Assembly: GCA_017619445.1 (NCBI GenBank)
Contig: JAFZSI010000040.1
Location: 89,233 to 153,232 of the forward strand
DNA: 64,000 bases
Direction: 5' to 3'
DNA from: Prevotella sp.
GTDB lineage: Bacteria; Bacteroidota; Bacteroidia; Bacteroidales; Bacteroidaceae
In this document: in pieces, positions 1-64,000 of the stretch
Numbering within the stretch: position 1 is the first letter of the stretch
Layout: every line of letters starts with the position of its first letter
The notes under the pieces: generated by a model
Told to the model about the DNA's origin: nothing
Database searches by the model: none
What the model saw: only the letters and a program-made list of their open reading frames with translations
Position numbers and translations under genes: made by a program

Positions 1-197
1 CTCCAGAACGTCTCTTCGTTGAGCTGTATTTGCTCTACGTCGGTGCCGCCATAGACCATGGCTCCGAGATGGGAGTTACCTACTGGCAGCGCCTCTAACC
101 AATGGGTGGCTGGCTGACCGTACCATAACTTGTGTTGCTGCGCCATGACCGAAAGAACCATCAGACATGCGACAACTGTTGACAAAATGCGTTTCAT
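1..197 (-). CDS. GH95 alpha-L-fucosidase/alpha-L-galactosidase, N-terminal part only
   Basis: The reading frame opens with ATG at 197 and runs off the left edge, giving 65 residues. A signal peptide (MKRILSTVVACLMVLSVMAQ) is followed by LWYGQPATHWLEALPVGNS and LGAMVYGG...IQLNEETFW, the hallmark start of glycoside hydrolase family 95. GH95 enzymes remove terminal alpha-L-fucose or alpha-L-galactose. Those in complex-xylan loci of Bacteroides act on L-galactose, and the three L-galactose-type catabolic genes just upstream make that specificity plausible (inference). The gene starts 16 nt after the stop of the GH97 gene, so it is probably the distal gene of the same operon. The catalytic region lies outside the window. 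Confidence 0.88.
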   Translation of the reverse strand, partial: MKRILSTVVACLMVLSVMAQQHKLWYGQPATHWLEALPVGNSHLGAMVYGGTDVEQIQLNEETFW

Positions 198-213
198 AGT
201 TTATCTGTTTTGT

Positions 214-2097
214 TTATTTCACCACCATTACAAACCCGCCGCGTGGCTGGCATTCCATCTTTCGGGGCAAAGAACTTGCGTTGCTGATGCTCCACGGCTT
301 TTTAGCGTTGCCGCTGTCGGCAAACACCATGGCGCCAAGGCCCGTAGTCAGGAAGCTCCAGTCGAGGGCAATGGTCTTAGGCTGATCGGTGCCGTTGATG
401 CCCGCCACATACCACGTCTGGCCACTACGGCGCGCCAGCACCACATAGTCGCCTGGATAGCCACATACAAAACGTGTGTCATCCCACACATTGGGCAACT
501 GCGAGAGGAACTGCTGCACGGCCTCGGGCTGTGCAAAATAGCTCTCGGGCTTGTCTGCCAAGTGCTGCAAACCACTCTCAAACAGCACGGTGAGTGCCAG
601 TTCGTGGGCATTGGAGGTGATGTGGGGATGCTGCGAGTCGCTGAACGCACACGGCGTGTAGTCCATGGGCCCTATCACATTGCGGGTGAAGGGCAGCATG
701 GCATTGTGTGACGCTGCCACAGCAGTGAAGGTGGGCACGTTGTTGTACCACTCGGCGCCATACACACCCTCGGTGCTGAGCAGATTGGGATAGGTGCGCT
801 GCCATCCGCGGGGAATAGTGGCTCCGTGGAAATTCACAAGCAGATGATGGCGGGCGGCACTTTCCAACAGGTCCTGGCAATAGTCCATGTTCATCTGGTT
901 GTCGCCAGAGAAGAAGTCAATCTTCACACCAGCCACACCAAGCTGCTCGCACCAGGCAAACTCGCGTTCACGGTCTTCGGGCTTGTTCAGCTTGTACTTC
1001 GGACCAGGCGCGCCATCTACCCAGCCCACCGACGAGTTGTACCAAATCATCGGCTTCACGCCCTGCTCCTTGGCATAGGCAATGGCATCCTCAATGCGCT
1101 TGCCGTCTTTCATCTCGTCCCACTCCGCATCAATGAGCATATAGGGAAGGTGCAGCCGGGCTGCCATGTCAATATATTTCTTGATGATGTTTAGGTCGTT
1201 GGAGCCGTGGTTGTAAGCCCAATAAATCCACGAAACCACACCCGGATGAATCCAACTGGTATCTGTGAGGCGGCAAGGCTCGGAAACGTCGGTGACAAGC
1301 GTTGACTGCACCACATCAGCCAAGCTGCCCACAATGACTACTCGCCACGGCGAATGCCACTCGTCGGTTACTTTCAGGCGGTTCTCGTCGGGCACCACAC
1401 GGAACATTTCCAATTGCTGGTCGTTATACAAGCACGAAGCACTTTGTCGCCGTTCTATGTTTGCCTCGGTAATGAGCGCATAGGCAGTCGCATTCTCTCC
1501 TTCGACCAACATCGGATATCCCCAGCGGCAGTTATACCCCTCAGCAGACACCGTGGGACGGCCGAATGAGCGCACAGGCTGTACCCGCGCCGAAGTGGTC
1601 ATGGGGAAGAAGCCCTCGTAGGCGTCAGTCCATTGCTGCATCCACCGCTTGGTGCCCTCGGCAATGCGGTAGGCCGTCAGTTCTTGGGGCAACGTGTCGT
1701 TGCAGCCTTTCAGCTCATAGCGGAAAGCCACACCGTCGTTGTAAATCCTCAAGCGCAGCAGTGTGTTTTTGTCGAGCTGCGCCTCATATTCGTTGCCCTC
1801 GTTGGTGCAGTGCAGCCGCTTGCCCGCCAACATCTGATAGTCGGCGGATATGCGGCGCACAAACTGCAAATCAACGCTCTTAGCCTGGGTTCCCAAACCC
1901 AATTGCGGGAAGTCTATTACCTTCTGGCCATTGTAGTTGATGATCAACCCTTCACCTGCCTGGCTGACACTTATCCGTCCGTCTGGTGACGACACCTGCT
2001 TATCACGGGGATCGGCCATGCCCGCCATCACAACTGCACACGCAACGACCAAAAGAAAAAGCCGTTTGCCGATGCTCATTTTCTGTTTGTGTTTCAT
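214..2097 (-). CDS. GH97 glycosidase, probable retaining alpha-galactosidase type
   Basis: A 627-residue secreted protein. I chose ATG at 2097 (MKHKQKMSIGKRLFLLVVAC), which gives a clean signal peptide and starts 20 nt after the preceding gene's stop; the longer frame to 2166 would overlap that gene. Family 97 features are the N-terminal beta-sandwich beginning SSPDGRISV and a (beta/alpha)8 barrel with SWIYWAYNHG, MLIDAEWDE, MIWYNSSVGW and GVKIDFFSGD. The Asp of KIDFF (about residue 394) is where retaining GH97 enzymes, such as the B. thetaiotaomicron alpha-galactosidase, have their nucleophile; the inverting SusB-type alpha-glucosidases lack it. So alpha-galactosidase is more likely than alpha-glucosidase, though substrate is inferred. 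Likely role: removing galactose caps from xylan side chains together with GH95. Confidence 0.9.
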   Translation of the reverse strand: MKHKQKMSIGKRLFLLVVACAVVMAGMADPRDKQVSSPDGRISVSQAGEGLIINYNGQKVIDFPQLGLGTQAKSVDLQFVRRISADYQMLAGKRLHCTNEGNEYEAQLDKNTLLRLRIYNDGVAFRYELKGCNDTLPQELTAYRIAEGTKRWMQQWTDAYEGFFPMTTSARVQPVRSFGRPTVSAEGYNCRWGYPMLVEGENATAYALITEANIERRQSASCLYNDQQLEMFRVVPDENRLKVTDEWHSPWRVVIVGSLADVVQSTLVTDVSEPCRLTDTSWIHPGVVSWIYWAYNHGSNDLNIIKKYIDMAARLHLPYMLIDAEWDEMKDGKRIEDAIAYAKEQGVKPMIWYNSSVGWVDGAPGPKYKLNKPEDREREFAWCEQLGVAGVKIDFFSGDNQMNMDYCQDLLESAARHHLLVNFHGATIPRGWQRTYPNLLSTEGVYGAEWYNNVPTFTAVAASHNAMLPFTRNVIGPMDYTPCAFSDSQHPHITSNAHELALTVLFESGLQHLADKPESYFAQPEAVQQFLSQLPNVWDDTRFVCGYPGDYVVLARRSGQTWYVAGINGTDQPKTIALDWSFLTTGLGAMVFADSGNAKKPWSISNASSLPRKMECQPRGGFVMVVK

Positions 2098-2117
2098 AAT
2101 AAGTTTCTTTGGAAAAA

Positions 2118-3134
2118 TCAGAATTTCACTAAAATCCTGAACACCTTGCCAGGATTCTCTGCCCACCGTTGCATGGCACCAGCAGCCTGTTCGGGAGACG
2201 CCTCACCGCTGATGAGTGCATCAACGGGGCAAGTGCCTCGCTCCAAGTAGTGAATCACCGCACGGAAGTCGCTGGGCTGGGCATTGCGCGAGCCCCGTAT
2301 GTCGAGCTCCTTCTGCACAAAAAACTTTGTCTGGAAAGCCACCTCTGCCTTTGCATAGCCTATGCAGATGACGCGGCCAGTGAATGCCACTTCATTGACG
2401 GCCATCTGATAGGTGACAGGGCTGCCTACAGCCTCAATAACCACATCAGGACCGAAGCCAGATGTCATTTCCTGCAACCGCTCGTGCACATTCTCTGTGC
2501 GGGTGTTGATAGTATAGCTTGCACCCATCTCGCGTGCCAGAGCCAGTTTCTCGTCGTCAATATCGGCAGCAACCACAATGGCACCGCGCAATACGCTGCG
2601 CACAATGGCTCCCATGCCTACCATGCCACAACCAATGACCATCACCACATCAATATCAGTAACCATGGCACGGCTTACAGCATGGAATCCCACACTCATG
2701 GGCTCGATAAGTGCACAAGTGCGCGGAGTGAGCTGTCCGGCGGGAATGACTTTCTCCCACGGCAGGGCCATCAGCTCGCGCATAGCTCCATCGCGCTGCA
2801 CACCTAAAGTTTGGTTGTACTGACATGCGTTGACACGGTTATTGCGGCATGAGGCACACTTACCACAGTTAGTATATGGATTGACGGTGACGGTCATGCC
2901 GGGTTTCAATGTCTCGGGCACGTCGGCACCAACCCGTTCAATAACGGCTCCCACCTCATGGCCAGGAATGACCGGCATTTTCACCATAGGATTCCTGCCT
3001 AAATAGGTACTGAGGTCGGAGCCACAGAAACCTACATAGTGCATACGGAGCAAAACCTCATTGGGGTTTATCTCCTGCTCCTGAATATCAACAACCGCCA
3101 TCTGGCGTTCTGCTTTAATTTGTATTGCTTTCAT
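2118..3134 (-). CDS. Zinc-dependent MDR dehydrogenase, probable L-galactonate 5-dehydrogenase
   Basis: A 338-residue cytoplasmic medium-chain dehydrogenase. ATG at 3134 (MKAIQIKAE) fits the family start; the frame could open 24 nt earlier. Catalytic zinc ligands are in GFCGSDLSTY and IPGHEVGA. The structural zinc site is CGKCASC with the last Cys in NRVNAC. The nucleotide-binding turn reads VIGCGMVGMGA. Similar sugar-acid dehydrogenases include E. coli L-galactonate oxidoreductase and the third enzyme of the B. vulgatus L-galactose pathway, which yields D-tagaturonate. The adjacent lactonase and aldo/keto reductase genes match the other two steps of that route, which is the basis for the specific call. 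From sequence alone it could equally be another polyol or sugar-acid dehydrogenase. Confidence 0.85.
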   Translation of the reverse strand: MKAIQIKAERQMAVVDIQEQEINPNEVLLRMHYVGFCGSDLSTYLGRNPMVKMPVIPGHEVGAVIERVGADVPETLKPGMTVTVNPYTNCGKCASCRNNRVNACQYNQTLGVQRDGAMRELMALPWEKVIPAGQLTPRTCALIEPMSVGFHAVSRAMVTDIDVVMVIGCGMVGMGAIVRSVLRGAIVVAADIDDEKLALAREMGASYTINTRTENVHERLQEMTSGFGPDVVIEAVGSPVTYQMAVNEVAFTGRVICIGYAKAEVAFQTKFFVQKELDIRGSRNAQPSDFRAVIHYLERGTCPVDALISGEASPEQAAGAMQRWAENPGKVFRILVKF

Positions 3135-3157
3135 CTTAATTAATCCAGAAATGAACA

Positions 3158-3233
3158 AATAAATAGAAGTTCCTTGAGCAAAGCGAAAAAATTGGAGTTC
3201 CTTGAGCTCCGCGAAAAAATTGTCAAATTGTAA
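3158..3233. repeat. Two tandem copies of a short repeat between operon genes
   Basis: The segment GTTCCTTGAGC-NNN-GCGAAAAAATTG occurs twice in a row, followed by AT-rich TTGTCAAATTGTAAATTA filler that recurs in other gaps (7450-7480, 9217-9240). The rest of the 104-nt spacer between the dehydrogenase and the lactonase shows no terminator or promoter, so co-transcription seems likely. Confidence 0.55.
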
Positions 3234-3238
3234 ATTAT

Positions 3239-4180
3239 CTACTCACTCATGTTCTTTATATAAGGCAACTCAACCAACTGCTGCAGTCCATAGAATCGAC
3301 GGGCATTCTCGCCAAGGAACAGTGTTTTCTCCTCTGTGCTAAGTTCTTTGGACTTTACCACAAAGTCATAGGACATGCGGTAGGTAATCGCGGTAATGGT
3401 GCGCGGATAGTCGCTGCCCCACATCAGTTTGTCGGCTCCCACCAGCGACGCTGCCTCACGGATGGCGCGCACCGCACTGGGGAAGGGATAAAACTCGCTG
3501 TTGTAAAGCCAGGTGATGCCACCCGACTCTATCATGACATTCTCGTGGCGCGCCAAGCGTATTTGTGCACGCCAGCCTGCGTCTTGCCATGGCGGAGAAG
3601 CGGGCGGGTTGGCCATGCCCATGTGGCCAATGGCGATGCGCAGTTGGGGGCATTCGGCAATGACGTCTTCCATCTCGCCCACCTGCGTGTCGCCGTCTGC
3701 CAAGGTGATGGAAAGAAACACGTTGTGCTGCTCCATCATGCGGAACATGCGCATCATTTCGTCGCTATTGAGTGCCACACGTCCGCTGTCGGTGAGCAGG
3801 CGGTGGGCAGGAATGGCAATGCCCTGGAATCCGTCAGCCACAAGCTGACTTGCCTGTGCAAAGAAACCCGGATGGAAATAGTCGCACATGCCGCAAACAA
3901 CGAAACGGTCAGGATAGCGGCGGCGCACTTCGGCCAGATAGTCGTTCTGCAGGCCGTCGATAAATTCCTGGACCACCACAGCTGCAGAAACCTGCGCGTA
4001 GTTCATGTTTGAAAGAAACACTTCTGCCGTGTTTCCTTCGTCAATCATAAAAGGAGGAAGCATCTGCACTTCCTCGCCGAGAAACATGGAGCGGCCATTC
4101 TTCATCGAACGGATGACCTGGCCATTCCAGGTGGTATCCTGACGGAGCCACAAATGGGAATGAGCGTCAATGATTATCAT
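3239..4180 (-). CDS. Amidohydrolase-2 family sugar lactonase, probable L-galactono-1,5-lactonase
   Basis: A 313-residue cytoplasmic protein that opens with MIIIDAHSHLW, the HxH metal motif of the amidohydrolase superfamily. Further expected metal or catalytic positions are the His in IAIGHMGMANPP and the Asp in LMWGSDYPRT near the C-terminus, the pattern of the COG3618-type lactonases (L-fucono-, L-rhamnono- and L-galactono-lactonases). It would hydrolyse the lactone made by the aldo/keto reductase to the free aldonate used by the neighbouring dehydrogenase. All three genes lie on the same strand in the order reductase, lactonase, dehydrogenase. Fuconolactone is an alternative substrate. Confidence 0.82.
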   Translation of the reverse strand: MIIIDAHSHLWLRQDTTWNGQVIRSMKNGRSMFLGEEVQMLPPFMIDEGNTAEVFLSNMNYAQVSAAVVVQEFIDGLQNDYLAEVRRRYPDRFVVCGMCDYFHPGFFAQASQLVADGFQGIAIPAHRLLTDSGRVALNSDEMMRMFRMMEQHNVFLSITLADGDTQVGEMEDVIAECPQLRIAIGHMGMANPPASPPWQDAGWRAQIRLARHENVMIESGGITWLYNSEFYPFPSAVRAIREAASLVGADKLMWGSDYPRTITAITYRMSYDFVVKSKELSTEEKTLFLGENARRFYGLQQLVELPYIKNMSE

Positions 4181-4305
4181 AATTCTCCATTTACGATTTC
4201 ACTATTTTACAATTTCACAATTTCACTATTTTACTCCCTCCCTTTGGGAGGGTTGGGGGTGGGTTTCTCTCTCCTCTCTCCTCTCCCCCACCGGGGGCAA
4301 GGGGT
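4181..4305. repeat. Composite intergenic repeat: AT filler, G/C palindrome and CT-rich tract
   Basis: Going 5' to 3': TTTCACTATTTTACAATTTC filler, then a copy of the palindromic module CTCCCTCCCTTTGGGAGGG plus TTGGGGGTGGGTTT (4234-4265), then CTCTCTCCTCTCTCCTCTC (4266-4285), then CCCCACCGGGGGCAAGGGG. The same palindrome forms the ends of the element inside the GH97 gene at 6633-6730 and is tandemly repeated at 61435-61572. The CT tract recurs inside ribD. Confidence 0.8.
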
Positions 4306-5256
4306 CTAACTATTCTTCCACCTCACACGCATCTGGTCGCCGATAATGGCCTGCACCTCGCTGACAAGCTGACGGTCCAGCGGCTCATTCACATAGGCAA
4401 TGTTCTTCAGCACGTTCTGTGGATTGGCACTGCTGAACAAGGTGGTGGCAATGCGCGGGTTAAGACTGGTGGAGAACTGGATGGCGAGTTTCTCAATGGG
4501 GTAGCCCTTTTGCTGACAGTAGGCGGCGGCGCGGTGGCAGGCATCTTTCAAGGCCTCGGGCGCAGGATGCCAGTCGGGGGTGCCGCGCTGCGACAACAGT
4601 CCCATAGAGAACGGTGAGGCATTGATGACTCCTATGCCGTGCTGCTCGAAAAAGTCCAGATAGTCGGTCAGCATGTCGTCGTTCAGACTGTAATGGCAGA
4701 AATTAAGGATACTCTCAACCGTACCAGCGGGCGAATGCTCAACCACCCACTTCAGGTTTTCGGGTTGCAAATCGGTAATGCCTACATGGCGCACCACGCC
4801 TTTGTCGCGCAGCTCCACCAAGGCAGGCAGTGTCTCATCCACCAACTTCTGCAACCCGCCATCCATGGCCGCCTGGAACTCTATGTCGTGCACATTGATG
4901 AGGTCAATATAATCAACATTCAGCCGCTCCATGCTCTCATAGACGCTCTCTGTGGCACGTCGGGCCGAATAGTCCCATGAATTCACACCGTCCTTGCCGT
5001 AGCGGCCCACCTTCGTAGAAAGGTAGTACTTGTCGCGCGGAATGTCCTTCAGTGCCTTGCCCAATACGGTTTCGGCCTTTAAATGGCCATAATAGGGCGA
5101 CACGTCAATAAAATTAATACCATGCTCCACGGCTGTGTGCACAGCCTGGATGCCTTCTTCCTCGCGGATGCTGCGGAACACGCCGCCCAACGACGACGCT
5201 CCGAAAGCCAGATTGGCCACCCGCATACCTGTTTTTCCTATCTCGTTGTAAACCAC
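4306..5256 (-). CDS. Aldo/keto reductase, probable L-galactose 1-dehydrogenase
   Basis: A 316-residue aldo/keto reductase beginning at GTG 5256; the family normally starts at this point (xYxxIGKTGMRVANLAFGAS), so the GTG is credible. AKR catalytic tetrad candidates are the Asp and Tyr of FIDVSPYYG, the Lys of LSTKVGRYG and the His of LINVHDIEF. The AGTVESILNFCHYSLND stretch and the C-terminal cofactor segment complete the barrel. Proteins of this branch include D-threo-aldose, L-fucose and L-galactose 1-dehydrogenases. They oxidise the free sugar to its 1,5-lactone with NAD(P). With the lactonase and zinc dehydrogenase downstream it reproduces the three-step L-galactose route of B. vulgatus; L-fucose is the alternative substrate. 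Confidence 0.85.
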   Translation of the reverse strand: MVYNEIGKTGMRVANLAFGASSLGGVFRSIREEEGIQAVHTAVEHGINFIDVSPYYGHLKAETVLGKALKDIPRDKYYLSTKVGRYGKDGVNSWDYSARRATESVYESMERLNVDYIDLINVHDIEFQAAMDGGLQKLVDETLPALVELRDKGVVRHVGITDLQPENLKWVVEHSPAGTVESILNFCHYSLNDDMLTDYLDFFEQHGIGVINASPFSMGLLSQRGTPDWHPAPEALKDACHRAAAYCQQKGYPIEKLAIQFSTSLNPRIATTLFSSANPQNVLKNIAYVNEPLDRQLVSEVQAIIGDQMRVRWKNS

Positions 5257-5312
5257 TTGATTTTGTTGTTTTTAGTTATTCTTCCTTTATTATGAAAATC
5301 CTAATTCAAAAC

Positions 5313-7346
5313 CTACTGCTCAACCACCACGCCCCCATTACAAGGGATGGTGATGCTGAGCTGCTGCTTGCTGCTCACTTTCTGTGCCTTCACGCAGCCG
5401 TTTAGCTTTGTATCGTCGCTATATACGCGCACAGATGTTCCTTTCTTCAGCATGGGCAGAGAGATTGTTTTCTTCAGCGGCTGGCTGTCTGCATTGATAC
5501 CGGCAACAATCCACTTGTCACCACTTCGGCGTGCCAGGATGACGTAGCTGCCAGGATAACCGTCAATAAAGCGCACCTCATCCCACGTGGTAGGCACTCG
5601 TTTCATGAAGTCAATGGCCCACGCAGGAGCATCTGTCAGGTTGTTTGGAGCCAATGCAAAGTGCTGCACAGGGCTTTGGAACAGCACGGCCACAGCCAGG
5701 GCAAACACGTCGCTGGTGCGGCGCACGGTGCCGTGCTGGTTGTCGGCATTGTAGAACTTGTTGAGCGCAGAACCACCGAAGTCCATCGCTCCAACGGTGT
5801 TGCGTACAAACGGATGGATGCAGGCATTGCGGGCCTCAGCGTCGCAGGCTCCTTGTCCGAAGTGCAGGTTCTCGGAGGCCAGCACAGCCTCGCTGGCGGC
5901 ATAGTTGGGATACATACGCTCCCATCCTCGCGGCAGTGTGCAGCCATGGAAGATTACTAACAGACCGAAATCGTTGGCATCGGCCAGGATGTCTTCGTAA
6001 AGCTGCATCATGGGCTGTTTGTCGCCACCGAAGAAGTCAACTTTGATGCCGCGGATGCCATTGTCGTGCATCCAGCGCATCTCCTCGCGGCGAATGCGTG
6101 CGTTGTTCATCTTGCCAATGGGGGTCTGCGGTGCATCATTCCATGAGCCGTTGCTGTTGTACCACAAGAACAGGCCCACACCTTTCTGCTTGCCATAGCG
6201 CGCCAACTCGGCAATGCGCTCGTAGCCAATCTCACGGTCCCAGAAAGCATCTATCAGCACGCTCTGGTAACCCATTTCGGCAGAAAAATCAATGTAACGC
6301 TTCTGCTCGTCGTAATTACAACTGGGGTCCATGCCAATAATCCAGCTCCATGAGCCCTTGCCGTAGATATACTCCTGTGAGGCTTTGTATTTGGGCTGCA
6401 CAAGGTCGAACGGAACTGTAGTCTCAACAATATTTGCCAACGAACCGAGGGTGATGGTGCGCCAAGGTGTCTCACCTGGCAGCGACATGGCGGGTGTCAC
6501 CGAACCGATACCGTTCAGCTCTCCAGCCTGCGGGAATCCAATACGATAGGTGCCACCCTGTTCGTTGAGCAAACGGCATCCCACATAACCGCCGTCAGTG
6601 CCCGTCTCGCTGACAAGAACCCACAGAGAGGGAACCCACCCCGCCCCTCCCGAGGGGAGGGAGTTTTTTTTAGTTTTGCTATTGTGTGGGTAATTAGGTC
6701 TCCCTCCCTTTGGGAGGGTTGGGGTGGGTTGAACTTTGAACAGGCACGGGAACGTATAACCCTCGCCCCAGCCGTTCTTGCCCACAGGTTCATCAAGTGT
6801 GTAGGGTGTCTCGTAACTGGGAGAAGTGCGTGCGAAACCGCCCATAGGTTTCGATTGCGGACAGAGGAATGTGGTTGTGCCGTCGGGCATGACAAAGCTG
6901 CTGGCCTCGCTCTCCACCACACACACACGGGTATCTCGTTTTGGATAGATTCTGTAACGGAATGCCACGTCGCGATTGCTCACACGGAAAATGATGTCCA
7001 TGACGGGCTTGCCGTTCTGCAAGTAGGTCGCCACACATTCGTTTGCCTCGTAGTCAACACGGCTCTGCTTGATGTTGCGAAGGCTATAGGTATCGCTAAC
7101 AGACTTCTGTGTGAAATCTTTTGACAAGGCCAGGCCCTGAGTATAATCACCGATATTCGTCACCACACCGAGGGGAGAGGGCTGCAACACTTCCTGCCCC
7201 TGATAGAGCACACGATAATGGGGTTTGCCCTGTTCCAACAGTTCAAGAATCACTTGCACTTTTCCGTCAGGGCTTTGCACCATTTGTGCCCTTCCAACCA
7301 TTGTCAGGCACATCAGTGCGATGCAAAGAAAAAAAATCTTTTTCAT
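5313..7346 (-). CDS. GH97 glycosidase with an in-frame repeat insertion
   Basis: A 677-residue secreted GH97 enzyme. ATG at 7346 gives the signal peptide MKKIFFLCIALMCLTMVGRA, followed by the family start MVQSPDGKVQVIL; the open frame extends upstream into repeat DNA and should be ignored. The barrel carries SWSWIIGMD, VLIDAFWDRE, FLWYNSNGSW and IKVDFFGGD. The Asp of KVDFF (about residue 437) and Glu of AASEAV (about 486) fit the retaining, alpha-galactosidase-like branch. Residues ~205-240 (PTPTLPKGG ... SLPSGGAGWVP) have no counterpart in the family and are encoded by a palindromic repeat element (6633-6730). They sit in the N-terminal beta-sandwich between FPCLFK and LWVLVSETG. The frame is kept, so the protein may still fold. 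It is a paralogue of the GH97 at 214-2097. Confidence 0.9.
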   Translation of the reverse strand: MKKIFFLCIALMCLTMVGRAQMVQSPDGKVQVILELLEQGKPHYRVLYQGQEVLQPSPLGVVTNIGDYTQGLALSKDFTQKSVSDTYSLRNIKQSRVDYEANECVATYLQNGKPVMDIIFRVSNRDVAFRYRIYPKRDTRVCVVESEASSFVMPDGTTTFLCPQSKPMGGFARTSPSYETPYTLDEPVGKNGWGEGYTFPCLFKVQPTPTLPKGGRPNYPHNSKTKKNSLPSGGAGWVPSLWVLVSETGTDGGYVGCRLLNEQGGTYRIGFPQAGELNGIGSVTPAMSLPGETPWRTITLGSLANIVETTVPFDLVQPKYKASQEYIYGKGSWSWIIGMDPSCNYDEQKRYIDFSAEMGYQSVLIDAFWDREIGYERIAELARYGKQKGVGLFLWYNSNGSWNDAPQTPIGKMNNARIRREEMRWMHDNGIRGIKVDFFGGDKQPMMQLYEDILADANDFGLLVIFHGCTLPRGWERMYPNYAASEAVLASENLHFGQGACDAEARNACIHPFVRNTVGAMDFGGSALNKFYNADNQHGTVRRTSDVFALAVAVLFQSPVQHFALAPNNLTDAPAWAIDFMKRVPTTWDEVRFIDGYPGSYVILARRSGDKWIVAGINADSQPLKKTISLPMLKKGTSVRVYSDDTKLNGCVKAQKVSSKQQLSITIPCNGGVVVEQ
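6633..6730. repeat. Palindromic element with terminal inverted repeats, inserted in frame in GH97
   Basis: A 98-nt unit. Left arm 6633-6663 and right arm 6700-6730 are inverted copies (27 of 31 positions match by eye). Each arm is itself a hairpin of the CCCTCCC...GGGAGGG type next to a CCCACCCC/GGGGTGGG block. A 36-nt AT-rich core lies between. GAACTTTGAAC follows at 6731-6741, the same short repeat that splits the GH43 gene at 11321. Single arms occur at 4234-4265 and three times at 61435-61572. Confidence 0.88.
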
Positions 7347-7410
7347 TAAATTATTTTTTAGGGAGTTAATGGGAGTTAACGGAAACAACGAATGAAACGA
7401 ATGAAACGAA

Positions 7411-7477
7411 TGAAAAAACATCAATTACTTCCCTCCTTTACTCAATAATTGTAAATTGTAAATTGTCAAATTGTAAA
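7411..7477. repeat. Intergenic segment duplicated at 9172-9237
   Basis: The sequence downstream of the GH43_12 gene (TTACTTCCCTCCTTTACTCA, then AATTGTAAATTG filler) is nearly identical to that at 9190-9237. The match continues into the last codons of the GH43_12 gene on one side and a 13-codon gene remnant on the other. GGGAGTTAATGGGAGTTAAC just before it (7359-7380) is also shared with 9114-9133. Confidence 0.7.
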
Positions 7478-9097
7478 TTACTTCTCTCCTCTCTCATAGA
7501 AGAACTCGTCAACATCCACATAGCCTCCTGCTTTCTTCGTGGCATAGCAGAAAATGGCAAATTTCTGCCCCATAAAGAAACGACGCCAGTCGAAGCCCAT
7601 TCGATAGTCGGGTGTACCTATCTTGGTCCATTGCTTACCGTCGAGACTATAATAGAAATTGGCAGCATCCTTTCCGCCCATGAACCGGCCACCCTTTGTT
7701 GGATGGAAGTCGGCATCTACCCGCAGCCATATCTTCGACTGCTTCAGTTCTACACTCTCAATCGTTTTGTCCTCCACTTTCGTTACTTGCTTGTCACGGT
7801 CAGAAAGCTCCACCTTCTGCTCACTCATCTCGAGCACCAGTTTCTTGCCTTTCTTCTTTACAGTCAGTGCACCCGTATCGCTGTTGAACGCAGCAAGTCC
7901 GGCACAGTCGCCGTCTTTCATATGCGACAAATCCATCACAATGCCACCGCTGCATGTGGGTCCTTCCATGCGCTGCGTCAGGGTGTTGGGAGCCAAATAC
8001 AAGCTGTTCACCACACGGTTGGTCTTCAACCGCAGGAAACCCGGTCGTTCGCTCAACGACCATGCCTTATCAATGGGGTTGTGGTTCCACTGCCAGTGAA
8101 GGCCAAGCTTGGGCTGAGAGAAGTCATCGGCATTCACAATATGCTTCTCGGGCTCACCGCTTTTCAGCGGACGCATCACGTCGGGCACCTTGCCGTACTC
8201 GTCACCCAGCATGGGCCAGCCGTCTATCCAACGGCAAGGCATCAGCGTCAGCACACGGCCAACGCCTCCACGGTCTTGGAAAATAATGCCATACCAGTCG
8301 CCGTCCTGTGTATCCACAATAGTGCCTTGGGCCTCGTAAGAGAAGCCGCCAAACTCACTCTGCAGAATCACATTCTTCTCGTAGGGTCCGTGAATGTCGT
8401 CAGCACGGTAGCACACCTCGCGGCGATGCTTGCCTGGAGCATACACATGTGAAATCATCAGCAGATAGTACTTGCCATTGTGCTTTATCACGCGGCTGCC
8501 CTCAAGCAGCCCCGTCTCGTCGGCCTCGCGCTCGAAAATCTTCTGGTGCGTGCCTTCTATCACATCCGACAGGTCGGGCTTCAGCTCCATCAACTCACCC
8601 GTTCCATAAACGACATATACCCGCCCGTCATCGTCGAAGAACAACGAACAGTCGTGGAAATGGCGCATGCGCGAAACCAGCGTCCATTCACCCGCGGGGT
8701 CGGTGGCAGAATAAATGTAAGTGTCGCCCATTGCACTGGTCTCGTTCGGGGCAAAGAGCACGTAGAACTTACCATTATGGTACTTCAGCGACGTTGCCCA
8801 CTGACCGCGGCCATAGACGGTGCCTTCCTGCATGTCGTACTTAGGCGAGTCGGTAAGGCGCGGATACACATACCCGATGGTTTCCCAGTTCTTCAGGTCT
8901 TTCGAGCGCATGATGGGTGCACCGGGCATAAGGTGCATCGTGGTGGAAACCAGATAAAAGCTGTCGCCCACACGTATCACGTCGGGGTCGGGCACATCTG
9001 CCCACAGCATGGGATTCTTAATGGGTTCGTTGCCTTGGGCAACAGCTGAGAGGCTCATCGCCGAGAACACTGCCAGCAGGACAAAAATCTTTTTCAT
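7478..9097 (-). CDS. GH43 (subfamily 12-like) arabinofuranosidase/xylosidase
   Basis: A 539-residue secreted enzyme with signal peptide MKKIFVLLAVFSAMSLSAVA. The five-bladed propeller starts at NPMLWADVPDPDVIRVGD (catalytic base Asp). It continues with DCSLFFDDDGRVYVVYG (pKa-modulating Asp) and TGLLEGSRVIK (acid Glu). After about residue 330 there is a beta-sandwich (KLGLHWQWNHNP, RPGFLRLKTN, GPTCSGGIVM, FYYSLDGKQW) of the kind C-terminal in subfamily GH43_12. Members remove alpha-L-arabinofuranose from arabinoxylan or act as beta-xylosidases; the former is more usual in this subfamily, but I cannot decide. It lies between the second GH97 and the split double GH43, same strand, probably the same transcript. 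Confidence 0.9.
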   Translation of the reverse strand: MKKIFVLLAVFSAMSLSAVAQGNEPIKNPMLWADVPDPDVIRVGDSFYLVSTTMHLMPGAPIMRSKDLKNWETIGYVYPRLTDSPKYDMQEGTVYGRGQWATSLKYHNGKFYVLFAPNETSAMGDTYIYSATDPAGEWTLVSRMRHFHDCSLFFDDDGRVYVVYGTGELMELKPDLSDVIEGTHQKIFEREADETGLLEGSRVIKHNGKYYLLMISHVYAPGKHRREVCYRADDIHGPYEKNVILQSEFGGFSYEAQGTIVDTQDGDWYGIIFQDRGGVGRVLTLMPCRWIDGWPMLGDEYGKVPDVMRPLKSGEPEKHIVNADDFSQPKLGLHWQWNHNPIDKAWSLSERPGFLRLKTNRVVNSLYLAPNTLTQRMEGPTCSGGIVMDLSHMKDGDCAGLAAFNSDTGALTVKKKGKKLVLEMSEQKVELSDRDKQVTKVEDKTIESVELKQSKIWLRVDADFHPTKGGRFMGGKDAANFYYSLDGKQWTKIGTPDYRMGFDWRRFFMGQKFAIFCYATKKAGGYVDVDEFFYERGEK

Positions 9098-9112
9098 ATA
9101 ATTATTTTTTTA

Positions 9113-9172
9113 GGGAGTTAATGGGAGTTAACGGAAGTTATCGCGGTCTGCGACCGCTCAGGGAGTTAACGG
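9113..9172. repeat. GGGAGTTAACGGA repeat with a GCGGTC hairpin
   Basis: GGAGTTAACGGAAGTTATC leads into the palindrome GCGGTC-TGC-GACCGC (9143-9157) and CAGGGAGTTAACGGA follows. The same arrangement, nearly base for base, stands at 24064-24126 upstream of the GH5 gene; a truncated copy without the hairpin is at 7359-7384. Confidence 0.8.
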
Positions 9173-9237
9173 ACGAATGAAAAAATATCGATTACTTCCC
9201 TCCTTTACTCAATAATTGTAAATTGTCAAATTGTAAA

Positions 9238-9279
9238 TTATTTCTCAATTCTCTCATAGAAGAACTCCTCAAATTCATT
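9238..9279 (-). pseudogene. Remnant of the 3' end of a second GH43_12 gene
   Basis: Read on the minus strand, these bases encode NEFEEFFYERIEK and a stop, against VDVDEFFYERGEK and a stop at the end of the intact GH43_12 gene (7478-9097). The shared sequence continues for ~65 nt into the following non-coding DNA. No upstream part of such a gene remains; the remnant abuts and slightly overlaps the stop of the CBM6 protein. This looks like the scar of a duplication followed by deletion or replacement. Confidence 0.72.
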
Positions 9280-11290
9280 TAAACTGCCACCAGTCCAAGC
9301 GCACATCACCGCTTGCCTTACTGAAACAGATATAAAGGTCGTGAACGCCACTGGCATTCTTTACCTTGCCACTAAACAGGCGATACTTCTCCAAAGAGCC
9401 AGTGCCAGAAACTACCGCCGTGCCTACCACCTCACCTTTCAGGCTGTCGAGGCGCAGCGTAACGGTGCAACCGCCAGTGGCAGCAGCCGAGAGGCTGAAA
9501 CTCTTGGCGCCCTTGCTGCCGAAATCCACACCGCGCAGACGGATGTACTCGCCATCGTTGATGTCATAGACATACATGTTTTTCTTGCCTGTTGAAGGCA
9601 GCATATTTGCCACGATGCCAGTATTCTCGATGCCCATCTTAGCCGATTTCAGCCCATAGCCCCAGGCCATAGTCTCAGCCTCAACACGCTGGTAAGGATT
9701 CAGCCAGTGCAATTGTTCCATGGGCTTTTGGTCGAGCCAGTAGGGCTCTTCCTTGATGGTGCCGTCGGCATTATATGTGATTTCGGTGGCCGACACGCTG
9801 CGACGCTCATGGTGAACGAAGGTGTCAAGGTGCATCAGGTCGTAGTTCTGGCCGAACGCATACCAGTGGTTCTTGTACTGGCAGATGCCGGGATGATTGC
9901 CTCGGTTGCGCTCCGTTGGGCGCATGATGTAGCCTTTCGACTGCCATGGTCCCGTGGGCGAGTCGCTCATGGCATAGCCCAACGCCTCAGGACAACAGGT
10001 GGAAGCATAAGCGAGATAATATTTTCCATCCCTTTTATACAGCCAGGGTCCTTCTTGGTAGTGGTCTATGTGGTAGTCTAACTTCACAATGTCGCTTTTC
10101 AGCGAAATCATGTCTTCGTTCAACAGTGCATAATAGGTATTTGGATTGCCCCAGTACATATAGGCCTGTCCGTCATCATCAATATATACTGTCGGGTCAA
10201 TATCGTCCCAGTGCTCCTGCTGCCACACTAACGGCTTGCCCAACGGGTCTCGGAACGGTCCGTAGGGTGAGTCGGCCACCAACACGCCTATGCCGTGGCC
10301 ATGCAATGGTGCATAGAGGTAGTACTTTCCGTTGCGCTCAACTGTCTGTATGGCCCATGCGCCGTTTTCACGTGAACGCCAGGTGAAGTCCTTCAGCGAG
10401 GCAACTGCCCCGTGTTCTGTCCAGTTCACCATGTCGGTGGTACTCCACAGCAACCAGTCGTACATGAAGAAGCCCGCAGAGTTCTTTTCGTTCTCATCGG
10501 CAATATCCTCGGGCGATGAGTCGTGTGATGTATAGAGGAACAGCGTGTCTCCCACCACCATCGGCGACGGGTCGGCTGTGTATTTGGTCTGGAACAGCGG
10601 CATGTTCACCTGTTCCAACCCTCGCATCTCCCACCAGTCAAAGTTCATCAGCTTAGGTCCTTTCCTGCCGGTGAACACGAAATAAAGGTCATGGCGGCCT
10701 TTTGCATAGTTTGTAAGGTCAGTGGTCAGCGTCTGCCACTTTTCCCAACCGCCCGTGCCGGGTACCTCAAGGCGACCTAACAGCTGGCCGCCGATACTGT
10801 CAACGCGTATTTCAATCTGTCCACCACGCAGGCCACTGGCCACACGGGCAGTGAACGTTCGCGGAATCTTATTACAGAAACACACGCTCTGCAACTTGAT
10901 GTAGTCACCATTGTGAATGTCGGTTACATACACACCCACCTCGTCGTTCTGCTCAGTCTTCAACCCTTTCGAAAACGCCATCGTCTCAGCCTCTACCTTG
11001 CGATAAGGGCTGAACTCATCCACAGGCTCAACACCCTCGTCGGTTGGCACAATTGTCGGGAACGAGCCATCAGCATTATATTTGAACTCCTCCACGGCCA
11101 CACTCCGCCCGAAGCCACCGCCCTGCGGCAGCTTGCCCGTATGGTAGAAGAAATATGAATGTCCTTTATAATCAGCCACGCCACAGTGGTTCGTAAACGA
11201 CTTCGTATCGCACAAAGGCATAATCTCACCCGCATACGTCCAAGGTCCTGTGGGCGACGGTGCCGTGCTGTAGCTGATATGCTCGGGCAC
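9275..11290 (-). CDS. C-terminal part of a split GH43-CBM6-GH43-CBM6 protein
   Basis: About 671 residues in the same frame as the fragment at 11342-12022, separated from it by one TAG. It begins inside the first GH43 propeller (PEHISYSTAPSPTGPW), then has a CBM6 (YRKVEAETMAFSKG to NFDWWEM). A second full GH43 domain follows (YTADPSPMVVGD, DIDPTVYIDDDGQAYMYWG, YQEGPWLYKRDG), then a last CBM6 (YQRVEAETMAWGYG to RLDWWQFK). The only start available near 11290 is a GTG inside the domain and there is no signal peptide. Even if translated, the product would stay in the cytoplasm unless the TAG is read through. The intact ancestor would be an arabinofuranosidase/xylosidase on arabinoxylan. Coding quality shows no other damage, so the break seems recent (inference). 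Confidence 0.85.
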   Translation of the reverse strand: MPEHISYSTAPSPTGPWTYAGEIMPLCDTKSFTNHCGVADYKGHSYFFYHTGKLPQGGGFGRSVAVEEFKYNADGSFPTIVPTDEGVEPVDEFSPYRKVEAETMAFSKGLKTEQNDEVGVYVTDIHNGDYIKLQSVCFCNKIPRTFTARVASGLRGGQIEIRVDSIGGQLLGRLEVPGTGGWEKWQTLTTDLTNYAKGRHDLYFVFTGRKGPKLMNFDWWEMRGLEQVNMPLFQTKYTADPSPMVVGDTLFLYTSHDSSPEDIADENEKNSAGFFMYDWLLWSTTDMVNWTEHGAVASLKDFTWRSRENGAWAIQTVERNGKYYLYAPLHGHGIGVLVADSPYGPFRDPLGKPLVWQQEHWDDIDPTVYIDDDGQAYMYWGNPNTYYALLNEDMISLKSDIVKLDYHIDHYQEGPWLYKRDGKYYLAYASTCCPEALGYAMSDSPTGPWQSKGYIMRPTERNRGNHPGICQYKNHWYAFGQNYDLMHLDTFVHHERRSVSATEITYNADGTIKEEPYWLDQKPMEQLHWLNPYQRVEAETMAWGYGLKSAKMGIENTGIVANMLPSTGKKNMYVYDINDGEYIRLRGVDFGSKGAKSFSLSAAATGGCTVTLRLDSLKGEVVGTAVVSGTGSLEKYRLFSGKVKNASGVHDLYICFSKASGDVRLDWWQFK

Positions 11291-11320
11291 ACCACCGGCA
11301 GCATAGAGAAGCTGATATTG

Positions 11321-11356
11321 TTTTGAACTTTGAACTTTGAACTATGAACGGGCAAC
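11321..11356. repeat. TTTGAAC repeat that splits the GH43 gene
   Basis: On the minus strand the gene reads ...GPWLRK, then GTTGCCCGTTCATAG, then TTCAAAGTTCAAAGTTCAAA, then YQLLYAAGGVPEHIS in the same frame. Homologous GH43 proteins go directly from the EGPW strand to a YYxLLYA strand. So a short (T/A)TTGAAC-type repeat has replaced or interrupted the linker and brought a TAG with it. Similar (TTTGAAC)n tracts stand at 6731-6741, 59951-59985 and 61674-61702. Confidence 0.82.
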
Positions 11357-12022
11357 CTTCCGCAGCCAAGGACCCTCCACATACGAGTCCTTGTACTTCA
11401 CCCCCTGCTTGCGCTCGCTCATCATCGGACCGCCAAAAGCCTCCTCCGTCATGTCGAGCATGCCCAGCTCGCCCGAGTAGCTTATCATATCGCGGTTCAG
11501 CTTCAGGTAATACACCCGCGGGTTGCCCCACATCAGCCACGCCTGCCCGTCGTCGTCAATCAGCACTGTAGGGTCTATATGGTCCCACGAACCATTCTCA
11601 AACAGCGGTTTGCCAATGGCATCGCGGAATGGACCCGTCGGCGAGTCACCCACGGCCACACCAATAGCCATGCCGCCCGACAGCTTCGAATGCGCACAGA
11701 TATACCAGAAGAATTTCCCGTCGCGCTCCACCACCTGCGAAGCCCACGCACGGTCATCAGCCCACGAGAAACTCTCCAAGGCCAACGGTGAGCCATGGTC
11801 CTGCCAGTTCACCATGTCCTGCGTTGAATACACGCGCCATTCCTGCATCCAGAAGAAGTCGGCACCATCCTCATCGTGACCAGTGTAAACATACATCGTG
11901 CCGTCGTGCACCAGAGGAGCCGGGTCGCTCGTGCACCACGTCTGCACAAAAGGATTCTGCGCCAAGCCGCCGACACCTGTCAGCAGACAAACAATCGAAA
12001 GAAAAGCGAATTTCATGTTCAT
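11342..12022 (-). CDS. N-terminal part of a split GH43-CBM6-GH43-CBM6 protein
   Basis: Begins at ATG 12022 (or 12016, MKFAFLSIVCLLTG), with a signal peptide ending near GGLAQ, and stops at a TAG at 11342-11344. It holds the first part of a GH43 propeller, including all three catalytic motifs: WCTSDPAPLVHDG, HIDPTVLIDDDGQAWLMWG and YVEGPWLRK. It lacks the later blades, which continue in frame past the stop as 9275-11290. A truncated 5-bladed propeller is unlikely to be active. A -7-like TATCTTTG lies 28 nt upstream. I regard the two parts as one interrupted gene (9275-12022), or a gene depending on readthrough. Confidence 0.85.
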   Translation of the reverse strand: MNMKFAFLSIVCLLTGVGGLAQNPFVQTWCTSDPAPLVHDGTMYVYTGHDEDGADFFWMQEWRVYSTQDMVNWQDHGSPLALESFSWADDRAWASQVVERDGKFFWYICAHSKLSGGMAIGVAVGDSPTGPFRDAIGKPLFENGSWDHIDPTVLIDDDGQAWLMWGNPRVYYLKLNRDMISYSGELGMLDMTEEAFGGPMMSERKQGVKYKDSYVEGPWLRKVARS

Positions 12023-12049
12023 TATTACCTGCAATTACAAAATACCCTG

Positions 12050-12079
12050 CAAAGATAATAAAAAAACACGACATTCAAA
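12050..12079 (-). promoter_or_regulatory. Probable promoter of the side-chain enzyme block
   Basis: On the minus strand TATCTTTG (12057-12050) matches the Bacteroidota -7 box TAnnTTTG. TTTG at 12079-12076 could be the -33 box, but the 18-nt gap is slightly short of the usual 19-21. It stands just upstream of the split GH43 gene, the first gene of the block running to position 1. Confidence 0.5.
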
Positions 12080-12267
12080 ACAAAACGCGCACACAAACCT
12101 CTTAACAAATGTTACTAAATAAGTTCGGTGCAAAACGAATCATAACCATTCACGGTTATACTTTTCCAAATACTTCGAACCACCCGTTATTTTCTAAAAC
12201 CATCGATTACAAGGATTAAGCCGATTCCCCATTTTTGCCCTTCTGTATTATTATCTAATTGTCAATT

Positions 12268-12480
12268 CCCTTTGTCTATCTGTCTAAATGTCTTTCTGTC
12301 TCTATGTCAAATTATCAATTGTCAATCCTCCCTTTGTCTATCTGTCTAAATGTCTTTCTGTCTCTATGTCAAATTATCAATTGTCAATCCTCCCTTTGTC
12401 TATCTGTCTAAATGTCTTTCTGTCTCTATGTCAAAATATCTATTATCAATTATCAATTGTCTTTCTGTCTCTATGTCAGA
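12268..12480. repeat. 62-bp tandem repeat, about 3.4 copies
   Basis: Units start at 12268, 12330 and 12392 with identical spacing of 62 bp; each contains CTTTGTCTATCTGTCTAAAT, then GTCTTTCTGTCTCTATGTCA and an AATTATCAATTGTCAATC tail. The unit ends are almost identical, the sign of recent expansion. There is no associated cas gene, and repeats abut without unique spacers, so this is not a CRISPR array. Reading frames across it are artefacts. A related, inverted and degraded array is at 18661-18775, on the other side of the 1872-residue gene. The rest of the gap 12023-12593 is AT-rich with no gene seen. Confidence 0.88.
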
Positions 12481-12496
12481 AAAAACTCTCTGTCAA

Positions 12497-12531
12497 AACA
12501 AAAAAATCAGGACCCGTCTCACAACGGGTCC
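12497..12531 (-). terminator. Intrinsic terminator after the 1872-aa/63-aa gene pair
   Basis: Perfect 8-bp stem GGACCCGT (12531-12524 as read on the minus strand) with loop TGTGAG and arm ACGGGTCC, followed by TGATTTTTTTG. It stands 63 nt after the stop of the small gene. Confidence 0.85.
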
Positions 12532-12593
12532 CGACATCAATTAACTCAATAAAATGAAAAATACTATTTACCAAATTAAAATCTCGGTCGCTA

Positions 12594-12785
12594 TTATTCC
12601 TCCCACAGGTTGATGTTCCGGGGCTTGTCGTCTTCCACCTCGTCGTCCCAACCCATGTTGTTTTCCTTACCCCAGCCGGAGCCCCAGGCTCCTTTACTGT
12701 CGCCTTCGTAATTGCCCTGCAAGACACTTCCTTTGAGGTTCACTCTTACATCTTCGCAGAACGGTTTCAAATATACTCTTTTCAT
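12594..12785 (-). CDS. 63-residue conserved-type small protein, function unknown
   Basis: Begins MKRVYLKPFCEDVRVNLKGS and continues with a Gly/Asn-rich stretch (GAWGSGWGKENNMGW), an acidic DDEVEDD patch and the end NLWEE. It starts 19 nt after the stop of the large secreted protein and a terminator follows, so the two are very probably co-transcribed. Short proteins starting MKRVYLKP/MKKIYITP and ending in an acidic W-rich tail recur next to large exported proteins in Prevotella (from memory, not checked). No signal peptide, metal site or known domain is visible. A secreted-protein partner or a peptide precursor are both guesses. Confidence 0.7.
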   Translation of the reverse strand: MKRVYLKPFCEDVRVNLKGSVLQGNYEGDSKGAWGSGWGKENNMGWDDEVEDDKPRNINLWEE

Positions 12786-12804
12786 ATTGATACCTCCTTT
12801 CTCT

Positions 12805-15800
12805 TTATTTCACATATACTTTCTTACCGTTCACGATATAGATGCCCTTGGTTGTCGGTTTGCCGTCAATCTTCTGACCATTCAGGTTGTAATAAGGACC
12901 AGTGAACTCATGTACAGCATCCATCTCATCAAGAGAGCCGATTTCCGTTGTAGTGTCTCCACCAATGAACGAGTAGAACGCTCTGATGGAATTGGGACCA
13001 CTTCCACTACTACTTGGCAGTTGCAGATAAGCCTTGTTGGGAGAAATACCATTCTTATTATCCGCATAGACATAATAGAACGCAAGCTCACCTGTTTCTG
13101 GCGTAGTCTGAGTAGGATTGCCGTCCTTGTCGAGAGGAACATATTGATTAGTAAGGATGTAGCTTCCCTTAGGAGCATAAATCTTCGATGTACCAGTATT
13201 ACCTACCAGGTAATTCGTTCCAACCGTAGATTCACTGGTGTCAACATCCTTCACGAACAGAGGCATACTGCCAGGAGACTCTGTGTCACAAGTAAGGATA
13301 ACCGGGGTATTTGCCGCAGCAACTTCAACAGCATTCAGCGTCAGCGTACCCGACTTGCTGCCTTCTTCTCTTGGCTCATAGGCACCCACCGTCTGTGCGG
13401 TCACGCCCTTGCCAGTGAAGTATCCGCTCAGGTCATACTTCTCGTTGTGGTCACGAACCTCAGTGGTGTAAGATTTGCCGTTGTAATTGTTGAAGCTCTT
13501 GAAAGTCTTGGTCACGGCCACTTTCTTCACCACGGCACCTTCGCTGAGATAGAGCTCCACGTCTTCTCCAGTACCATTTATCACATAAACGTTGGCACTG
13601 GCATCGTTGGCATCATTCGACTTTGTCAGGCTTGCCGCAGCAGCCTCTTCCGTATCCTGAGCATTTGTGATACGGCCACCCGAAACGGCCACATATACTT
13701 TCGCACCCGAGTCAACACCAGGAATCACCAGCTTCTGCTGTCCATCGCCGTTGATGCGCACACCTGCACCAGTAGAGCTGAACTGGATATTAGCATTCGC
13801 CTCGTCGGTCAGATCCACGGGAACGATGCCCAGACCTGCCAACTCAGCAATTTCTGAACCGTCCTGCTCATTTAGTGCGGACTTCTTCCGCCATCCCACG
13901 AGGTTCTCGGGGTTGCCGATGTTCATCGTGTAATAACTATCGTTATCATTACCCGAAGGAGCCGTCCAATACTTGTATTGGTGATTATCCTCGTCGTCAG
14001 TCAGGGCAGCATCTGCTGTCATTTCTGCGAGAGTATTGTTGCCGGTCGAAGTGTTGATGTTAGTCATATCCCAAGTGTAAGGATAAGTCTGCTGGGTGTA
14101 GTCGTACTCATAGACCTTGATGACATAATTGGCACTGTCAAGGACAAATCCGTCGTCTGTACCGAGTTGCTCAAGAACGAAACGGCCATGACCACCTGTT
14201 ACACTTAAACTATTGTTCGATATACTGCAATTACTTGTAGTTAATGTGCCTGTACGCGAATTTTCCTTAATACTGTAACTGTTTGTATTAGGACTCTGAG
14301 ATCGTATTGTACCCCACGCAGTGTTATACTCCTGAGAAACGTTCAGCGTATTCTTCTTGCCTACAAACGTCCGCTTAACTCTGTCAGGATTTGTTACGGT
14401 TGTCGTTGCCAAACGAAGATACGTTTTGATGAATTTATTTGATATTGCAATCTCATAGAAGTTATTCCATCCTTCCTGGCTAAGAGTGAATGTCACATCA
14501 CCATCCTCCTTCACTTTAAATTCATGATAAGCATAACCACCGTTTTGATCAACACTTGGAGCAGCACCCAAATGGATATAAGCTCCGTCCATATCATTTC
14601 CTAAGAGGTCTGTGGCATTCTCAACCTTCATGTAGTCACCATTGTTTGGACTATAGCGCGACCACTTAATACGGATATACTGGCCAGCCTTCAGGTTAGG
14701 AATGGTCAAGCTTGAACCATTATACATAGTGACATAGTCGATATTGCCTACCATCTGGTTTGGCTGCAGGTTCAGCATCTGACGCAAAGCCTGGTCAAGT
14801 CCTTCCGGGTCTGGATTCGTGATGTATGCACCACCATCATCCTCTACATAAACCTTCTGCTCTGCATCTTCAAGGCGGTAGCGCTGCTTGCCCTCATGGT
14901 CGGGATTGTTTGCATCATAAGCAATCTTTGTCAAGTCTGGTGCATGTCCTGTAGTACCCCATTCCAGTGGTTTAGCTGCAAACAACAGGCCAGAAGTGCG
15001 GTCAATATATCGTGCATTGTCACCAGCAATGTTCATATTGTTACCAATCACTGGAACATTCAAGTAATACAGATTCTTCAGCGCATCGTCACTATATTGA
15101 CGAACCTTATAATACAGACCCCATTGCGCATTATGGTTATCGGCATTTGCATACAATGCGGTTTGGTCTTCTATTGACTGTTCGCCTGTATTTCCTGCAT
15201 CATGGTCATAACCTATTCTGTCGAATATCCACTCAACAATCTCTTGGTCTGCATTTGGACTCGTAGTAGGATCGGGAACAGAATATGGAACGGTCAGCAC
15301 ATAATATGTATGATATTTATGGCCGTCACCGCCAGCGATCTCTGCTCTTATCACGTATGCGCCAGGGTTTGACACATCAATGGCACTTCCTGGTGTCACA
15401 GAAGTCGTCGTCTCATTATTCTCATTATCTTTGTAAATGCAGGTGTAAGAAATGTTAGCACTTCCAGTTCCTGTATATGTGACAGCCTCAACGGTGTGGG
15501 TATTGCTCTTTTGAATATACTGATACAAATCGTCTCTCTTAACATTGTTGAGGTCATCCACCATCACATATCCCTTGCTTGTAAACTTGAAGTCGTTGTC
15601 GAAGGTGAAACCAGTCAAGTAGAACACCTGCCAGTCGCTGTTGCTGCTGGTCTTTGCGGTATTTGCATAAAGATAATATACATGGCCGGCAGTAAGGTTA
15701 ACAACTTCCTCCTGGGCTGTATTACCGCTAAAACTAAGTTCCTTTATAATAGGATAACTCTGATACTGGAAACTGCCGTCAAACTTGCAGCCCCAGAAGG

Positions 15801-18423
15801 CTACTTCCGAGTCTTCACAATACACCTTGTATGTTGTATTGGCTTCAACCTGAAGCTTGATAACACCAGTGAAATTGCTGTCATATATCTTGCCGTTATA
15901 ACCAGCCATGGGAATCTCGTTCTCAAGAATATAGAATTTCTCTCCAGCATTCACTTTCAAAGCCAACTCAAGCTCACCATTATACTTGGGCACAATGGTA
16001 TAGAAGGTACCGTATTCAACATTTCCGTTAGTTCCATTACCTGTAGTATAATAGCCGTAGCCATTATTGTTGCTACTTGTGGCAGCACTGAAATCATTAC
16101 CGCCCAGCTCGCTAAACTGTAGCGAAGCGAGAACATTGCCGTTGTCCGTCAGTTCCACCACGTCGCCCGACTTAATAACCTGACCGTTGGTCAAAGCGTA
16201 TGTGGCACTTCCTACAGAGCTTCCATTCGGATAGAATGACAAGCGGTTACCGGTGGTGGCTGTGGCATCCACCAGAATCACGCTGTTTGGATTGTTGTCG
16301 GTGTGTTTGCGGATACCACGAATGGTCAGCTCTCCGTCAACACCAGGAGCAAACTTATAGAATGTTCCCTGTGTGGGTGTCAGCGTGTGACTGTCGTCTG
16401 CTAAACAGAGTGTGTGCTCCCAACCATTCTCATCCATGATAAGGGTACCACGGCTTGAGCCATAAAGACGCAGAAGTGTGAGGTTGGTGTTTTCTGCATT
16501 TCCAAAATCCATGGTGATATTCGGCACAGCAGTCACCTCACGTGGCATCAGCTTACCAGTATTATTGTTGTTCTTCTTACCGGCTTTATTCGTTGTCGGG
16601 AAGTACAGAGTGTTACCATCTACTTTCCACACAGCATCGTCGGCCTTGGCTGTAACGGTATAGCTGGTGGTCAATGTCACCTCTCCACCTTGTCCGTTGT
16701 TCGCTGTGTCGTCCCAGAATGTTGCCGTAGCCGTGATGGTGGCAATACCCACGTTCACAAACATCAGGTCACCTGTATCCTGATTACCTATTTTCACCAC
16801 CTTCTCGTTACTGCTCGAATAGGTTACCTTGGCTCCGGCAGGTGACATAACCAATCCTGGCTCGTCAAATTTTAGGTTGATAAGCTCAGCGGTTGCCTCC
16901 GTCTGTTCAAACTGGAATATAGGAGCACCACTTTCATGGGTAATCTCCACGCTCTCAATCCATGTGCCATCAGAAATCTCAAGCACCAGCATGGAATTAT
17001 CCTCCATGAAAAACTCTTGGCCTGAATTAATTGAGGTACCAAGGGGTAAACTGGTGTTAGACGAACCAATGGCCGGCTTATTAACATTATTCAACGTACC
17101 ATAATTCACTTTCACTTTGTCACCATTCTTCAAATCAAACACATAGAAAGTTGTCACGCTTGGACTATTGTTTGCGTTATGACGGTAATAAAGTCCACTT
17201 GCATATGCTCCAATCTCATTACCACGATACAGATACCAACCTTCATCAATTACACCAAAACGGTTTCTGTCATGATTGTAATACACCTGACCATTAAAGT
17301 AGGAATAATTCTGGAAATACAACAATGCAATACTGTAAGTTTGAGAACCTATTTGCACCTGAGCGGCGAAATTACCATCAGGCCTTTGCCACCATTGCCA
17401 CACATTATTTGCGTCATAACACTCAAACTTATATGAATTCACTGTCGTGGTACTCGTAATCACATTCACTTTATAGGAGAACTCGCTATATGTAGCCCAT
17501 TGATTCCCTTCAGGGCCTATGGCCACATAGCCAGTAATGGTAGCTGTTCCAGGATTATTACTAGCGGTCACCAGTCCTGTGTAAGGGTCAACAGAGGCAA
17601 CAGAAGAATTGCTGCTGGTGAAAACAACTGTAGATTTATTCGAGCTATTATTCCATTGCGTTTGATGAGTCTGGCCATAACCCAATGTGATATCAGACTC
17701 AGAAGACTGAAGATTTGCAGTCTGTCCACCATGGTAAAACTCTATTTTAGTGATTCTTGTTCCATTAACACCTTCCACAATAATATCAGTAGCATATCCT
17801 TCACCAACTCTATTCACAGCATAATACTTCGTTCCTGATTCTATGACATCTCCAGCAGAAAGAAAATCACCAGGGAGGTCGTCATTATTTGCCTTTCTAA
17901 GTAAGTTGCTCTTTTTAACTGTCAAAGTTCCTGAATAATAGAATTTGATTCCATCCCCATTCCAGCAATTTCTGATTGCAAGTTCTGGGGTTGTACCATA
18001 ATAGTAAAGACCGTAGTTCTTGTCAGTTCTAATTCCCCAACTTTTGCCTACTCCGATACGGGAAGCAAAACGGGTATCAAAACTGGTATGAGAACGATTT
18101 GCACCATCAGCAGCTAGGTTACCATACCCTGCATCATTTAAAGTAACATCACCACCAGTGATACCACTATAAATACTACCGACTTCTTGATTACTGGCTA
18201 TAATACCTAAATACCTTTCACCACTTACCAAAGAAAAGCCATGACGACCTAAATATTCGAAATCATATGTTTCGTTTTGAGCCATCGACCAATTGGGCGC
18301 GAGTATCATCATGGCTATTGCCACAATCAAGAGAGTCAGCCGATGGGTATAGGAGCCTCGGCGCAGGTTTGCAGTTTTCCCGATGCAGTCGGGAAGCCTT
18401 AGTAAGGAAATCAGATTTTTCAT
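12805..18423 (-). CDS. Very large secreted protein (1872 aa) with Ig-like domains and a C-terminal sorting-type motif
   Basis: ATG at 18423 starts a long n-region with a hydrophobic stretch (LTLLIVAIAMMILAPNWSMA, ~30-49), so it is exported. Around residues 235-300 is a bacterial Ig-like (BIG2) segment (SSNSSVASVDPYTGLVTAS, GTATITGYV). A second occurs near 555-585 (SSSNEKVVKIGN ... GIATITATATF). The rest is beta-rich, with repeated GDVVELTDNG/KAGQYIRIKW-type strands but no family I can name. The last ~30 residues (NLNGQKIDG...GIYIVNGKKVYVK) are the short C-terminal motif common on Prevotella exported proteins, similar to type IX-secretion tails. No catalytic motif seen. Its place inside a xylan locus may be coincidental, since tandem repeats bound it on both sides. 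Confidence 0.85.
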   Translation of the reverse strand: MKNLISLLRLPDCIGKTANLRRGSYTHRLTLLIVAIAMMILAPNWSMAQNETYDFEYLGRHGFSLVSGERYLGIIASNQEVGSIYSGITGGDVTLNDAGYGNLAADGANRSHTSFDTRFASRIGVGKSWGIRTDKNYGLYYYGTTPELAIRNCWNGDGIKFYYSGTLTVKKSNLLRKANNDDLPGDFLSAGDVIESGTKYYAVNRVGEGYATDIIVEGVNGTRITKIEFYHGGQTANLQSSESDITLGYGQTHQTQWNNSSNKSTVVFTSSNSSVASVDPYTGLVTASNNPGTATITGYVAIGPEGNQWATYSEFSYKVNVITSTTTVNSYKFECYDANNVWQWWQRPDGNFAAQVQIGSQTYSIALLYFQNYSYFNGQVYYNHDRNRFGVIDEGWYLYRGNEIGAYASGLYYRHNANNSPSVTTFYVFDLKNGDKVKVNYGTLNNVNKPAIGSSNTSLPLGTSINSGQEFFMEDNSMLVLEISDGTWIESVEITHESGAPIFQFEQTEATAELINLKFDEPGLVMSPAGAKVTYSSSNEKVVKIGNQDTGDLMFVNVGIATITATATFWDDTANNGQGGEVTLTTSYTVTAKADDAVWKVDGNTLYFPTTNKAGKKNNNNTGKLMPREVTAVPNITMDFGNAENTNLTLLRLYGSSRGTLIMDENGWEHTLCLADDSHTLTPTQGTFYKFAPGVDGELTIRGIRKHTDNNPNSVILVDATATTGNRLSFYPNGSSVGSATYALTNGQVIKSGDVVELTDNGNVLASLQFSELGGNDFSAATSSNNNGYGYYTTGNGTNGNVEYGTFYTIVPKYNGELELALKVNAGEKFYILENEIPMAGYNGKIYDSNFTGVIKLQVEANTTYKVYCEDSEVAFWGCKFDGSFQYQSYPIIKELSFSGNTAQEEVVNLTAGHVYYLYANTAKTSSNSDWQVFYLTGFTFDNDFKFTSKGYVMVDDLNNVKRDDLYQYIQKSNTHTVEAVTYTGTGSANISYTCIYKDNENNETTTSVTPGSAIDVSNPGAYVIRAEIAGGDGHKYHTYYVLTVPYSVPDPTTSPNADQEIVEWIFDRIGYDHDAGNTGEQSIEDQTALYANADNHNAQWGLYYKVRQYSDDALKNLYYLNVPVIGNNMNIAGDNARYIDRTSGLLFAAKPLEWGTTGHAPDLTKIAYDANNPDHEGKQRYRLEDAEQKVYVEDDGGAYITNPDPEGLDQALRQMLNLQPNQMVGNIDYVTMYNGSSLTIPNLKAGQYIRIKWSRYSPNNGDYMKVENATDLLGNDMDGAYIHLGAAPSVDQNGGYAYHEFKVKEDGDVTFTLSQEGWNNFYEIAISNKFIKTYLRLATTTVTNPDRVKRTFVGKKNTLNVSQEYNTAWGTIRSQSPNTNSYSIKENSRTGTLTTSNCSISNNSLSVTGGHGRFVLEQLGTDDGFVLDSANYVIKVYEYDYTQQTYPYTWDMTNINTSTGNNTLAEMTADAALTDDEDNHQYKYWTAPSGNDNDSYYTMNIGNPENLVGWRKKSALNEQDGSEIAELAGLGIVPVDLTDEANANIQFSSTGAGVRINGDGQQKLVIPGVDSGAKVYVAVSGGRITNAQDTEEAAAASLTKSNDANDASANVYVINGTGEDVELYLSEGAVVKKVAVTKTFKSFNNYNGKSYTTEVRDHNEKYDLSGYFTGKGVTAQTVGAYEPREEGSKSGTLTLNAVEVAAANTPVILTCDTESPGSMPLFVKDVDTSESTVGTNYLVGNTGTSKIYAPKGSYILTNQYVPLDKDGNPTQTTPETGELAFYYVYADNKNGISPNKAYLQLPSSSGSGPNSIRAFYSFIGGDTTTEIGSLDEMDAVHEFTGPYYNLNGQKIDGKPTTKGIYIVNGKKVYVK

Positions 18424-18545
18424 TTTCTTTAGTTATTTGATATTCGTAATTTGTTATTATTTCGTTCTGAAAGCACAGTTTTGTTTCGTTGTTTTAGTAA
18501 CAGTTGGAAAGCCGAAAACTTGTACATTATTTAGTAATCTGGCTG

Positions 18546-18553
18546 CAAAGGTA
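18546..18553 (-). promoter_or_regulatory. Candidate -7 box for the 1872-aa gene
   Basis: TACCTTTG on the minus strand matches TAnnTTTG, 123 nt before the start codon. No good -33 TTTG is seen at the expected place. Confidence 0.4.
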
Positions 18554-18660
18554 TAAAAAATTAATAATATAAGTACTATATTTGATGTAAAAAATGCTTT
18601 TCGACAGGTAAAATGACGGTAAGATGTGACAAAACGTAAAATAATTGTTACATTTACACT

Positions 18661-18866
18661 TTTAGACAGAGAGAATTTAAGGACAGAGAGAGTTTGTTTG
18701 ACAGAGAGACAGAAAGACATTTAGACAATTAGACTGTTTTCTGACAGAGAGACAGAAAGACAGATAGACAAAGAGAGTTGAGAAAAAACAACACGCAGAT
18801 TCCGCAGATTTGGCTGATAGCGCAGACAATATATCCGTGTTATCTGTGAAATCTGTGTGAGAAGAT
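18661..18866. repeat. Degraded GACAGAGAGACAGAAAGACA repeats and CGCAGATT-type repeat
   Basis: 18661-18775 holds GACAGAGAGACAGAAAGACA twice plus partial copies; its reverse complement matches the TGTCTTTCTGTCTCTnTGTC core of the 62-bp array at 12268-12480. 18787-18866 is a CACGCAGATTCCGCAGATTT...AATCTGTGTG imperfect inverted pair, a type also seen near 22575-22605. Together they fill most of the gap 18424-18982; nothing else is recognisable there except promoters. Confidence 0.65.
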
Positions 18867-18885
18867 GGATCGGAAAGAATTTTCT

Positions 18886-18927
18886 TTCCAAAAAGTTTGG
18901 AAGTTTCGTTTATTAAATTTATCTTTG
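18886..18927 (+). promoter_or_regulatory. Promoter with a 17-bp palindrome over the -33 box, toxin-antitoxin operon
   Basis: TTCCAAA-AAG-TTTGGAA (18886-18902) is a perfect 7-3-7 inverted repeat. Its right arm contains the -33 TTTG (18896-18899). A 20-nt gap separates it from the -7 box TATCTTTG (18920-18927). A repressor bound to the palindrome would block RNA polymerase, as expected for antitoxin autoregulation. An identical arrangement is at 19681-19722. Confidence 0.8.
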
Positions 18928-18982
18928 TGCCGCAATCTGCTATACAATTGCAATAAGAATGCAATACAAACCTAATATAATT

Positions 18983-19252
18983 ATGGCAACAACTATCAAG
19001 CGTAAGGCAGCTTCTTTCCGTCTGCCAAACTACCTTTTAGAACGACTCAAGACTGAAGCCATGAGGCAGCATCGCAGCGTGAACAACCTCGTGGAATACG
19101 TTTTGATAAACTCCTTGTTCCATGAACCAAATGCAGAGACATTGGCTGCCATGGAAGAATGTAAGTCTGGCGTGGAGCTGGAGGACTTTGACCCGAACGA
19201 ACTGGATAAATATATTTATGCAGAAGATTCTGAAGCAGTCCACTCAGTTTAA
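18983..19252 (+). CDS. Type II antitoxin, partner of YafQ-like toxin
   Basis: An 89-residue protein. ATG at 18983 (MATTIKRKAASFRLPNYLLE) is preferred to the in-frame ATG 24 nt upstream. The N-terminal half has a ribbon-helix-helix look (RKAASFRLPNYLLERLKTEA, then RSVNNLVEYVLINSL), suiting a DNA-binding antitoxin that could bind the palindrome at 18886. The acidic C-terminal tail (ELEDFDPNELDKYIYAEDSE) probably wraps the toxin. It overlaps the toxin gene by 35 nt, the usual coupling for such pairs. Confidence 0.85.
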   Translation: MATTIKRKAASFRLPNYLLERLKTEAMRQHRSVNNLVEYVLINSLFHEPNAETLAAMEECKSGVELEDFDPNELDKYIYAEDSEAVHSV

Positions 19253-19496
19253 GAAGGACCTGAAGAAATATGTCCACCAGCCGTCGAAGTTACTAACATT
19301 GAAAGCAGTAACGGTGGCTCTGAAAGAAACCGGACATGTGCCACGTGAATATAAACCCCACATGCTTACGGGGAATTATAAAGGATTCATGGAGTGTCAC
19401 ATAGAGGATGATTTCCTCTTAATCTGGATTGACGAGGCTGAAAACACCATCAAACTTGTCAGGATCGGTTCCCATCACGAACTTTTTGGGAAGTAG
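19218..19496 (+). CDS. YafQ-family mRNA interferase toxin
   Basis: A 92-residue protein whose true start is ATG 19218 (MQKILKQSTQFKKDLKKYV), inside the antitoxin gene; the frame opens further upstream but without sense. The YafQ pattern is clear: HMLTGNYKGFMECHIEDDFL and LVRIGSHHELF. The catalytic residues of E. coli YafQ (His50, His63, Asp67, Arg83, His87) have counterparts His48, His61, Asp65, Arg82 and His86. YafQ's Trp68 is Phe66 here. Such RelE-superfamily toxins cut mRNA in the translating ribosome. Length and active site look intact. Confidence 0.93.
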   Translation: MQKILKQSTQFKKDLKKYVHQPSKLLTLKAVTVALKETGHVPREYKPHMLTGNYKGFMECHIEDDFLLIWIDEAENTIKLVRIGSHHELFGK

Positions 19497-19680
19497 AATT
19501 AATTGGTTGAGGGGAAGAATTAGCTTAATGTTTTAAAAGGATAGGAAACGAATGAGAAAAATTGGAATAATTAAATCACGAATGAGAAAAATAATATTAT
19601 GATAATTCGTTCTCATTTTTCGCTAAAGCTCAAGGCACTCTTCTAATTCGTTTAAAAACGCCATGATTGTCGTAATTTCT

Positions 19681-19722
19681 TTCCAAAAAGTTTGGAAGTT
19701 TCGTCAACAAAAACTATCTTTG
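19681..19722 (+). promoter_or_regulatory. Promoter with the same 17-bp palindrome, ATPase gene
   Basis: TTCCAAAAAGTTTGGAA at 19681-19697, -33 TTTG at 19691-19694, a 20-nt gap, and -7 TATCTTTG at 19715-19722, matching the toxin-antitoxin promoter in palindrome, phase and flanks (AGTTTCGT follows in both). Downstream, TTACGTAAAGTACG and TTACGTAAATTACG stand in tandem (19739-19766) in the leader, a possible second operator. Confidence 0.78.
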
Positions 19723-19787
19723 CATTACAAAAACTTTGTTACGTAAAGTACGTTACGTAAATTACGCAATAGAAAGGAGAAAAGTAT

Positions 19788-20927
19788 ATGGCAAAGAAAC
19801 GACAGGCAAAACTCGGAAACCCCTTTGTTTATCAGGGCTATGAGGGTCCAAAATATTTCTGTGACCGAACAGAAGAAACCGAAAACGTGATTTCTGCCCT
19901 AAAAAACGGACGTAATCTGACTCTGATTTCACCAAGAAAAATTGGAAAAACAGGGCTCATTTCCCATTCCTTTCATCAGATTAAGAAGGAAAACAAGGAT
20001 GCTATCTGCATATATGTAGATATTTTCCCTACCAAAAACCTTCAAGAGTTTGTGGAATCATTAGGGCGGGCGGTGATAGAAGACGCGTTGGAAAGAGAGA
20101 AGTCGTTTGCAGCCAAGGTGCTGGACTTCTTCAAGGGTCTTCGCCCCACAATTACCCCTGACCTGCTGACGGGAATGCCTACCGTTTCTGTCAGCGTGGT
20201 TCCGGTGCAAACAGAATATACTCTGAAGAGCATCTTTTCTCACCTCAACGACCTGAACAAGCCTGTCTATCTGGCCATTGACGAGTTCCAGCAGATTGCG
20301 GATTATCCCGAAAAGGGCACAGAGGCCATGTTGCGCTCCTATATCCAACACATACACCATGTGAGGTTTATCTTTTCCGGCAGCAAGAAACATCTGATGG
20401 AAGAAATGTTCTGTGCTCCCAACAGACCTTTCTATCAGAGTACGCAGCTGATGAGCTTAGAGCCGCTTCACGAGGAAATATACTATGACTTCGCCCGAAG
20501 ATTCTTCGAAGCCAAGAAGGGAGTGCTCAGCCAGCAGGTGTTTCATGACATCTACCAACGGTTCAACGGCTACACGTGGTATGTGCAAGCCATCTTGAAT
20601 CGGCTTTATGAACAGGAAAAGAAGGTAGAGACAGAGCAACAGGCCGCAGAAGCCATTCTGTTTCACATCAATACGATGGCACCTCATTATCTGGCGCTCA
20701 CATCGTTTCTGACGCCCAATCAGTTCAGTCTGCTGAAAGCTATTGCTCTGGCAGATTGCGTTCAGCAGCCATTGGGTAATGAATTCATCAAGCGTTATGA
20801 CCTGCCCAGTGCCAGTAGTGTGAAGGCGGCCTTGGCAGTCCTGACAGACAAGGATATGGTTTATCTGACGCCTGAAGGCTACATCGTTTACGACCGTTTC
20901 CTCAGTCTTTGGCTCAAACGGATATAA
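19788..20927 (+). CDS. Archaeal-type (MNS/STAND-like) AAA ATPase
   Basis: A 379-residue protein starting at ATG 19788 after AAAGGAG. It begins GNPFVYQGYEGPKYFCDRTE, typical of the ATPase domain predominantly from archaea (Pfam ATPase_2). Walker A is SPRKIGKTGL (about 45-55) and Walker B is PVYLAIDEFQQI (about 160). A sensor-like IFSGSKKHLMEEMF follows. The C-terminal ~75 residues (FSLLKAIALADCVQQPLGNE ... YIVYDRFLSLWLKRI) form a winged-helix-like end. Families of this kind are widespread in Bacteroidota and linked to mobile islands; their cellular job is mostly unknown. It shares its promoter palindrome with the upstream toxin-antitoxin operon, which suggests common control. Confidence 0.85.
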   Translation: MAKKRQAKLGNPFVYQGYEGPKYFCDRTEETENVISALKNGRNLTLISPRKIGKTGLISHSFHQIKKENKDAICIYVDIFPTKNLQEFVESLGRAVIEDALEREKSFAAKVLDFFKGLRPTITPDLLTGMPTVSVSVVPVQTEYTLKSIFSHLNDLNKPVYLAIDEFQQIADYPEKGTEAMLRSYIQHIHHVRFIFSGSKKHLMEEMFCAPNRPFYQSTQLMSLEPLHEEIYYDFARRFFEAKKGVLSQQVFHDIYQRFNGYTWYVQAILNRLYEQEKKVETEQQAAEAILFHINTMAPHYLALTSFLTPNQFSLLKAIALADCVQQPLGNEFIKRYDLPSASSVKAALAVLTDKDMVYLTPEGYIVYDRFLSLWLKRI

Positions 20928-21008
20928 CCAGCATACACATGTCGCGCTGTTTGTGCCAGGTCACAAGTTGTGAACACATTACTTGGTGCTGCGATGAGGG
21001 CATGATGG

Positions 21009-21115
21009 GTTTATGATGAAATTTTCTAGAGAATTTTGTCATAAACCTAAACTTTGCGAGCGTAAAGTGATGCTTTGGAATCGTAAACCTAAACTTTGGG
21101 ATTGTAAAGCATAAT
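21009..21115. repeat. TTTTCTAGA-core palindromic repeat, copy 1
   Basis: GGTTTATGATGAAATTTTCT-AGAGAATTTTGTCATAAACC is a near-perfect palindrome around CTAG. GCGTAAAGTG, CGTAAACCTAAACTTTG and TTGTAAAGC boxes follow. Copies with the same core and boxes are near 35.0, 49.2 and 60.9 kb. Besides this, the gap 20928-21351 contains only the direct repeat listed separately. Confidence 0.8.
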
Positions 21116-21170
21116 TTGAAAGAAATAATCCTTTGGTCATACGCATGGAATGCCTCACGCGGAGAGATAT

Positions 21171-21267
21171 TGTCTCACGCGGAGAGAATTGGTTTCACAC
21201 AGAGGAACAGAGGAAACAGAGGTTTTTCTTTTGAAAACAAGAATTGCTGCGAATTGAACGTTGATTG
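21171..21267. repeat. ~96-bp direct repeat, left copy (flanks the DUF3990 operon)
   Basis: TGTCTCACGCGGAGAGAAT, then GGTTTCACACAGAGGAACAG, then AGGAAACAGAGG, and an ATTGCTGCGAATTGAAC end. The same sequence in the same orientation stands at 22405-22500 with about five differences. Confidence 0.85.
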
Positions 21268-21351
21268 TCTCTTTAATTCAATTTATTTACGACAGATTAA
21301 TGATGATTAATGGCAATTAATGTTGAATTTTCTATGATCAAAGAAAAATGT

Positions 21352-21588
21352 TCAATGTAATAAAGCTGCACCTAATTCTTCTTGGAGCATATCCATTACA
21401 TAAACAGGACTCTGATAGTACAACCCCGTGTTGGCATTCTCAATTTTCTCGTAAGTATGCGACCCATACACTGTGTGCATGGCTTTCTCCATGCTCATGC
21501 CATAGTTTTCCATCAGCATGATGACCAGCTGCTGGGTGAGATGCTCTATCTGAAACTGCATGTCTTTGTCTGCTTGTGTGTTCGTCAT
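21352..21588 (-). CDS. DUF3791-like small protein, distal
   Basis: A 78-residue protein starting at ATG 21588, overlapping the stop of the DUF3990 gene (ATGA). Sequence: helices LTQQLVIMLMENYGMSMEKA, then MHTVYGSHTYEKIENANTGL and a YYQSPVYVMDMLQEEL end. This resembles the DUF3791 pattern, in which a helical segment precedes a short C-terminal strand and helix. It would be a second accessory protein of the DUF3990 unit. Function unknown; the tight overlap argues for a stoichiometric complex or an antitoxin-like role (inference). Confidence 0.7.
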   Translation of the reverse strand: MTNTQADKDMQFQIEHLTQQLVIMLMENYGMSMEKAMHTVYGSHTYEKIENANTGLYYQSPVYVMDMLQEELGAALLH

Positions 21589-22069
21589 TCTTCTATTCTT
21601 TTTAGTAAGGCTATGGCGCGCTCAGTTCCAAAATAGTATTGAAAAGTGGGACGAATGAATGAGAGTTGTCTGATGAGCTCTGCCATAGGAATGTAATTCA
21701 ACTGGTAACGGGTAATCTGAAGTCCCACCTTGTCGTTGGCTATCGGACCTGTGACAATGTCGTAATCGTGGGCCTGGATGTAAGTCCTGTTCTTGCGGTT
21801 CAACATGACAAACTCTGCCCATTCTTGTGTGTATGTCTCAAATACTCTGATGTTCAACTCTGAGGGTGCTTGCAGAATGTTCTCATCGAACAGAAATGCC
21901 GTGACTATTGGCTCACCACACTCCTCGCGGTCAACGGTGCGCCGCGCCATCAGCATGGCCTGCTCTTTGTCTGCACTCAGATAGAAGCCCTGTCCAAAGT
22001 CCTTGCCTCGCCGTCCGCGCTTCAAGTCAATGGTGTTGAGGGCACATTCGAACCGTGATAAAGAATCAT
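21585..22069 (-). pseudogene. DUF3990 protein gene with a 1-nt frameshift near its start
   Basis: ATG at 22069 (overlapping the previous stop as ATGA) encodes MILYHGSNV and then hits a stop (TGA 22024-22022). One extra base after GTG (GTGCCCTC read as GTGGCCCTC) would give MILYHGSNVALNTIDLKRGR and join smoothly to the long frame GKDFGQGFYLSADKEQAMLM. That is the usual DUF3990 start, and the whole protein would be 161 residues. DUF3990 proteins look related to ADP-ribosyltransferases (the YHGS and FGQGFYLS segments); I recall this grouping but could not check it. Either a recent mutation or a sequencing error. Translation could also restart at TTG 22025 without the YHG strand. Confidence 0.85.
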
Positions 22070-22293
22070 AACGTCAACGCCCCTCCGTGGCGATGGCAGA
22101 TGATGGCGATGTCGTCCACTGCATCATCAATGGACAAGGTGTGCTCGGCCTCGTAATGCTTGGTGAGGAACTCAAGCCCGTTGTAGTCGTGCAAATATTT
22201 GTATGCCTTGGCATTGGTCAGCGAGAACCGCTCTGCGAATGCCCCTATAACGCATACGATATATTCTATGACATTGGTTTGCTCTTTCGACAT
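22066..22293 (-). CDS. DUF3791 small protein, first gene of the DUF3990 unit
   Basis: A 75-residue protein (MSKEQTNVIEYIVCVIGAFA ... DDAVDDIAIICHRHGGALTL) with the DUF3791 arrangement: an N-terminal helix, a YKYLHDYNGLEFLTKHY middle part and a DDAVDDIAIICHRHGG end. It overlaps the DUF3990 gene by 4 nt (ATGA), and a complete promoter lies 18 nt upstream. DUF3791 genes regularly precede DUF3990 genes in Bacteroidota and Firmicutes; a toxin-antitoxin-like relation has been suggested by this linkage but is not proven here. Confidence 0.82.
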   Translation of the reverse strand: MSKEQTNVIEYIVCVIGAFAERFSLTNAKAYKYLHDYNGLEFLTKHYEAEHTLSIDDAVDDIAIICHRHGGALTL

Positions 22294-22310
22294 TCTTTGA
22301 AGTTTTTCTG

Positions 22311-22342
22311 CAAAGATACGACATTAAGGATGAAATGCCAAA
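22311..22342 (-). promoter_or_regulatory. Promoter of the DUF3791-DUF3990-DUF3791 operon
   Basis: On the minus strand: -33 TTTG (22342-22339), a 20-nt gap, and -7 TATCTTTG (22318-22311). Exact consensus; the transcript would start ~10 nt before the first ATG. Confidence 0.82.
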
Positions 22343-22404
22343 TATATTTTCGGATTTTTGAAGACAAGTCAAGCAGATTGATGTTGTATCACGCGGATTG
22401 TTAT

Positions 22405-22500
22405 TGTCTCACGCGGAGAGAATAGGTTTCACACAGAGGAACAGAGGAAACAGAGGTTTTTTCTTTAGAAAACATGAATTGCTGCGAATTGAACATTGAT
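22405..22500. repeat. ~96-bp direct repeat, right copy
   Basis: Matches 21171-21267 in the same orientation. The two copies enclose the DUF3791-DUF3990-DUF3791 operon and its promoter (start-to-start distance 1234 nt). The rest of the gap 22294-22677 holds only a CGCAGATT-type tract and the GH5 terminator. Confidence 0.85.
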
Positions 22501-22642
22501 TTCCCATTAATTCTGTTGTTAACAATTCATCTTTCGCAAGTTTTCAAAAAGCTGACGACTTGCGAAAGTTGTATAAATCTGTTTAATCTGCGTAATCTGT
22601 GGTTGTGGAAATGTAGTAAAAACTCTGGGTGTCTTTAAAAAG

Positions 22643-22669
22643 AAAACGTCCCAGGGTCTGGGACGTTTT
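22643..22669 (-). terminator. Intrinsic terminator of the GH5 gene
   Basis: AAAACGTCCCAG and CTGGGACGTTTT form a perfect 12-bp stem around a 3-nt loop; on the minus strand it runs into TTTTCTTTTTAAAG. It stands 8 nt after the GH5 stop codon. Confidence 0.9.
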
Positions 22670-22677
22670 TCGAATGT

Positions 22678-24018
22678 TTACTTGCCGTAGTCTTCCTTGT
22701 TAATCATGTTGCTGTAGGCAGGTGTGGCGTAGTAGAGGTACTTGCGATAGACGGGACGGGGACATGCCTGCGGGTCGGTGAGGAATGAGTTGCCGTCGGG
22801 AGCGGAGTCGTCGTACTGCGCAAGGTGCTCGGGGCCTGTGAAGAGGAGCCAGCTGATGTTGCAACTCTCGTCGCACACTTTCATGAAGTTGGCACCGAAA
22901 CCGTTGGCACCGGCTACGCCTGTGATGGCCTTGCCCCATGACTTGTTATAGACGGCGGGCGCCCAGTCCATCTCGGTGACCACGATGGGAGCCTTGCGTC
23001 CGATGGGCATAATCTCGTCGTCCCATCCTGCCTTGAAGTTGTCATAGACCACATCCACTTCCTTGTCGTAGCCGCTGTTGTACCAGCCCGGGTAGCAGTG
23101 GACGGCATAACCGATGTTCTTGCCCTTGACGGGATATTTCTCGAAGGTTTTGTAGAGCATCTGGTAGTGGAGTCCGGGCACGAGGATGATGTTGTCGCAG
23201 TACTGGCGCATCATATCCACGATTTGCTGCATGAAGGTGGTAATGAGCTGTCCGCGCTCGTCGAAGGTAGCTCCGTTCCAGTTGTCCACGGCCTTGCCGC
23301 TGCTGTTGCAAATCTGTATGGGCTCGTTGGCAAGCTCGAACATGACGTAGCCGTTGTTGCTGAGCTTGGGGTGCTGGGCAACGATTCGCCACACCTGTTT
23401 GAGGTAGTTGTGGTAAACGCCGCCGACAGAGATTTGCTCTGGGCATACGCCTGGCGGACGCATGACAACGTAGAGTCCTTTGGCAATGGCGTATTCGGCC
23501 ATGGGGATGAACACCTCGTCGAGGTATTTTTTGAACCTTTCGACATCGAAGGCCGAAATGTCGTTCTCACCGGTGGTCTGCACGCCGGGGGTATTACTCC
23601 AGTAGGGGTCCATGTGCAAGCGCACGAAGTCCATCTTCCATCCGCGCTCAAGGATTTTGTCGATGAGGTCCTGGTTGTACTTCAGACAGGCACTTACATC
23701 GTAGTTGTTCCACTTGGTCATCTGCTCGTTGAACCACGGGCTGTAGGTCTGCGCGAATCCGTGGAGGTTGTGGCGCACACCGTTTTCATCCACAAACCAG
23801 CGTCCATCAACATGCAGGGGTGTGAACGTGGGCTCTTTGGGTTTTGTGGGGTCGGTGGGCTCGGAAGGTTCTTCGGGCTCTTCGGGCGTGGGTGGCACGT
23901 AAGGCTCCACGGGATGCCACTCATCGCCACCGCACGATGCCATGGCAAAAGCCAGGACGAAAGCCATTAGGAGGGGGAAAGCAATTCCCCTTAAACAGTT
24001 TGTTTTTTTCTTCATCAT
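22678..24018 (-). CDS. GH5-family surface lipoprotein glycosidase
   Basis: A 446-residue lipoprotein. The signal peptide ends in the lipobox AMASC (Cys29), followed by a Pro/Glu-rich linker (about 36-66, PPTPEEPEEPSEP). The catalytic (beta/alpha)8 barrel has FVRLHMDPYW, VMFELANEPIQ (acid Glu232), AVHCYPGWYNSGY and IVVTEMDWAP (nucleophile Glu349), the GH5 pattern. Family members cut beta-1,4 glucans, mannans or xylans; I cannot assign a subfamily or substrate. The linker suggests it stands off the outer membrane. A strong terminator follows, so it ends its transcript, and the esterase gene lies 222 nt upstream. Confidence 0.88.
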   Translation of the reverse strand: MMKKKTNCLRGIAFPLLMAFVLAFAMASCGGDEWHPVEPYVPPTPEEPEEPSEPTDPTKPKEPTFTPLHVDGRWFVDENGVRHNLHGFAQTYSPWFNEQMTKWNNYDVSACLKYNQDLIDKILERGWKMDFVRLHMDPYWSNTPGVQTTGENDISAFDVERFKKYLDEVFIPMAEYAIAKGLYVVMRPPGVCPEQISVGGVYHNYLKQVWRIVAQHPKLSNNGYVMFELANEPIQICNSSGKAVDNWNGATFDERGQLITTFMQQIVDMMRQYCDNIILVPGLHYQMLYKTFEKYPVKGKNIGYAVHCYPGWYNSGYDKEVDVVYDNFKAGWDDEIMPIGRKAPIVVTEMDWAPAVYNKSWGKAITGVAGANGFGANFMKVCDESCNISWLLFTGPEHLAQYDDSAPDGNSFLTDPQACPRPVYRKYLYYATPAYSNMINKEDYGK

Positions 24019-24063
24019 AAGTTTTCTTTTTTAATAGTACATTGATTTTTAGCCTGGTTTATT

Positions 24064-24126
24064 CATGGAGTTATCTGGAGTTAACGGAAGTTATCGCGGT
24101 CTGCGACCGCTCTGGGAGTTAACGGA
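24064..24126. repeat. GGAGTTAACGGA repeat with GCGGTC hairpin, second copy
   Basis: Same layout as 9113-9172: TGGAGTTAACGGAAGTTATC, palindrome GCGGTC-TGC-GACCGC (24096-24110), then GGGAGTTAACGGA. An inverted, looser counterpart (CCGCTAACCGCCTTTAACTC) follows at 24151-24170. It lies between the esterase and GH5 genes. Confidence 0.78.
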
Positions 24127-24240
24127 CAATACTCTTTTTATTGCATAATCCGCTAACCGCCTTTAACTCCCAATGAATTCGCAAAATTCATGTAACTCCA
24201 GCTAACTCTCGTGAATAATGTAAGTTAGTGATTATTTCAG

Positions 24241-25167
24241 TTATTTTGCAGCTTCTTTCTTGAAGAACTCCACCATCTTGCTGAAGGTGTTGTCGTTGAA
24301 GGTGACGGGGCCGTGCTGGCCTTCGGGCACGCTGATGAACTCCTCCAAACGTCCGCATGCCTTGAGCTCATTAGAGAAGCGCACACCTTGGCAATGGGGC
24401 ACCACGGTGTCGGCCTCGCCATGGATGACGAGGAAGCGCGGGCCAAGGGTGGTGACGTAGGTAATAGGGCTGATGAGCTTCACCATGTCGGCGTTCTCGG
24501 CAGGTGCACCACCGATGAACACAGCCTCGGGCGACTTCTCGTCGTTGTAAGTCTCGCAGTTGTTCATGTGCGCCATATCGACGGGTCCGAACCAATCGAC
24601 CACGGCATCGACGTTGCTTGAGTATTCGAGGCACTGGCCCACGGTGCCCTCAATCTCTACGGTGACATTGCCCTCGGTGCGGCTGGCCATGCTGTTGGTG
24701 ACACCGGCAAGCGAGGCAAGGTGGCCGCCGCTGGAGAATCCGGTGATGCCGACAAAGGAGGTGTCTAACTTGTACTCGTTTTGGTGGGCGCGGATGAAGC
24801 GCAGGGCGGCCTTCACGTCGTTGATCTGTGCCGGGAACTTGGCTTCGGTGCTCGAACGGTGGTTGATGCACACCACGGCAAAGCCTGCATCGACGAGGGG
24901 CTTACCCATGGAGAGATAGGTCATGGCCTTCATGTTGTTGGAGAACCATGCGCTGCCGTAGATGGCCACGACCACCTTGTAGCGTTCCTGGCCTGTGTCG
25001 GGCAGGTATATGTCCATGCGGTGTGCCTCAAGGCTGTCGCCGGCGTAGTTGACATCCTTGAACGTGGGATTGGTCTCGGGCATTTTGAAGCCGCCGAATC
25101 CCTGGGGCTGTGCCATGCCAGTGAGTGCGAGGCACAGCATAATGGCTGTAAAAAGAACTTTTTTCAT
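24241..25167 (-). CDS. Secreted alpha/beta-hydrolase esterase (BD-FAE-like)
   Basis: A 308-residue protein. ATG at 25167 gives a signal peptide (MKKVLFTAIMLCLALTGMAQ); the open frame upstream overlaps the GH31 gene end and is not coding. Motifs: VVVAIYGSAWFSNN (oxyanion-side strand; the usual HGG is replaced by YGS), CINHRSS, GFSSGGHLASL with nucleophile Ser145, VIHGEADTVVP (Asp) and EGQHGP (His). This fits carbohydrate and feruloyl-type esterases of the BD-FAE group, which remove acetyl or feruloyl groups from xylan. It follows GH31 by 64 nt on the same strand. Confidence 0.85.
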   Translation of the reverse strand: MKKVLFTAIMLCLALTGMAQPQGFGGFKMPETNPTFKDVNYAGDSLEAHRMDIYLPDTGQERYKVVVAIYGSAWFSNNMKAMTYLSMGKPLVDAGFAVVCINHRSSTEAKFPAQINDVKAALRFIRAHQNEYKLDTSFVGITGFSSGGHLASLAGVTNSMASRTEGNVTVEIEGTVGQCLEYSSNVDAVVDWFGPVDMAHMNNCETYNDEKSPEAVFIGGAPAENADMVKLISPITYVTTLGPRFLVIHGEADTVVPHCQGVRFSNELKACGRLEEFISVPEGQHGPVTFNDNTFSKMVEFFKKEAAK

Positions 25168-25231
25168 GCTTGTTGGTTTTGTTTTAATTGTATGTGTAAT
25201 ATAGTTTTGCATTTGCTTGACTTGTGCGGTT

Positions 25232-27844
25232 TCAGAGCGAGACTGTCTTCTTGCGGCCATTGTAGGTGATGGTCTTGGGTGCTGCGCCTACAGCCTGAAT
25301 GATAAACTGACGGCGCGTGGGCATTGTGTCGAAGCGGCCTTCGCGACGGCTGATGGTAAGTTGGCGGCGGGCGTCGTCCCATGTGAACACAATGCGTGAG
25401 CACTCGCCCTGCTGGTAACGGGTGGTGTGGCCGTCGTCCTCATAGAGCGTGAACGTGGCATCGGCACCGGGATATACCTGCACGGTTAGCGGCGCATCGG
25501 GCTGCTGGGCGGCATATTGGCGGCCGTCGGCCAACGGCACGATGCTGCCTGCACGGACAAAGACAGGGATGAAGGTGTTATCGACTGTGGTGGTGACACT
25601 ACGGCCACCGTCGTAACGGGTGTTGGTGCGGAAGTCGTACCATCCGGCATGGTTTTGGGGCAGATAGGTGCGCCATTCGGTGACACTTGGCTCGGTGACA
25701 GGACTGACAAGGAACGAGTGTCCGAACATGTATTCATGTTGCTGGCGCAGGGCCTGCGGGTCAGAGGAAAAATCGAACACAAGTGGGCGCATGAGCGTTG
25801 AGCCATTGTAGGAGACATCGGCGGCATGGCTGTAGATGTAAGGCAACAGGCGGTAGCGCAGGCGCAGGTTCTGACCGATGACCTGCTGCGTCTCAGGGCC
25901 GTAGTTCCACGGCTCGGTGTTGCTCATATAGCCATGGACTCGCATCAGCGGCAGGAACACACTGGTTTCAATCCACCGCAGCATACGCTCGATGTAAGCG
26001 GGATTGGTGTATTGGTCACCGGGGCGGAAGAATCCGCCAGCATCGTAAGTCCACCAAGGAATGCCCGCGGCTTGAAGACCCAGTCCGGCGGCAATCTGAC
26101 GGCGGAAAGTCTCCCAATCGTTGCCTACGTCGCCGCTCCACAGGGCCGCCCCATAGCGTTGGATGCCTGCGAAGCCACAGCGGGTGAGAATCATGGGGCG
26201 CTGGCCAATAATCTTTGAGGTTTGAGATTTGAGATTAGAGGTTTCTGTCAGTCCTTCATAGACAGTTTTGTTCACCAACAGCGGATAGACATTGCGGACA
26301 AGCTCACCTGCCCATTGACCACGGTTGACACGGCGGCCCACAAGGTCGTCGTTCTCAGGCTCGGTGGCATCCTGCCACCAGGCATCAATACCCAGAGGCA
26401 CAAGCCTGCGGCTGAACTCACGCCAATAGGCTGCCGCAGCATCGGATGAGAAGAAGTCAATCCAGTCGGTGTCGGGGATATAATGACCGTCGGCCAGCAT
26501 GGTGCGGCCCACGTCGGAATTCTTGTCGATTTTCGACCACACACTGACCATGAGCCGCATGTTCATGGCATGGAGGCTGTCGGTAAGCTGGCGCGGGTCG
26601 GGATAGAATTGCTCATCGAACTGCATGGAGTTCCAACCATAGCGACCCCAATACTGCCAGTCCTGCACCATCACATCGGCAGGCAACTGCTCATCGCGGA
26701 AACGGCGGGCGGTCTGCAGTATCTCGTCTTGCGAATGGAAACGCTCGCGGCAGTGGATGTAGCCTAAAGCCCACTGCGGCATTAGTGGCGAAGGACCTGT
26801 GAGCTTGCGATATGCGGCAATGATTTCGTCTGCGGAGCCAACAAACACGGTGTAATCGACCGCCTGGGCTACAGGCGAGCGGAAAACGGTGGAATTATCC
26901 ACTTTTTTGTAATACACCACCGGCTGGTCGCCCCTCGACAGCTCGGCTGTAAGTGTGTGGCTGCCGGGAGTCAACGAAACGATGGTGGAAGTGGTGGGTG
27001 GCAACCAGAGATTCTGCATCTCGATGACTGGCTTGCCATCGATGGAAAGGTTATGTCGTCGCGCCATCTGCTGTCCCACATCGAGCAGCAAGGCATAGTC
27101 GCCTGCCTCGGCTATAGTAACTGTGGCCTGGAAGAGGTTGCGCTGGCGCACTTCCTTCTTGCCGCCCTCGGTGGAGGTGACATTGACCACCTCGGTAGCC
27201 TGACTATCAGTAGCTTCGGTGCTCGGGCTGAGTCTTACCAAACTGTCAGCAGGATTGAAGTCTGTCAGTCCGTAGTTGTTCCACAACACTCCGTAGCCTT
27301 TACTCGAAAGAAGCATGGGAACGGAAATCTGTGTATTGACTTGTGTAAGCCGCCGCGACAGTCCACGCAGGTTGGTATAACCATCCTGAAACTGCCCCAA
27401 GCCAAAGAGACATTCGTCGGCAGGAGAGCGGAATGTGAGCGTGGCCTCACGGGTGGATTCGCCTGCCACCATAGCCTGACGCAACTGATGGGAAGTAGCA
27501 GCAAATACCGTCTGACCATCGGGATTGACCACTTCGACGGTGAGTGCCAGCGTATCGACACGAACCTGCATGGAACCGATGGCTGCAAAAAGGCTGTGAT
27601 ACCCTTGCTGACTACTGCCCACGGCGATGCTCCAACCATTGACATCGTGGCTGGGCGCATCGGAATAAATCCACTCGGGCAGCAATGGTGGCTCATGGGT
27701 CTCTGCATACTGAATGCGCACGGCATTGTCGGCAAGAGGCCTGATTACCAACCATCCCTTGCCAAACGGCACCGTATCGGAGGACTGCGCCTGCGAGAAC
27801 AGCGCACAGCCAGACATGATGATGGCAAGGAGAAGGTGTTTCAT
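25232..27844 (-). CDS. GH31 alpha-xylosidase-like glycosidase with PA14-type insert
   Basis: An 870-residue secreted enzyme with signal peptide MKHLLLAIIMSGCALFSQAQ. The N-terminal beta-sandwich is interrupted at about 225-320 by a PA14-like domain (FQATVTIAEAGDYALLLDVG ... SLTPGSHTLTAELSRG), as in Bacteroides GH31 alpha-xylosidases. The catalytic barrel includes VMVQDWQYWGRYGWN, IDAWWQDATEPEND (nucleophile Asp492), ALWSGDVGNDW (acid/base Asp572) and IPWWTYDAGGFF. Residues 534-546 (ETSNLKSQTSKII) are an extra loop encoded by a short AT-rich repeat. Likely role: cutting alpha-linked xylose from side chains, though alpha-glucosidase activity is possible. Confidence 0.9.
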   Translation of the reverse strand: MKHLLLAIIMSGCALFSQAQSSDTVPFGKGWLVIRPLADNAVRIQYAETHEPPLLPEWIYSDAPSHDVNGWSIAVGSSQQGYHSLFAAIGSMQVRVDTLALTVEVVNPDGQTVFAATSHQLRQAMVAGESTREATLTFRSPADECLFGLGQFQDGYTNLRGLSRRLTQVNTQISVPMLLSSKGYGVLWNNYGLTDFNPADSLVRLSPSTEATDSQATEVVNVTSTEGGKKEVRQRNLFQATVTIAEAGDYALLLDVGQQMARRHNLSIDGKPVIEMQNLWLPPTTSTIVSLTPGSHTLTAELSRGDQPVVYYKKVDNSTVFRSPVAQAVDYTVFVGSADEIIAAYRKLTGPSPLMPQWALGYIHCRERFHSQDEILQTARRFRDEQLPADVMVQDWQYWGRYGWNSMQFDEQFYPDPRQLTDSLHAMNMRLMVSVWSKIDKNSDVGRTMLADGHYIPDTDWIDFFSSDAAAAYWREFSRRLVPLGIDAWWQDATEPENDDLVGRRVNRGQWAGELVRNVYPLLVNKTVYEGLTETSNLKSQTSKIIGQRPMILTRCGFAGIQRYGAALWSGDVGNDWETFRRQIAAGLGLQAAGIPWWTYDAGGFFRPGDQYTNPAYIERMLRWIETSVFLPLMRVHGYMSNTEPWNYGPETQQVIGQNLRLRYRLLPYIYSHAADVSYNGSTLMRPLVFDFSSDPQALRQQHEYMFGHSFLVSPVTEPSVTEWRTYLPQNHAGWYDFRTNTRYDGGRSVTTTVDNTFIPVFVRAGSIVPLADGRQYAAQQPDAPLTVQVYPGADATFTLYEDDGHTTRYQQGECSRIVFTWDDARRQLTISRREGRFDTMPTRRQFIIQAVGAAPKTITYNGRKKTVSL
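26211..26250. repeat. GAGGTTTGAGATTTGAGATT repeat inside GH31
   Basis: Forty bases made of the TTTGAGATT unit with a final TTAGAGGTTTCTG. Homologous GH31 proteins go from VYEG to the ILTRCGFAG strand with a much shorter link, so this appears to be an in-frame gain of 13 codons. The unit is a common intergenic filler type in the window. Confidence 0.68.
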
Positions 27845-27934
27845 TGGTGCGGGGTGGGTGTTATAGGGGGATGGGAAAAATGGGAATGATGGGAGTTCTG
27901 GGAGTGATGGGGGTTCTGGGAGTGATGGGAATGA

Positions 27935-29305
27935 TTATTCTGGGAAGATGACGCGATAGTGACCGCTCAGATGCATGAAAGCGAACAGGCGGAGCAAACC
28001 ATCGTAGTAGGCATCGAAATAGCCATCCTCGAAGGGCTCGTGCTTGGCATTCCACAGGGCATCAACAAACTCTTTGCTCTTATCGTGGCTGCACATCATG
28101 GAGGCGGCAGCTGTGGTGGCCACCAATCCGATGCTGTGGCGCAGTTTGCGGAATCCACCGGCAGGAAGAATCTCATTGTCTTCGGGCAAGGTGCCGTCCA
28201 CGCGATACTGATCAACAAAAGTGTTGACACCCTGACTGTAGAAGAAGTTCTGGATGGTCTCACCATACTTCTGCTGCCATTCACGGTCGGCACAGCTCCA
28301 TTCGTAGTCGAGCGTGATGTTCATGGGCACACGCCAGGAGTCGTAACGGAAATTGTTGTTGCCGAAACGGCGCGGTGCAGCCGGTTGAGCCTGCTGTCCC
28401 TGTTGTCCCTGCTGACCGGGGCGCATGCCGGGGAAACGGGGCATCTGCATCTCGCTGCCGTCGTATTGACACATGTCGGCATTCAGTCCTGTCTTGGGGT
28501 TGATGGCCTTGTGCAGGAACTCACGGCTCTTCTTGGCACACTCGTTCCAAAGGTCGCTGCGCCCGTCGTCGGCCCATCGTGCCCACACCTCGTAGAATGC
28601 GGGAATGTGATAGGAGGGGTCAGTATAACGCTGGCCGAAACCGTCGGGGGTGAAAGTAATAAGCTTGGTTTCAGGGTCTATGAGATACATCTTCTGCGGA
28701 CCAGGCTGTTGGCCACCGAAACCTCCGAAGCCCTGACGTTGTTCGGGCTCGTATTCACGGGGCTGAATGCAGTTGAGAATACGTTGCGCCTCGGCCTTGT
28801 AGTTGATGCCGGTGTCGTTGCCCCAACGGTTGGATGCGAAGATGAGAGAGGTGATGAAGTAGAGCTCGCCATCGGAGGCGGCACCTTCAGCATTGCGTGT
28901 GCCGTCGGTGCGGCAGCTCCATGCGAAATAACCTTCGCGCGAGCCAGACTGGTGCTGCATGTATTTCTTGCTCCACCGCCACAGACGGTCGAAGATGTCT
29001 TTCTCGCCCATCTGCACGGCAATCATCATGCCGTAGGACATGCCCTCGGTGCGGGCATCATGGTTTTTGATGTCTGAGACATAGCCCAGGGTGTCGCCCA
29101 CCTCGAAATAAACCTTGTTGGGTCCGCGGAACACGTCGTTGAACACTTCTTTCAGTTTGGCCTCAACGGCCTCGGGCTGATAGCCCATCTCAACAAAAAG
29201 ATTGCGATACTGACGGGTTTCAAACGCGCCTTTTTTCCAAGGCTCAGCGGCTGTGGCCGAGATTGTCTGCATGGCGAGCAAAAGGATGATTATTGGCTTT
29301 TTCAT
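27935..29305 (-). CDS. GH8 reducing-end xylose-releasing exo-oligoxylanase
   Basis: A 456-residue secreted enzyme (signal peptide MKKPIIILLLAMQTISATAA). The (alpha/alpha)6 barrel shows ARTEGMSYGMM with acid Glu87, GYFAWSCRTDG, and AASDGELYF with Asp145, the GH8 signature; WRVPMNITLDYEW and FDAYYDGLLRLFAF complete it. It is closest in layout to Rex-type GH8 enzymes, which remove xylose from the reducing end of xylo-oligosaccharides. Two loops are unusual: a Gly/Gln stretch at ~188-205 (EQRQGFGGFGGQQPGPQ) and another at ~291-313 (GMRPGQQGQQGQQAQP). The gap to GH31 (27845-27934) holds GGGAGTTCTGGGAGTGATGG repeats. Confidence 0.88.
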   Translation of the reverse strand: MKKPIIILLLAMQTISATAAEPWKKGAFETRQYRNLFVEMGYQPEAVEAKLKEVFNDVFRGPNKVYFEVGDTLGYVSDIKNHDARTEGMSYGMMIAVQMGEKDIFDRLWRWSKKYMQHQSGSREGYFAWSCRTDGTRNAEGAASDGELYFITSLIFASNRWGNDTGINYKAEAQRILNCIQPREYEPEQRQGFGGFGGQQPGPQKMYLIDPETKLITFTPDGFGQRYTDPSYHIPAFYEVWARWADDGRSDLWNECAKKSREFLHKAINPKTGLNADMCQYDGSEMQMPRFPGMRPGQQGQQGQQAQPAAPRRFGNNNFRYDSWRVPMNITLDYEWSCADREWQQKYGETIQNFFYSQGVNTFVDQYRVDGTLPEDNEILPAGGFRKLRHSIGLVATTAAASMMCSHDKSKEFVDALWNAKHEPFEDGYFDAYYDGLLRLFAFMHLSGHYRVIFPE

Positions 29306-29428
29306 GTGTTGCTTATTGGAAAAACTTCCCCGTCCAGGCTTTCAAAGGAAGCCCGAACGGGGGAGCGGGGACAGCTGTCCTCCGAGAGTGAAAATGATTA
29401 TGTGTTGATACCTATTGACATTGATTGA

Positions 29429-31657
<2,229 letters not shown>

Positions 31658-31683
31658 TCAAAAGACTGCTATTTTTCAAGTTG

Positions 31684-31691
31684 CAAATTTA
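31684..31691 (-). promoter_or_regulatory. Candidate -7 box for GH10-CE1
   Basis: TAAATTTG on the minus strand in the context GTAAATTTGCA, 66 nt before the ATG. The same core in the same context precedes the CE6-CE1 gene (33922). No clear -33 box. Confidence 0.5.
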
Positions 31692-31904
31692 CAAAGAAAA
31701 AGCCACATAAAAGGCCCGAAATGTAACACAAATCATACGGAATGTAACATGGAAGAAAAAAAGGAAAGAAATTAGAACAATTAGAATTATCTTTTCTGAA
31801 AGAGTGTTTACAAATGAAAAACACTCGCGTCAGAATGATTCAAATTATTCTGATTTCTTTCCGAATCTTATTGCTTGAAGCATGCTCAGTCTGAGCGTCA
31901 GAAT

Positions 31905-33929
<2,025 letters not shown>

Positions 33930-34164
33930 CAGAAAAAGGCATGAAACGTTTTTCGCTCATGTTTCAACTTCATTGCGTGGTGTAACTTAAACGAGCAACA
34001 GATTCCGTAAAGAGTTAGGAGTTAAGAATTAGGAGTTAGGAGTTTTGGCAGTTATAAATAATTGACATCGCATTCACCATGATGAAAAAAACTGGCTGAA
34101 ATGCGCAGAAGTCGAGGTTTTTTCTTATTTTTGTGGCAGATTATTCACATAACACAAGGCAATT

Positions 34165-34866
34165 ATGAAAAAACCGGCATTTACTTTAAGTCTGCTTGCA
34201 GGGCTTGGGCTCTGCGCGTTGGTTGGGTCTGTTTCGGCCTGCACGTCAAAAGAGAAAAATGTGGCAGATGCGACTCAGGTGGTAAGCCCCGATACCGCCA
34301 GCAAAGCGGAGGTGACCGTTAGCGAAGACAGTGTAGATACAGAGCAACAGCAGCGCGAGGAAGCGTCGAGGAAGTTCTGCGAGCAATTCTCACTCGACAA
34401 CCTGATGGTTCTGCTGCATGGCGAGGACGGAGTAACGCCTGCACAGAAGACAGGGCTGACGCTGATATACAGCGATGAAATTGAGGATGAGGAAGAAGAA
34501 GGTATGTCGTATTCGGAAGCGGTCTATGGCAGGGACATTGAGAAAACCACCAAACGGAAATTGGGTTACGACATCAAAGCGACGACTGGCCACAGCTGTT
34601 TCTACCAAATCAACATGGACACTTCGACAAACCCGCGCCTCTGTTTCGGCAACGAGGACGATGCGAAAGGCTTCTTTGAAAGGGCATCGGAACAGAAAAC
34701 CGTGAAATACGGCGACCAGACACTCTACATTCACAAGCGGCCCGACAAGCAAGAGCTGTATCTTGAAAAGCCCTACGGTGATGATGATTTCGAAACGGTA
34801 TATGTGTTGTACCCGCCCGAACTGGAAGACGGTTTCTACACCATACGCGTAGAAGTTTATGTATGA
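34165..34866 (+). CDS. Lipoprotein of unknown function
   Basis: A 233-residue protein on the strand opposite to its neighbours. The signal peptide ends in a lipobox (VGSVSAC, Cys27). A low-complexity Glu/Ser stretch follows (SEDSVDTEQQQREEASRKF), then a domain with YSDEIEDEEEEGMSYSEAVY, GHSCFYQINMDTS and LCFGNEDDAKGFFERA. I do not recognise the family. A -7-like TATTTTTG stands at 34126-34133. It interrupts the minus-strand xylan genes and may be unrelated to them. ORFs on the other strand here are shadows. Confidence 0.8.
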   Translation: MKKPAFTLSLLAGLGLCALVGSVSACTSKEKNVADATQVVSPDTASKAEVTVSEDSVDTEQQQREEASRKFCEQFSLDNLMVLLHGEDGVTPAQKTGLTLIYSDEIEDEEEEGMSYSEAVYGRDIEKTTKRKLGYDIKATTGHSCFYQINMDTSTNPRLCFGNEDDAKGFFERASEQKTVKYGDQTLYIHKRPDKQELYLEKPYGDDDFETVYVLYPPELEDGFYTIRVEVYV

Positions 34867-34954
34867 TGGCCTGCAGGCTGAACGCTGTTGCCAATGCGAC
34901 GCGAGTCAGCGGCGGCGTTTAACCGATGGCCGCCCCAGAGTTGAAGATTATATT

Positions 34955-35175
34955 GTGGGCGTAAAGCACGGCGAGAACAACGTTGTGCTTTACGCTCAAA
35001 TTTTCTAGAAAATTTTGTCGCAAAGTTTGGGTTTATGATTGTAACCCATAGCTTTGTTTTTGTAAAGTGCAGAGTTGTTTTTGTAAAGTGCAGAGTTATT
35101 TCTGTAAAGCATCACTTGGCGATTATAAAGTAACACTCTACGCTCAAATTTTCTAGAAAATTTAGTTATAAACCT
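34955..35175. repeat. TTTTCTAGAAAA-core palindromic repeats, copies 2 and 3
   Basis: GGGCGTAAAGCAC pairs with GTGCTTTACGCTC, then AAATTTTCTAGAAAATTTT (34997-35015). TTGTAAAGTGCAGAGTT follows twice in tandem, and a second AAATTTTCTAGAAAATTTA lies at 35146-35164 with GTTATAAACC after it. The rest of the gap 34867-35380 shows only the terminator below; no gene. Confidence 0.85.
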
Positions 35176-35239
35176 TATAATTGTCGCAGCAAGGCAAAAC
35201 ACGGTTTTCACCAACCGTTGTTTGGTGCAAACTAAAAGA

Positions 35240-35263
35240 GTCCGGACTTTCACAAGCCCGGAC
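35240..35263 (-). terminator. Probable terminator of the xus-xyn10C operon
   Basis: GTCCGG (35240-35245) pairs with CCGGAC (35258-35263) around a 12-nt loop; on the minus strand TCTTTTAGTTT follows. It lies 117 nt after the xyn10C stop. The T-tract is short, so efficiency is uncertain. Confidence 0.65.
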
Positions 35264-35380
35264 CCCAAAACAATGTAAAGTCATAAAAATGACCCTTGGG
35301 CCATTTGGTTGATGTCTGGCAGGGGCTTGGCAGGGCCAAAGCGTGTCTGGCCCTGCGCGCCACTGCGAAACATTTATGGG

Positions 35381-37681
35381 TTATTTACCGCTCAGACCGT
35401 CAGCAAAGCCTGCATAGGTGTGTTTGCGGTAGTAGTTCACATCCCACAGACCAACAGGGCTGTTGGCACGCCAACCGCTGCCTGCGGGGCTGTCGGTGGC
35501 ACACCACTGGCAGATGCCCCACTGCTGTGCTACGGGGATAATCTCGAAGTACTTCTGGATAATCCACTTGTAGTAGTCGGCCATGGCGTGGTGCTGCTCC
35601 TCGGTTACGTCGGGCGTCTGCACGTCGTTGCCGTTCTCGTCAACCAGACCCATGTCGAGCTCAGATATGCGCACGAGTTTGCCTGTGGCAGCCATGAGCT
35701 TGAACGAGTTCTCGATGGCCTTCTTCTTGCTTTCCTGCGTCTGCGGGTTCATGTAGCAAGAAATGTGCATCTGCGAGCCGATACCGTCGATCTTGGTCAC
35801 TCCGTCGGCCTCCCAGCGCTCTATCCACTTGATGAGGCTCTTGAGTTTGCCGTTCTGATCCCAGTCGCTCTCAAGGTTGTAGTCGTTGACGAAGAGCTTG
35901 AGGTCGTTGCCGCCGTACTTGCGGGCCAGGCCAACCACGGTGCGCACATAGTCGATGTCGCCGAGGTAGTCCTGCCAGAAGAAGTCGGTGGCGCTGCCGT
36001 TGTTGTGCTGCAGGGCATAGACACCCTCGCTGTCGGGATTGCCGCCGGAGATGGCCTCATTGACAACATCCCAGGCTTTGACAAGTACCTCGGTGCCCTC
36101 CTCGTTCTTACATGCGTTCATCATGCCGTTGACCCAGCGGTCCATTGCCCACATGAGCGTGTCGCGCTTCTCCTCATCGGTCTGAGGTATGCCGCCGCTG
36201 GCACTCTCCTTCTCCACCTCGAACACAATGTTGTCGAAGTAGAAGGTCACGTCGTTGGCCTTGTCCTTAGAAAGGTTGAAGGCCACGGACTTCATGCCTG
36301 CGCCACCTGCCATTTCACTGCTGATGGTGACGTCGCGGGTGTAGTGCTGCCACTCGGTAGTGAAGCTGGGTGAGCCGATACATGCCCAGTGCTGGTATGC
36401 ACCTGGGTCGGCATGTGCCTGCGTATCGGCACTTGCGGGCATGCTGGCCTTGTAGTCGAACTCAACATGGCACTTGGTGCCTGCCTGCAGAGCCTCAGGC
36501 AAGAGAATCCAGAACTGGGTGTCCCAGTCTTGAGCTGCACCTGCCGAAGAAATTACCTGCACACCACGGCTGCCGTCCTTTCCGATGCCGTCGAGGATGG
36601 GTGAGTTGTAGGTGCCGCCGCCGTTCATAGCTTCCTTGCTGATGAAGTTTCTGTTGTCGGTACCCTCCATATCACCGTTGGTGATGAGGTCTTCCATGAA
36701 GGTGACAGGGCCAGAGGCCTTGACCAGAGCCTTCCACGACATATCGTCGAAGTAATAGGTGTTGGCTGCTTTATCAACGTTGAGGTTGAAGGCGATGGTG
36801 CGCATACCGCCACCACCAGCCTGGTCGCCAGAAATCTCACCCTTGAAGGTGACGGTCTGCCACTCTGTAGTGAAGTTGTAGCTGCCGGCGAGCATAGCCC
36901 AGTGGATGTAGGCACCTGGAGTGTCGTGAGCCTGCAGGGATACGGATGCATCCCTGTCGGCACGAATCTTCATAGTGAACTCATACTCATCACCGCTCTG
37001 CCAAACATGGTCGGGCGTGTAGATGAAGAACTGAGTATCCCAGTCGTTGGTGGGATTGTCAACAGAATGCACCTGAATACCGCGGGAGCCGTCAACACCC
37101 ACACCGTCGTCAATGCGGTTCACGTCGGGATTGCCCGGCTCGCGGACCACGAAGTTGGTGGCTTCGCCGCCTTCGCAGTTACCGTTGGTAATCTGCTCCA
37201 CCCACGTGTCAACCGTAGGAGCGTTGGGGTCAACGGGCAGCGGCTTGTCTGCCAGGATGGCGTTGAGCCACTTGATTGGCTGCTGGGCATGCCAGGCCAG
37301 CGTGTGGCCATAGACACTCAGGCCAGCTGCAGTGGCTGCCTGCACGTACTCCTCAACCGTACCGAAGCTCATGTTGCCATTGTCGTCGATACAGGAGGCC
37401 ATCTTCATGGCATTGCCTGCCACCGTCTCGGTGAAGTTGGTGTTGGTTACAACGTAAGCCACACCCTGCTTGGCGTAGTCGGCGGCGTCAGTGCCCACGC
37501 CCAACTTGAAGTTGGGGTACTTGGACTGGTCGATATATTCCTTCAGAGGCTTGTAATCGCTCAGATAGCCGTATTGCTCGAGCTTGTCTGGACGACCCAC
37601 CTGGAAGTTGCGGTCGAACTCATCGGCACACGAAGCCAACAATGTGGCTGCGAATGCGAATATGATAAATTGCTTTTTCAT
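35381..37681 (-). CDS. xyn10C: GH10 endo-xylanase lipoprotein with tandem CBMs inside the catalytic domain
   Basis: A 766-residue outer-membrane lipoprotein (lipobox LLASC, Cys18). The GH10 barrel begins at ~45 (KLGVGTDAADY, YGHTLAWHAQQP). It is then interrupted by two related beta-sandwich modules: ~165-310 (ITNGNCEGGEATNF ... TYYFDDMSW) and ~330-495 (LITNGDMEGTDNRNF ... TFYFDNIVFEVE), of the CBM4/CBM22 kind. The barrel resumes with [27 protein letters not shown] (acid/base Glu), KLFVNDYNLES, GIGSQMHI and VRISELDMGL (nucleophile Glu), ending WGICQWCATDSP. This insertion design is that of Xyn10C in P. bryantii and its B. ovatus/B. intestinalis relatives. It makes the first surface cuts in xylan. 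It follows xusE by 19 nt, the last gene of the operon. Confidence 0.93.
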   Translation of the reverse strand: MKKQFIIFAFAATLLASCADEFDRNFQVGRPDKLEQYGYLSDYKPLKEYIDQSKYPNFKLGVGTDAADYAKQGVAYVVTNTNFTETVAGNAMKMASCIDDNGNMSFGTVEEYVQAATAAGLSVYGHTLAWHAQQPIKWLNAILADKPLPVDPNAPTVDTWVEQITNGNCEGGEATNFVVREPGNPDVNRIDDGVGVDGSRGIQVHSVDNPTNDWDTQFFIYTPDHVWQSGDEYEFTMKIRADRDASVSLQAHDTPGAYIHWAMLAGSYNFTTEWQTVTFKGEISGDQAGGGGMRTIAFNLNVDKAANTYYFDDMSWKALVKASGPVTFMEDLITNGDMEGTDNRNFISKEAMNGGGTYNSPILDGIGKDGSRGVQVISSAGAAQDWDTQFWILLPEALQAGTKCHVEFDYKASMPASADTQAHADPGAYQHWACIGSPSFTTEWQHYTRDVTISSEMAGGAGMKSVAFNLSKDKANDVTFYFDNIVFEVEKESASGGIPQTDEEKRDTLMWAMDRWVNGMMNACKNEEGTEVLVKAWDVVNEAISGGNPDSEGVYALQHNNGSATDFFWQDYLGDIDYVRTVVGLARKYGGNDLKLFVNDYNLESDWDQNGKLKSLIKWIERWEADGVTKIDGIGSQMHISCYMNPQTQESKKKAIENSFKLMAATGKLVRISELDMGLVDENGNDVQTPDVTEEQHHAMADYYKWIIQKYFEIIPVAQQWGICQWCATDSPAGSGWRANSPVGLWDVNYYRKHTYAGFADGLSGK

Positions 37682-37700
37682 TGTTTTCCCGTTTTAATCG

Positions 37701-38756
37701 TTACTTAGTATAAATAGGAGTAAACGTCTCAGACTTCACACCACTGCGCTGGTAAACCATCTTCTCGTGGGTGGCGGCTTTCATGGCATTGCCATAATCG
37801 TCCGTCTGGCCGAAGTCGATGGTGTAGTTCAGCTCCATGCCGTCGCGGTCCTTGTTGCCCCAGGCCTTTTTCTCGGAGTTGTCGCCCCAAGAACCAGAAC
37901 CGGAGGCCTTCACGCCGTCGGTCAGCGAACTGATGGTGCAGTTGTTGCTGCCATCGAAAGAAAGCAACAGGTCGGCCGTGAAGATGCGCTGCTGCACTTC
38001 CTTTTGCTCGTTGCCGTCTTTGTCGGTCGTACGTACCGCAAAGTCCAGCAAGTAGCTTACGGTGTAGATGCAGCTGGTCATCGACTTGGTCTTAATCTGA
38101 ACCGTGCTTGCCTTCTCAATGTTGTCGGTGCTGGTGTTGCCATTGGTCAGCCACCAGCCAGAATACTTGTTCTGGAACTTCACACAATAGAGCACATAGT
38201 CTTTAGGAAGAATGTCCCACACACTCTCGTCGCAACGCGAGCCGGAGAAGCCCTCCATCAGCTGACCGGTGAGAATCTTGCCGAAACCGCTCTGACCTGT
38301 CATCACCAGAGGAATGACGTAGGTGTTCTTCACGGCATCGGGGTCGTTGAAGAAAGCGTCGGTGAGCTGCACAACGGTTGCGCCGTTCATCGTGCCGTTG
38401 AAGGCCAGGTTGGTTGTTGAGAGCGAATAGTAGTTGCTGGGCATGGCCTTGACGGGTTCGCCGTTTTCGAAGGTCAGGTTGTTGACCAGCGACTCGTCAA
38501 CAGCCACCTGCACAGTACCGTTGGAGCCATTGTAGCTGCCGCCGAAGGTAGCCATAATCTTGCACTGGTGAGCCTGATCGAGTGTGGTGTCGTATTCATC
38601 GTCACCCAGCACAATGGTACGGACTGGATACTGGTAAGGGAAATAGACCGTCGTGCCGCCTTCATAGTCGGGGAAGCTGATGTCGCTGTTCTCGCATGAC
38701 CAGAAGCCAAGGACAAGTCCGATTCCGCAGATGAATTTTATGATGTTTCGTTTCAT
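37701..38756 (-). CDS. xusE: XusE-like surface glycan-binding lipoprotein (DUF1735 type)
   Basis: A 351-residue lipoprotein; ATG at 38756 (MKRNIIKFICGIGLVLGFWS) with lipobox GFWSC. The N-terminal half has the DUF1735-like pattern (GTTVYFPYQYPVRTIVLGDD, VDESLVNNL, YVIPLVMT). The C-terminal half (DYVLYCVKFQNKYSGWWLTN ... ELNYTIDFGQTDDYG) resembles the xylan-locus DUF5627 partner. Third surface lipoprotein of Xus systems, between xusD and xyn10C. It probably binds xylan and helps deliver it to the SusC/D pair. Confidence 0.85.
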   Translation of the reverse strand: MKRNIIKFICGIGLVLGFWSCENSDISFPDYEGGTTVYFPYQYPVRTIVLGDDEYDTTLDQAHQCKIMATFGGSYNGSNGTVQVAVDESLVNNLTFENGEPVKAMPSNYYSLSTTNLAFNGTMNGATVVQLTDAFFNDPDAVKNTYVIPLVMTGQSGFGKILTGQLMEGFSGSRCDESVWDILPKDYVLYCVKFQNKYSGWWLTNGNTSTDNIEKASTVQIKTKSMTSCIYTVSYLLDFAVRTTDKDGNEQKEVQQRIFTADLLLSFDGSNNCTISSLTDGVKASGSGSWGDNSEKKAWGNKDRDGMELNYTIDFGQTDDYGNAMKAATHEKMVYQRSGVKSETFTPIYTK

Positions 38757-38793
38757 AATCAACTTTCAATTTTACTTGTTTTACATTGTTTTT

Positions 38794-40584
38794 TTACTGC
38801 CATCCGTCGTTTTGCTGCAGATTGCTCCACTTCAGACACTCAGAATAAGGAATAGGACCATAGAACATGTAATCCTTGTACTCGCGCTTCTCAACGTCAA
38901 TGGTCTTGTACTCAAGCAAACCAGTGGCAGCGTTCGTTGTGATGCTCACACCCTTGGCAGTTTCGTTGATGTTGGCCTTCCAACGGCACAAATCCCAGAA
39001 GCGGTGGTTCTCGAAGCACAGCTCAAGACGGCGCTCGTTGCGGATGAGCTCGCGCATCTTTTCCTTGCTCTGAGCACACTCCTCAAGATAGGGGTCTCTG
39101 GTGCCCTTGCAGATGCCAACACGCTCGCGGAGAGCCTTAAGCACGTCGTAAGCAGAGTAATTGGCACCGCCTACATTGGCGCGCGGACCCTGTGCCTCGT
39201 TGGCTGCCTCGGCATAGTCGAGGAAAATCTCAGTGTAGCGGATGCGCACACCGAAGTGACGCTTATCAGCAGCCGGGTTCAGGTTCACGTCGCTGCGGAG
39301 CAGCTTGCGCAGATAATAACCAGTCTTTGTTGACTTTCCGTTTTCACGGTTGATACCGTCGAGCGACTCTGTGTTGTCGGCTGCGGTGTTGATGACATCG
39401 TCAAAAGCACCCTGAGTGCCGCCGTTCACAAGGATGTACTCCTTCAGACGGGGGTCGCGGTTTGCATACGGATTCTTGGCATCGTAGCCTGAGAGGGCCG
39501 ATGAGATGGGATAACCGTTAGCCATGGGGAAAGCATCCACAAGGTTCTGGGTGGGATTCACACGTCCGTTGCCATAGAGCGAGGGAGGATAGTTGTTTTC
39601 CTCAATGCTGTGGCTGTCGCCAACAACACCACGCCAGCAAATCTCTGCGGGGTCGGGGTCGTCATAGCCAAAGCTCTCAATCATCGAAACGTTGTTGAAC
39701 CAGCGCCAGCCCTCGGGGTCCATGCCCGAGATACCGCCGATGTTCTTCAGACTGTTAGCAGCATACTGAGCAGCCTGCTCCCATGTCATGGCTCCACCGG
39801 AAGAATAGGCGGGCGATGCGGCAAACAAAGCCACCTGAGCCTTGAAAGCAGCAATCATGCGGCCGTCAATCTTACCGCGCTGGATGTTACCGAAAGCACG
39901 GTTGTACTCCTCTTCGTTGCCACCCATCTGCTTGTACTTGGCAGGAACACCAGCAGCATTCACGTCGCCGTACTCCTGGGGCAGATACTTCATGGCCTCG
40001 TCGAAGTCGGCCATAATCTGTTCGATGCACTCCTTGAAAGAGTTACGAGGCTGGTTGAAATCAGAAGAACCGTCCTCGGAAGCCAAATGGATGGGCACAC
40101 CCAGCAACTCGCCGTTCACCAGTCCGGCATGTGCGCGGAGGAGGTGGAAGAACTGCAGTCCGCGAAGTGCGTATGCATTACCTTTATAGTTGTCATTATG
40201 CATTGCTGTGAGCGATTCGGAAGAGGGATCCCAAGGCACTTCATCAGCATTCTCAAGGAATAAGTTCAGATACTGAATGGCATGATAGCGGGTTTCCCAC
40301 TGGTTCATCGGGTTGTTCTGCGATGTCCAGGTACCCAAAGCCATTTTCTTGTAGTTGTTGTCGTTGTCGTTTGACACGGCATCGTCGGTAGCCACATCTG
40401 TAGTAGGACTCTCATCGTAGGGCAACACAAGGTTGGCATTGTCCATGATACCACGAGCGAACTGCGGATCGATGTACATATCCGTAATGTCATGGTTGTT
40501 TTCTATAGCCGGTTCGAACAAGTCTTCACAGGCTGTGAGAGCTACAGCGGTTACGCCAAGAAGAAATATATTCTTAAGTTTCAT
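38794..40584 (-). CDS. xusD: SusD-family xylan-binding lipoprotein (XusD-like)
   Basis: A 596-residue lipoprotein. ATG 40584 (MKLKNIFLLGVTAVALTAC) gives the lipobox ALTAC; an upstream start would need the repeat-like leader. SusD/RagB features: NAYALRGLQFFHLLRAHAGL in the TPR part, LRKLLRSDVNLN, RIRYTEIFLDYAEAANEAQG and RNERRLELCFENHRFWDLCR near the end. Forms the lid of the neighbouring SusC transporter (xusC, upstream by 48 nt). Together they import xylo-oligosaccharides. Confidence 0.93.
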   Translation of the reverse strand: MKLKNIFLLGVTAVALTACEDLFEPAIENNHDITDMYIDPQFARGIMDNANLVLPYDESPTTDVATDDAVSNDNDNNYKKMALGTWTSQNNPMNQWETRYHAIQYLNLFLENADEVPWDPSSESLTAMHNDNYKGNAYALRGLQFFHLLRAHAGLVNGELLGVPIHLASEDGSSDFNQPRNSFKECIEQIMADFDEAMKYLPQEYGDVNAAGVPAKYKQMGGNEEEYNRAFGNIQRGKIDGRMIAAFKAQVALFAASPAYSSGGAMTWEQAAQYAANSLKNIGGISGMDPEGWRWFNNVSMIESFGYDDPDPAEICWRGVVGDSHSIEENNYPPSLYGNGRVNPTQNLVDAFPMANGYPISSALSGYDAKNPYANRDPRLKEYILVNGGTQGAFDDVINTAADNTESLDGINRENGKSTKTGYYLRKLLRSDVNLNPAADKRHFGVRIRYTEIFLDYAEAANEAQGPRANVGGANYSAYDVLKALRERVGICKGTRDPYLEECAQSKEKMRELIRNERRLELCFENHRFWDLCRWKANINETAKGVSITTNAATGLLEYKTIDVEKREYKDYMFYGPIPYSECLKWSNLQQNDGWQ

Positions 40585-40632
40585 AATTGTCAATTTTTCA
40601 CTTATCACTTTTGTCTTATTTTCACTTACCCT

Positions 40633-43494
40633 TTAGAAAGAAACCTTTGCGCCGATGTTGTAGAAACGCGATGCAGGAGCACTGCCCACATTCATCTCCA
40701 TCAGTTCACGCTCTTTGGCAAGGGTCAGCAGGCTGTTGCCGCTCACGTAGAGTGAAAGACCTTTCACGATGCCGTTGCCCAGAATGCTCTTGGGGAAGTC
40801 GTAGGTAAGTTGCACTTTGGCCAAATCGAAACGAGAGGTAGAGTACATCCAGAAGTCCGAGGTCTGCTCATTGTTGGCACCACTCTGGGTGGTCAGACGC
40901 GGATAGGTGGCGGTGGCAGCAGTCTCAGGAGTCCAGCGGTCGCGGACAACTGCAGAATACTTGTCCTCACCAGAAACCCACCAGTAGCTGTTGTTCTTGA
41001 TGCCATGGCCGCCGTAACCGCCGATGCCCAGCACGAACAGGGTAAAGTTCTTCAGTTTGAGGGTAAGGTTGACACCCAGCGTTGTGGGAGCACCATACCA
41101 TCCGCCCTTGGCAAGATTCACCTGGTCTTTGCCGTCGATGATGCCATCACCGTTCTGGTCTTTATACTTCAGGTCACCAGGCTTGATGGTACCGCCGAGT
41201 GCAGGCTGAGGAAGGGTCTCAAGCAGCTTGCCAGACTCGTCGAAGTCAGACTGCTGGAAGAAACCGAGGCACTCATAACCCCAGATGGTGTCAAGGGGTT
41301 TGCCCTCGCGATACTGATAAGCGTCAGAATAGTTGTCATCGTCGCGCTTGGTAGCCTTCGTGGTGTAGTAGGTAAGGTTGGCACCAGCCTCGAAGCCGAA
41401 ATCGCCAACATACTTCTTGTACTTCAGAGCCACGTCGAATCCGTTGCGGCTGTCCTTATTGTAGTTCAGATAAGGAAGGAACGAAGACTCGGGATAATAA
41501 ACCTTGAAGTAACTTGGCATCTGGTTGGCTGCAGTAATAATGCCACCGTCATACGAACTGGTGAAGTAAGAGGCGTCGAGCGACAGCGAGCGCTTCAAAA
41601 GTTCTGCATGAAGGGTAGCAGACAATTCGTTGCGTTTCAGATAGCCAAAATCCTCGTTGCCACCTCGGCGAGACTGATAGAGCGAGAATCCGGTAAGACC
41701 GTTCCAGTCAAACCAGCCGCCGCTCTGATAAGTACCGAGATACATGTAAAAGTCCTCAATGTCAAGGTCGGTGTTCAGTCGGCTCGCACTAACGCTCAGC
41801 GTCAGGTCGTCGAACGCACCGCCTTCCATGAACGCCTCGTTCGAAATTCTCCATCCCAGCGTTGCCGAGGGAGAGAATCCTGCGCGGTGGCCTTCGGGCA
41901 AACGAGCTGACCAAGGAGCTGCCAGGGCAAACTCAGCATAGTAGCGCTTGGCATAGTTATAAGAAAGGTCGAAGCCCAGGTTGGCGTTGCTCACCTTGTG
42001 ATACTCACCCGATCTTGACTGCTGGAATCCATTGGCAACCAACATGGCACTCACGTTGTGCACGCCACCGAAGCTGCGGTTGTAGTCGAAGTGAGCGTTG
42101 AATGTAATCATCTGGTGGTTGGTTGAACCACTGATGTTCTGCACACCTGATTTCTTGTCAACCTTCTCGTGGTTGTCCAAGTTCACGATGTAATCGGGAC
42201 CGTTGTAGTTGCTCCAAGAAGGCTCGAACGTAGCGTAATCGTTGTTGTAAGAAGTTGAGTAACTTGTCTGATAGTCAACGCCTACGAGCGCATGGAAGGA
42301 AAGACCTTTCAGCACTGAGCCGAGGTCAACATTTACGCCTGCGTCGAACTGGAACTGACGGCTTGTCCAAGTGCTCTTACCGGCAGCATAGTAGTCGGCG
42401 AAGATGTTGGTCAGGTCGGTCTGCGTACCACCGAAGAAATACTTGCCGTCAATGATGTTGTTTGACGAAGTCAGCGCGTTCTTCGGCTGGATAGCGTTCG
42501 GGTCAAGATAGCTGATAGGAATCAGCGGGCTGATACGGTTCGGACGCCATATGGCTGCCGTTGCCCAATAATCACCATCCTGGTTTGAGACCGGAGTGCG
42601 GGAATTGTAATAGGTGGCATTGGCATTCACGAAAGCTGTGATATACTGGTTCAGACGCACGTCAACATTACCACGAACGTTGAAACGGTCGGTGTAGTCG
42701 TGCTTTGCCTCACCGAAGTTCAGATAGTCGCCAAAACGATAGTAGCTCACATTTGAGTAGAACTTTGCGCGCTGGTTACCGCCCTCAATCTCCACAGAAG
42801 CGTCCGTACGGTTGTAGGCCTTCTTAATGTAGTCAGAAGAATAGAAATCGATATCGGGATAGCGATATGGATTCTCTCCGCTGGCGTAGTTGTAAATCTG
42901 GTCGGGCGTGTAAAGAGCAGCCAGTCCGTCGTTAGCACGGGCCTCGTTGTAAAGAGTCATGTACTCAGCAGAGCCAAGATACTCGGGATAAGCCTTTGCG
43001 ACGTTCCAACCTGTATTGGCACGTACCTCAACGCTGAGTCCTTCAGTAATGCGGCCACGCTTTGTAGTAATCAGAATAACACCTTTGGCTGCACGGCTAC
43101 CATAGAGGACAACGGCCTGCGCGCCTTTCAGGAAGGTGATTTCCTCAATTTCAGATGGCAGCACGTTGTTGGCATGACGGGGCACACCGTCAATCAGCAC
43201 GAGCACCGGATCGCCACTGCCCGTCAGTCCTGAACCGTTGAAGCCCCACATAGAAGATCCGTTGAAGCCTGCCACATAGCCTTGCATGTTGTCAAGGCTG
43301 TAGGTATTGTAGTTCTTCTCCATCAGCTCTCTGTAGTTCACGCTGGAAACACCGCCCATGATGTCTTCTTTGGCAACCTTGCGGAAAGCAACGTTGACCT
43401 GAGCCGTGTCTGCCGCATCAATCTGAGCTTGGGCGGGTGTGACAACCGACAAAGCCAAGAAAGCTGACAGTATTATATATTTATTATGTTTCAT
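40633..43494 (-). CDS. xusC: SusC-family TonB-dependent transporter (XusC-like), short N-terminus
   Basis: A 953-residue outer-membrane protein. After the signal peptide MKHNKYIILSAFLALSVVTP the mature part starts almost directly with a plug-domain lead (NVAFRKVAKEDIMGGVSSVN). The N-terminal carboxypeptidase-like barrel of most SusC proteins is absent. Plug: PVLVLIDGVPRHANNVLPSE, EIEEITFLKGAQAVVLYGSRA, ILITTKRGR. A 22-strand barrel follows, ending SLYVSGNSLLTLAKERELME ... NIGAKVSF. Second transporter of the operon, paired with xusD. Confidence 0.93.
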   Translation of the reverse strand: MKHNKYIILSAFLALSVVTPAQAQIDAADTAQVNVAFRKVAKEDIMGGVSSVNYRELMEKNYNTYSLDNMQGYVAGFNGSSMWGFNGSGLTGSGDPVLVLIDGVPRHANNVLPSEIEEITFLKGAQAVVLYGSRAAKGVILITTKRGRITEGLSVEVRANTGWNVAKAYPEYLGSAEYMTLYNEARANDGLAALYTPDQIYNYASGENPYRYPDIDFYSSDYIKKAYNRTDASVEIEGGNQRAKFYSNVSYYRFGDYLNFGEAKHDYTDRFNVRGNVDVRLNQYITAFVNANATYYNSRTPVSNQDGDYWATAAIWRPNRISPLIPISYLDPNAIQPKNALTSSNNIIDGKYFFGGTQTDLTNIFADYYAAGKSTWTSRQFQFDAGVNVDLGSVLKGLSFHALVGVDYQTSYSTSYNNDYATFEPSWSNYNGPDYIVNLDNHEKVDKKSGVQNISGSTNHQMITFNAHFDYNRSFGGVHNVSAMLVANGFQQSRSGEYHKVSNANLGFDLSYNYAKRYYAEFALAAPWSARLPEGHRAGFSPSATLGWRISNEAFMEGGAFDDLTLSVSASRLNTDLDIEDFYMYLGTYQSGGWFDWNGLTGFSLYQSRRGGNEDFGYLKRNELSATLHAELLKRSLSLDASYFTSSYDGGIITAANQMPSYFKVYYPESSFLPYLNYNKDSRNGFDVALKYKKYVGDFGFEAGANLTYYTTKATKRDDDNYSDAYQYREGKPLDTIWGYECLGFFQQSDFDESGKLLETLPQPALGGTIKPGDLKYKDQNGDGIIDGKDQVNLAKGGWYGAPTTLGVNLTLKLKNFTLFVLGIGGYGGHGIKNNSYWWVSGEDKYSAVVRDRWTPETAATATYPRLTTQSGANNEQTSDFWMYSTSRFDLAKVQLTYDFPKSILGNGIVKGLSLYVSGNSLLTLAKERELMEMNVGSAPASRFYNIGAKVSF

Positions 43495-43544
43495 ATAATC
43501 TATTTATCTTTAAAGTTTAATCTGTAATCTTTATTCTTGAAGAA

Positions 43545-45560
43545 TTACCATCCGGGATTCTGCGGATAATCTGAATAGAGATATACATCGCTCTCCTTCA
43601 AGGGCAGCAAATAGTGCTTGGTAGAGAACTGACGCTCAACAATGACTGTCTGTCCATTGATGGTGGCACTGAAACCAGTCACCTCTGCATCGCGCGGGTC
43701 ATTGTTGACAAAGTCGTAGTTGCCTACGCGCTTGAACTCCTGACGGGTCTTAACGTTGTAAGGATACTCAGAGAGCAGCAGCCAGCGCTGCAGGTCTTGC
43801 CAGCGGAAGCCCTCGAACGCGAGCTCGCAGGCACGTTCGCGGCGCACCTCATCCATGAATTTCTTCTGGTCGGCAACGAAGCGTGCTGCCACATGGCCTG
43901 CGCCTACACGGTCGCGGAGCACATTGATGGCATCCTCGGCGGTGAGGCTGCATCCAGACTTGTACTTGGCTCCCTGTGCTGCTGCACCAGCCTCTGCATA
44001 GAGCACATAGATGTCAGCCAGACGCATGTAGGGAAGATAAGACTGCAGCGAGCCTCCCCAGTTGTACATTCCGTCGTACTTATTGCACTGGTGAGGAACG
44101 AGTTTCTGGCAGAAGTATCCTGTGCGGCTACCGTCGGCGTTGCGTGCGGGGTTGCCTGTGGGCACCATGTTACCTCCGGTGAACATTTCCAGATACTGGA
44201 AGCCCTTGTCGGCAGCATCGCCTGGAGTGGTATTGAGGAATTTGAATCCGTCGAACATGATGTCATGATAGAAGCGCGGGTCACGGTCTTTGAAAGGATG
44301 GGTGGGATCGAAACCAGACTCGGGGTTGAGCGAACCGTCGGCAAGCAGAATGGGCTCACCGTTCTCCATACCGTAAGCGTAGTTTACGTAGTTGGCTGAG
44401 GGCATGTGGATGACAGCGTCGTGCTCCACGAGGTTGTTCACCTTGGGTCCCCAAAGCTTTGTAAAGTTCCAGTTTGAACCGTTGATGTCGGGCATCGGGC
44501 CACGCATGATAGCCTCAACACTACCAGGCATTCTCCAGCTCTGACCTGTGGTGCGGAAGATGTCGGAGAAATTGCTCTTCGAACCTTTTGCAGCCTCATG
44601 GTCGTAGATGTTGGAATAATTGTATTCAGCCAGCGAGTAAGGGGTAGCTCCGCTTTCTACTTGAGCGATGGCCTGACCGAGTGCCTGTGCAGCCTGTGCG
44701 GCAAGCGCGGCATCGTATTTGTAGGTTGCTCCGCTCTTGAGACCACCGAGCTGTGCACCGTTTACTGCATAGGGCGATGCAGCCCAAAGGAGCACCTTGC
44801 CGAGGTATCCCAGTGCGCATACCTTTGTGATGCGCAGGTCGTTCTTACCAAGAGTCTTCTTACCGACTGTTGTATTGTCCCAGTTGTTGGGCAGCAGTTC
44901 GGCAGCAGCACGATAGTCTTCGGCGCAGCGCTGTGCAAATTCCTGATAGGAAAGGCGCGGCAGAGTCAGCGGCTCGTCAGCCGGCAGCACAGAGTCAACG
45001 TAAGGCAGTCCGCCCCACCACTCGAGCTGCTGGTGGTGCCACCAAGCACGGAAGAAGAGCAGCTGTCCTTTGATGAAGTTCTTTTCTTCTCTTGTGGCAT
45101 CGGCCATCTTGTCGAGGTTCTCCAAGCCGAGGTTGGCCTTGCGTATGCAATACCAGGCATGGCCTGCGAGCGAGTGGTCGAATTTGTTCGTAGAGGTTGG
45201 GTTCGAGCCGGGACGGTTGAGCCAGCTCTGCTGTCCGCCTTTGTCGGCCTCATCGTACCAATGACGATAGTCGCCCAGGTCGAAGTGAGCAGTCACGTGA
45301 GTGTCACCAATACCAGTGTTCATGATTTCATCCTCACCCCAGTTGAAGGTGGTACACCAGTAGCATGACTCCTTATTAGGAATGCAGTTGTAAATCTCCT
45401 CTACGAAGCCCTGGAAATTGGTGAAGTTCTTAAAGGCAATTTCCGGATCCACGTCAGAGTCGGGTGTCTTGTCAAGATAGTCGGTGCACGAGGTGGTGCC
45501 CAACGTGAACGACAAGGCTGCTATACCTATTATTATATATTGATAAAAATACTTTTTCAT
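43545..45560 (-). CDS. xusB: SusD-family lipoprotein (XusB-like)
   Basis: A 671-residue lipoprotein, lipobox GTTSC in MKKYFYQYIIIGIAALSFTL.... SusD features: FIKGQLLFFRAWWHHQQLEW, GLPYVDSVLPADEPLTLPRL, YMRLADIYVLYAEAGAAAQG, VRRERACELAFEGFRWQDLQ and the C-terminal LLPLKESDVYLYSDYPQNPG end. It follows xusA by 14 nt and precedes xusC, and would cap the XusA transporter. Confidence 0.93.
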   Translation of the reverse strand: MKKYFYQYIIIGIAALSFTLGTTSCTDYLDKTPDSDVDPEIAFKNFTNFQGFVEEIYNCIPNKESCYWCTTFNWGEDEIMNTGIGDTHVTAHFDLGDYRHWYDEADKGGQQSWLNRPGSNPTSTNKFDHSLAGHAWYCIRKANLGLENLDKMADATREEKNFIKGQLLFFRAWWHHQQLEWWGGLPYVDSVLPADEPLTLPRLSYQEFAQRCAEDYRAAAELLPNNWDNTTVGKKTLGKNDLRITKVCALGYLGKVLLWAASPYAVNGAQLGGLKSGATYKYDAALAAQAAQALGQAIAQVESGATPYSLAEYNYSNIYDHEAAKGSKSNFSDIFRTTGQSWRMPGSVEAIMRGPMPDINGSNWNFTKLWGPKVNNLVEHDAVIHMPSANYVNYAYGMENGEPILLADGSLNPESGFDPTHPFKDRDPRFYHDIMFDGFKFLNTTPGDAADKGFQYLEMFTGGNMVPTGNPARNADGSRTGYFCQKLVPHQCNKYDGMYNWGGSLQSYLPYMRLADIYVLYAEAGAAAQGAKYKSGCSLTAEDAINVLRDRVGAGHVAARFVADQKKFMDEVRRERACELAFEGFRWQDLQRWLLLSEYPYNVKTRQEFKRVGNYDFVNNDPRDAEVTGFSATINGQTVIVERQFSTKHYLLPLKESDVYLYSDYPQNPGW

Positions 45561-45574
45561 TGTTGCTTCTTTGT

Positions 45575-48500
45575 TTAAAGATTGAACCTTATACCGAAGT
45601 TAATACGCTTCATGGTAGGATAAGCACCGTTGCCGGCATTGTGGTTACCACCGAAGTTAGACTCACGGTCGTCGGGCATGCGGGTCCAGACCCAGAGGTT
45701 GTTACCGCTGACGAATACCTTGAGGCTCTTCATGCCGATTTTGTTAATCCACTTCTGCGTAAAGGTATAGCCAACCTCCACGTTCTTCAGACGGATGTAG
45801 GAACCGTCGCAGAGGTATTGTGTACCATAGTAGCACTGATAGGGGTTGGTGTTGAAGCGCGGCGTAATGACGTCTGCATTGTAGTGGTCGTCGCTCCACC
45901 ATGTGCCCTGGTCGTAAACGTTGGCCACCATGACATCGGCGAAGCTGATCATGGTCACGTCGCGGGTCACGTTGGTAACGCCGTAGAACTGTGCGAAGCA
46001 GTTGAATCCCTTCCACTCGAAACCGATGGTAGCATTGTAGGTGTTCTGCGGAATGCCGGGATAGCCATAAGGCACGTAGTCGTTCACGTTGTCAACCACA
46101 CCGTCACCGTTGAAGTCAGCGATATAGTAGTCGCCCGGCAACTTCTGGTCGTCGTTGGAGTCGTGGCGGGGTGAGCCATACACATCGTCGTAGGTCTGCA
46201 TAATGCCCTTGTCGAGGAAGGTGCGCACCTGGTCGATGGCATAGCCCTGCTCCTTGCGGTAGCTTGGCAGCAGCGGAGCGTCGTCCTTAACGTCAATCTT
46301 GTTCTCGGCGTGTGTCATGTTGAGGTTGGCCCACAGGCGCATCTTGTTGTTGAACACCTTGTTCACGCGGAGCTCAAGCTCATATCCGTGAGTGGTCACC
46401 TGACCGAGGTTGGCGGTCACGGGGCTCTGTCCATAGTAAGAAGGTATTGCGCGCGAGCTGCCGTTCACAAGGATATCCACACGCTTGTCGCGGAAGATTT
46501 CCACCGAACCGGCGAGCAGGCCGCCAAGGAGTCCGTAGTCGATACCGAAGTTGGTCTTCTTCACAGTTTCCCAGTGCACATTGGGGTTACCCACCGATGA
46601 CTCACGATACCACTGGTAGGGCGAGCCGCTCTGTGTTACGTCGAGCGTTGAGTTGCCGCCGTAAGCCCACTGTGTCATATAGAGGAAACGTCCACCGATG
46701 TTGTCGTCACCGATTTCACCATAGCTGGCGCGGAGTTTCAACATGTCGATGATGTGCTTGTCACGGAGTTTTCTCATGAAGGGCTCCTCACTGATGGTCC
46801 AGCCAATAGCACCTGACTGGAAGAAAGCGAAGCGGTTGTCCTTCGAGAATTTCTCTGAACCGTTGTAGGCACCGTTGTACTCAAGGAAGTAGCGCTGTGC
46901 GAATCCGTATGTTGCACGGAACACCCAGTCCTCGCGTACGTTAGGAATCATTGAACCCGTAGCATACTGCTGGCGTGCGAACACACCCATGGCACTCACG
47001 TCGTGCTTGCCAAACTGGCGTGCCCAGTTGAGCTGCAACTGATAGTTCAGGTTGCGGGTGGTACCCCAGTTGTTCACCGAACCGCCCTGGGTTGACCATT
47101 TGTTACCCTGAGTATAGTCGAAGCGGTCGTAGGCCTCGTAAGGCTGCTTTGTGACCACGGCACCGGTCTCAGGATTAATCCACTTGTCCTGCGGGTCGTT
47201 GTAAAGGTCGTTGATACCGCGACCACTCTCCTGGAAGTTGTTGTCCCATGCAATCATACCGCGTGCGCCCAGACCCTTGGTAATGAAGTCAAGGTTCTGC
47301 TCGAGCACGAAGTCTGTGGTGATGCGGGTGGTGGTGATGTACTGCACACCACCAAGGGCAATGCCACGTGCACCGTTGTCAACGTTGGTAGAGCCTGGGA
47401 GGAATCCCCATGAGCCGTCGCTGTACTGAGGCAGGAACACGTCGGGAGAGATGTTGTAGATACCGTTCCACTGCTGAGCCACCTGCCACTCGTTGTTCAC
47501 CGAGTTCACCCACGGAGTTTTCTGCTTGCCGCTCGAACCGGCGATGTTAATCTTGAGCACGGTTTTCTTGGTGACGTTAAAGTCGAGGTTCGAACGCACG
47601 TTCACGCGGTTGTAGCCGTAACCCGTCGGGTAGTTTCTGCCATTGTTGAAGTCTTTGTAAAGGTCACCCTCGGTAACGAAATCGACGCTTGCGAAATATT
47701 TCACGAAGCGTGTACCACCGGCAATGTTCACGTTTGCGTTGTACGACATGGCATAATCGTCAAACAGTGCGCGCTGCCAGTCAACGTTCGGATAGCGCTC
47801 GGTGATGAGGTTTCCAAACTCGTCCCTTGCATTGGGATCCTGATTGTGGTAGTTCTCGATGAAGCTCATCGGGCGAACATAAGCAAAGCTCTCGGGATAG
47901 AGGTTCAGCTCGTGCTCCACAACGGTGTTGCGGGCCACGAGGGCTGCGTAAGAGTCGTATTTGTCGGGAAGTTTGGAGGGAACCTTCATGATGGCGTTGG
48001 CCGACACACTGATTTGTGCCTTACCTTCCTGGCCACGCTTGGTGGTAATCAGGATTACACCGTTAGCACCCTTCACACCATAAACGGCGGTTGCCGATGC
48101 GTCTTTCAGCACCGAGATGGTGGCCACCGACTGGATATCTACGCTCGTCATAGGACGCTCGATACCATCGACAAGCACCAGAGGTGCGGAGTTGTTCCAC
48201 GAAGAAGCACCGCGGATAACAATCTGCGGCTCCTCATCACCAGGCATACCCGTAGAGGCCATTGTGACCACACCGGGCAGGTTACCCGTCAGGGCTGCAC
48301 CGATGTCGGTAATACCTGCGGCACGCTCGAGCACCTCGCCCGTGGTCTGGGTGATGGCACCCACCACAGATGCTTTCTTCTGCTGGCCGTAACCCACCAC
48401 AACCACTTCATTGAGCTGGGTGTTCTCCGACAGCGTCACGTTGAAGGTGCGCTGCTTGCCAACTTTGAACTCTCGCGTGTCCATTCCCACGTATGAGACC

Positions 48501-48739
48501 ACGATGGTCGAGGCCTCTGAAGGAACTTGCAAGGTGAAATGTCCGTCGAGATCAGAGACTGTTCCCAACGACGAGTTTCCCTTGACCACAATCGAAGCGC
48601 CAATGAGCGCCTCGTTGTTAGTGTCAGTCACCGTACCGCGAATGGTGACGCCTCCTTGGGCACGTATCGTGCCGCAATAGGCAATCATCATCAGTACAGA
48701 CAGCGCCAACACTTTGAGCAATTGTTTTCGTTGTTTCAT
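45575..48739 (-). CDS. xusA: SusC-family TonB-dependent transporter (XusA-like)
   Basis: A 1054-residue protein. Signal peptide MKQRKQLLKVLALSVLMMIA; then the carboxypeptidase-like domain (IRGTVTDTNNEALIGASIVV, SYVGMDTREFKVGK). A TonB-box-like VVVVGYGQQKK follows, then a plug (LVLVDGIERPMTSVDIQSVA, SVLKDASATAVYGVKGANGV) and a 22-strand barrel ending KVFVSGNNLWVWTRMPDDRE ... RINFGIRF. First gene of the xus operon, divergent from the xynR-like regulator across a 1.2-kb gap. It imports xylan oligosaccharides with XusB. Confidence 0.94.
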   Translation of the reverse strand: MKQRKQLLKVLALSVLMMIAYCGTIRAQGGVTIRGTVTDTNNEALIGASIVVKGNSSLGTVSDLDGHFTLQVPSEASTIVVSYVGMDTREFKVGKQRTFNVTLSENTQLNEVVVVGYGQQKKASVVGAITQTTGEVLERAAGITDIGAALTGNLPGVVTMASTGMPGDEEPQIVIRGASSWNNSAPLVLVDGIERPMTSVDIQSVATISVLKDASATAVYGVKGANGVILITTKRGQEGKAQISVSANAIMKVPSKLPDKYDSYAALVARNTVVEHELNLYPESFAYVRPMSFIENYHNQDPNARDEFGNLITERYPNVDWQRALFDDYAMSYNANVNIAGGTRFVKYFASVDFVTEGDLYKDFNNGRNYPTGYGYNRVNVRSNLDFNVTKKTVLKINIAGSSGKQKTPWVNSVNNEWQVAQQWNGIYNISPDVFLPQYSDGSWGFLPGSTNVDNGARGIALGGVQYITTTRITTDFVLEQNLDFITKGLGARGMIAWDNNFQESGRGINDLYNDPQDKWINPETGAVVTKQPYEAYDRFDYTQGNKWSTQGGSVNNWGTTRNLNYQLQLNWARQFGKHDVSAMGVFARQQYATGSMIPNVREDWVFRATYGFAQRYFLEYNGAYNGSEKFSKDNRFAFFQSGAIGWTISEEPFMRKLRDKHIIDMLKLRASYGEIGDDNIGGRFLYMTQWAYGGNSTLDVTQSGSPYQWYRESSVGNPNVHWETVKKTNFGIDYGLLGGLLAGSVEIFRDKRVDILVNGSSRAIPSYYGQSPVTANLGQVTTHGYELELRVNKVFNNKMRLWANLNMTHAENKIDVKDDAPLLPSYRKEQGYAIDQVRTFLDKGIMQTYDDVYGSPRHDSNDDQKLPGDYYIADFNGDGVVDNVNDYVPYGYPGIPQNTYNATIGFEWKGFNCFAQFYGVTNVTRDVTMISFADVMVANVYDQGTWWSDDHYNADVITPRFNTNPYQCYYGTQYLCDGSYIRLKNVEVGYTFTQKWINKIGMKSLKVFVSGNNLWVWTRMPDDRESNFGGNHNAGNGAYPTMKRINFGIRFNL

Positions 48740-48868
48740 CTTGACTGATTTTAATTCATAGATTTTTAGGATTTATTTGATTGGTTTGATCTTTACATTT
48801 GCCAAAAGACTGCGTCAAAAAAAATCATTGTTTAGGCATATACGCGCTATTATGACTTTTATCGGCTG

Positions 48869-48876
48869 CAAAGTTA
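48869..48876 (-). promoter_or_regulatory. Candidate -7 box of the xus operon
   Basis: TAACTTTG on the minus strand, in the context GTTAACTTTGCAGCCG, 130 nt before the xusA start. No -33 TTTG is evident, as expected for a promoter needing an activator such as an HTCS. The leader (48740-48862) is AT-rich. Confidence 0.55.
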
Positions 48877-49159
48877 ACAACTTTTATTATAATAAGGTTT
48901 ACCAAGTGTTACATGCACTTTATGAATTGTAACAGACGTTAAAAAAACGCGCCGAGAACCGCGGCGCAACGCATTGTCCGTGAAAAAAGCTTACTCATCC
49001 ATTATAACCGCCGCAACAGCCACAACAACCCGCCGGCAGCACGCCCAGAGGGGCGAAAGAGCGCTTCGTGAAGCCTGACACTTGTTTCGCGCCAGGCGGA
49101 GCAGGAAACCGGCTCCGCATACCAAGGGTTTAATTTCCCGATACTACACACCGCTTTCA

Positions 49160-49328
49160 CAAACCCATGCTTTACATTCAAATTTTCTAGAAAATTTCAC
49201 CGTAAACCCACGGTTTATTCACCGCCATGTGCGGAGTTATTCTCACAACACTTTGCACTGGCAAAACAAAGGGGCACTTTACTTCCAAATTTTCTAGAAA
49301 ATCTGAGCGTAAAGTGCCCCTTTGTTTT
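49160..49328. repeat. TTTTCTAGAAAA-core repeats and a 20-bp perfect hairpin
   Basis: One core at 49180-49196. The second core (49288-49299) sits in the loop of a large hairpin: AAAACAAAGGGGCACTTTAC (49263-49282) pairs perfectly with GTAAAGTGCCCCTTTGTTTT (49309-49328). Followed by imperfect 24-nt units TGTGCTGGACGGTGTTTnC (49345-49440). No gene is visible in 48960-49670. Confidence 0.85.
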
Positions 49329-49453
49329 TGTGGCGTGCAAAAAGGCATTCATGGTGCGCTGCACGGCGTTTGTGGCGTGCTGAATGGTGTCCGCTGTGTG
49401 CTGGACGGTGTTTACTATGTGCTGGACGGTGTTTGCGGCACGAAAAACAACGG

Positions 49454-49485
49454 CAAAGGGGCCGACATCCCGTCGACCCCTTTAC
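49454..49485. terminator. Terminator-like hairpin between divergent genes
   Basis: AAAGGGGCCGAC and GTCGACCCCTTT form a 12-bp stem with one mismatch around ATCCC. It resembles the terminators after the GH5 and 63-aa genes, yet both flanking genes point away from it. So it ends no annotated transcript; it may mark an unannotated RNA or be a relic. Confidence 0.6.
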
Positions 49486-49673
49486 AGAAACTAAAATTTC
49501 AATAAAAAAACTACTTACTATTTAATATGCTACTAACCTAAAAAACTGCAATTCAATGTTTTTTGTCGTCGAAAAAATACTGTCAACGACGTTTTGACGG
49601 TGCAAAAATAATAAGGAGAAACGGAATTGCAATGGTTTTTGTGTAACATTTTATTTAGATTTTGTTACGAATA

Positions 49674-49705
49674 TTTGGTTATGTGGTAGAAATGTTCTAT
49701 CTTTG
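49674..49705 (+). promoter_or_regulatory. Promoter of the xynR-like regulator
   Basis: -33 TTTG (49674-49677), a 20-nt gap, and -7 TATCTTTG (49698-49705): full consensus. Expected start near 49712, giving a leader of about 230 nt before the regulator. Confidence 0.85.
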
Positions 49706-49720
49706 CGGCATATTTGATAC

Positions 49721-49879
49721 ATGAGCGAAAAAACAAAACTATGTTTTTTGTGTTATCTGCTCACTTTTAGCCTCCTGCAGACTGTTTGCACGGTGGGCAG
49801 AGATGTGCGGATTCTGTGGACGAAACAATGTAAATGCTCATATAAACAAGACAGAAGGAGTAAAGGAGAGAAGGAGTAA
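49721..49879 (+). CDS. 52-residue ORF in the leader of the regulator gene
   Basis: ATG 49721, about 9 nt after the predicted transcript start: MSEKTKLCFLCYLLTFSLLQ, then TVCTVGRDVRILWTKQCK, ending in repeat-derived RRSKGEKE. The first 24 residues look like a signal peptide. It could be a leader peptide, or the original start of the regulator gene displaced by a repeat insertion; the regulator has its own signal peptide 66 nt later in another frame. Without homologues, expression is uncertain. Confidence 0.4.
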   Translation: MSEKTKLCFLCYLLTFSLLQTVCTVGRDVRILWTKQCKCSYKQDRRSKGEKE

Positions 49880-49889
49880 AGGAGGTTAT

Positions 49890-49925
49890 CTCGCACCCCC
49901 ATACCTTCGTACCCCCGTACCCCCG
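49890..49925. repeat. GTACCCCC repeat arm in the regulator leader
   Basis: CTCGCACCCCCATACCTTCG followed by TACCCCCGTACCCCCG. It matches the right arm of the element inside prmC (58771-58805). Preceded by AGGAGAGAAGGAGTAAAGGA filler, a type also found before the RNase H gene. Confidence 0.82.
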
Positions 49926-49944
49926 AAAAAGTATAAAAAATACC

Positions 49945-52900
49945 GTGAGAGTGAAAAAGCTATTTTGTATTCTTACCGCCATCTTTGCATGCCACATTGC
50001 CTTGTATGCACAGATGGGTAAATTGTTTGACGCTAACCAGCAGCTGTCAAGCAGCTTCACCAGCCAGGTTTATTTAGACCACGACGGATTCATCTGGTCG
50101 GCCACACGCAACGGACTGAACAAATATGACGGCTACCAGTTCCGCATCTACAAGAAAGAGGAGCAGAACGGCACGGGCATGGCCAGCAACTACGTGAACT
50201 GCATCATTCAGGACAGCAAGGGGCTGTTCTACCTCGGCATGTGGGGCGCGCTGCAAACCTACGACGGTGTGCGCTGCCGCGACGTGGAGGTGAAAGACCT
50301 GCAGGGACGAATCATGAAGCCTTATATCACATGCTTCGCCGAGCGCAAGAACGGCGAGATGTGGGTAGGCACGTCGGGGGTTGGCGTACTGAAGGTTGAC
50401 GACCAGCAGCATGCCCAGCAGGTGGGCGGGCCGCTGAAAGACATCCACACCGCCAACCACATGATGGAGGACAGCCGCGGCCGTATGTGGATAGTCACAC
50501 AAAGACACGGACTGCTGTGCTTCAACGGGCAGCGGGTGCAGGCATTTATGACCAATACCTCCGCAGCGAGCCATCTCACCAAGGTGAGCGAGGACAAGCA
50601 GGGCAACATCTACGTGGGCACTTCAAGCGAGGGGCTGTTCCGCCTCAACGGCAACCAGTTTGAACCGGTGCCGGGCACACAGGGAAAGTCGGTGAGCGAA
50701 CTCTACTGCAACCGCAACGGCAAGCTGATGATTGGCTACGACGGTGCAGGACTGGCCATCTACGACCCCAAGACGGGCAGCATTGCCGACAACCCTTTCT
50801 TCAGTCAGGAAATAGACCTCACCGGCTGCAAAATTTACTCCATCACTGAGGACAAAAGCGGCAACTACTGGTTCGGCATCCTGCAAAAGGGCCTTTACAT
50901 GCAGCCGGCAGCTTCCACAGGCTTCAACTACATGGGCTACAAACTGGGCGCACACAATAAAATTGGGCAGGCCTGTGTCATCAGCACGTTCATCGACAGC
51001 CAGCGGCGCATCTGGATTGGCACCGACAGAGACGGGCTCTATTGCTTCGACGCCAACCAACAACTGAAAAAGCACTATAAAGACCATTTCCCCGCCACGG
51101 TGATGACCGTTTGCGAGGACAAGAGCGGGCGCATCTGGATTGGCTCCTACAACGATGGGGGTGGATGGATTGAGCCCAACAGCGGACAGTATCACCCGCT
51201 GACCATGGCACAGATGAGTAACGTCAGCATCTTTGACGTGGAGGTGGACAAGGAAAACCGGCTGTGGATGGCCACCATGGGGCAGGGCCTCGTCATGATT
51301 GACCTGCAGACCAACGAGATGAAAGCCTACACCGCCAGGAACGGGGCGTCGGACAACCCCGCCATCAACAGCATCACCAACGACTACATTTCGCAGCTGT
51401 CGCTGTCGCCCGACGGCAAGCGCGTCTATGTGGCTACGACCATGGGCGTGTGCTGTTTAGACATCGACCGGCAGAGCTGGACAAACTTCTTCGGGAAAAA
51501 CTGTCTTAATTATGGCACACCCGTGCGCATCGCACGCGAGTTTTCGGGCAGCCTGTGGATTGGCACCAACAACGGACTCTACCGGTACAGCCTTTCCAAC
51601 AAGCAGCTGCAGCGCTATACGGCCGAACAGGGCGTGGCCGACTACGGCATCGCCTCCATCGAGCAAGACGCCGACGGACGGCTATGGATTTCGACCGACC
51701 ACGGGCTCTGCTGCCACGACCCGAAAGAGGGCATCACGCAAAACTACTTCATTGACAACGGACTGCAGTCGAACGAGTTCAGCGATGGCGCTTCGTGGTC
51801 GGCACCCAACGGCACCATGGTGTTCGGAGGCGTTGGCGGCGTCACGTGGTTCTCGCCGTCTGAAATCAAACAGGCAAAATGGGATGCCTCGGTGCAGCTC
51901 ACCGCATTCACCATCAACGGCGAGCCCGTCAACTCGGAAACCATCTCGGGGCGTTTCCATGTCACCGACACCACCGCCATTGCAAGCAACCGGTTTGAGC
52001 TGGGCTACCACGACAACTCTTTTGCCATACAGTTCTCAACGCTCACCTACGACAACCCCGAGCACATCACCTACCTTTACAGCATCAACGGCGAGTCGTT
52101 TGTCAGACTGCAGCCGGGTGTCAACGAAATCACATTCTCGCATCTGGCACCAGGCACCTACAAGTTTCGTGTGAAAGCCGAGCGCAACAGTCAGGAGACG
52201 GCCCTGCGCGAATTTACCGTCGTGGTGCACAGCCCGTGGTACCGCTCAACACTCGCCTACCTCATCTACCTGCTGCTCGCAGCGTTTGCCGTGTGGCAAT
52301 ACCTCAAGATTCAACGCCGCAAACAGCAAGACCGCCTGCGGCTCCAAGAGCACATGCACGCCGAGGAGATGGGCGAGGCCAAACTGCGCTTCTTCATGAA
52401 CATCAGCCACGAGATTCGCACCCCCATGACGCTCATCATCACACCGCTGCTCTCGCTCATGAAAGAAGACACCGACCCCAACCGACGCAGCGTCTATCAG
52501 ACCATCAAACGAAACGCCGAGCGAATACTCAACCTCATCAACCAGATGATGGACCTGCGGAAAATCGACAAGGGAATGATGCGCATGCACATGCAGGAAA
52601 CCGACCTCGTGGGCTTTGTACAGGAAATCCATACGCTCTTTGAGCATCAGGCAGACGCCAAGCAGATAGCACTTACCTATGAGCACGACTCCGACACGCT
52701 GCCCGTGTGGATTGACCGCAAGAATTTCGACAAGGTGGTGGTCAACATCCTGTCCAACGCCTTCAAGTACACGCCTATAGGTGGCAAGATTGACATCCGC
52801 GTCTCTCACGATGATCAGAATGCCACCATCACCTTCAGCAACAATGGCGAGAACATTCCTGAGGACAAAATCGACAAAATATTCGAGCGATTCTATCAAA

Positions 52901-53934
52901 CAACCTCCGAGGCCAACGACCGCAACGTGGGAACGGGCATCGGTCTCGACCTCACACGCTCGCTCGTAGAGCTCCACTACGGTGCCATTTCTGCCCGCAA
53001 CCTCAAGCAGGGCTGCGAGTTTGTGGTGAGCATCCCCTTGGGCAACGCACACCTCAAACCCGAGGAAATGGTAGCTGACGACAAACAAGACGAGCCCGCA
53101 CAGTATATGCCCGAGCTGGAAGAACTGATGCAGCCCATAGACATAGAGGAAAAGACATCCGACGAGCGCGGAACCGTCGTCATTGCTGAGGACGACGACG
53201 AGATTCGCAACTACCTCGCCTCAGAGCTCGCGCAAGACTTCGAAGTGAAAACTTGCGCCAACGGGCGTGAGGCACTCGCCGAGGTCTATCGCACCATGCC
53301 CGACCTGGTGGTGAGCGACATCATGATGCCCGAACTCGACGGCAACGCCCTGTGCTCACAGCTCAAGTCCAACCAGAGCACAAACCACATTCCCATCATC
53401 CTGCTCACGGCCAAAAACCGTGACGAAGACAAGCTGGAAAGCTTGGAGACAGGAGCGGATGCATACATCGTCAAGCCTTTCAACATGGACATTCTCCGCC
53501 GCACCATCATCAACTTGGTCAACTCGCACCGCCTGCTCAAAATGAAATACCGGCAGACGGAGAAACTGGAAGAGCGCGTCGAGGAGGTGAAAATGAAGTC
53601 GCCGGACGAAAAACTGCTCGAGCGAGTCATGTCAACGGTCAACCGCAACATGAACAACTCCGACCTCAGTGTTGATATGATTGCCAGCGAGGTGGGCATC
53701 AGCCGCGTGCACCTGCACCGCAAAATGAAAGAACTCACGGGACAGACACCTCACGATTTCATCCGCAGCATCAGGCTCAAACAGGCTGCAAGCCTGCTGG
53801 CCAACCAGAACATGAACATCACCGAGGTGGTCTATGCCTGCGGATTCTCAAACGCCGCCAGCTTCTCAACCATGTTCAAGAGCGTCTATGGCATGTCGCC
53901 ACGCGAATACATGAAGGAACACCACAACAAATAG
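49945..53934 (+). CDS. xynR: Hybrid two-component system regulator (XynR-like)
   Basis: A 1329-residue inner-membrane protein. Start is GTG 49945 or GTG 49951 (RVKKLFCILTAIFACHIALY signal peptide); no ATG is available. Periplasmic part: two seven-bladed propellers of two-component-regulator repeats (SSSFTSQVYLDHDGFIWSAT, NGLNKYDG and many DKSGRIWIGS-type units, ~25-690), then a Y_Y_Y domain (~690-760). A membrane segment (~764-788, YLIYLLLAAFAVWQYL) leads to a histidine kinase with FFMNISHEIRTPM (His ~820) and GTGIGLDLTRSLVE ATP lid. A receiver follows (VVSDIMMPELDG, Asp ~1124), then an AraC-type HTH (1233-1325). HTCS regulators bind oligosaccharide and activate the adjacent locus; it is divergent from xusA, as XynR in P. 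bryantii. Confidence 0.95.
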   Translation: MRVKKLFCILTAIFACHIALYAQMGKLFDANQQLSSSFTSQVYLDHDGFIWSATRNGLNKYDGYQFRIYKKEEQNGTGMASNYVNCIIQDSKGLFYLGMWGALQTYDGVRCRDVEVKDLQGRIMKPYITCFAERKNGEMWVGTSGVGVLKVDDQQHAQQVGGPLKDIHTANHMMEDSRGRMWIVTQRHGLLCFNGQRVQAFMTNTSAASHLTKVSEDKQGNIYVGTSSEGLFRLNGNQFEPVPGTQGKSVSELYCNRNGKLMIGYDGAGLAIYDPKTGSIADNPFFSQEIDLTGCKIYSITEDKSGNYWFGILQKGLYMQPAASTGFNYMGYKLGAHNKIGQACVISTFIDSQRRIWIGTDRDGLYCFDANQQLKKHYKDHFPATVMTVCEDKSGRIWIGSYNDGGGWIEPNSGQYHPLTMAQMSNVSIFDVEVDKENRLWMATMGQGLVMIDLQTNEMKAYTARNGASDNPAINSITNDYISQLSLSPDGKRVYVATTMGVCCLDIDRQSWTNFFGKNCLNYGTPVRIAREFSGSLWIGTNNGLYRYSLSNKQLQRYTAEQGVADYGIASIEQDADGRLWISTDHGLCCHDPKEGITQNYFIDNGLQSNEFSDGASWSAPNGTMVFGGVGGVTWFSPSEIKQAKWDASVQLTAFTINGEPVNSETISGRFHVTDTTAIASNRFELGYHDNSFAIQFSTLTYDNPEHITYLYSINGESFVRLQPGVNEITFSHLAPGTYKFRVKAERNSQETALREFTVVVHSPWYRSTLAYLIYLLLAAFAVWQYLKIQRRKQQDRLRLQEHMHAEEMGEAKLRFFMNISHEIRTPMTLIITPLLSLMKEDTDPNRRSVYQTIKRNAERILNLINQMMDLRKIDKGMMRMHMQETDLVGFVQEIHTLFEHQADAKQIALTYEHDSDTLPVWIDRKNFDKVVVNILSNAFKYTPIGGKIDIRVSHDDQNATITFSNNGENIPEDKIDKIFERFYQTTSEANDRNVGTGIGLDLTRSLVELHYGAISARNLKQGCEFVVSIPLGNAHLKPEEMVADDKQDEPAQYMPELEELMQPIDIEEKTSDERGTVVIAEDDDEIRNYLASELAQDFEVKTCANGREALAEVYRTMPDLVVSDIMMPELDGNALCSQLKSNQSTNHIPIILLTAKNRDEDKLESLETGADAYIVKPFNMDILRRTIINLVNSHRLLKMKYRQTEKLEERVEEVKMKSPDEKLLERVMSTVNRNMNNSDLSVDMIASEVGISRVHLHRKMKELTGQTPHDFIRSIRLKQAASLLANQNMNITEVVYACGFSNAASFSTMFKSVYGMSPREYMKEHHNK

Positions 53935-53959
53935 ACACTTGCGAATGTCTTCCCCATCT

Positions 53960-54001
53960 GCGAAAAGCAAAAGAAAATCGTGGTTTTCTTTTGCTTTTCG
54001 C
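53960..54001 (+). terminator. Hairpin terminator after the regulator
   Basis: GCGAAAAGCAAAAGAAAA (53960-53977) and TTTTCTTTTGCTTTTCGC (53984-54001) pair perfectly over 18 bp around TCGTGG. It stands 26 nt after the stop codon. TTGTTTATT follows. Confidence 0.82.
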
Positions 54002-54016
54002 TTGTTTATTGGATAA

Positions 54017-54084
54017 AATCTTCACGCTCGGCAAAGAAAACAAGTTTTCCGTGCCCTCACTTACTCAGATTTTTCGTACCTTTG
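54017..54084 (+). promoter_or_regulatory. argS upstream region: dispersed repeat with a -7 box
   Basis: CTTCACGCTCGGCAAAGAAA, then ACAAGTTTTCCGTGCCCTCA and CTTACTCAGATTTTT (54017-54074) recur almost identically at 60843-60898, where no gene follows directly. TACCTTTG (54077-54084), a good -7 box, ends this copy and lies 29 nt before the argS ATG. No -33 TTTG at the expected place. Confidence 0.65.
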
Positions 54085-54112
54085 CACCCGAAATCAGAAA
54101 CATTCATACGGT

Positions 54113-55900
54113 ATGAAGATTGAAAACATGATAAACAATGCCGTAATCCAGGCTGTGAAGTCGCTTTACGGACAGGAAGTACCCGAGAAAATGGTACAGG
54201 TGCAGAAAACAAGAAGCGAGTTTGAGGGCAACCTCACGCTCGTGGTGTTTCCTTTTGTCAAGATGGCCCGAAAAAGCCCAGAACAGACGGCACAAGAAAT
54301 CGGCCAGTGGCTGACGGAGCACTGCGAGGCCGTGGAGCGTTTCAATGTGGTGAAAGGATTCCTGAACATGGTAATTGCTCCCAAAGCCTGGCTCAGCCTG
54401 TTGACCGACATTGACGGCAACGAGCACTACGGCATGAAGCAGGCTAAGGACGACAGCCCGCTGGTGATGATTGAATACTCCAGCCCCAATACCAACAAGC
54501 CGCTACACCTGGGGCACGTAAGGAATAACCTTTTAGGATGGGCTCTGGCTCAGATCATGCAGGCCAACGGCAACCGTGTGGTGAAGACCAACATCGTGAA
54601 CGACCGCGGCATCCACATCTGCAAATCGATGCTCGCCTGGCAGAAATACGGCAACGGCGAAACTCCCGAGACAAGCGGTAAAAAGGGCGACCACCTGATT
54701 GGCGACTACTACGTGGCATTCGACAAGCACTACCGCGAGGAAGTGAAAGAACTGGTGGCAGAGGGCATGGACGAGGAAAAGGCCAAGCAGGAGGCTCCGC
54801 TCATCAAGGAAGCCCACGAAATGCTGGTGAAATGGGAACAAAACGACCCCGAAGTGCGAGCCCTGTGGGAGAAAATGAACGCTTGGGTGTATGCTGGATT
54901 CGATGAGACCTACAAGAAAATGGGCGTGTCGTTCGACAAAATATACTACGAGAGCCAAACCTACCTCAAAGGCAAAGCCAAGGTGGAGGAAGGACTGACA
55001 AAGGGTCTGTTCGAGCGCCATGATGACGGAAGCGTATGGGCTGACCTCACCAACGAGGGACTCGACCAAAAGCTGCTGCTGCGCAGCGACGGCACCAGCG
55101 TCTATATGACCCAGGACATCGGCACAGCTGAGATGCGCTACGAGGACTACCCCATCGACAAGATGATTTACGTGGTTGGCAACGAGCAGAACTACCACTT
55201 CCAAGTGCTCTCAATACTCCTCGACCGCCTCGGCTTCAAGTGGGGCAAGGAACTCACTCACTTCAGCTATGGCATGGTGGAGCTACCCAACGGCAAGATG
55301 AAAAGCCGCGAGGGAACGGTGGTCGATGCCGACGACCTGATGCAACTCATGGTCGAGGATGCCTACCGCACCTCCATGGAATTAGGCAAGTTCGACGACA
55401 TGACCGAAGAGGAGCGCCGCGAGATTGCCCGCATCGTAGGCATGGGTGCCCTGAAGTACTTCATCCTGAAAGTGGATGCCCGCAAGAACATGCTCTTCAA
55501 CCCTGAGGAAAGCATCGACTTCAACGGAAACACAGGTCCGTTCATTCAATACACATACGCCCGCATCCGCAGCATTTTGCGCAAGGCCGAAGCCGCAGGA
55601 CTCAATACTTGCGTGCAAAATGGCGTCAACCTTAACGAGAAGGAAATCGAGCTCATTCAGAAGATGAGCGAGTTCGGGGCAGCTGTGGAGCAGGCCGGCA
55701 AAGACTATTCGCCAAGCGGCATCGCCAACTACTGCTACGAGCTGACTAAGCAGTTCAACCAGTTCTACCACGACTACAGCATCCTGGGTGCCGACACTGA
55801 GGAAGAAAAAGCCTTGCGCCTGCTCATTGCCAAGAATGTGGCCAAGACCATCAAAAACGCCATGAGCCTGCTCGGCATCGAAGTGCCCGAGAGAATGTAA
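54113..55900 (+). CDS. argS: Arginyl-tRNA synthetase
   Basis: A 595-residue class I aminoacyl-tRNA synthetase that charges tRNA-Arg. The N-terminal additional domain (INNAVIQAVKSLYGQ, FEGNLTLVVFPFVKMARKSP) precedes the catalytic core. That has the HIGH motif as SSPNTNKPLHLGHVRNNLLG and TNIVNDRGIHICKSM. Later come the KMSKS-region equivalent LPNGKMKSREGTVVDADDLM and the C-terminal anticodon-binding helices ending in SLLGIEVPERM. Length fits the family. Clear boundary between the xylan locus and housekeeping genes. Confidence 0.97.
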   Translation: MKIENMINNAVIQAVKSLYGQEVPEKMVQVQKTRSEFEGNLTLVVFPFVKMARKSPEQTAQEIGQWLTEHCEAVERFNVVKGFLNMVIAPKAWLSLLTDIDGNEHYGMKQAKDDSPLVMIEYSSPNTNKPLHLGHVRNNLLGWALAQIMQANGNRVVKTNIVNDRGIHICKSMLAWQKYGNGETPETSGKKGDHLIGDYYVAFDKHYREEVKELVAEGMDEEKAKQEAPLIKEAHEMLVKWEQNDPEVRALWEKMNAWVYAGFDETYKKMGVSFDKIYYESQTYLKGKAKVEEGLTKGLFERHDDGSVWADLTNEGLDQKLLLRSDGTSVYMTQDIGTAEMRYEDYPIDKMIYVVGNEQNYHFQVLSILLDRLGFKWGKELTHFSYGMVELPNGKMKSREGTVVDADDLMQLMVEDAYRTSMELGKFDDMTEEERREIARIVGMGALKYFILKVDARKNMLFNPEESIDFNGNTGPFIQYTYARIRSILRKAEAAGLNTCVQNGVNLNEKEIELIQKMSEFGAAVEQAGKDYSPSGIANYCYELTKQFNQFYHDYSILGADTEEEKALRLLIAKNVAKTIKNAMSLLGIEVPERM

Positions 55901-55956
55901 GTAATTGATAATTGAATATTAAGGAGTAAAGGAGTAAAGGAGTAAAGGAGAGAGAA

Positions 55957-56427
55957 TTGACAATTGACAATTTAAATCCCCCGGATTATCGCAACGACAC
56001 CGTGCTGCCCTTGCCCCTTGAGGTAAAGGCAGACGCATGGGCTGTGGATGCTGCTTGCAGCGGCAATCCAGGGCCGATGGAGTATCAGGCCATCGACTTG
56101 CAGACCGGCTACCGCGTATTCCATTTCGGGCCTATGCGCGGCACCAACAACATCGGGGAGTTTCTGGCCATCGTCCATGCACTGGCGTTAGCATGGCAAC
56201 AAGGCCTGCCGGGTAAAACCATCTACAGCGATTCCTACAACGCCATCCTATGGGTAAAAAAACGCAAGTGTAAAACAAAACTCGAGCGCACACCCGACAC
56301 CGAACCACTCTTTCAAATTATTGCCCGTGCCGAGCGATGGCTGCAAACCCATGACTATCACAACCCCATCATCAAGTGGGAAACCAATAAATGGGGCGAA
56401 GTACCCGCCGATTTCGGAAGAAAGTGA
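55957..56427 (+). CDS. Ribonuclease H-like protein (RNase HI fold)
   Basis: About 156 residues. RNase H motifs: WAVDAACSGNPGPMEYQ (first Asp), MRGTNNIGEFLAIVHAL (Glu), KTIYSDSYNAILWVKKR (second Asp), and WGEVPADFGRK (last Asp). It would remove RNA from RNA-DNA hybrids. The only early start is TTG 55957, inside the dispersed filler AATTGACAATTGACAATTT. A run of four GGAGTAAA units precedes it (55922-55948). So either the start is repeat-derived, or the protein begins at an internal codon nearer WAVDAACSG. 56 nt after argS. Confidence 0.85.
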   Translation: MTIDNLNPPDYRNDTVLPLPLEVKADAWAVDAACSGNPGPMEYQAIDLQTGYRVFHFGPMRGTNNIGEFLAIVHALALAWQQGLPGKTIYSDSYNAILWVKKRKCKTKLERTPDTEPLFQIIARAERWLQTHDYHNPIIKWETNKWGEVPADFGRK

Positions 56428-56439
56428 TAAGGAATTTAC

Positions 56440-56515
56440 AATTGGACGATTTACTATTTACGATTTACTATTTACAATTTACTATTTACAATATACAATT
56501 TACAATTTAACGTTC
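56440..56515. repeat. ATTTACTATTTAC filler repeats
   Basis: Seven variants of (A)CAATTTAC/ACTATTTAC in a row after the RNase H gene. Same type as 59341-59494. No gene. Confidence 0.7.
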
Positions 56516-56547
56516 AGATAAACGTTAGACAGGACATCAGTAAATCA

Positions 56548-56706
56548 CTAATAATCTTCCAAATAGCCTTTGGTGAACATGTCATAGGCCAGTGCTTCCA
56601 GTTCCGGGAGTTTCATCAGGCTTACGGCATGTTCTATTTTCTGTATGAGCATCTCGCGTTTGTAGTCGTCAGTATCGCTCAGACGCGAGTCAAATCTGTT
56701 GTTCAT
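56548..56706 (-). CDS. 52-residue acidic helical protein downstream of ribD
   Basis: ATG 56706 to TAG 56548: MNNRFDSRLSDTDDYKREML, then IQKIEHAVSLMKLPELEALA and YDMFTKGYLEDY. Two predicted helices, soluble, no known motif. It starts 31 nt after the ribD stop on the same strand, so probably co-transcribed. Length, composition and the ordered heptads suggest a real gene, but I know no function. Confidence 0.65.
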   Translation of the reverse strand: MNNRFDSRLSDTDDYKREMLIQKIEHAVSLMKLPELEALAYDMFTKGYLEDY

Positions 56707-56737
56707 AGGTGTTAATAATCAAGAATTATCAATTGTC

Positions 56738-57754
56738 TTAGATTCTCTGATAAGTAACAATGGTATTGCCGTCGTAGTGCTCAGTGGTTTTCACCTTTGC
56801 ATTGGCAGGCAGCAGCGGTGCACGCGTGCCGCCGGTGACGGTTATGGTGCCCGTTTCCACACGTATCTCGTCCCACAAGTCGTCATCAAGAAAGCGTTGC
56901 AGGGTGTAGGCACCTCCCTCCACAATGAGCGACTGCACGTTTTGCGTATAAAGGCTGTGCAGGTTGAGCGGATGCTGATGGTCAACAACCAGTCGCTTAG
57001 GATTCGGTCCGTGCCAGTGGCGGACAGTGAGCAGCGGGTGCTCGCGCTCGTCTGTGACACGCCCGATGAGGATGGCATCCTCCTCAGCGCGCAATTTGTG
57101 GCCGAGCATCTGGGTGAACGGTGTCGAGATGGCCACGGGACGGAAATTATCATCAAGAAAACCGTTGGCCGTCTGCGCCCATTTCAGGATGATATAAGGC
57201 CGCTGACTGCGATGGAAGGTAAAGAAACGTTTGTTGAGTTCCTCGCACTCCTGCCGCAGCACGCCCACGGTGACCTCAATGCCGGCGTCGCGCAGCTTGC
57301 GGATGCCACGGCCCTGCACCTGCGCGAACGGATCGATGCTTCCCACCACCACACGCCTGACACCCTTGCTTACAATCAGGTCGGCGCAGGGCGGTGTCTT
57401 GCCATAATGGGCGCAAGGCTCTAACGACACGTAGATGGTGGCCTCCTTCAGCAGCGGCTCGTCTTCCCTGCTCACCGACAAAAAGGCGTTCACCTCGGCA
57501 TGTGCCTCACCACAACGCGCATGATAGCCCTCGCCGATGATTCTCCACCCTTCATTCTCAACTCCTTCCCAACTTCTCTCCTCTCTCCTCTCTCCTCTCG
57601 CCTCTCTCTCTCCTCTTGGCACCACAATCACCGCCCCCACCATGGGGTTCGGCTTAGCGTTTTGCTGTCCGTTGCGGGCCAGTTGCAAACAGCGGCGCAT
57701 AAACATTTCGTCAATCACCTGCTGGCTGGTTTTATTGTCTTCCGTTTGGTTCAT
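56738..57754 (-). CDS. ribD: Riboflavin biosynthesis deaminase/reductase RibD with a purine-rich insertion
   Basis: A 338-residue bifunctional enzyme; ATG 57754 (MNQTEDNKTSQQVIDEMFMR) is the natural start, as the longer frame runs into the divergent promoter. The deaminase half has NAKPNPMVGAVIV, CGEAHAEVNAF (zinc His and catalytic Glu) and YVSLEPCAHYGKTPPCADLI (zinc Cys). The reductase half has FHRSQRPYIILKWAQTANGF and SLIVEGGAYTLQRF. Between VGAVIV and IIGEGYH, where the family has three or four residues, this protein has ~25 extra (about 46-70: VPRGEREARGERREERS...), encoded by GAGAGGA repeats. They replace the loop before the zinc site, yet the frame and all motifs are intact. Confidence 0.93.
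   Translation of the reverse strand: MNQTEDNKTSQQVIDEMFMRRCLQLARNGQQNAKPNPMVGAVIVVPRGEREARGERREERSWEGVENEGWRIIGEGYHARCGEAHAEVNAFLSVSREDEPLLKEATIYVSLEPCAHYGKTPPCADLIVSKGVRRVVVGSIDPFAQVQGRGIRKLRDAGIEVTVGVLRQECEELNKRFFTFHRSQRPYIILKWAQTANGFLDDNFRPVAISTPFTQMLGHKLRAEEDAILIGRVTDEREHPLLTVRHWHGPNPKRLVVDHQHPLNLHSLYTQNVQSLIVEGGAYTLQRFLDDDLWDEIRVETGTITVTGGTRAPLLPANAKVKTTEHYDGNTIVTYQRI
57541..57620. repeat. CT-rich (GAGAGGA) repeat inside ribD
   Basis: TCTCTCCTCTCTCCTCTCTC, then CTCTCGCCTCTCTCTCTCCT. The same tract occurs between genes at 4266-4285 and in shorter form at 7480-7496. It encodes an Arg/Glu-rich loop of about 25 residues. Confidence 0.82.
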
Positions 57755-57841
57755 GCTCGCAAAAATACAGAAAAAAGCGTGTAGGGCAAAGAAAAAACAT
57801 AAAAAAATAAAACAAGTGGCAACAGTTTGAATAATTTCTCC

Positions 57842-57849
57842 TATATTTG
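57842..57849 (+). promoter_or_regulatory. Candidate -7 box for the repeat protein
   Basis: TATATTTG, matching TAnnTTTG, 40 nt before the ATG at 57889. The nearest TTTG upstream is only 12 nt away, too close to be the -33 box. Confidence 0.45.
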
Positions 57850-57888
57850 CACCAATAAACAATAAACATTTTAAACAATTCCATAGAA

Positions 57889-58308
57889 ATGAGAAAATAC
57901 GCATTCACACTGGCATTCATCATCGGCATGTTGATGTTTGCATTGCCAACAGAGGCCCAGACGCTGCGCAACGGCAGCGGCTCGGCTGTAGGAAAAGTTG
58001 AGAGCGACGGCACCGTGCGCAACAGCAGCGGCAGCCGCATCGGTAAGTTTGAGAGCGACGGCACCGTGCGCAACAGCAGCGGCAGCCGCATCGGCAAGAT
58101 TGAGAGCGACGGCACCGTGCGCAACGGCAGCGGCAGCAGCATCGGCAAGGTTGAGAGCGACGGCACCGTGCGCAACAGCAGCGGCAGCCGCATCGGCAAG
58201 GTTGAGAGTGACGGCACCGTGCGCAACGGCAACGGCAGCAGCATCGGCAAGGCTGAGGGTGTGAACCGCAAACATGCCGCGGCTTGTTTCTTCTTCTTTT
58301 TCAACTAA
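57889..58308 (+). CDS. Secreted 5-fold beta-flower-type repeat protein
   Basis: A 139-residue protein: signal peptide MRKYAFTLAFIIGMLMFALP, then near-identical 17-residue units of the form ESDGTVRNSSGSRIGKV (five, plus a partial first). It ends in a short tail with HAAACFFFFFN. The 51-nt DNA units are almost identical, so copy number could change by slippage. Small exported proteins with this DGTVRN...IG pattern are known in Bacteroidota as 5-fold beta-flower proteins; their role is not known to me. It is divergent from ribD and 72 nt before prmC. Confidence 0.85.
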   Translation: MRKYAFTLAFIIGMLMFALPTEAQTLRNGSGSAVGKVESDGTVRNSSGSRIGKFESDGTVRNSSGSRIGKIESDGTVRNGSGSSIGKVESDGTVRNSSGSRIGKVESDGTVRNGNGSSIGKAEGVNRKHAAACFFFFFN

Positions 58309-58312
58309 ACTA

Positions 58313-58370
58313 GTATTTCTAGAACATCTAGAGCATCTAGAAAATCTAGAATATCTAGCCCATCCAGAAA
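58313..58370. repeat. TCTAGA-rich spacer before prmC
   Basis: Seven CTAG tetramers at ~9-nt spacing (ATCTAGAGC, ATCTAGAAA, ATCTAGAAT units). CTAG is normally rare in bacterial DNA. It shares the TCTAGA word with the palindromic family but not its flanks. Confidence 0.7.
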
Positions 58371-58380
58371 AAGACCCATC

Positions 58381-59334
58381 ATGATTTACCACGACTTCTG
58401 GCAACAACTGACCAGCACATACGAAACGGGCGAGGCGAAAGCCGTCGCCCGTTATGTTTTTGAGCATTGTTTCGGTCTTACCATGGCCGACCTGCTGTGC
58501 GGCAAGGACAGCCTGTTGACCGAAAGCGAGCAAGCGCGTCTGCAAGCACTCTGCCAGCGGTTGCTGACGGGGGAACCTGTGCAGTATGTCACGGGCGTGG
58601 CAGAGTTTGGCCCGCTGTTGCTGCATGTAGAGCCAGGAGTATTGATTCCCAGACCAGAAACCTACGAGCTGTGCCAGTGGGTGAAGAATGATTCTCGGAG
58701 GTACGGGGGTACGGAGATACGGGGGTACGAGAACAGTTTTTCTAATGGAGACTCAAGTGCGAATGCAAATCTCGTACCTCAGCACCTCCGTACCCCCGTA
58801 CCCCCGGGAAACGCCCCGAAGATTCTTGACATCGGCACGGGCAGCGGCTGCATCGCCATCACACTGGCCCAAACCTACCATTCGGTCACAGCCTGGGACA
58901 TCAGCGACGAGGCCCTGCGCATTGCAGCAAAGAATGCGGAAACCACCGGCGTCAGCGTCACCTTCGAAAAGCACGACATCCTCACCAGCCTTTCTCCCCA
59001 AATCTCAACCCTCAACCCCCGCTGGGACATCATCGTGAGCAACCCGCCCTACATCTGCCGCAACGAACAGCACGCGATGGAACAAAACGTGCTGGCATTT
59101 GAGCCCCATTTGGCCCTCTTTGTTCCCGACGACGACCCACTGCTCTTCTACCGCGCCATTGCCCGCTACGCCAAACACGCCCTCAACCCCGGCGGTCGTA
59201 TGTATTTTGAAATCAACCCACTCTATCACACTGAGCTTTTGCAATTGCTCGCCACCGAAGGCTTCACCGCCATCACCTCGCGCCGCGACCAGTTCGGAAA
59301 AACCCGTTTCGTCAGAGCTTCAACTGGTAATTGA
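58381..59334 (+). CDS. prmC: Release-factor glutamine N5-methyltransferase PrmC with an in-frame repeat insertion
   Basis: A 317-residue enzyme that methylates the GGQ glutamine of peptide-chain release factors. The N-terminal helical domain ends with GVLIPRPETYELCQWVK. The SAM site is ILDIGTGSGCIAI (~148-160) and the catalytic NPPY motif is IIVSNPPYI (NPPY 221-224). Normally some 10-15 residues join RPETxEL and the SAM strand. Here residues ~105-143 (RRYGGTEIRGYENSF ... LRTPVPPG) are extra and are encoded by the palindromic element 58697-58805. A smaller extra PQISTLNP (~206-213) is also made of repeat-like CAAATCTCAACCCTCAAC. The frame is intact, so this essential-type enzyme presumably tolerates both. 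Confidence 0.94.
   Translation: MIYHDFWQQLTSTYETGEAKAVARYVFEHCFGLTMADLLCGKDSLLTESEQARLQALCQRLLTGEPVQYVTGVAEFGPLLLHVEPGVLIPRPETYELCQWVKNDSRRYGGTEIRGYENSFSNGDSSANANLVPQHLRTPVPPGNAPKILDIGTGSGCIAITLAQTYHSVTAWDISDEALRIAAKNAETTGVSVTFEKHDILTSLSPQISTLNPRWDIIVSNPPYICRNEQHAMEQNVLAFEPHLALFVPDDDPLLFYRAIARYAKHALNPGGRMYFEINPLYHTELLQLLATEGFTAITSRRDQFGKTRFVRASTGN
58697..58805. repeat. Palindromic element with 35-nt terminal inverted repeats inside prmC
   Basis: Left arm 58697-58731 and right arm 58771-58805 are inverted copies; 30 of 35 positions match by eye. Each arm is built from GTACGGGGGTACGGAG units. A 39-nt core lies between. One isolated arm is at 49890-49925. Same architecture and size as the unrelated-sequence element in GH97. 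Confidence 0.88.
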
Positions 59335-59340
59335 CAATTG

Positions 59341-59494
59341 TAAATAGTAAATAGTAAATCCGTAAACAGTAAATCCGTAAATTGTAAATAGTAAATCCGT
59401 AAATAGTAAATCCGTAAATAGTAAATCCGTAAATAGTAAATCCGTAAATAGTAAATCCGTAAATAGTAAATAGTAAATCAGTAAATAGTAAATA
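59341..59494. repeat. 15-bp tandem repeat AGTAAATCCGTAAAT, about ten copies
   Basis: Units of AGTAAATCCGTAAAT with variants (AGTAAATAGTAAAT, AGTAAACAGTAAAT) fill the gap between prmC and recX and end 6 nt before the recX start codon. No unique spacers, so not CRISPR. Confidence 0.88.
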
Positions 59495-59499
59495 ATAAA

Positions 59500-59964
59500 G
59501 TGTCTGAAAAAGAAATACTCCAAAAGCTCACCGCCCTGTGCGCACGAGGCGAGCACTGCCAGTACGAAATGCTGGAGAAGATGAAGCGCTGGCAGGTTGA
59601 CGAGGCCACGCAGGCCAACGTCATGGCCTACCTGACCGAACACCGCTACATTGACGATGAGCGCTACGCCCGCGCTTACGTCAACGACAAAATAAAATAC
59701 AACCATTGGGGACGCCGAAAGGTGGAGCAGGGCCTCTGGTCGAAGCACATCAGCGACAACATCCGACAGCAGGTGCTCGACGAAATCGACGACAGCCTCT
59801 ATCTCAGCGTCCTCCGCCCCCTGCTCCAGCAGAAACGGCGCACCACGCGCGCTGCCACCGACTACGAGCTGAACCAGAAACTGCTGAAGTTTGCCCTCTC
59901 GCGCGGTTTCACCTACGACATCATCCGCCAGTGCATAGACGCACCATTGGACTGTGAACTGTGA
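59500..59964 (+). CDS. recX: Regulatory protein RecX
   Basis: A 154-residue modulator of the RecA filament. GTG 59500 starts SEKEILQKLTALCARGEHCQ. Three RecX repeats are seen: LTALCARGEHCQYEMLEKM, VMAYLTEHRYIDDERYARAY with KIKYNHWGRRKVEQGLWSK, and LLKFALSRGFTYDIIRQCI. The start lies right at the end of the 15-bp repeat array. The last residues (APLDCEL) are encoded by TGTGAACTGTGAAC-type repeat, so both ends seem shaped by repeats. Confidence 0.9.
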   Translation: MSEKEILQKLTALCARGEHCQYEMLEKMKRWQVDEATQANVMAYLTEHRYIDDERYARAYVNDKIKYNHWGRRKVEQGLWSKHISDNIRQQVLDEIDDSLYLSVLRPLLQQKRRTTRAATDYELNQKLLKFALSRGFTYDIIRQCIDAPLDCEL

Positions 59965-59990
59965 ACTTTTTTCATTGAACTTTGAGCTCC

Positions 59991-60689
59991 ATGCCCATCA
60001 GCCTGTTTTCGCGCCTGCTCGACCTCATATCGCCCCGCCGCTGTCCGGTTTGCGGACATCGCCTGCAGATTCAGGAAGAAACGCTCTGCGCATCGTGCAA
60101 CCTCCACCTGCCGCGCACTTATTATTGCCGCGATGCCTACGACAATGAGATGGCGCAGCGCTTTTGGGGTCTGCTGCCCATCGAACGCGCGGCGGCATGG
60201 ATATTCTACACACCCAAAGCCGAATCCACACACTTCATCCACCAGCTGAAATACGCCAACCATCCGGAAATTGGTCTGCAAACGGGCCGCATGGCCGCAG
60301 AGGAAATGGCCGCCGAAGGATTCTTCGAGGGCATCGACTGCATCGTGCCCGTGCCCCTCGCACCGCAGCGCGAGCGCGAACGCGGTTATAACCAGAGCCT
60401 GATGATTGCCCGCGGCATTGCAGAAGCAACAGGCATACGCATTGAGCGCAAAGCCGTCAGGCGCGTCTCCTACGGCGGTAGCCAGACGCAGAAAGGCAAA
60501 TGGGAACGTCAGGAGAACGTGGCCAACGCCTTCCAGCTGCGCAACGCCCGCCGCGTCAGCGGCAAGCACGTCCTCATTGTCGATGACGTGGTCACCACCG
60601 GCGCCACCGCCATTGCCTGCGGCAGTCAGATTGTCAAGGCCGGCAATGTGCGCATCAGCATCTTCAGCCTCGGCTACAGCAAAGGATAA
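59991..60689 (+). CDS. ComF-family phosphoribosyltransferase-like protein
   Basis: A 232-residue protein; ATG 59991 chosen over TTG 59982. Double zinc-ribbon start CPVCGHRLQIQEETLCASC, then IDCIVPVPLAPQRERERGYN and the phosphoribosyl-pyrophosphate loop VLIVDDVVTTGATA. ComF proteins take part in DNA uptake in naturally competent bacteria; in Bacteroidota the role is unproven. 26 nt after recX, probably the same transcript. TTCATTGAACTTTGAG filler lies between. Confidence 0.9.
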   Translation: MPISLFSRLLDLISPRRCPVCGHRLQIQEETLCASCNLHLPRTYYCRDAYDNEMAQRFWGLLPIERAAAWIFYTPKAESTHFIHQLKYANHPEIGLQTGRMAAEEMAAEGFFEGIDCIVPVPLAPQRERERGYNQSLMIARGIAEATGIRIERKAVRRVSYGGSQTQKGKWERQENVANAFQLRNARRVSGKHVLIVDDVVTTGATAIACGSQIVKAGNVRISIFSLGYSKG

Positions 60690-60739
60690 CTCCCACCCTT
60701 CTGTTTCCCCTCTGCGCACAAGGAATTGTTCCCATCATA

Positions 60740-61030
60740 TTATGCTTTATAATCCCAATGTTTCAGTTTACGATTACAAAGCATAAGTTTACGATTACAA
60801 AGTTTAGGTTTATGACAAAATTCTCTAGAAAATTTAGATAAAAACTTCACGTTCGGCAAAGAAAACAAGCTTTCTGTGTGCTCACTTACTCAGTTTTTTG
60901 AACGTAAAGCATTGCTTTGCAAAACTCACTCTATACTTTGTATTTCTAAAGTGGCACTCTACGGACACAAAGTGGCACTTTACGGACACAAAGAGCCACT
61001 CTATGTATGAATTTTCTAGAAAATCTACAC
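60740..61030. repeat. TTTTCTAGAAAA-core repeats, copies 6 and 7, with argS-type upstream repeat
   Basis: TTTACGATTACAAAGCATAA, TTTACGATTACAAAGTTTAG, then AAAATTCTCTAGAAAATTTA (60818-60837). 60843-60898 copies the argS upstream region. CACAAAGTGGCACTTTACGG-type units follow. GAATTTTCTAGAAAATCT is at 61009-61026. Confidence 0.85.
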
Positions 61031-61077
61031 GTACACCTACGCAGTGCTTCCACAACGAGCAAGCTTACGAAATTAAA

Positions 61078-61371
61078 TATGAATATCGGCAATTGCACTA
61101 CCAACGCCCCAAAGGGGCAAAGAGCCATTAGCCCAGATATGATTATCGGCAATTGCACTGCCAACGCCCCAAAGGGGCAAAGAGCCATTAGCCCAGGGCA
61201 GCGCCCTGGGTTGATGGGCGGTCCGATGCCCGCCCTGAAAGGGCAAAAGCATTTCAGCTCCGATAGGGCTTTTGCCCTTACAGGGCGTTGATTGCTTACT
61301 ACTTCTACCCAGGGCGATGCCCTGGGCTGTGAGGTGCTGGCCTTTCTGGCCGCTGATGGTTCGATTGCGGA
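61078..61371. repeat. Compound GCCCCAAAGGGGC/CCAGGGC palindromic repeats
   Basis: ATCGGCAATTGCACTnCCAA with CGCCCCAAAGGGGCAAAGAG and CCATTAGCCCAG occurs twice in tandem (61084-61137, 61144-61197). Then palindromes GGGCAGCGCCC, GCCCTGAAAGGGC, GGGCTTTTGCCC and CCCAGGGCGATGCCCTGGG. This is the repeat type that yields spurious APKGQRAISPGQRPG peptides in Bacteroidota annotations; open frames here are not genes. Confidence 0.85.
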
Positions 61372-61434
61372 CAATCATAAACAAAGCATAACTATAGAAA
61401 CGTAATACACCCCTCCCAACACCCAACTTCACTA

Positions 61435-61572
61435 CTCCCTCCCTTGGGGAGGGTTGGGGTGGGTTCCTCCCAACACCCAACTTCACGACTCCCTCCCTTG
61501 GGGAGGGTTGGGGTGGGTCCTCCCAACACCCAACTTCACGACTCCCTCCCTTGGGGAGGGTTGGGGTGGGTT
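61435..61572. repeat. Three tandem copies of the CCCTCCCTTGGGGAGGG module
   Basis: Units starting at 61435, 61489 and 61542 (54 and 53 nt apart): CTCCCTCCCTTGGGGAGGGT, then TGGGGTGGGTTCCTCCCAAC and ACCCAACTTCAC. It is the arm of the element found inside the GH97 gene. The gap 60690-61671 is thus almost wholly repeats. Confidence 0.88.
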
Positions 61573-61643
61573 CTCTCTTTCCCACGTTACACACGGCAAA
61601 GTATTTAATACACCTAACCACCGCATTTCTCAAGAACATTCAT

Positions 61644-61651
61644 TATCTTTG
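61644..61651 (+). promoter_or_regulatory. Candidate -7 box of the TPR lipoprotein gene
   Basis: TATCTTTG, 20 nt before the first possible ATG (61672). No -33 TTTG at the right distance. Confidence 0.5.
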
Positions 61652-61671
61652 CAAGCAAAACGGCATCGTTA

Positions 61672-63468
61672 ATGTTCAATTCTCAAAGTTCAATGTTCAA
61701 AGATTACTTAACCGCACTACTCGCGACCATCATCCTCGCCGCCTGCACCACGCCGGCGCAGCACAGGCGCGCACAGTTCACCCGCGTGCTCGACCACGCG
61801 CAGGAGCAGAACCTTGCCTACGACTCCATCACCAATGTTGATTCCATCCGCATGGCCGTCAATTTCTTCAACCGCCACGGCTCGGCAAACGAGCAGATGC
61901 GCGCCAGCTACCTGATGGGCTGCGCCTACCGCGACACGGGCGACGCGCCAAGGGCACTGGAGAACTACCAGAATGCGGCTGAACGGGCGGACACGACGAG
62001 CAGAGACTGTGACTTTTTCAGACTGAGCTGCGTCTTCTCTCAAATGGCAGGTATTTATCATAAACAGCTGCTTCTGTCAAACGAAATAAAAGCAAGGGAA
62101 AAAGCAGCATATTATGCCATGCGCACTGACAGTATTTATTACGGCATCTATGATTTAGACATGTCCGCAGCAGCCTATATAATGAAGGGGCGGAATGACA
62201 GTGCCCAAATCATCCTTGAAAAGGTTCAGAAGCTCTACGGAGAGAATGGTTTTGAGCAGGAGAAACTGCGGTCTTCAAGAGTATTGATTTATCTTTATGC
62301 CCAACAAAAGGACAGACTTGGCGATGCCAGACGGCTCATCAATGAGTTTGACAGCAAATCCGACATGTTTGACAAAAACCACGAGCTGCCTCCGTCTAAG
62401 CGGCTGTATAACTACTATAAAGGCCTGTATTTTGAGAGTGTCGGCTCACTTGACTCGGCAGAGTTTTATTACAGGAAATCGTATCGCCCCAACAGACCTG
62501 TTTCCGACCAGGAGCCTACTTACAGGGGGCTCCTGAGCGTCTATAAGAAACGCCATCAGGCTGATTCGATAGCCAATTATGCGGAACTGTATTGTGAGGC
62601 CAACGATTCATCCGTCGCGAAAAAAGACCGTGAGCTGATGGCTCAGATGACAGCCAGTTACAACTATAGCCGTTTTCAAAAACAGGCATTCGAGAAGGAA
62701 CGCGAGGCTCATGACACAAAGCTGATCATGCTGGGAGTCACGGCACTTCTACTTCTTCTCCTCCTCGTCTTTTGGTATCAGTACAGCCAGTACAAGGCTA
62801 GGAAACGCCAGGAACTGATGGACATCAGGAATGAATACGCATTTGCGACTGACGAATATCAGAAGAACACGCACATGATGGAGATGCTTGACAGGTCACA
62901 CCGTGCAGTAATCAAAACCGTCCAGAATGAGCTGAAAGGAGCATTGGCCGAGAACCTTTCTTATAAAGATGAACTGGCAAAGGTGACACAGGCATTCAAC
63001 ACACTCAACGAGGAGTTTGAAAACAGCAAGAAGGAACTGACTGAGGAAAACGCACAGTTGGAGAAAAGAATTAAAGCAATCAAGAAAAAGAAAGCTTTGA
63101 CTATGGCCAAAGGAAAAGACCTCAGTTTCTTTGAGACAAAAATAGTCAGGGATATCCGGATTTGTCTGGGTAACCCTCTTTCATGTCTTACTTTTGAGAA
63201 CAAAGAACTTCTTCTGGCAACAGCCAGGGAATATTATCCGGATCTGATGGACGACCTGGACGGAACAATTGTAAATAGTCAGGAAAAACTGACATGCATT
63301 CTTGTCGTTCTAAATCTTCGGGGTACAGAATGCGCTAATCTTCTGAAAGTGTCAGTGCAGAGAATCACAAACATAAAACAGCTGCTTAACATGGAGCTTT
63401 TCGGTGAGAACACAGCCCGCACATTATACAAGAATTTAATGCGGAAATATGATATATGCCCTGTATGA
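61672..63468 (+). CDS. TPR lipoprotein with membrane segment, coiled coil and C-terminal HTH-like region
   Basis: A 598-residue protein. ATG 61672 or 61693 (MFKDYLTALLATIILAAC, lipobox LAAC) can start it. The first seven codons are GTTCAA-type repeat, so 61693 is equally likely. Periplasmic TPR repeats cover ~35-330 (SYLMGCAYRDTGDAPRALEN, YYKGLYFESVGSLDSAEFYY). A membrane helix ~352-372 (LIMLGVTALLLLLLLVFWYQ) follows, then a long coiled coil (~430-480). The end has LTCILVVLNLRGTECANLLK, VSVQRITNIKQ, resembling a helix-turn-helix. Such membrane-spanning TPR regulators often stand before DUF3244 genes, as here. Signal and target unknown. Confidence 0.82.
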   Translation: MFNSQSSMFKDYLTALLATIILAACTTPAQHRRAQFTRVLDHAQEQNLAYDSITNVDSIRMAVNFFNRHGSANEQMRASYLMGCAYRDTGDAPRALENYQNAAERADTTSRDCDFFRLSCVFSQMAGIYHKQLLLSNEIKAREKAAYYAMRTDSIYYGIYDLDMSAAAYIMKGRNDSAQIILEKVQKLYGENGFEQEKLRSSRVLIYLYAQQKDRLGDARRLINEFDSKSDMFDKNHELPPSKRLYNYYKGLYFESVGSLDSAEFYYRKSYRPNRPVSDQEPTYRGLLSVYKKRHQADSIANYAELYCEANDSSVAKKDRELMAQMTASYNYSRFQKQAFEKEREAHDTKLIMLGVTALLLLLLLVFWYQYSQYKARKRQELMDIRNEYAFATDEYQKNTHMMEMLDRSHRAVIKTVQNELKGALAENLSYKDELAKVTQAFNTLNEEFENSKKELTEENAQLEKRIKAIKKKKALTMAKGKDLSFFETKIVRDIRICLGNPLSCLTFENKELLLATAREYYPDLMDDLDGTIVNSQEKLTCILVVLNLRGTECANLLKVSVQRITNIKQLLNMELFGENTARTLYKNLMRKYDICPV

Positions 63469-63621
63469 AAGGCTGAAGTGTATTTTTATGTATTATTTGT
63501 TGCTGTTGTCTTTATCCTGGTATAATACTGAAAACTAACGAGTTGGATACCGCATTAACACCTACGAACAGAGATTAACGTTTGTTGGTGTATTTTTGTG
63601 TATTTTTTTGATTTAAAATTA

Positions 63622-63653
63622 TTTGGGTCGTCCTTATAATAATTGTATTTTTG
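63622..63653 (+). promoter_or_regulatory. Promoter of the DUF3244 gene
   Basis: -33 TTTG (63622-63625), a 20-nt gap, -7 TATTTTTG (63646-63653): full consensus, 29 nt before the ATG. Confidence 0.82.
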
Positions 63654-63682
63654 GCCTCGTACAGACCAAATAATATCATAGT

Positions 63683-64000
63683 ATGAAAAAGAAAAAGTTT
63701 TATTTATTATTGTTTATGCTGGCTATGCTTGCATGTCCATGGACAAAAGTGAATGCAACAAACCCATGGGAAATTGACTTTCATGTAACAATTATTGACC
63801 CAAATGATGATGGAGAAGGTCACCGTGGCCCCATCCAGCCGCCAACTGCCAGTTTGGACGGGTACACCTTCACCATTATTGGCGCTCATCCCGACTTTCT
63901 TGTGCGCATTGTAGATGTTGAAGACGAGGACGATGTCATTTACCAGACACTGATGCCCGCTGCAACCAGCAGCATCATTCTGCCCTCCACTCTCTCAGGC
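63683..64000 (+). CDS. DUF3244-type small secreted protein, 3' end outside window
   Basis: ATG 63683 opens a frame that is still open at the window edge (106 codons). Signal peptide MKKKKFYLLLFMLAMLACPW, then WEIDFHVTIIDPNDDGEGHR, PIQPPTASLDGYTFTI and a beta-rich end (FLVRIVDVEDEDDVIYQTLM, ATSSIILPSTLSG). This is the DUF3244 layout of small exported Bacteroidota proteins that follow TPR regulators. Function unknown. Own consensus promoter upstream. Confidence 0.8.
   Translation, partial: MKKKKFYLLLFMLAMLACPWTKVNATNPWEIDFHVTIIDPNDDGEGHRGPIQPPTASLDGYTFTIIGAHPDFLVRIVDVEDEDDVIYQTLMPAATSSIILPSTLSG

Follow-up and report, generated by a model that had tools for sequence, protein, structure and literature searches.

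The prmC gene of a Prevotella sp. genome, which lies in the window (the whole stretch of 64,000 nucleotides that was analysed), carries a long palindrome within its reading frame. This locus raises the question of what the inserted segment is and how the gene of a release-factor methyltransferase came to carry it. Palindromic elements that lie in frame within genes are known mainly from Rickettsia and Wolbachia, besides scattered REP insertions, and the Rickettsia palindromic elements (RPEs) were reportedly described by Ogata et al. in 2000 and 2002. We consider it likely that a miniature palindromic element, which is dispersed in Prevotella-type bacteria and behaves like RPEs, has left one of its copies in prmC. 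The features that are discussed are shown in Table 1.

Table 1. Features of the window and their positions.
Feature	Position	Strand	Remarks
prmC, release-factor glutamine methyltransferase, 317 aa	58381..59334	+	insert at codons 106-142
Palindromic element in prmC	58696..58806	+	111 bp, exactly 37 codons
Left arm	58696..58729	+	four octamers CGnnGGTA (one varies) plus CG; encodes RRYGGTEIRGY
Core, 43 nt	58730..58772	+	encodes (E)NSFSNGDSSANAN(L)
Right arm	58773..58806	+	inverted octamers; encodes VPQHLRTPVPP
Isolated single arm, same octamer family	about 49889-49929	-	pattern match, upstream of histidine-kinase-like ORF
GH97 element	6633..6730		inverted pair of 31-nt self-hairpin repeat, inside GH97 gene; different family

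The insert and the linker of PrmC

The inverted arms at 58692-58732 and 58770-58810 are 41 nt each, 85% complementary, and 37 nt apart. The unit proper begins with CGG at 58696, ends with CCG at 58806, and lies in codon phase. Both arms are built of tandem octamers (four per side, with some variation) that read CGnnGGTA on the left and its reverse complement on the right, and the resulting palindrome is imperfect and has the terminal inverted repeats by which a MITE is recognised. A 17-nt octamer-pair pattern that was searched with at most three mismatches gave eight hits in the window, compared with 0.09 expected by chance. The predicted RNA fold of the prmC copy is -71.1 kcal/mol (z = -8.2, 200 shuffles). 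The arm pairing, the pattern statistics, and the fold thus confirm the palindrome with inverted ends that an earlier note on this DNA had placed inside prmC, although its unit is slightly longer than the 109 nt given there. The isolated arm that the same note reported at 49890 was also found, and it sits between a simple repeat and the histidine-kinase-like ORF starting at 49945. Rfam matches of the element were rejected as its identity; they lie far below the gathering scores and are chiefly of microRNA type, which reflects the long hairpin.

The host gene was identified by TIGR03534 (213.6 bits with a cut-off of 199.1) together with the NPPY motif, and its product also has Pfam matches to PrmC_N and the methyltransferase domain. 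PrmC-type matches, some of which may be paralogues, were obtained in all 60 genomes searched. PrmC loci from 29 relatives were compared, of which 28 were parsed (two of these were judged by eye). The element is absent from PrmC in all 28 parsed relatives and none of them has the octamer peptide, so the condition under which the earlier note would have given up its reading, presence of the segment in all Prevotella PrmC proteins, does not hold. The linker from IPRPET to the SAM motif is 16-37 aa long in the 28 relatives and 53 aa long in the PrmC of the window. The alignment with the solved structure of HemK (1sg9) breaks at query residues 109-148 and HemK residues 121-125, leaving 38 residues in the query and three in HemK between the two aligned stretches. 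The insert therefore lies between the N-terminal and linker region of PrmC and the start of the methyltransferase fold, in agreement with its earlier placement between the substrate domain and the SAM-binding strand.

NPPY and the remaining invariant columns are intact in the PrmC of the window when 26 PrmC sequences are aligned. The interrupted prmC is probably the working gene copy since no second full-length PrmC is listed for its own genome. The insert would be translated as part of PrmC, and the enzyme that carries it is presumably still active. The linker that precedes the SAM-binding fold, whose length varies naturally, would gain 37 hydrophilic residues in this way.

The PrmC linker is an insertion-tolerant spot because two relatives carry other genome-wide repeats there. 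The linker DNA has 48 matches in the genome of one relative (G034, locus L042) and 51 matches in that of the other (G023, locus L033); each count covers the two strands and includes the site of the query itself. The linker repeats of these two proteins and of the PrmC of the window are mutually unrelated by eye and, judged in the same way, three repeat families have entered one PrmC linker in three species. Repeats also surround the gene in the window. The ORF directly upstream of prmC contains a 51-nt tandem repeat that is five-fold (57997-58257), and arrays of TCTAGAACA and GTAAATAGTAAATCC lie on either side of prmC (58318-58371 and 59340-59499).

Dispersal of the element and the question of its mover

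The genome that carries the window (a draft of 2.87 Mb that is 85% complete) has 56 matches to the element, 13 of which are full palindromes after strand duplicates and single arms were removed by eye. The earlier suggestion of a dispersed repeat element is therefore borne out. Matches were found in at least 22 of the 299 genomes of the genus and in at least one of the 295 genomes of the order, namely the own genome, where both counts are lower bounds because scoring was limited to two candidates per genome. A scan of GTDB representatives with the exact pattern gave six stretches, all in the Prevotellaceae assemblies RUG414 and RUG12386, and the RUG12386 locus belongs to the genome G323. We take the RUG in these assembly titles to stand for rumen genomes. 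The G034 genome, which belongs to the genus of the window, has 37 full copies by our own count. A search of virus contigs with one exact arm pattern gave no match, and the element search of plasmids and phages returned nothing. The element is thus restricted to one genus in the samples searched. No description of such an element in Prevotella was found among the open-licence papers that were searched.

The 105 loci that were analysed gave 89 non-redundant full copies. Seven loci of G034 have exactly the same right-arm sequence, and two copies (L142 and L156) have both arms identical and similar cores. The recurrence of the same arms with similar cores at distant loci speaks for copying of the element as a whole unit. 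It also makes it unlikely that the palindromes form locally from octamer arrays by slippage or template switching without being mobile as a unit, an explanation that would account for the varying number of octamers and for the single arms and symmetric nested arms that exist. The pairing of arms, which was tested in 72 of the 89 copies, bears on the same explanation. The match between arms of the same copy is 0.838 in the own genome (eight copies) compared with 0.785 under random pairing, a value that was reached by 39 of 5,000 shuffles and that favours local formation. Arms match no better within copies than between copies in G034 (34 copies), G323 (11 copies), and the other genomes (19 copies), where 4,144, 4,321, and 3,496 of 5,000 shuffles reached the observed value, respectively. 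This result argues against purely local formation of the palindrome and against a kept hairpin. Covariation of arms within copies that would result from a kept hairpin is unsupported in three of the four sets and the signal in the own genome is weak.

Several arrangements were noticed by eye. Four loci (L062, L125, L173, and L091) have nested or tandem arms, and the extra arms often occur to either side, an arrangement that looks like the insertion of a new element into the loop of an older one. In intergenic copies of G034 (for example L133, L137, L142, and L150), the palindrome often lies in the middle of a repeat of about 175 bp with AGTAA/TTACT-like ends, and in several of them one end follows a stop codon while the other closely precedes a start codon. 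No consistent target-site duplication was seen in the flanks that were read, and no clean empty site at the DNA level was found between the genomes of one pair (G109 and G165).

The dispersed copies are best explained as copies of an element that would spread as a whole within the genome, chiefly into intergenic spacers, and that may be moved by a trans-acting enzyme. The earlier note proposed a RAYT/REP-like mechanism, in which a Y1 tyrosine transposase (a RAYT) would move the element as a REPIN, a pair of inverted REPs. The size, the inverted pair together with single arms, and the many copies do resemble the REPINs described in PMC3116915. However, one transposase family (PF01797) was searched and no mobilising enzyme was found. 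The own genome has one Y1_Tnp hit, which is below the cut-off. The family was detected (E <= 0.001, with the sub-cut-off hit of the own genome included) in 12 of the 22 element-bearing genomes and in 143 of the 277 other genomes of the genus (Fisher P = 0.83). Three element-bearing genomes that are 96-99% complete (G118, G202, and G309) are without Y1_Tnp. The arms of the prmC copy scarcely form a hairpin of their own when folded singly (-5.2 and -2.3 kcal/mol), and GTAG and CGTC are absent from both strands of its 111 bp. Neither a tagged hairpin for each unit of the prmC copy nor an association with RAYT at the genome level was therefore observed. The RAYT/REP-like mechanism is unsupported by these results, and we regard a REPIN as very improbable.

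Reading frame in the host genes

Full copies of the element lie in frame inside many unrelated genes. A copy was classed as in-gene when a long open frame runs through it with protein on both sides, and 24 of the 89 full copies belong to this class. Six copies whose spanning frame is only 113-236 aa long (L074, L087 at 2285, L125, L148, L155, and L168) were left among the non-coding ones as a matter of judgement. Of the full copies, 4 of 13 are coding in the own genome, 2 of 37 in G034, 2 of 14 in G323, and 16 of 25 in the others; these shares are not rates because the loci were picked by similarity.

Ten hosts are supported by Pfam, namely Dus, CCA/poly(A) polymerase, ArgRS, an HflX-type GTPase, DnaG, KsgA, RsmF, MATE, a CobQ-type protein, and a U32 peptidase. 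With PrmC added, Pfam hits back 11 of the hosts of the coding copies. The remaining hosts are, in our reading, NRPS, a TonB receptor, T9SS C-terminal domains, GH92, a flippase, an epimerase, FeoAB, and others. A single domain match spans the insert for PolyA_pol, DALR_1, and CbiA. KsgA aligns with a solved structure on both sides of the insert. For Dus and the U32 peptidase, the Pfam match is confined to one side of it. The 24 coding copies are not independent, as KsgA is the host in both G034 and G196, CobQ is the host in both G109 and G165, three copies lie in T9SS-type C-termini, and two lie in one ORF. The ten inserts that were checked are hydrophilic (GRAVY -0.85 to -1.49), and in hosts other than PrmC the inserts may likewise sit in loops. 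In two species, the arm sequence forms the C-terminal end of what seems by eye to be the same membrane protein gene (L026 and L076).

That the insert is an assembly artefact of a metagenome-assembled genome has next to no likelihood. The genome is a draft and repeats are hard to assemble, but the prmC frame is intact, the family occurs in other assemblies including the two RUG genomes, and the element is present in KsgA of two genomes.

The core length is one more than a multiple of three in 20 of the 24 coding copies and in 13 of the 65 other copies (Fisher 7e-8), and in 17 of 20 coding copies and 8 of 56 others when the own genome is excluded. This statistic is in part a product of the classification, in which a gene counts as intact only if the frame runs through. 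By eye, one phase is used in 21 of the 24 coding copies, with the peptide RGYENS...NLVPPYPRTP, and three copies (L069, L179, and L180) deviate. Among arms of at least 26 nt, 148 of 160 are open in all six frames. The mean number of open frames out of six is 4.08 in coding copies, compared with 1.74 in their dinucleotide shuffles and 2.81 in random local stretches. The corresponding values are 3.28, 1.09, and 2.53 in non-coding copies, which are thus moderately more open than local DNA and far more open than their own shuffles.

Frame-broken genes were looked for among the other copies by means of open flanks of 300 nt on one strand. The test could be applied to 63 of the 65 copies and three have such flanks, but on inspection by eye the flanks to the left and right appear to belong to different genes; no clear frame-broken gene was found among the 63 testable non-coding copies. 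The sensitivity of this test is given by the coding copies, 19 of 24 of which pass. The five that are missed (L003, L066, L069, L172, and L173) carry their inserts near the 3' end of the frame.

The shared phase and the hydrophilic inserts make it very doubtful that the insert is kept for an RNA hairpin, for example to slow translation or to regulate prmC, rather than as tolerated protein. The predicted hairpins are very stable (-54 to -90.8 kcal/mol in four folded copies), but arm covariation within copies is absent outside the own genome. Translational bypassing as in the mitochondrial byp elements was also considered and set aside, as bypassed segments require no open frame.

Under the preferred reading of an RPE-like dispersed element, copies that land in genes would survive if the frame is kept and the site is a tolerant loop or linker. 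Octamer arms that are almost always free of stop codons in six frames would make the element unusually harmless to coding sequence. A broader reading is possible but is put forward tentatively. The family may be a coding-compatible mobile element whose stop-free octamer arms would give a similar octapeptide repeat whichever frame is read and whose core length would be reset to keep the phase, with the core read nearly always in the RGYENS...NLVPPYPRTP frame. Along with the unrelated repeats found in that PrmC linker in sister species, it would continually provide core enzymes with linkers that are ready for use, and its mover would not be a RAYT.

Comparison with known elements and other repeats in the window

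According to PMC10969869 and PMC3767692, RPEs are palindromes of 100-150 bp that are repeated many times, both in the spacers between genes and, in frame, within genes that are unrelated to each other. The element shares their size, imperfect palindrome, copy number, and in-frame hosts, as it is 111 bp long, matches the own genome 56 times, and lies in frame in 24 of 89 full copies; the likeness is one of behaviour. What sets it apart from RPEs is its host, which is of Prevotella type (Bacteroidota), and the build of its arms from tandem octamers without a stop in any of the six frames. Intragenic GTAG/CGTC REPs also resemble it, as PMC3733652 describes them as palindromic inserts that decorate replication, repair, and tRNA-related proteins and that in over half of the cases code for 20-30 residues. 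However, those REPs are self-hairpins with stems of 5-13 bp and a GTAG/CGTC tag in the same text, and the arms of the prmC copy have neither. REPINs share the inverted repeat pair of similar size and the single units elsewhere, but they are extragenic and RAYT-linked as described in PMC3116915, whereas the element is without RAYT association.

The BrickBuilt MITE of Porphyromonas gingivalis is likewise from Bacteroidales and likewise has short tandem repeats in a miniature inverted-repeat element, but its units are 23 nt long, form a direct array, and are always intergenic (PMC4596501). PARCELs are coding DNA with dyad symmetry that spreads (PMC2996958); they differ in that they form tandem amphipathic domains of 25 residues, frequently within proteins targeted to membranes, whereas the inserts here are single and lie in enzymes. 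In its behaviour the element resembles both RPEs and intragenic REPs, but it lacks the self-folding arm, the tag, and the RAYT association of REPs. It was not filed as an RPE, a REP, or a proven MITE.

In our judgement, what is new is the element family in Prevotella-type bacteria and its nearly stop-free octamer design, and the kind of element is already known. A family in several species of Prevotella type would be a second, independent case of selfish DNA entering proteins, with copies in core enzymes of translation and replication. Such a family lets one ask whether selection sifts the frames and sites or the mode of insertion fixes them, and whether the inserted segments acquire a use afterwards. 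It is also a warning for annotation, as the extra segments in these PrmC, KsgA, and DnaG proteins are repeat DNA and not domains.

The earlier note had compared the prmC insert with the GH97 element as two families of one architecture. This holds in so far as both are inverted pairs. It does not hold for the arms, since the 31-nt GH97 arms fold on their own (-14.8 and -13.0 kcal/mol when folded singly) and those of prmC scarcely do, or for the copies, since the 85 matches of the GH97 element in the own genome are mostly of one arm. The CTCCCTCCC..GGGAGGG-TTGGGGTGGGTT repeats form the inverted pair at 6633-6730 and a three-fold 53-nt array at 61412-61573, and many single copies of this repeat occur elsewhere in the own genome. 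An AT-rich palindromic family built on AAATTTTCTAGAAAATTT is present at 34998-35163, 49170-49328, and 60805-61039 of the window.
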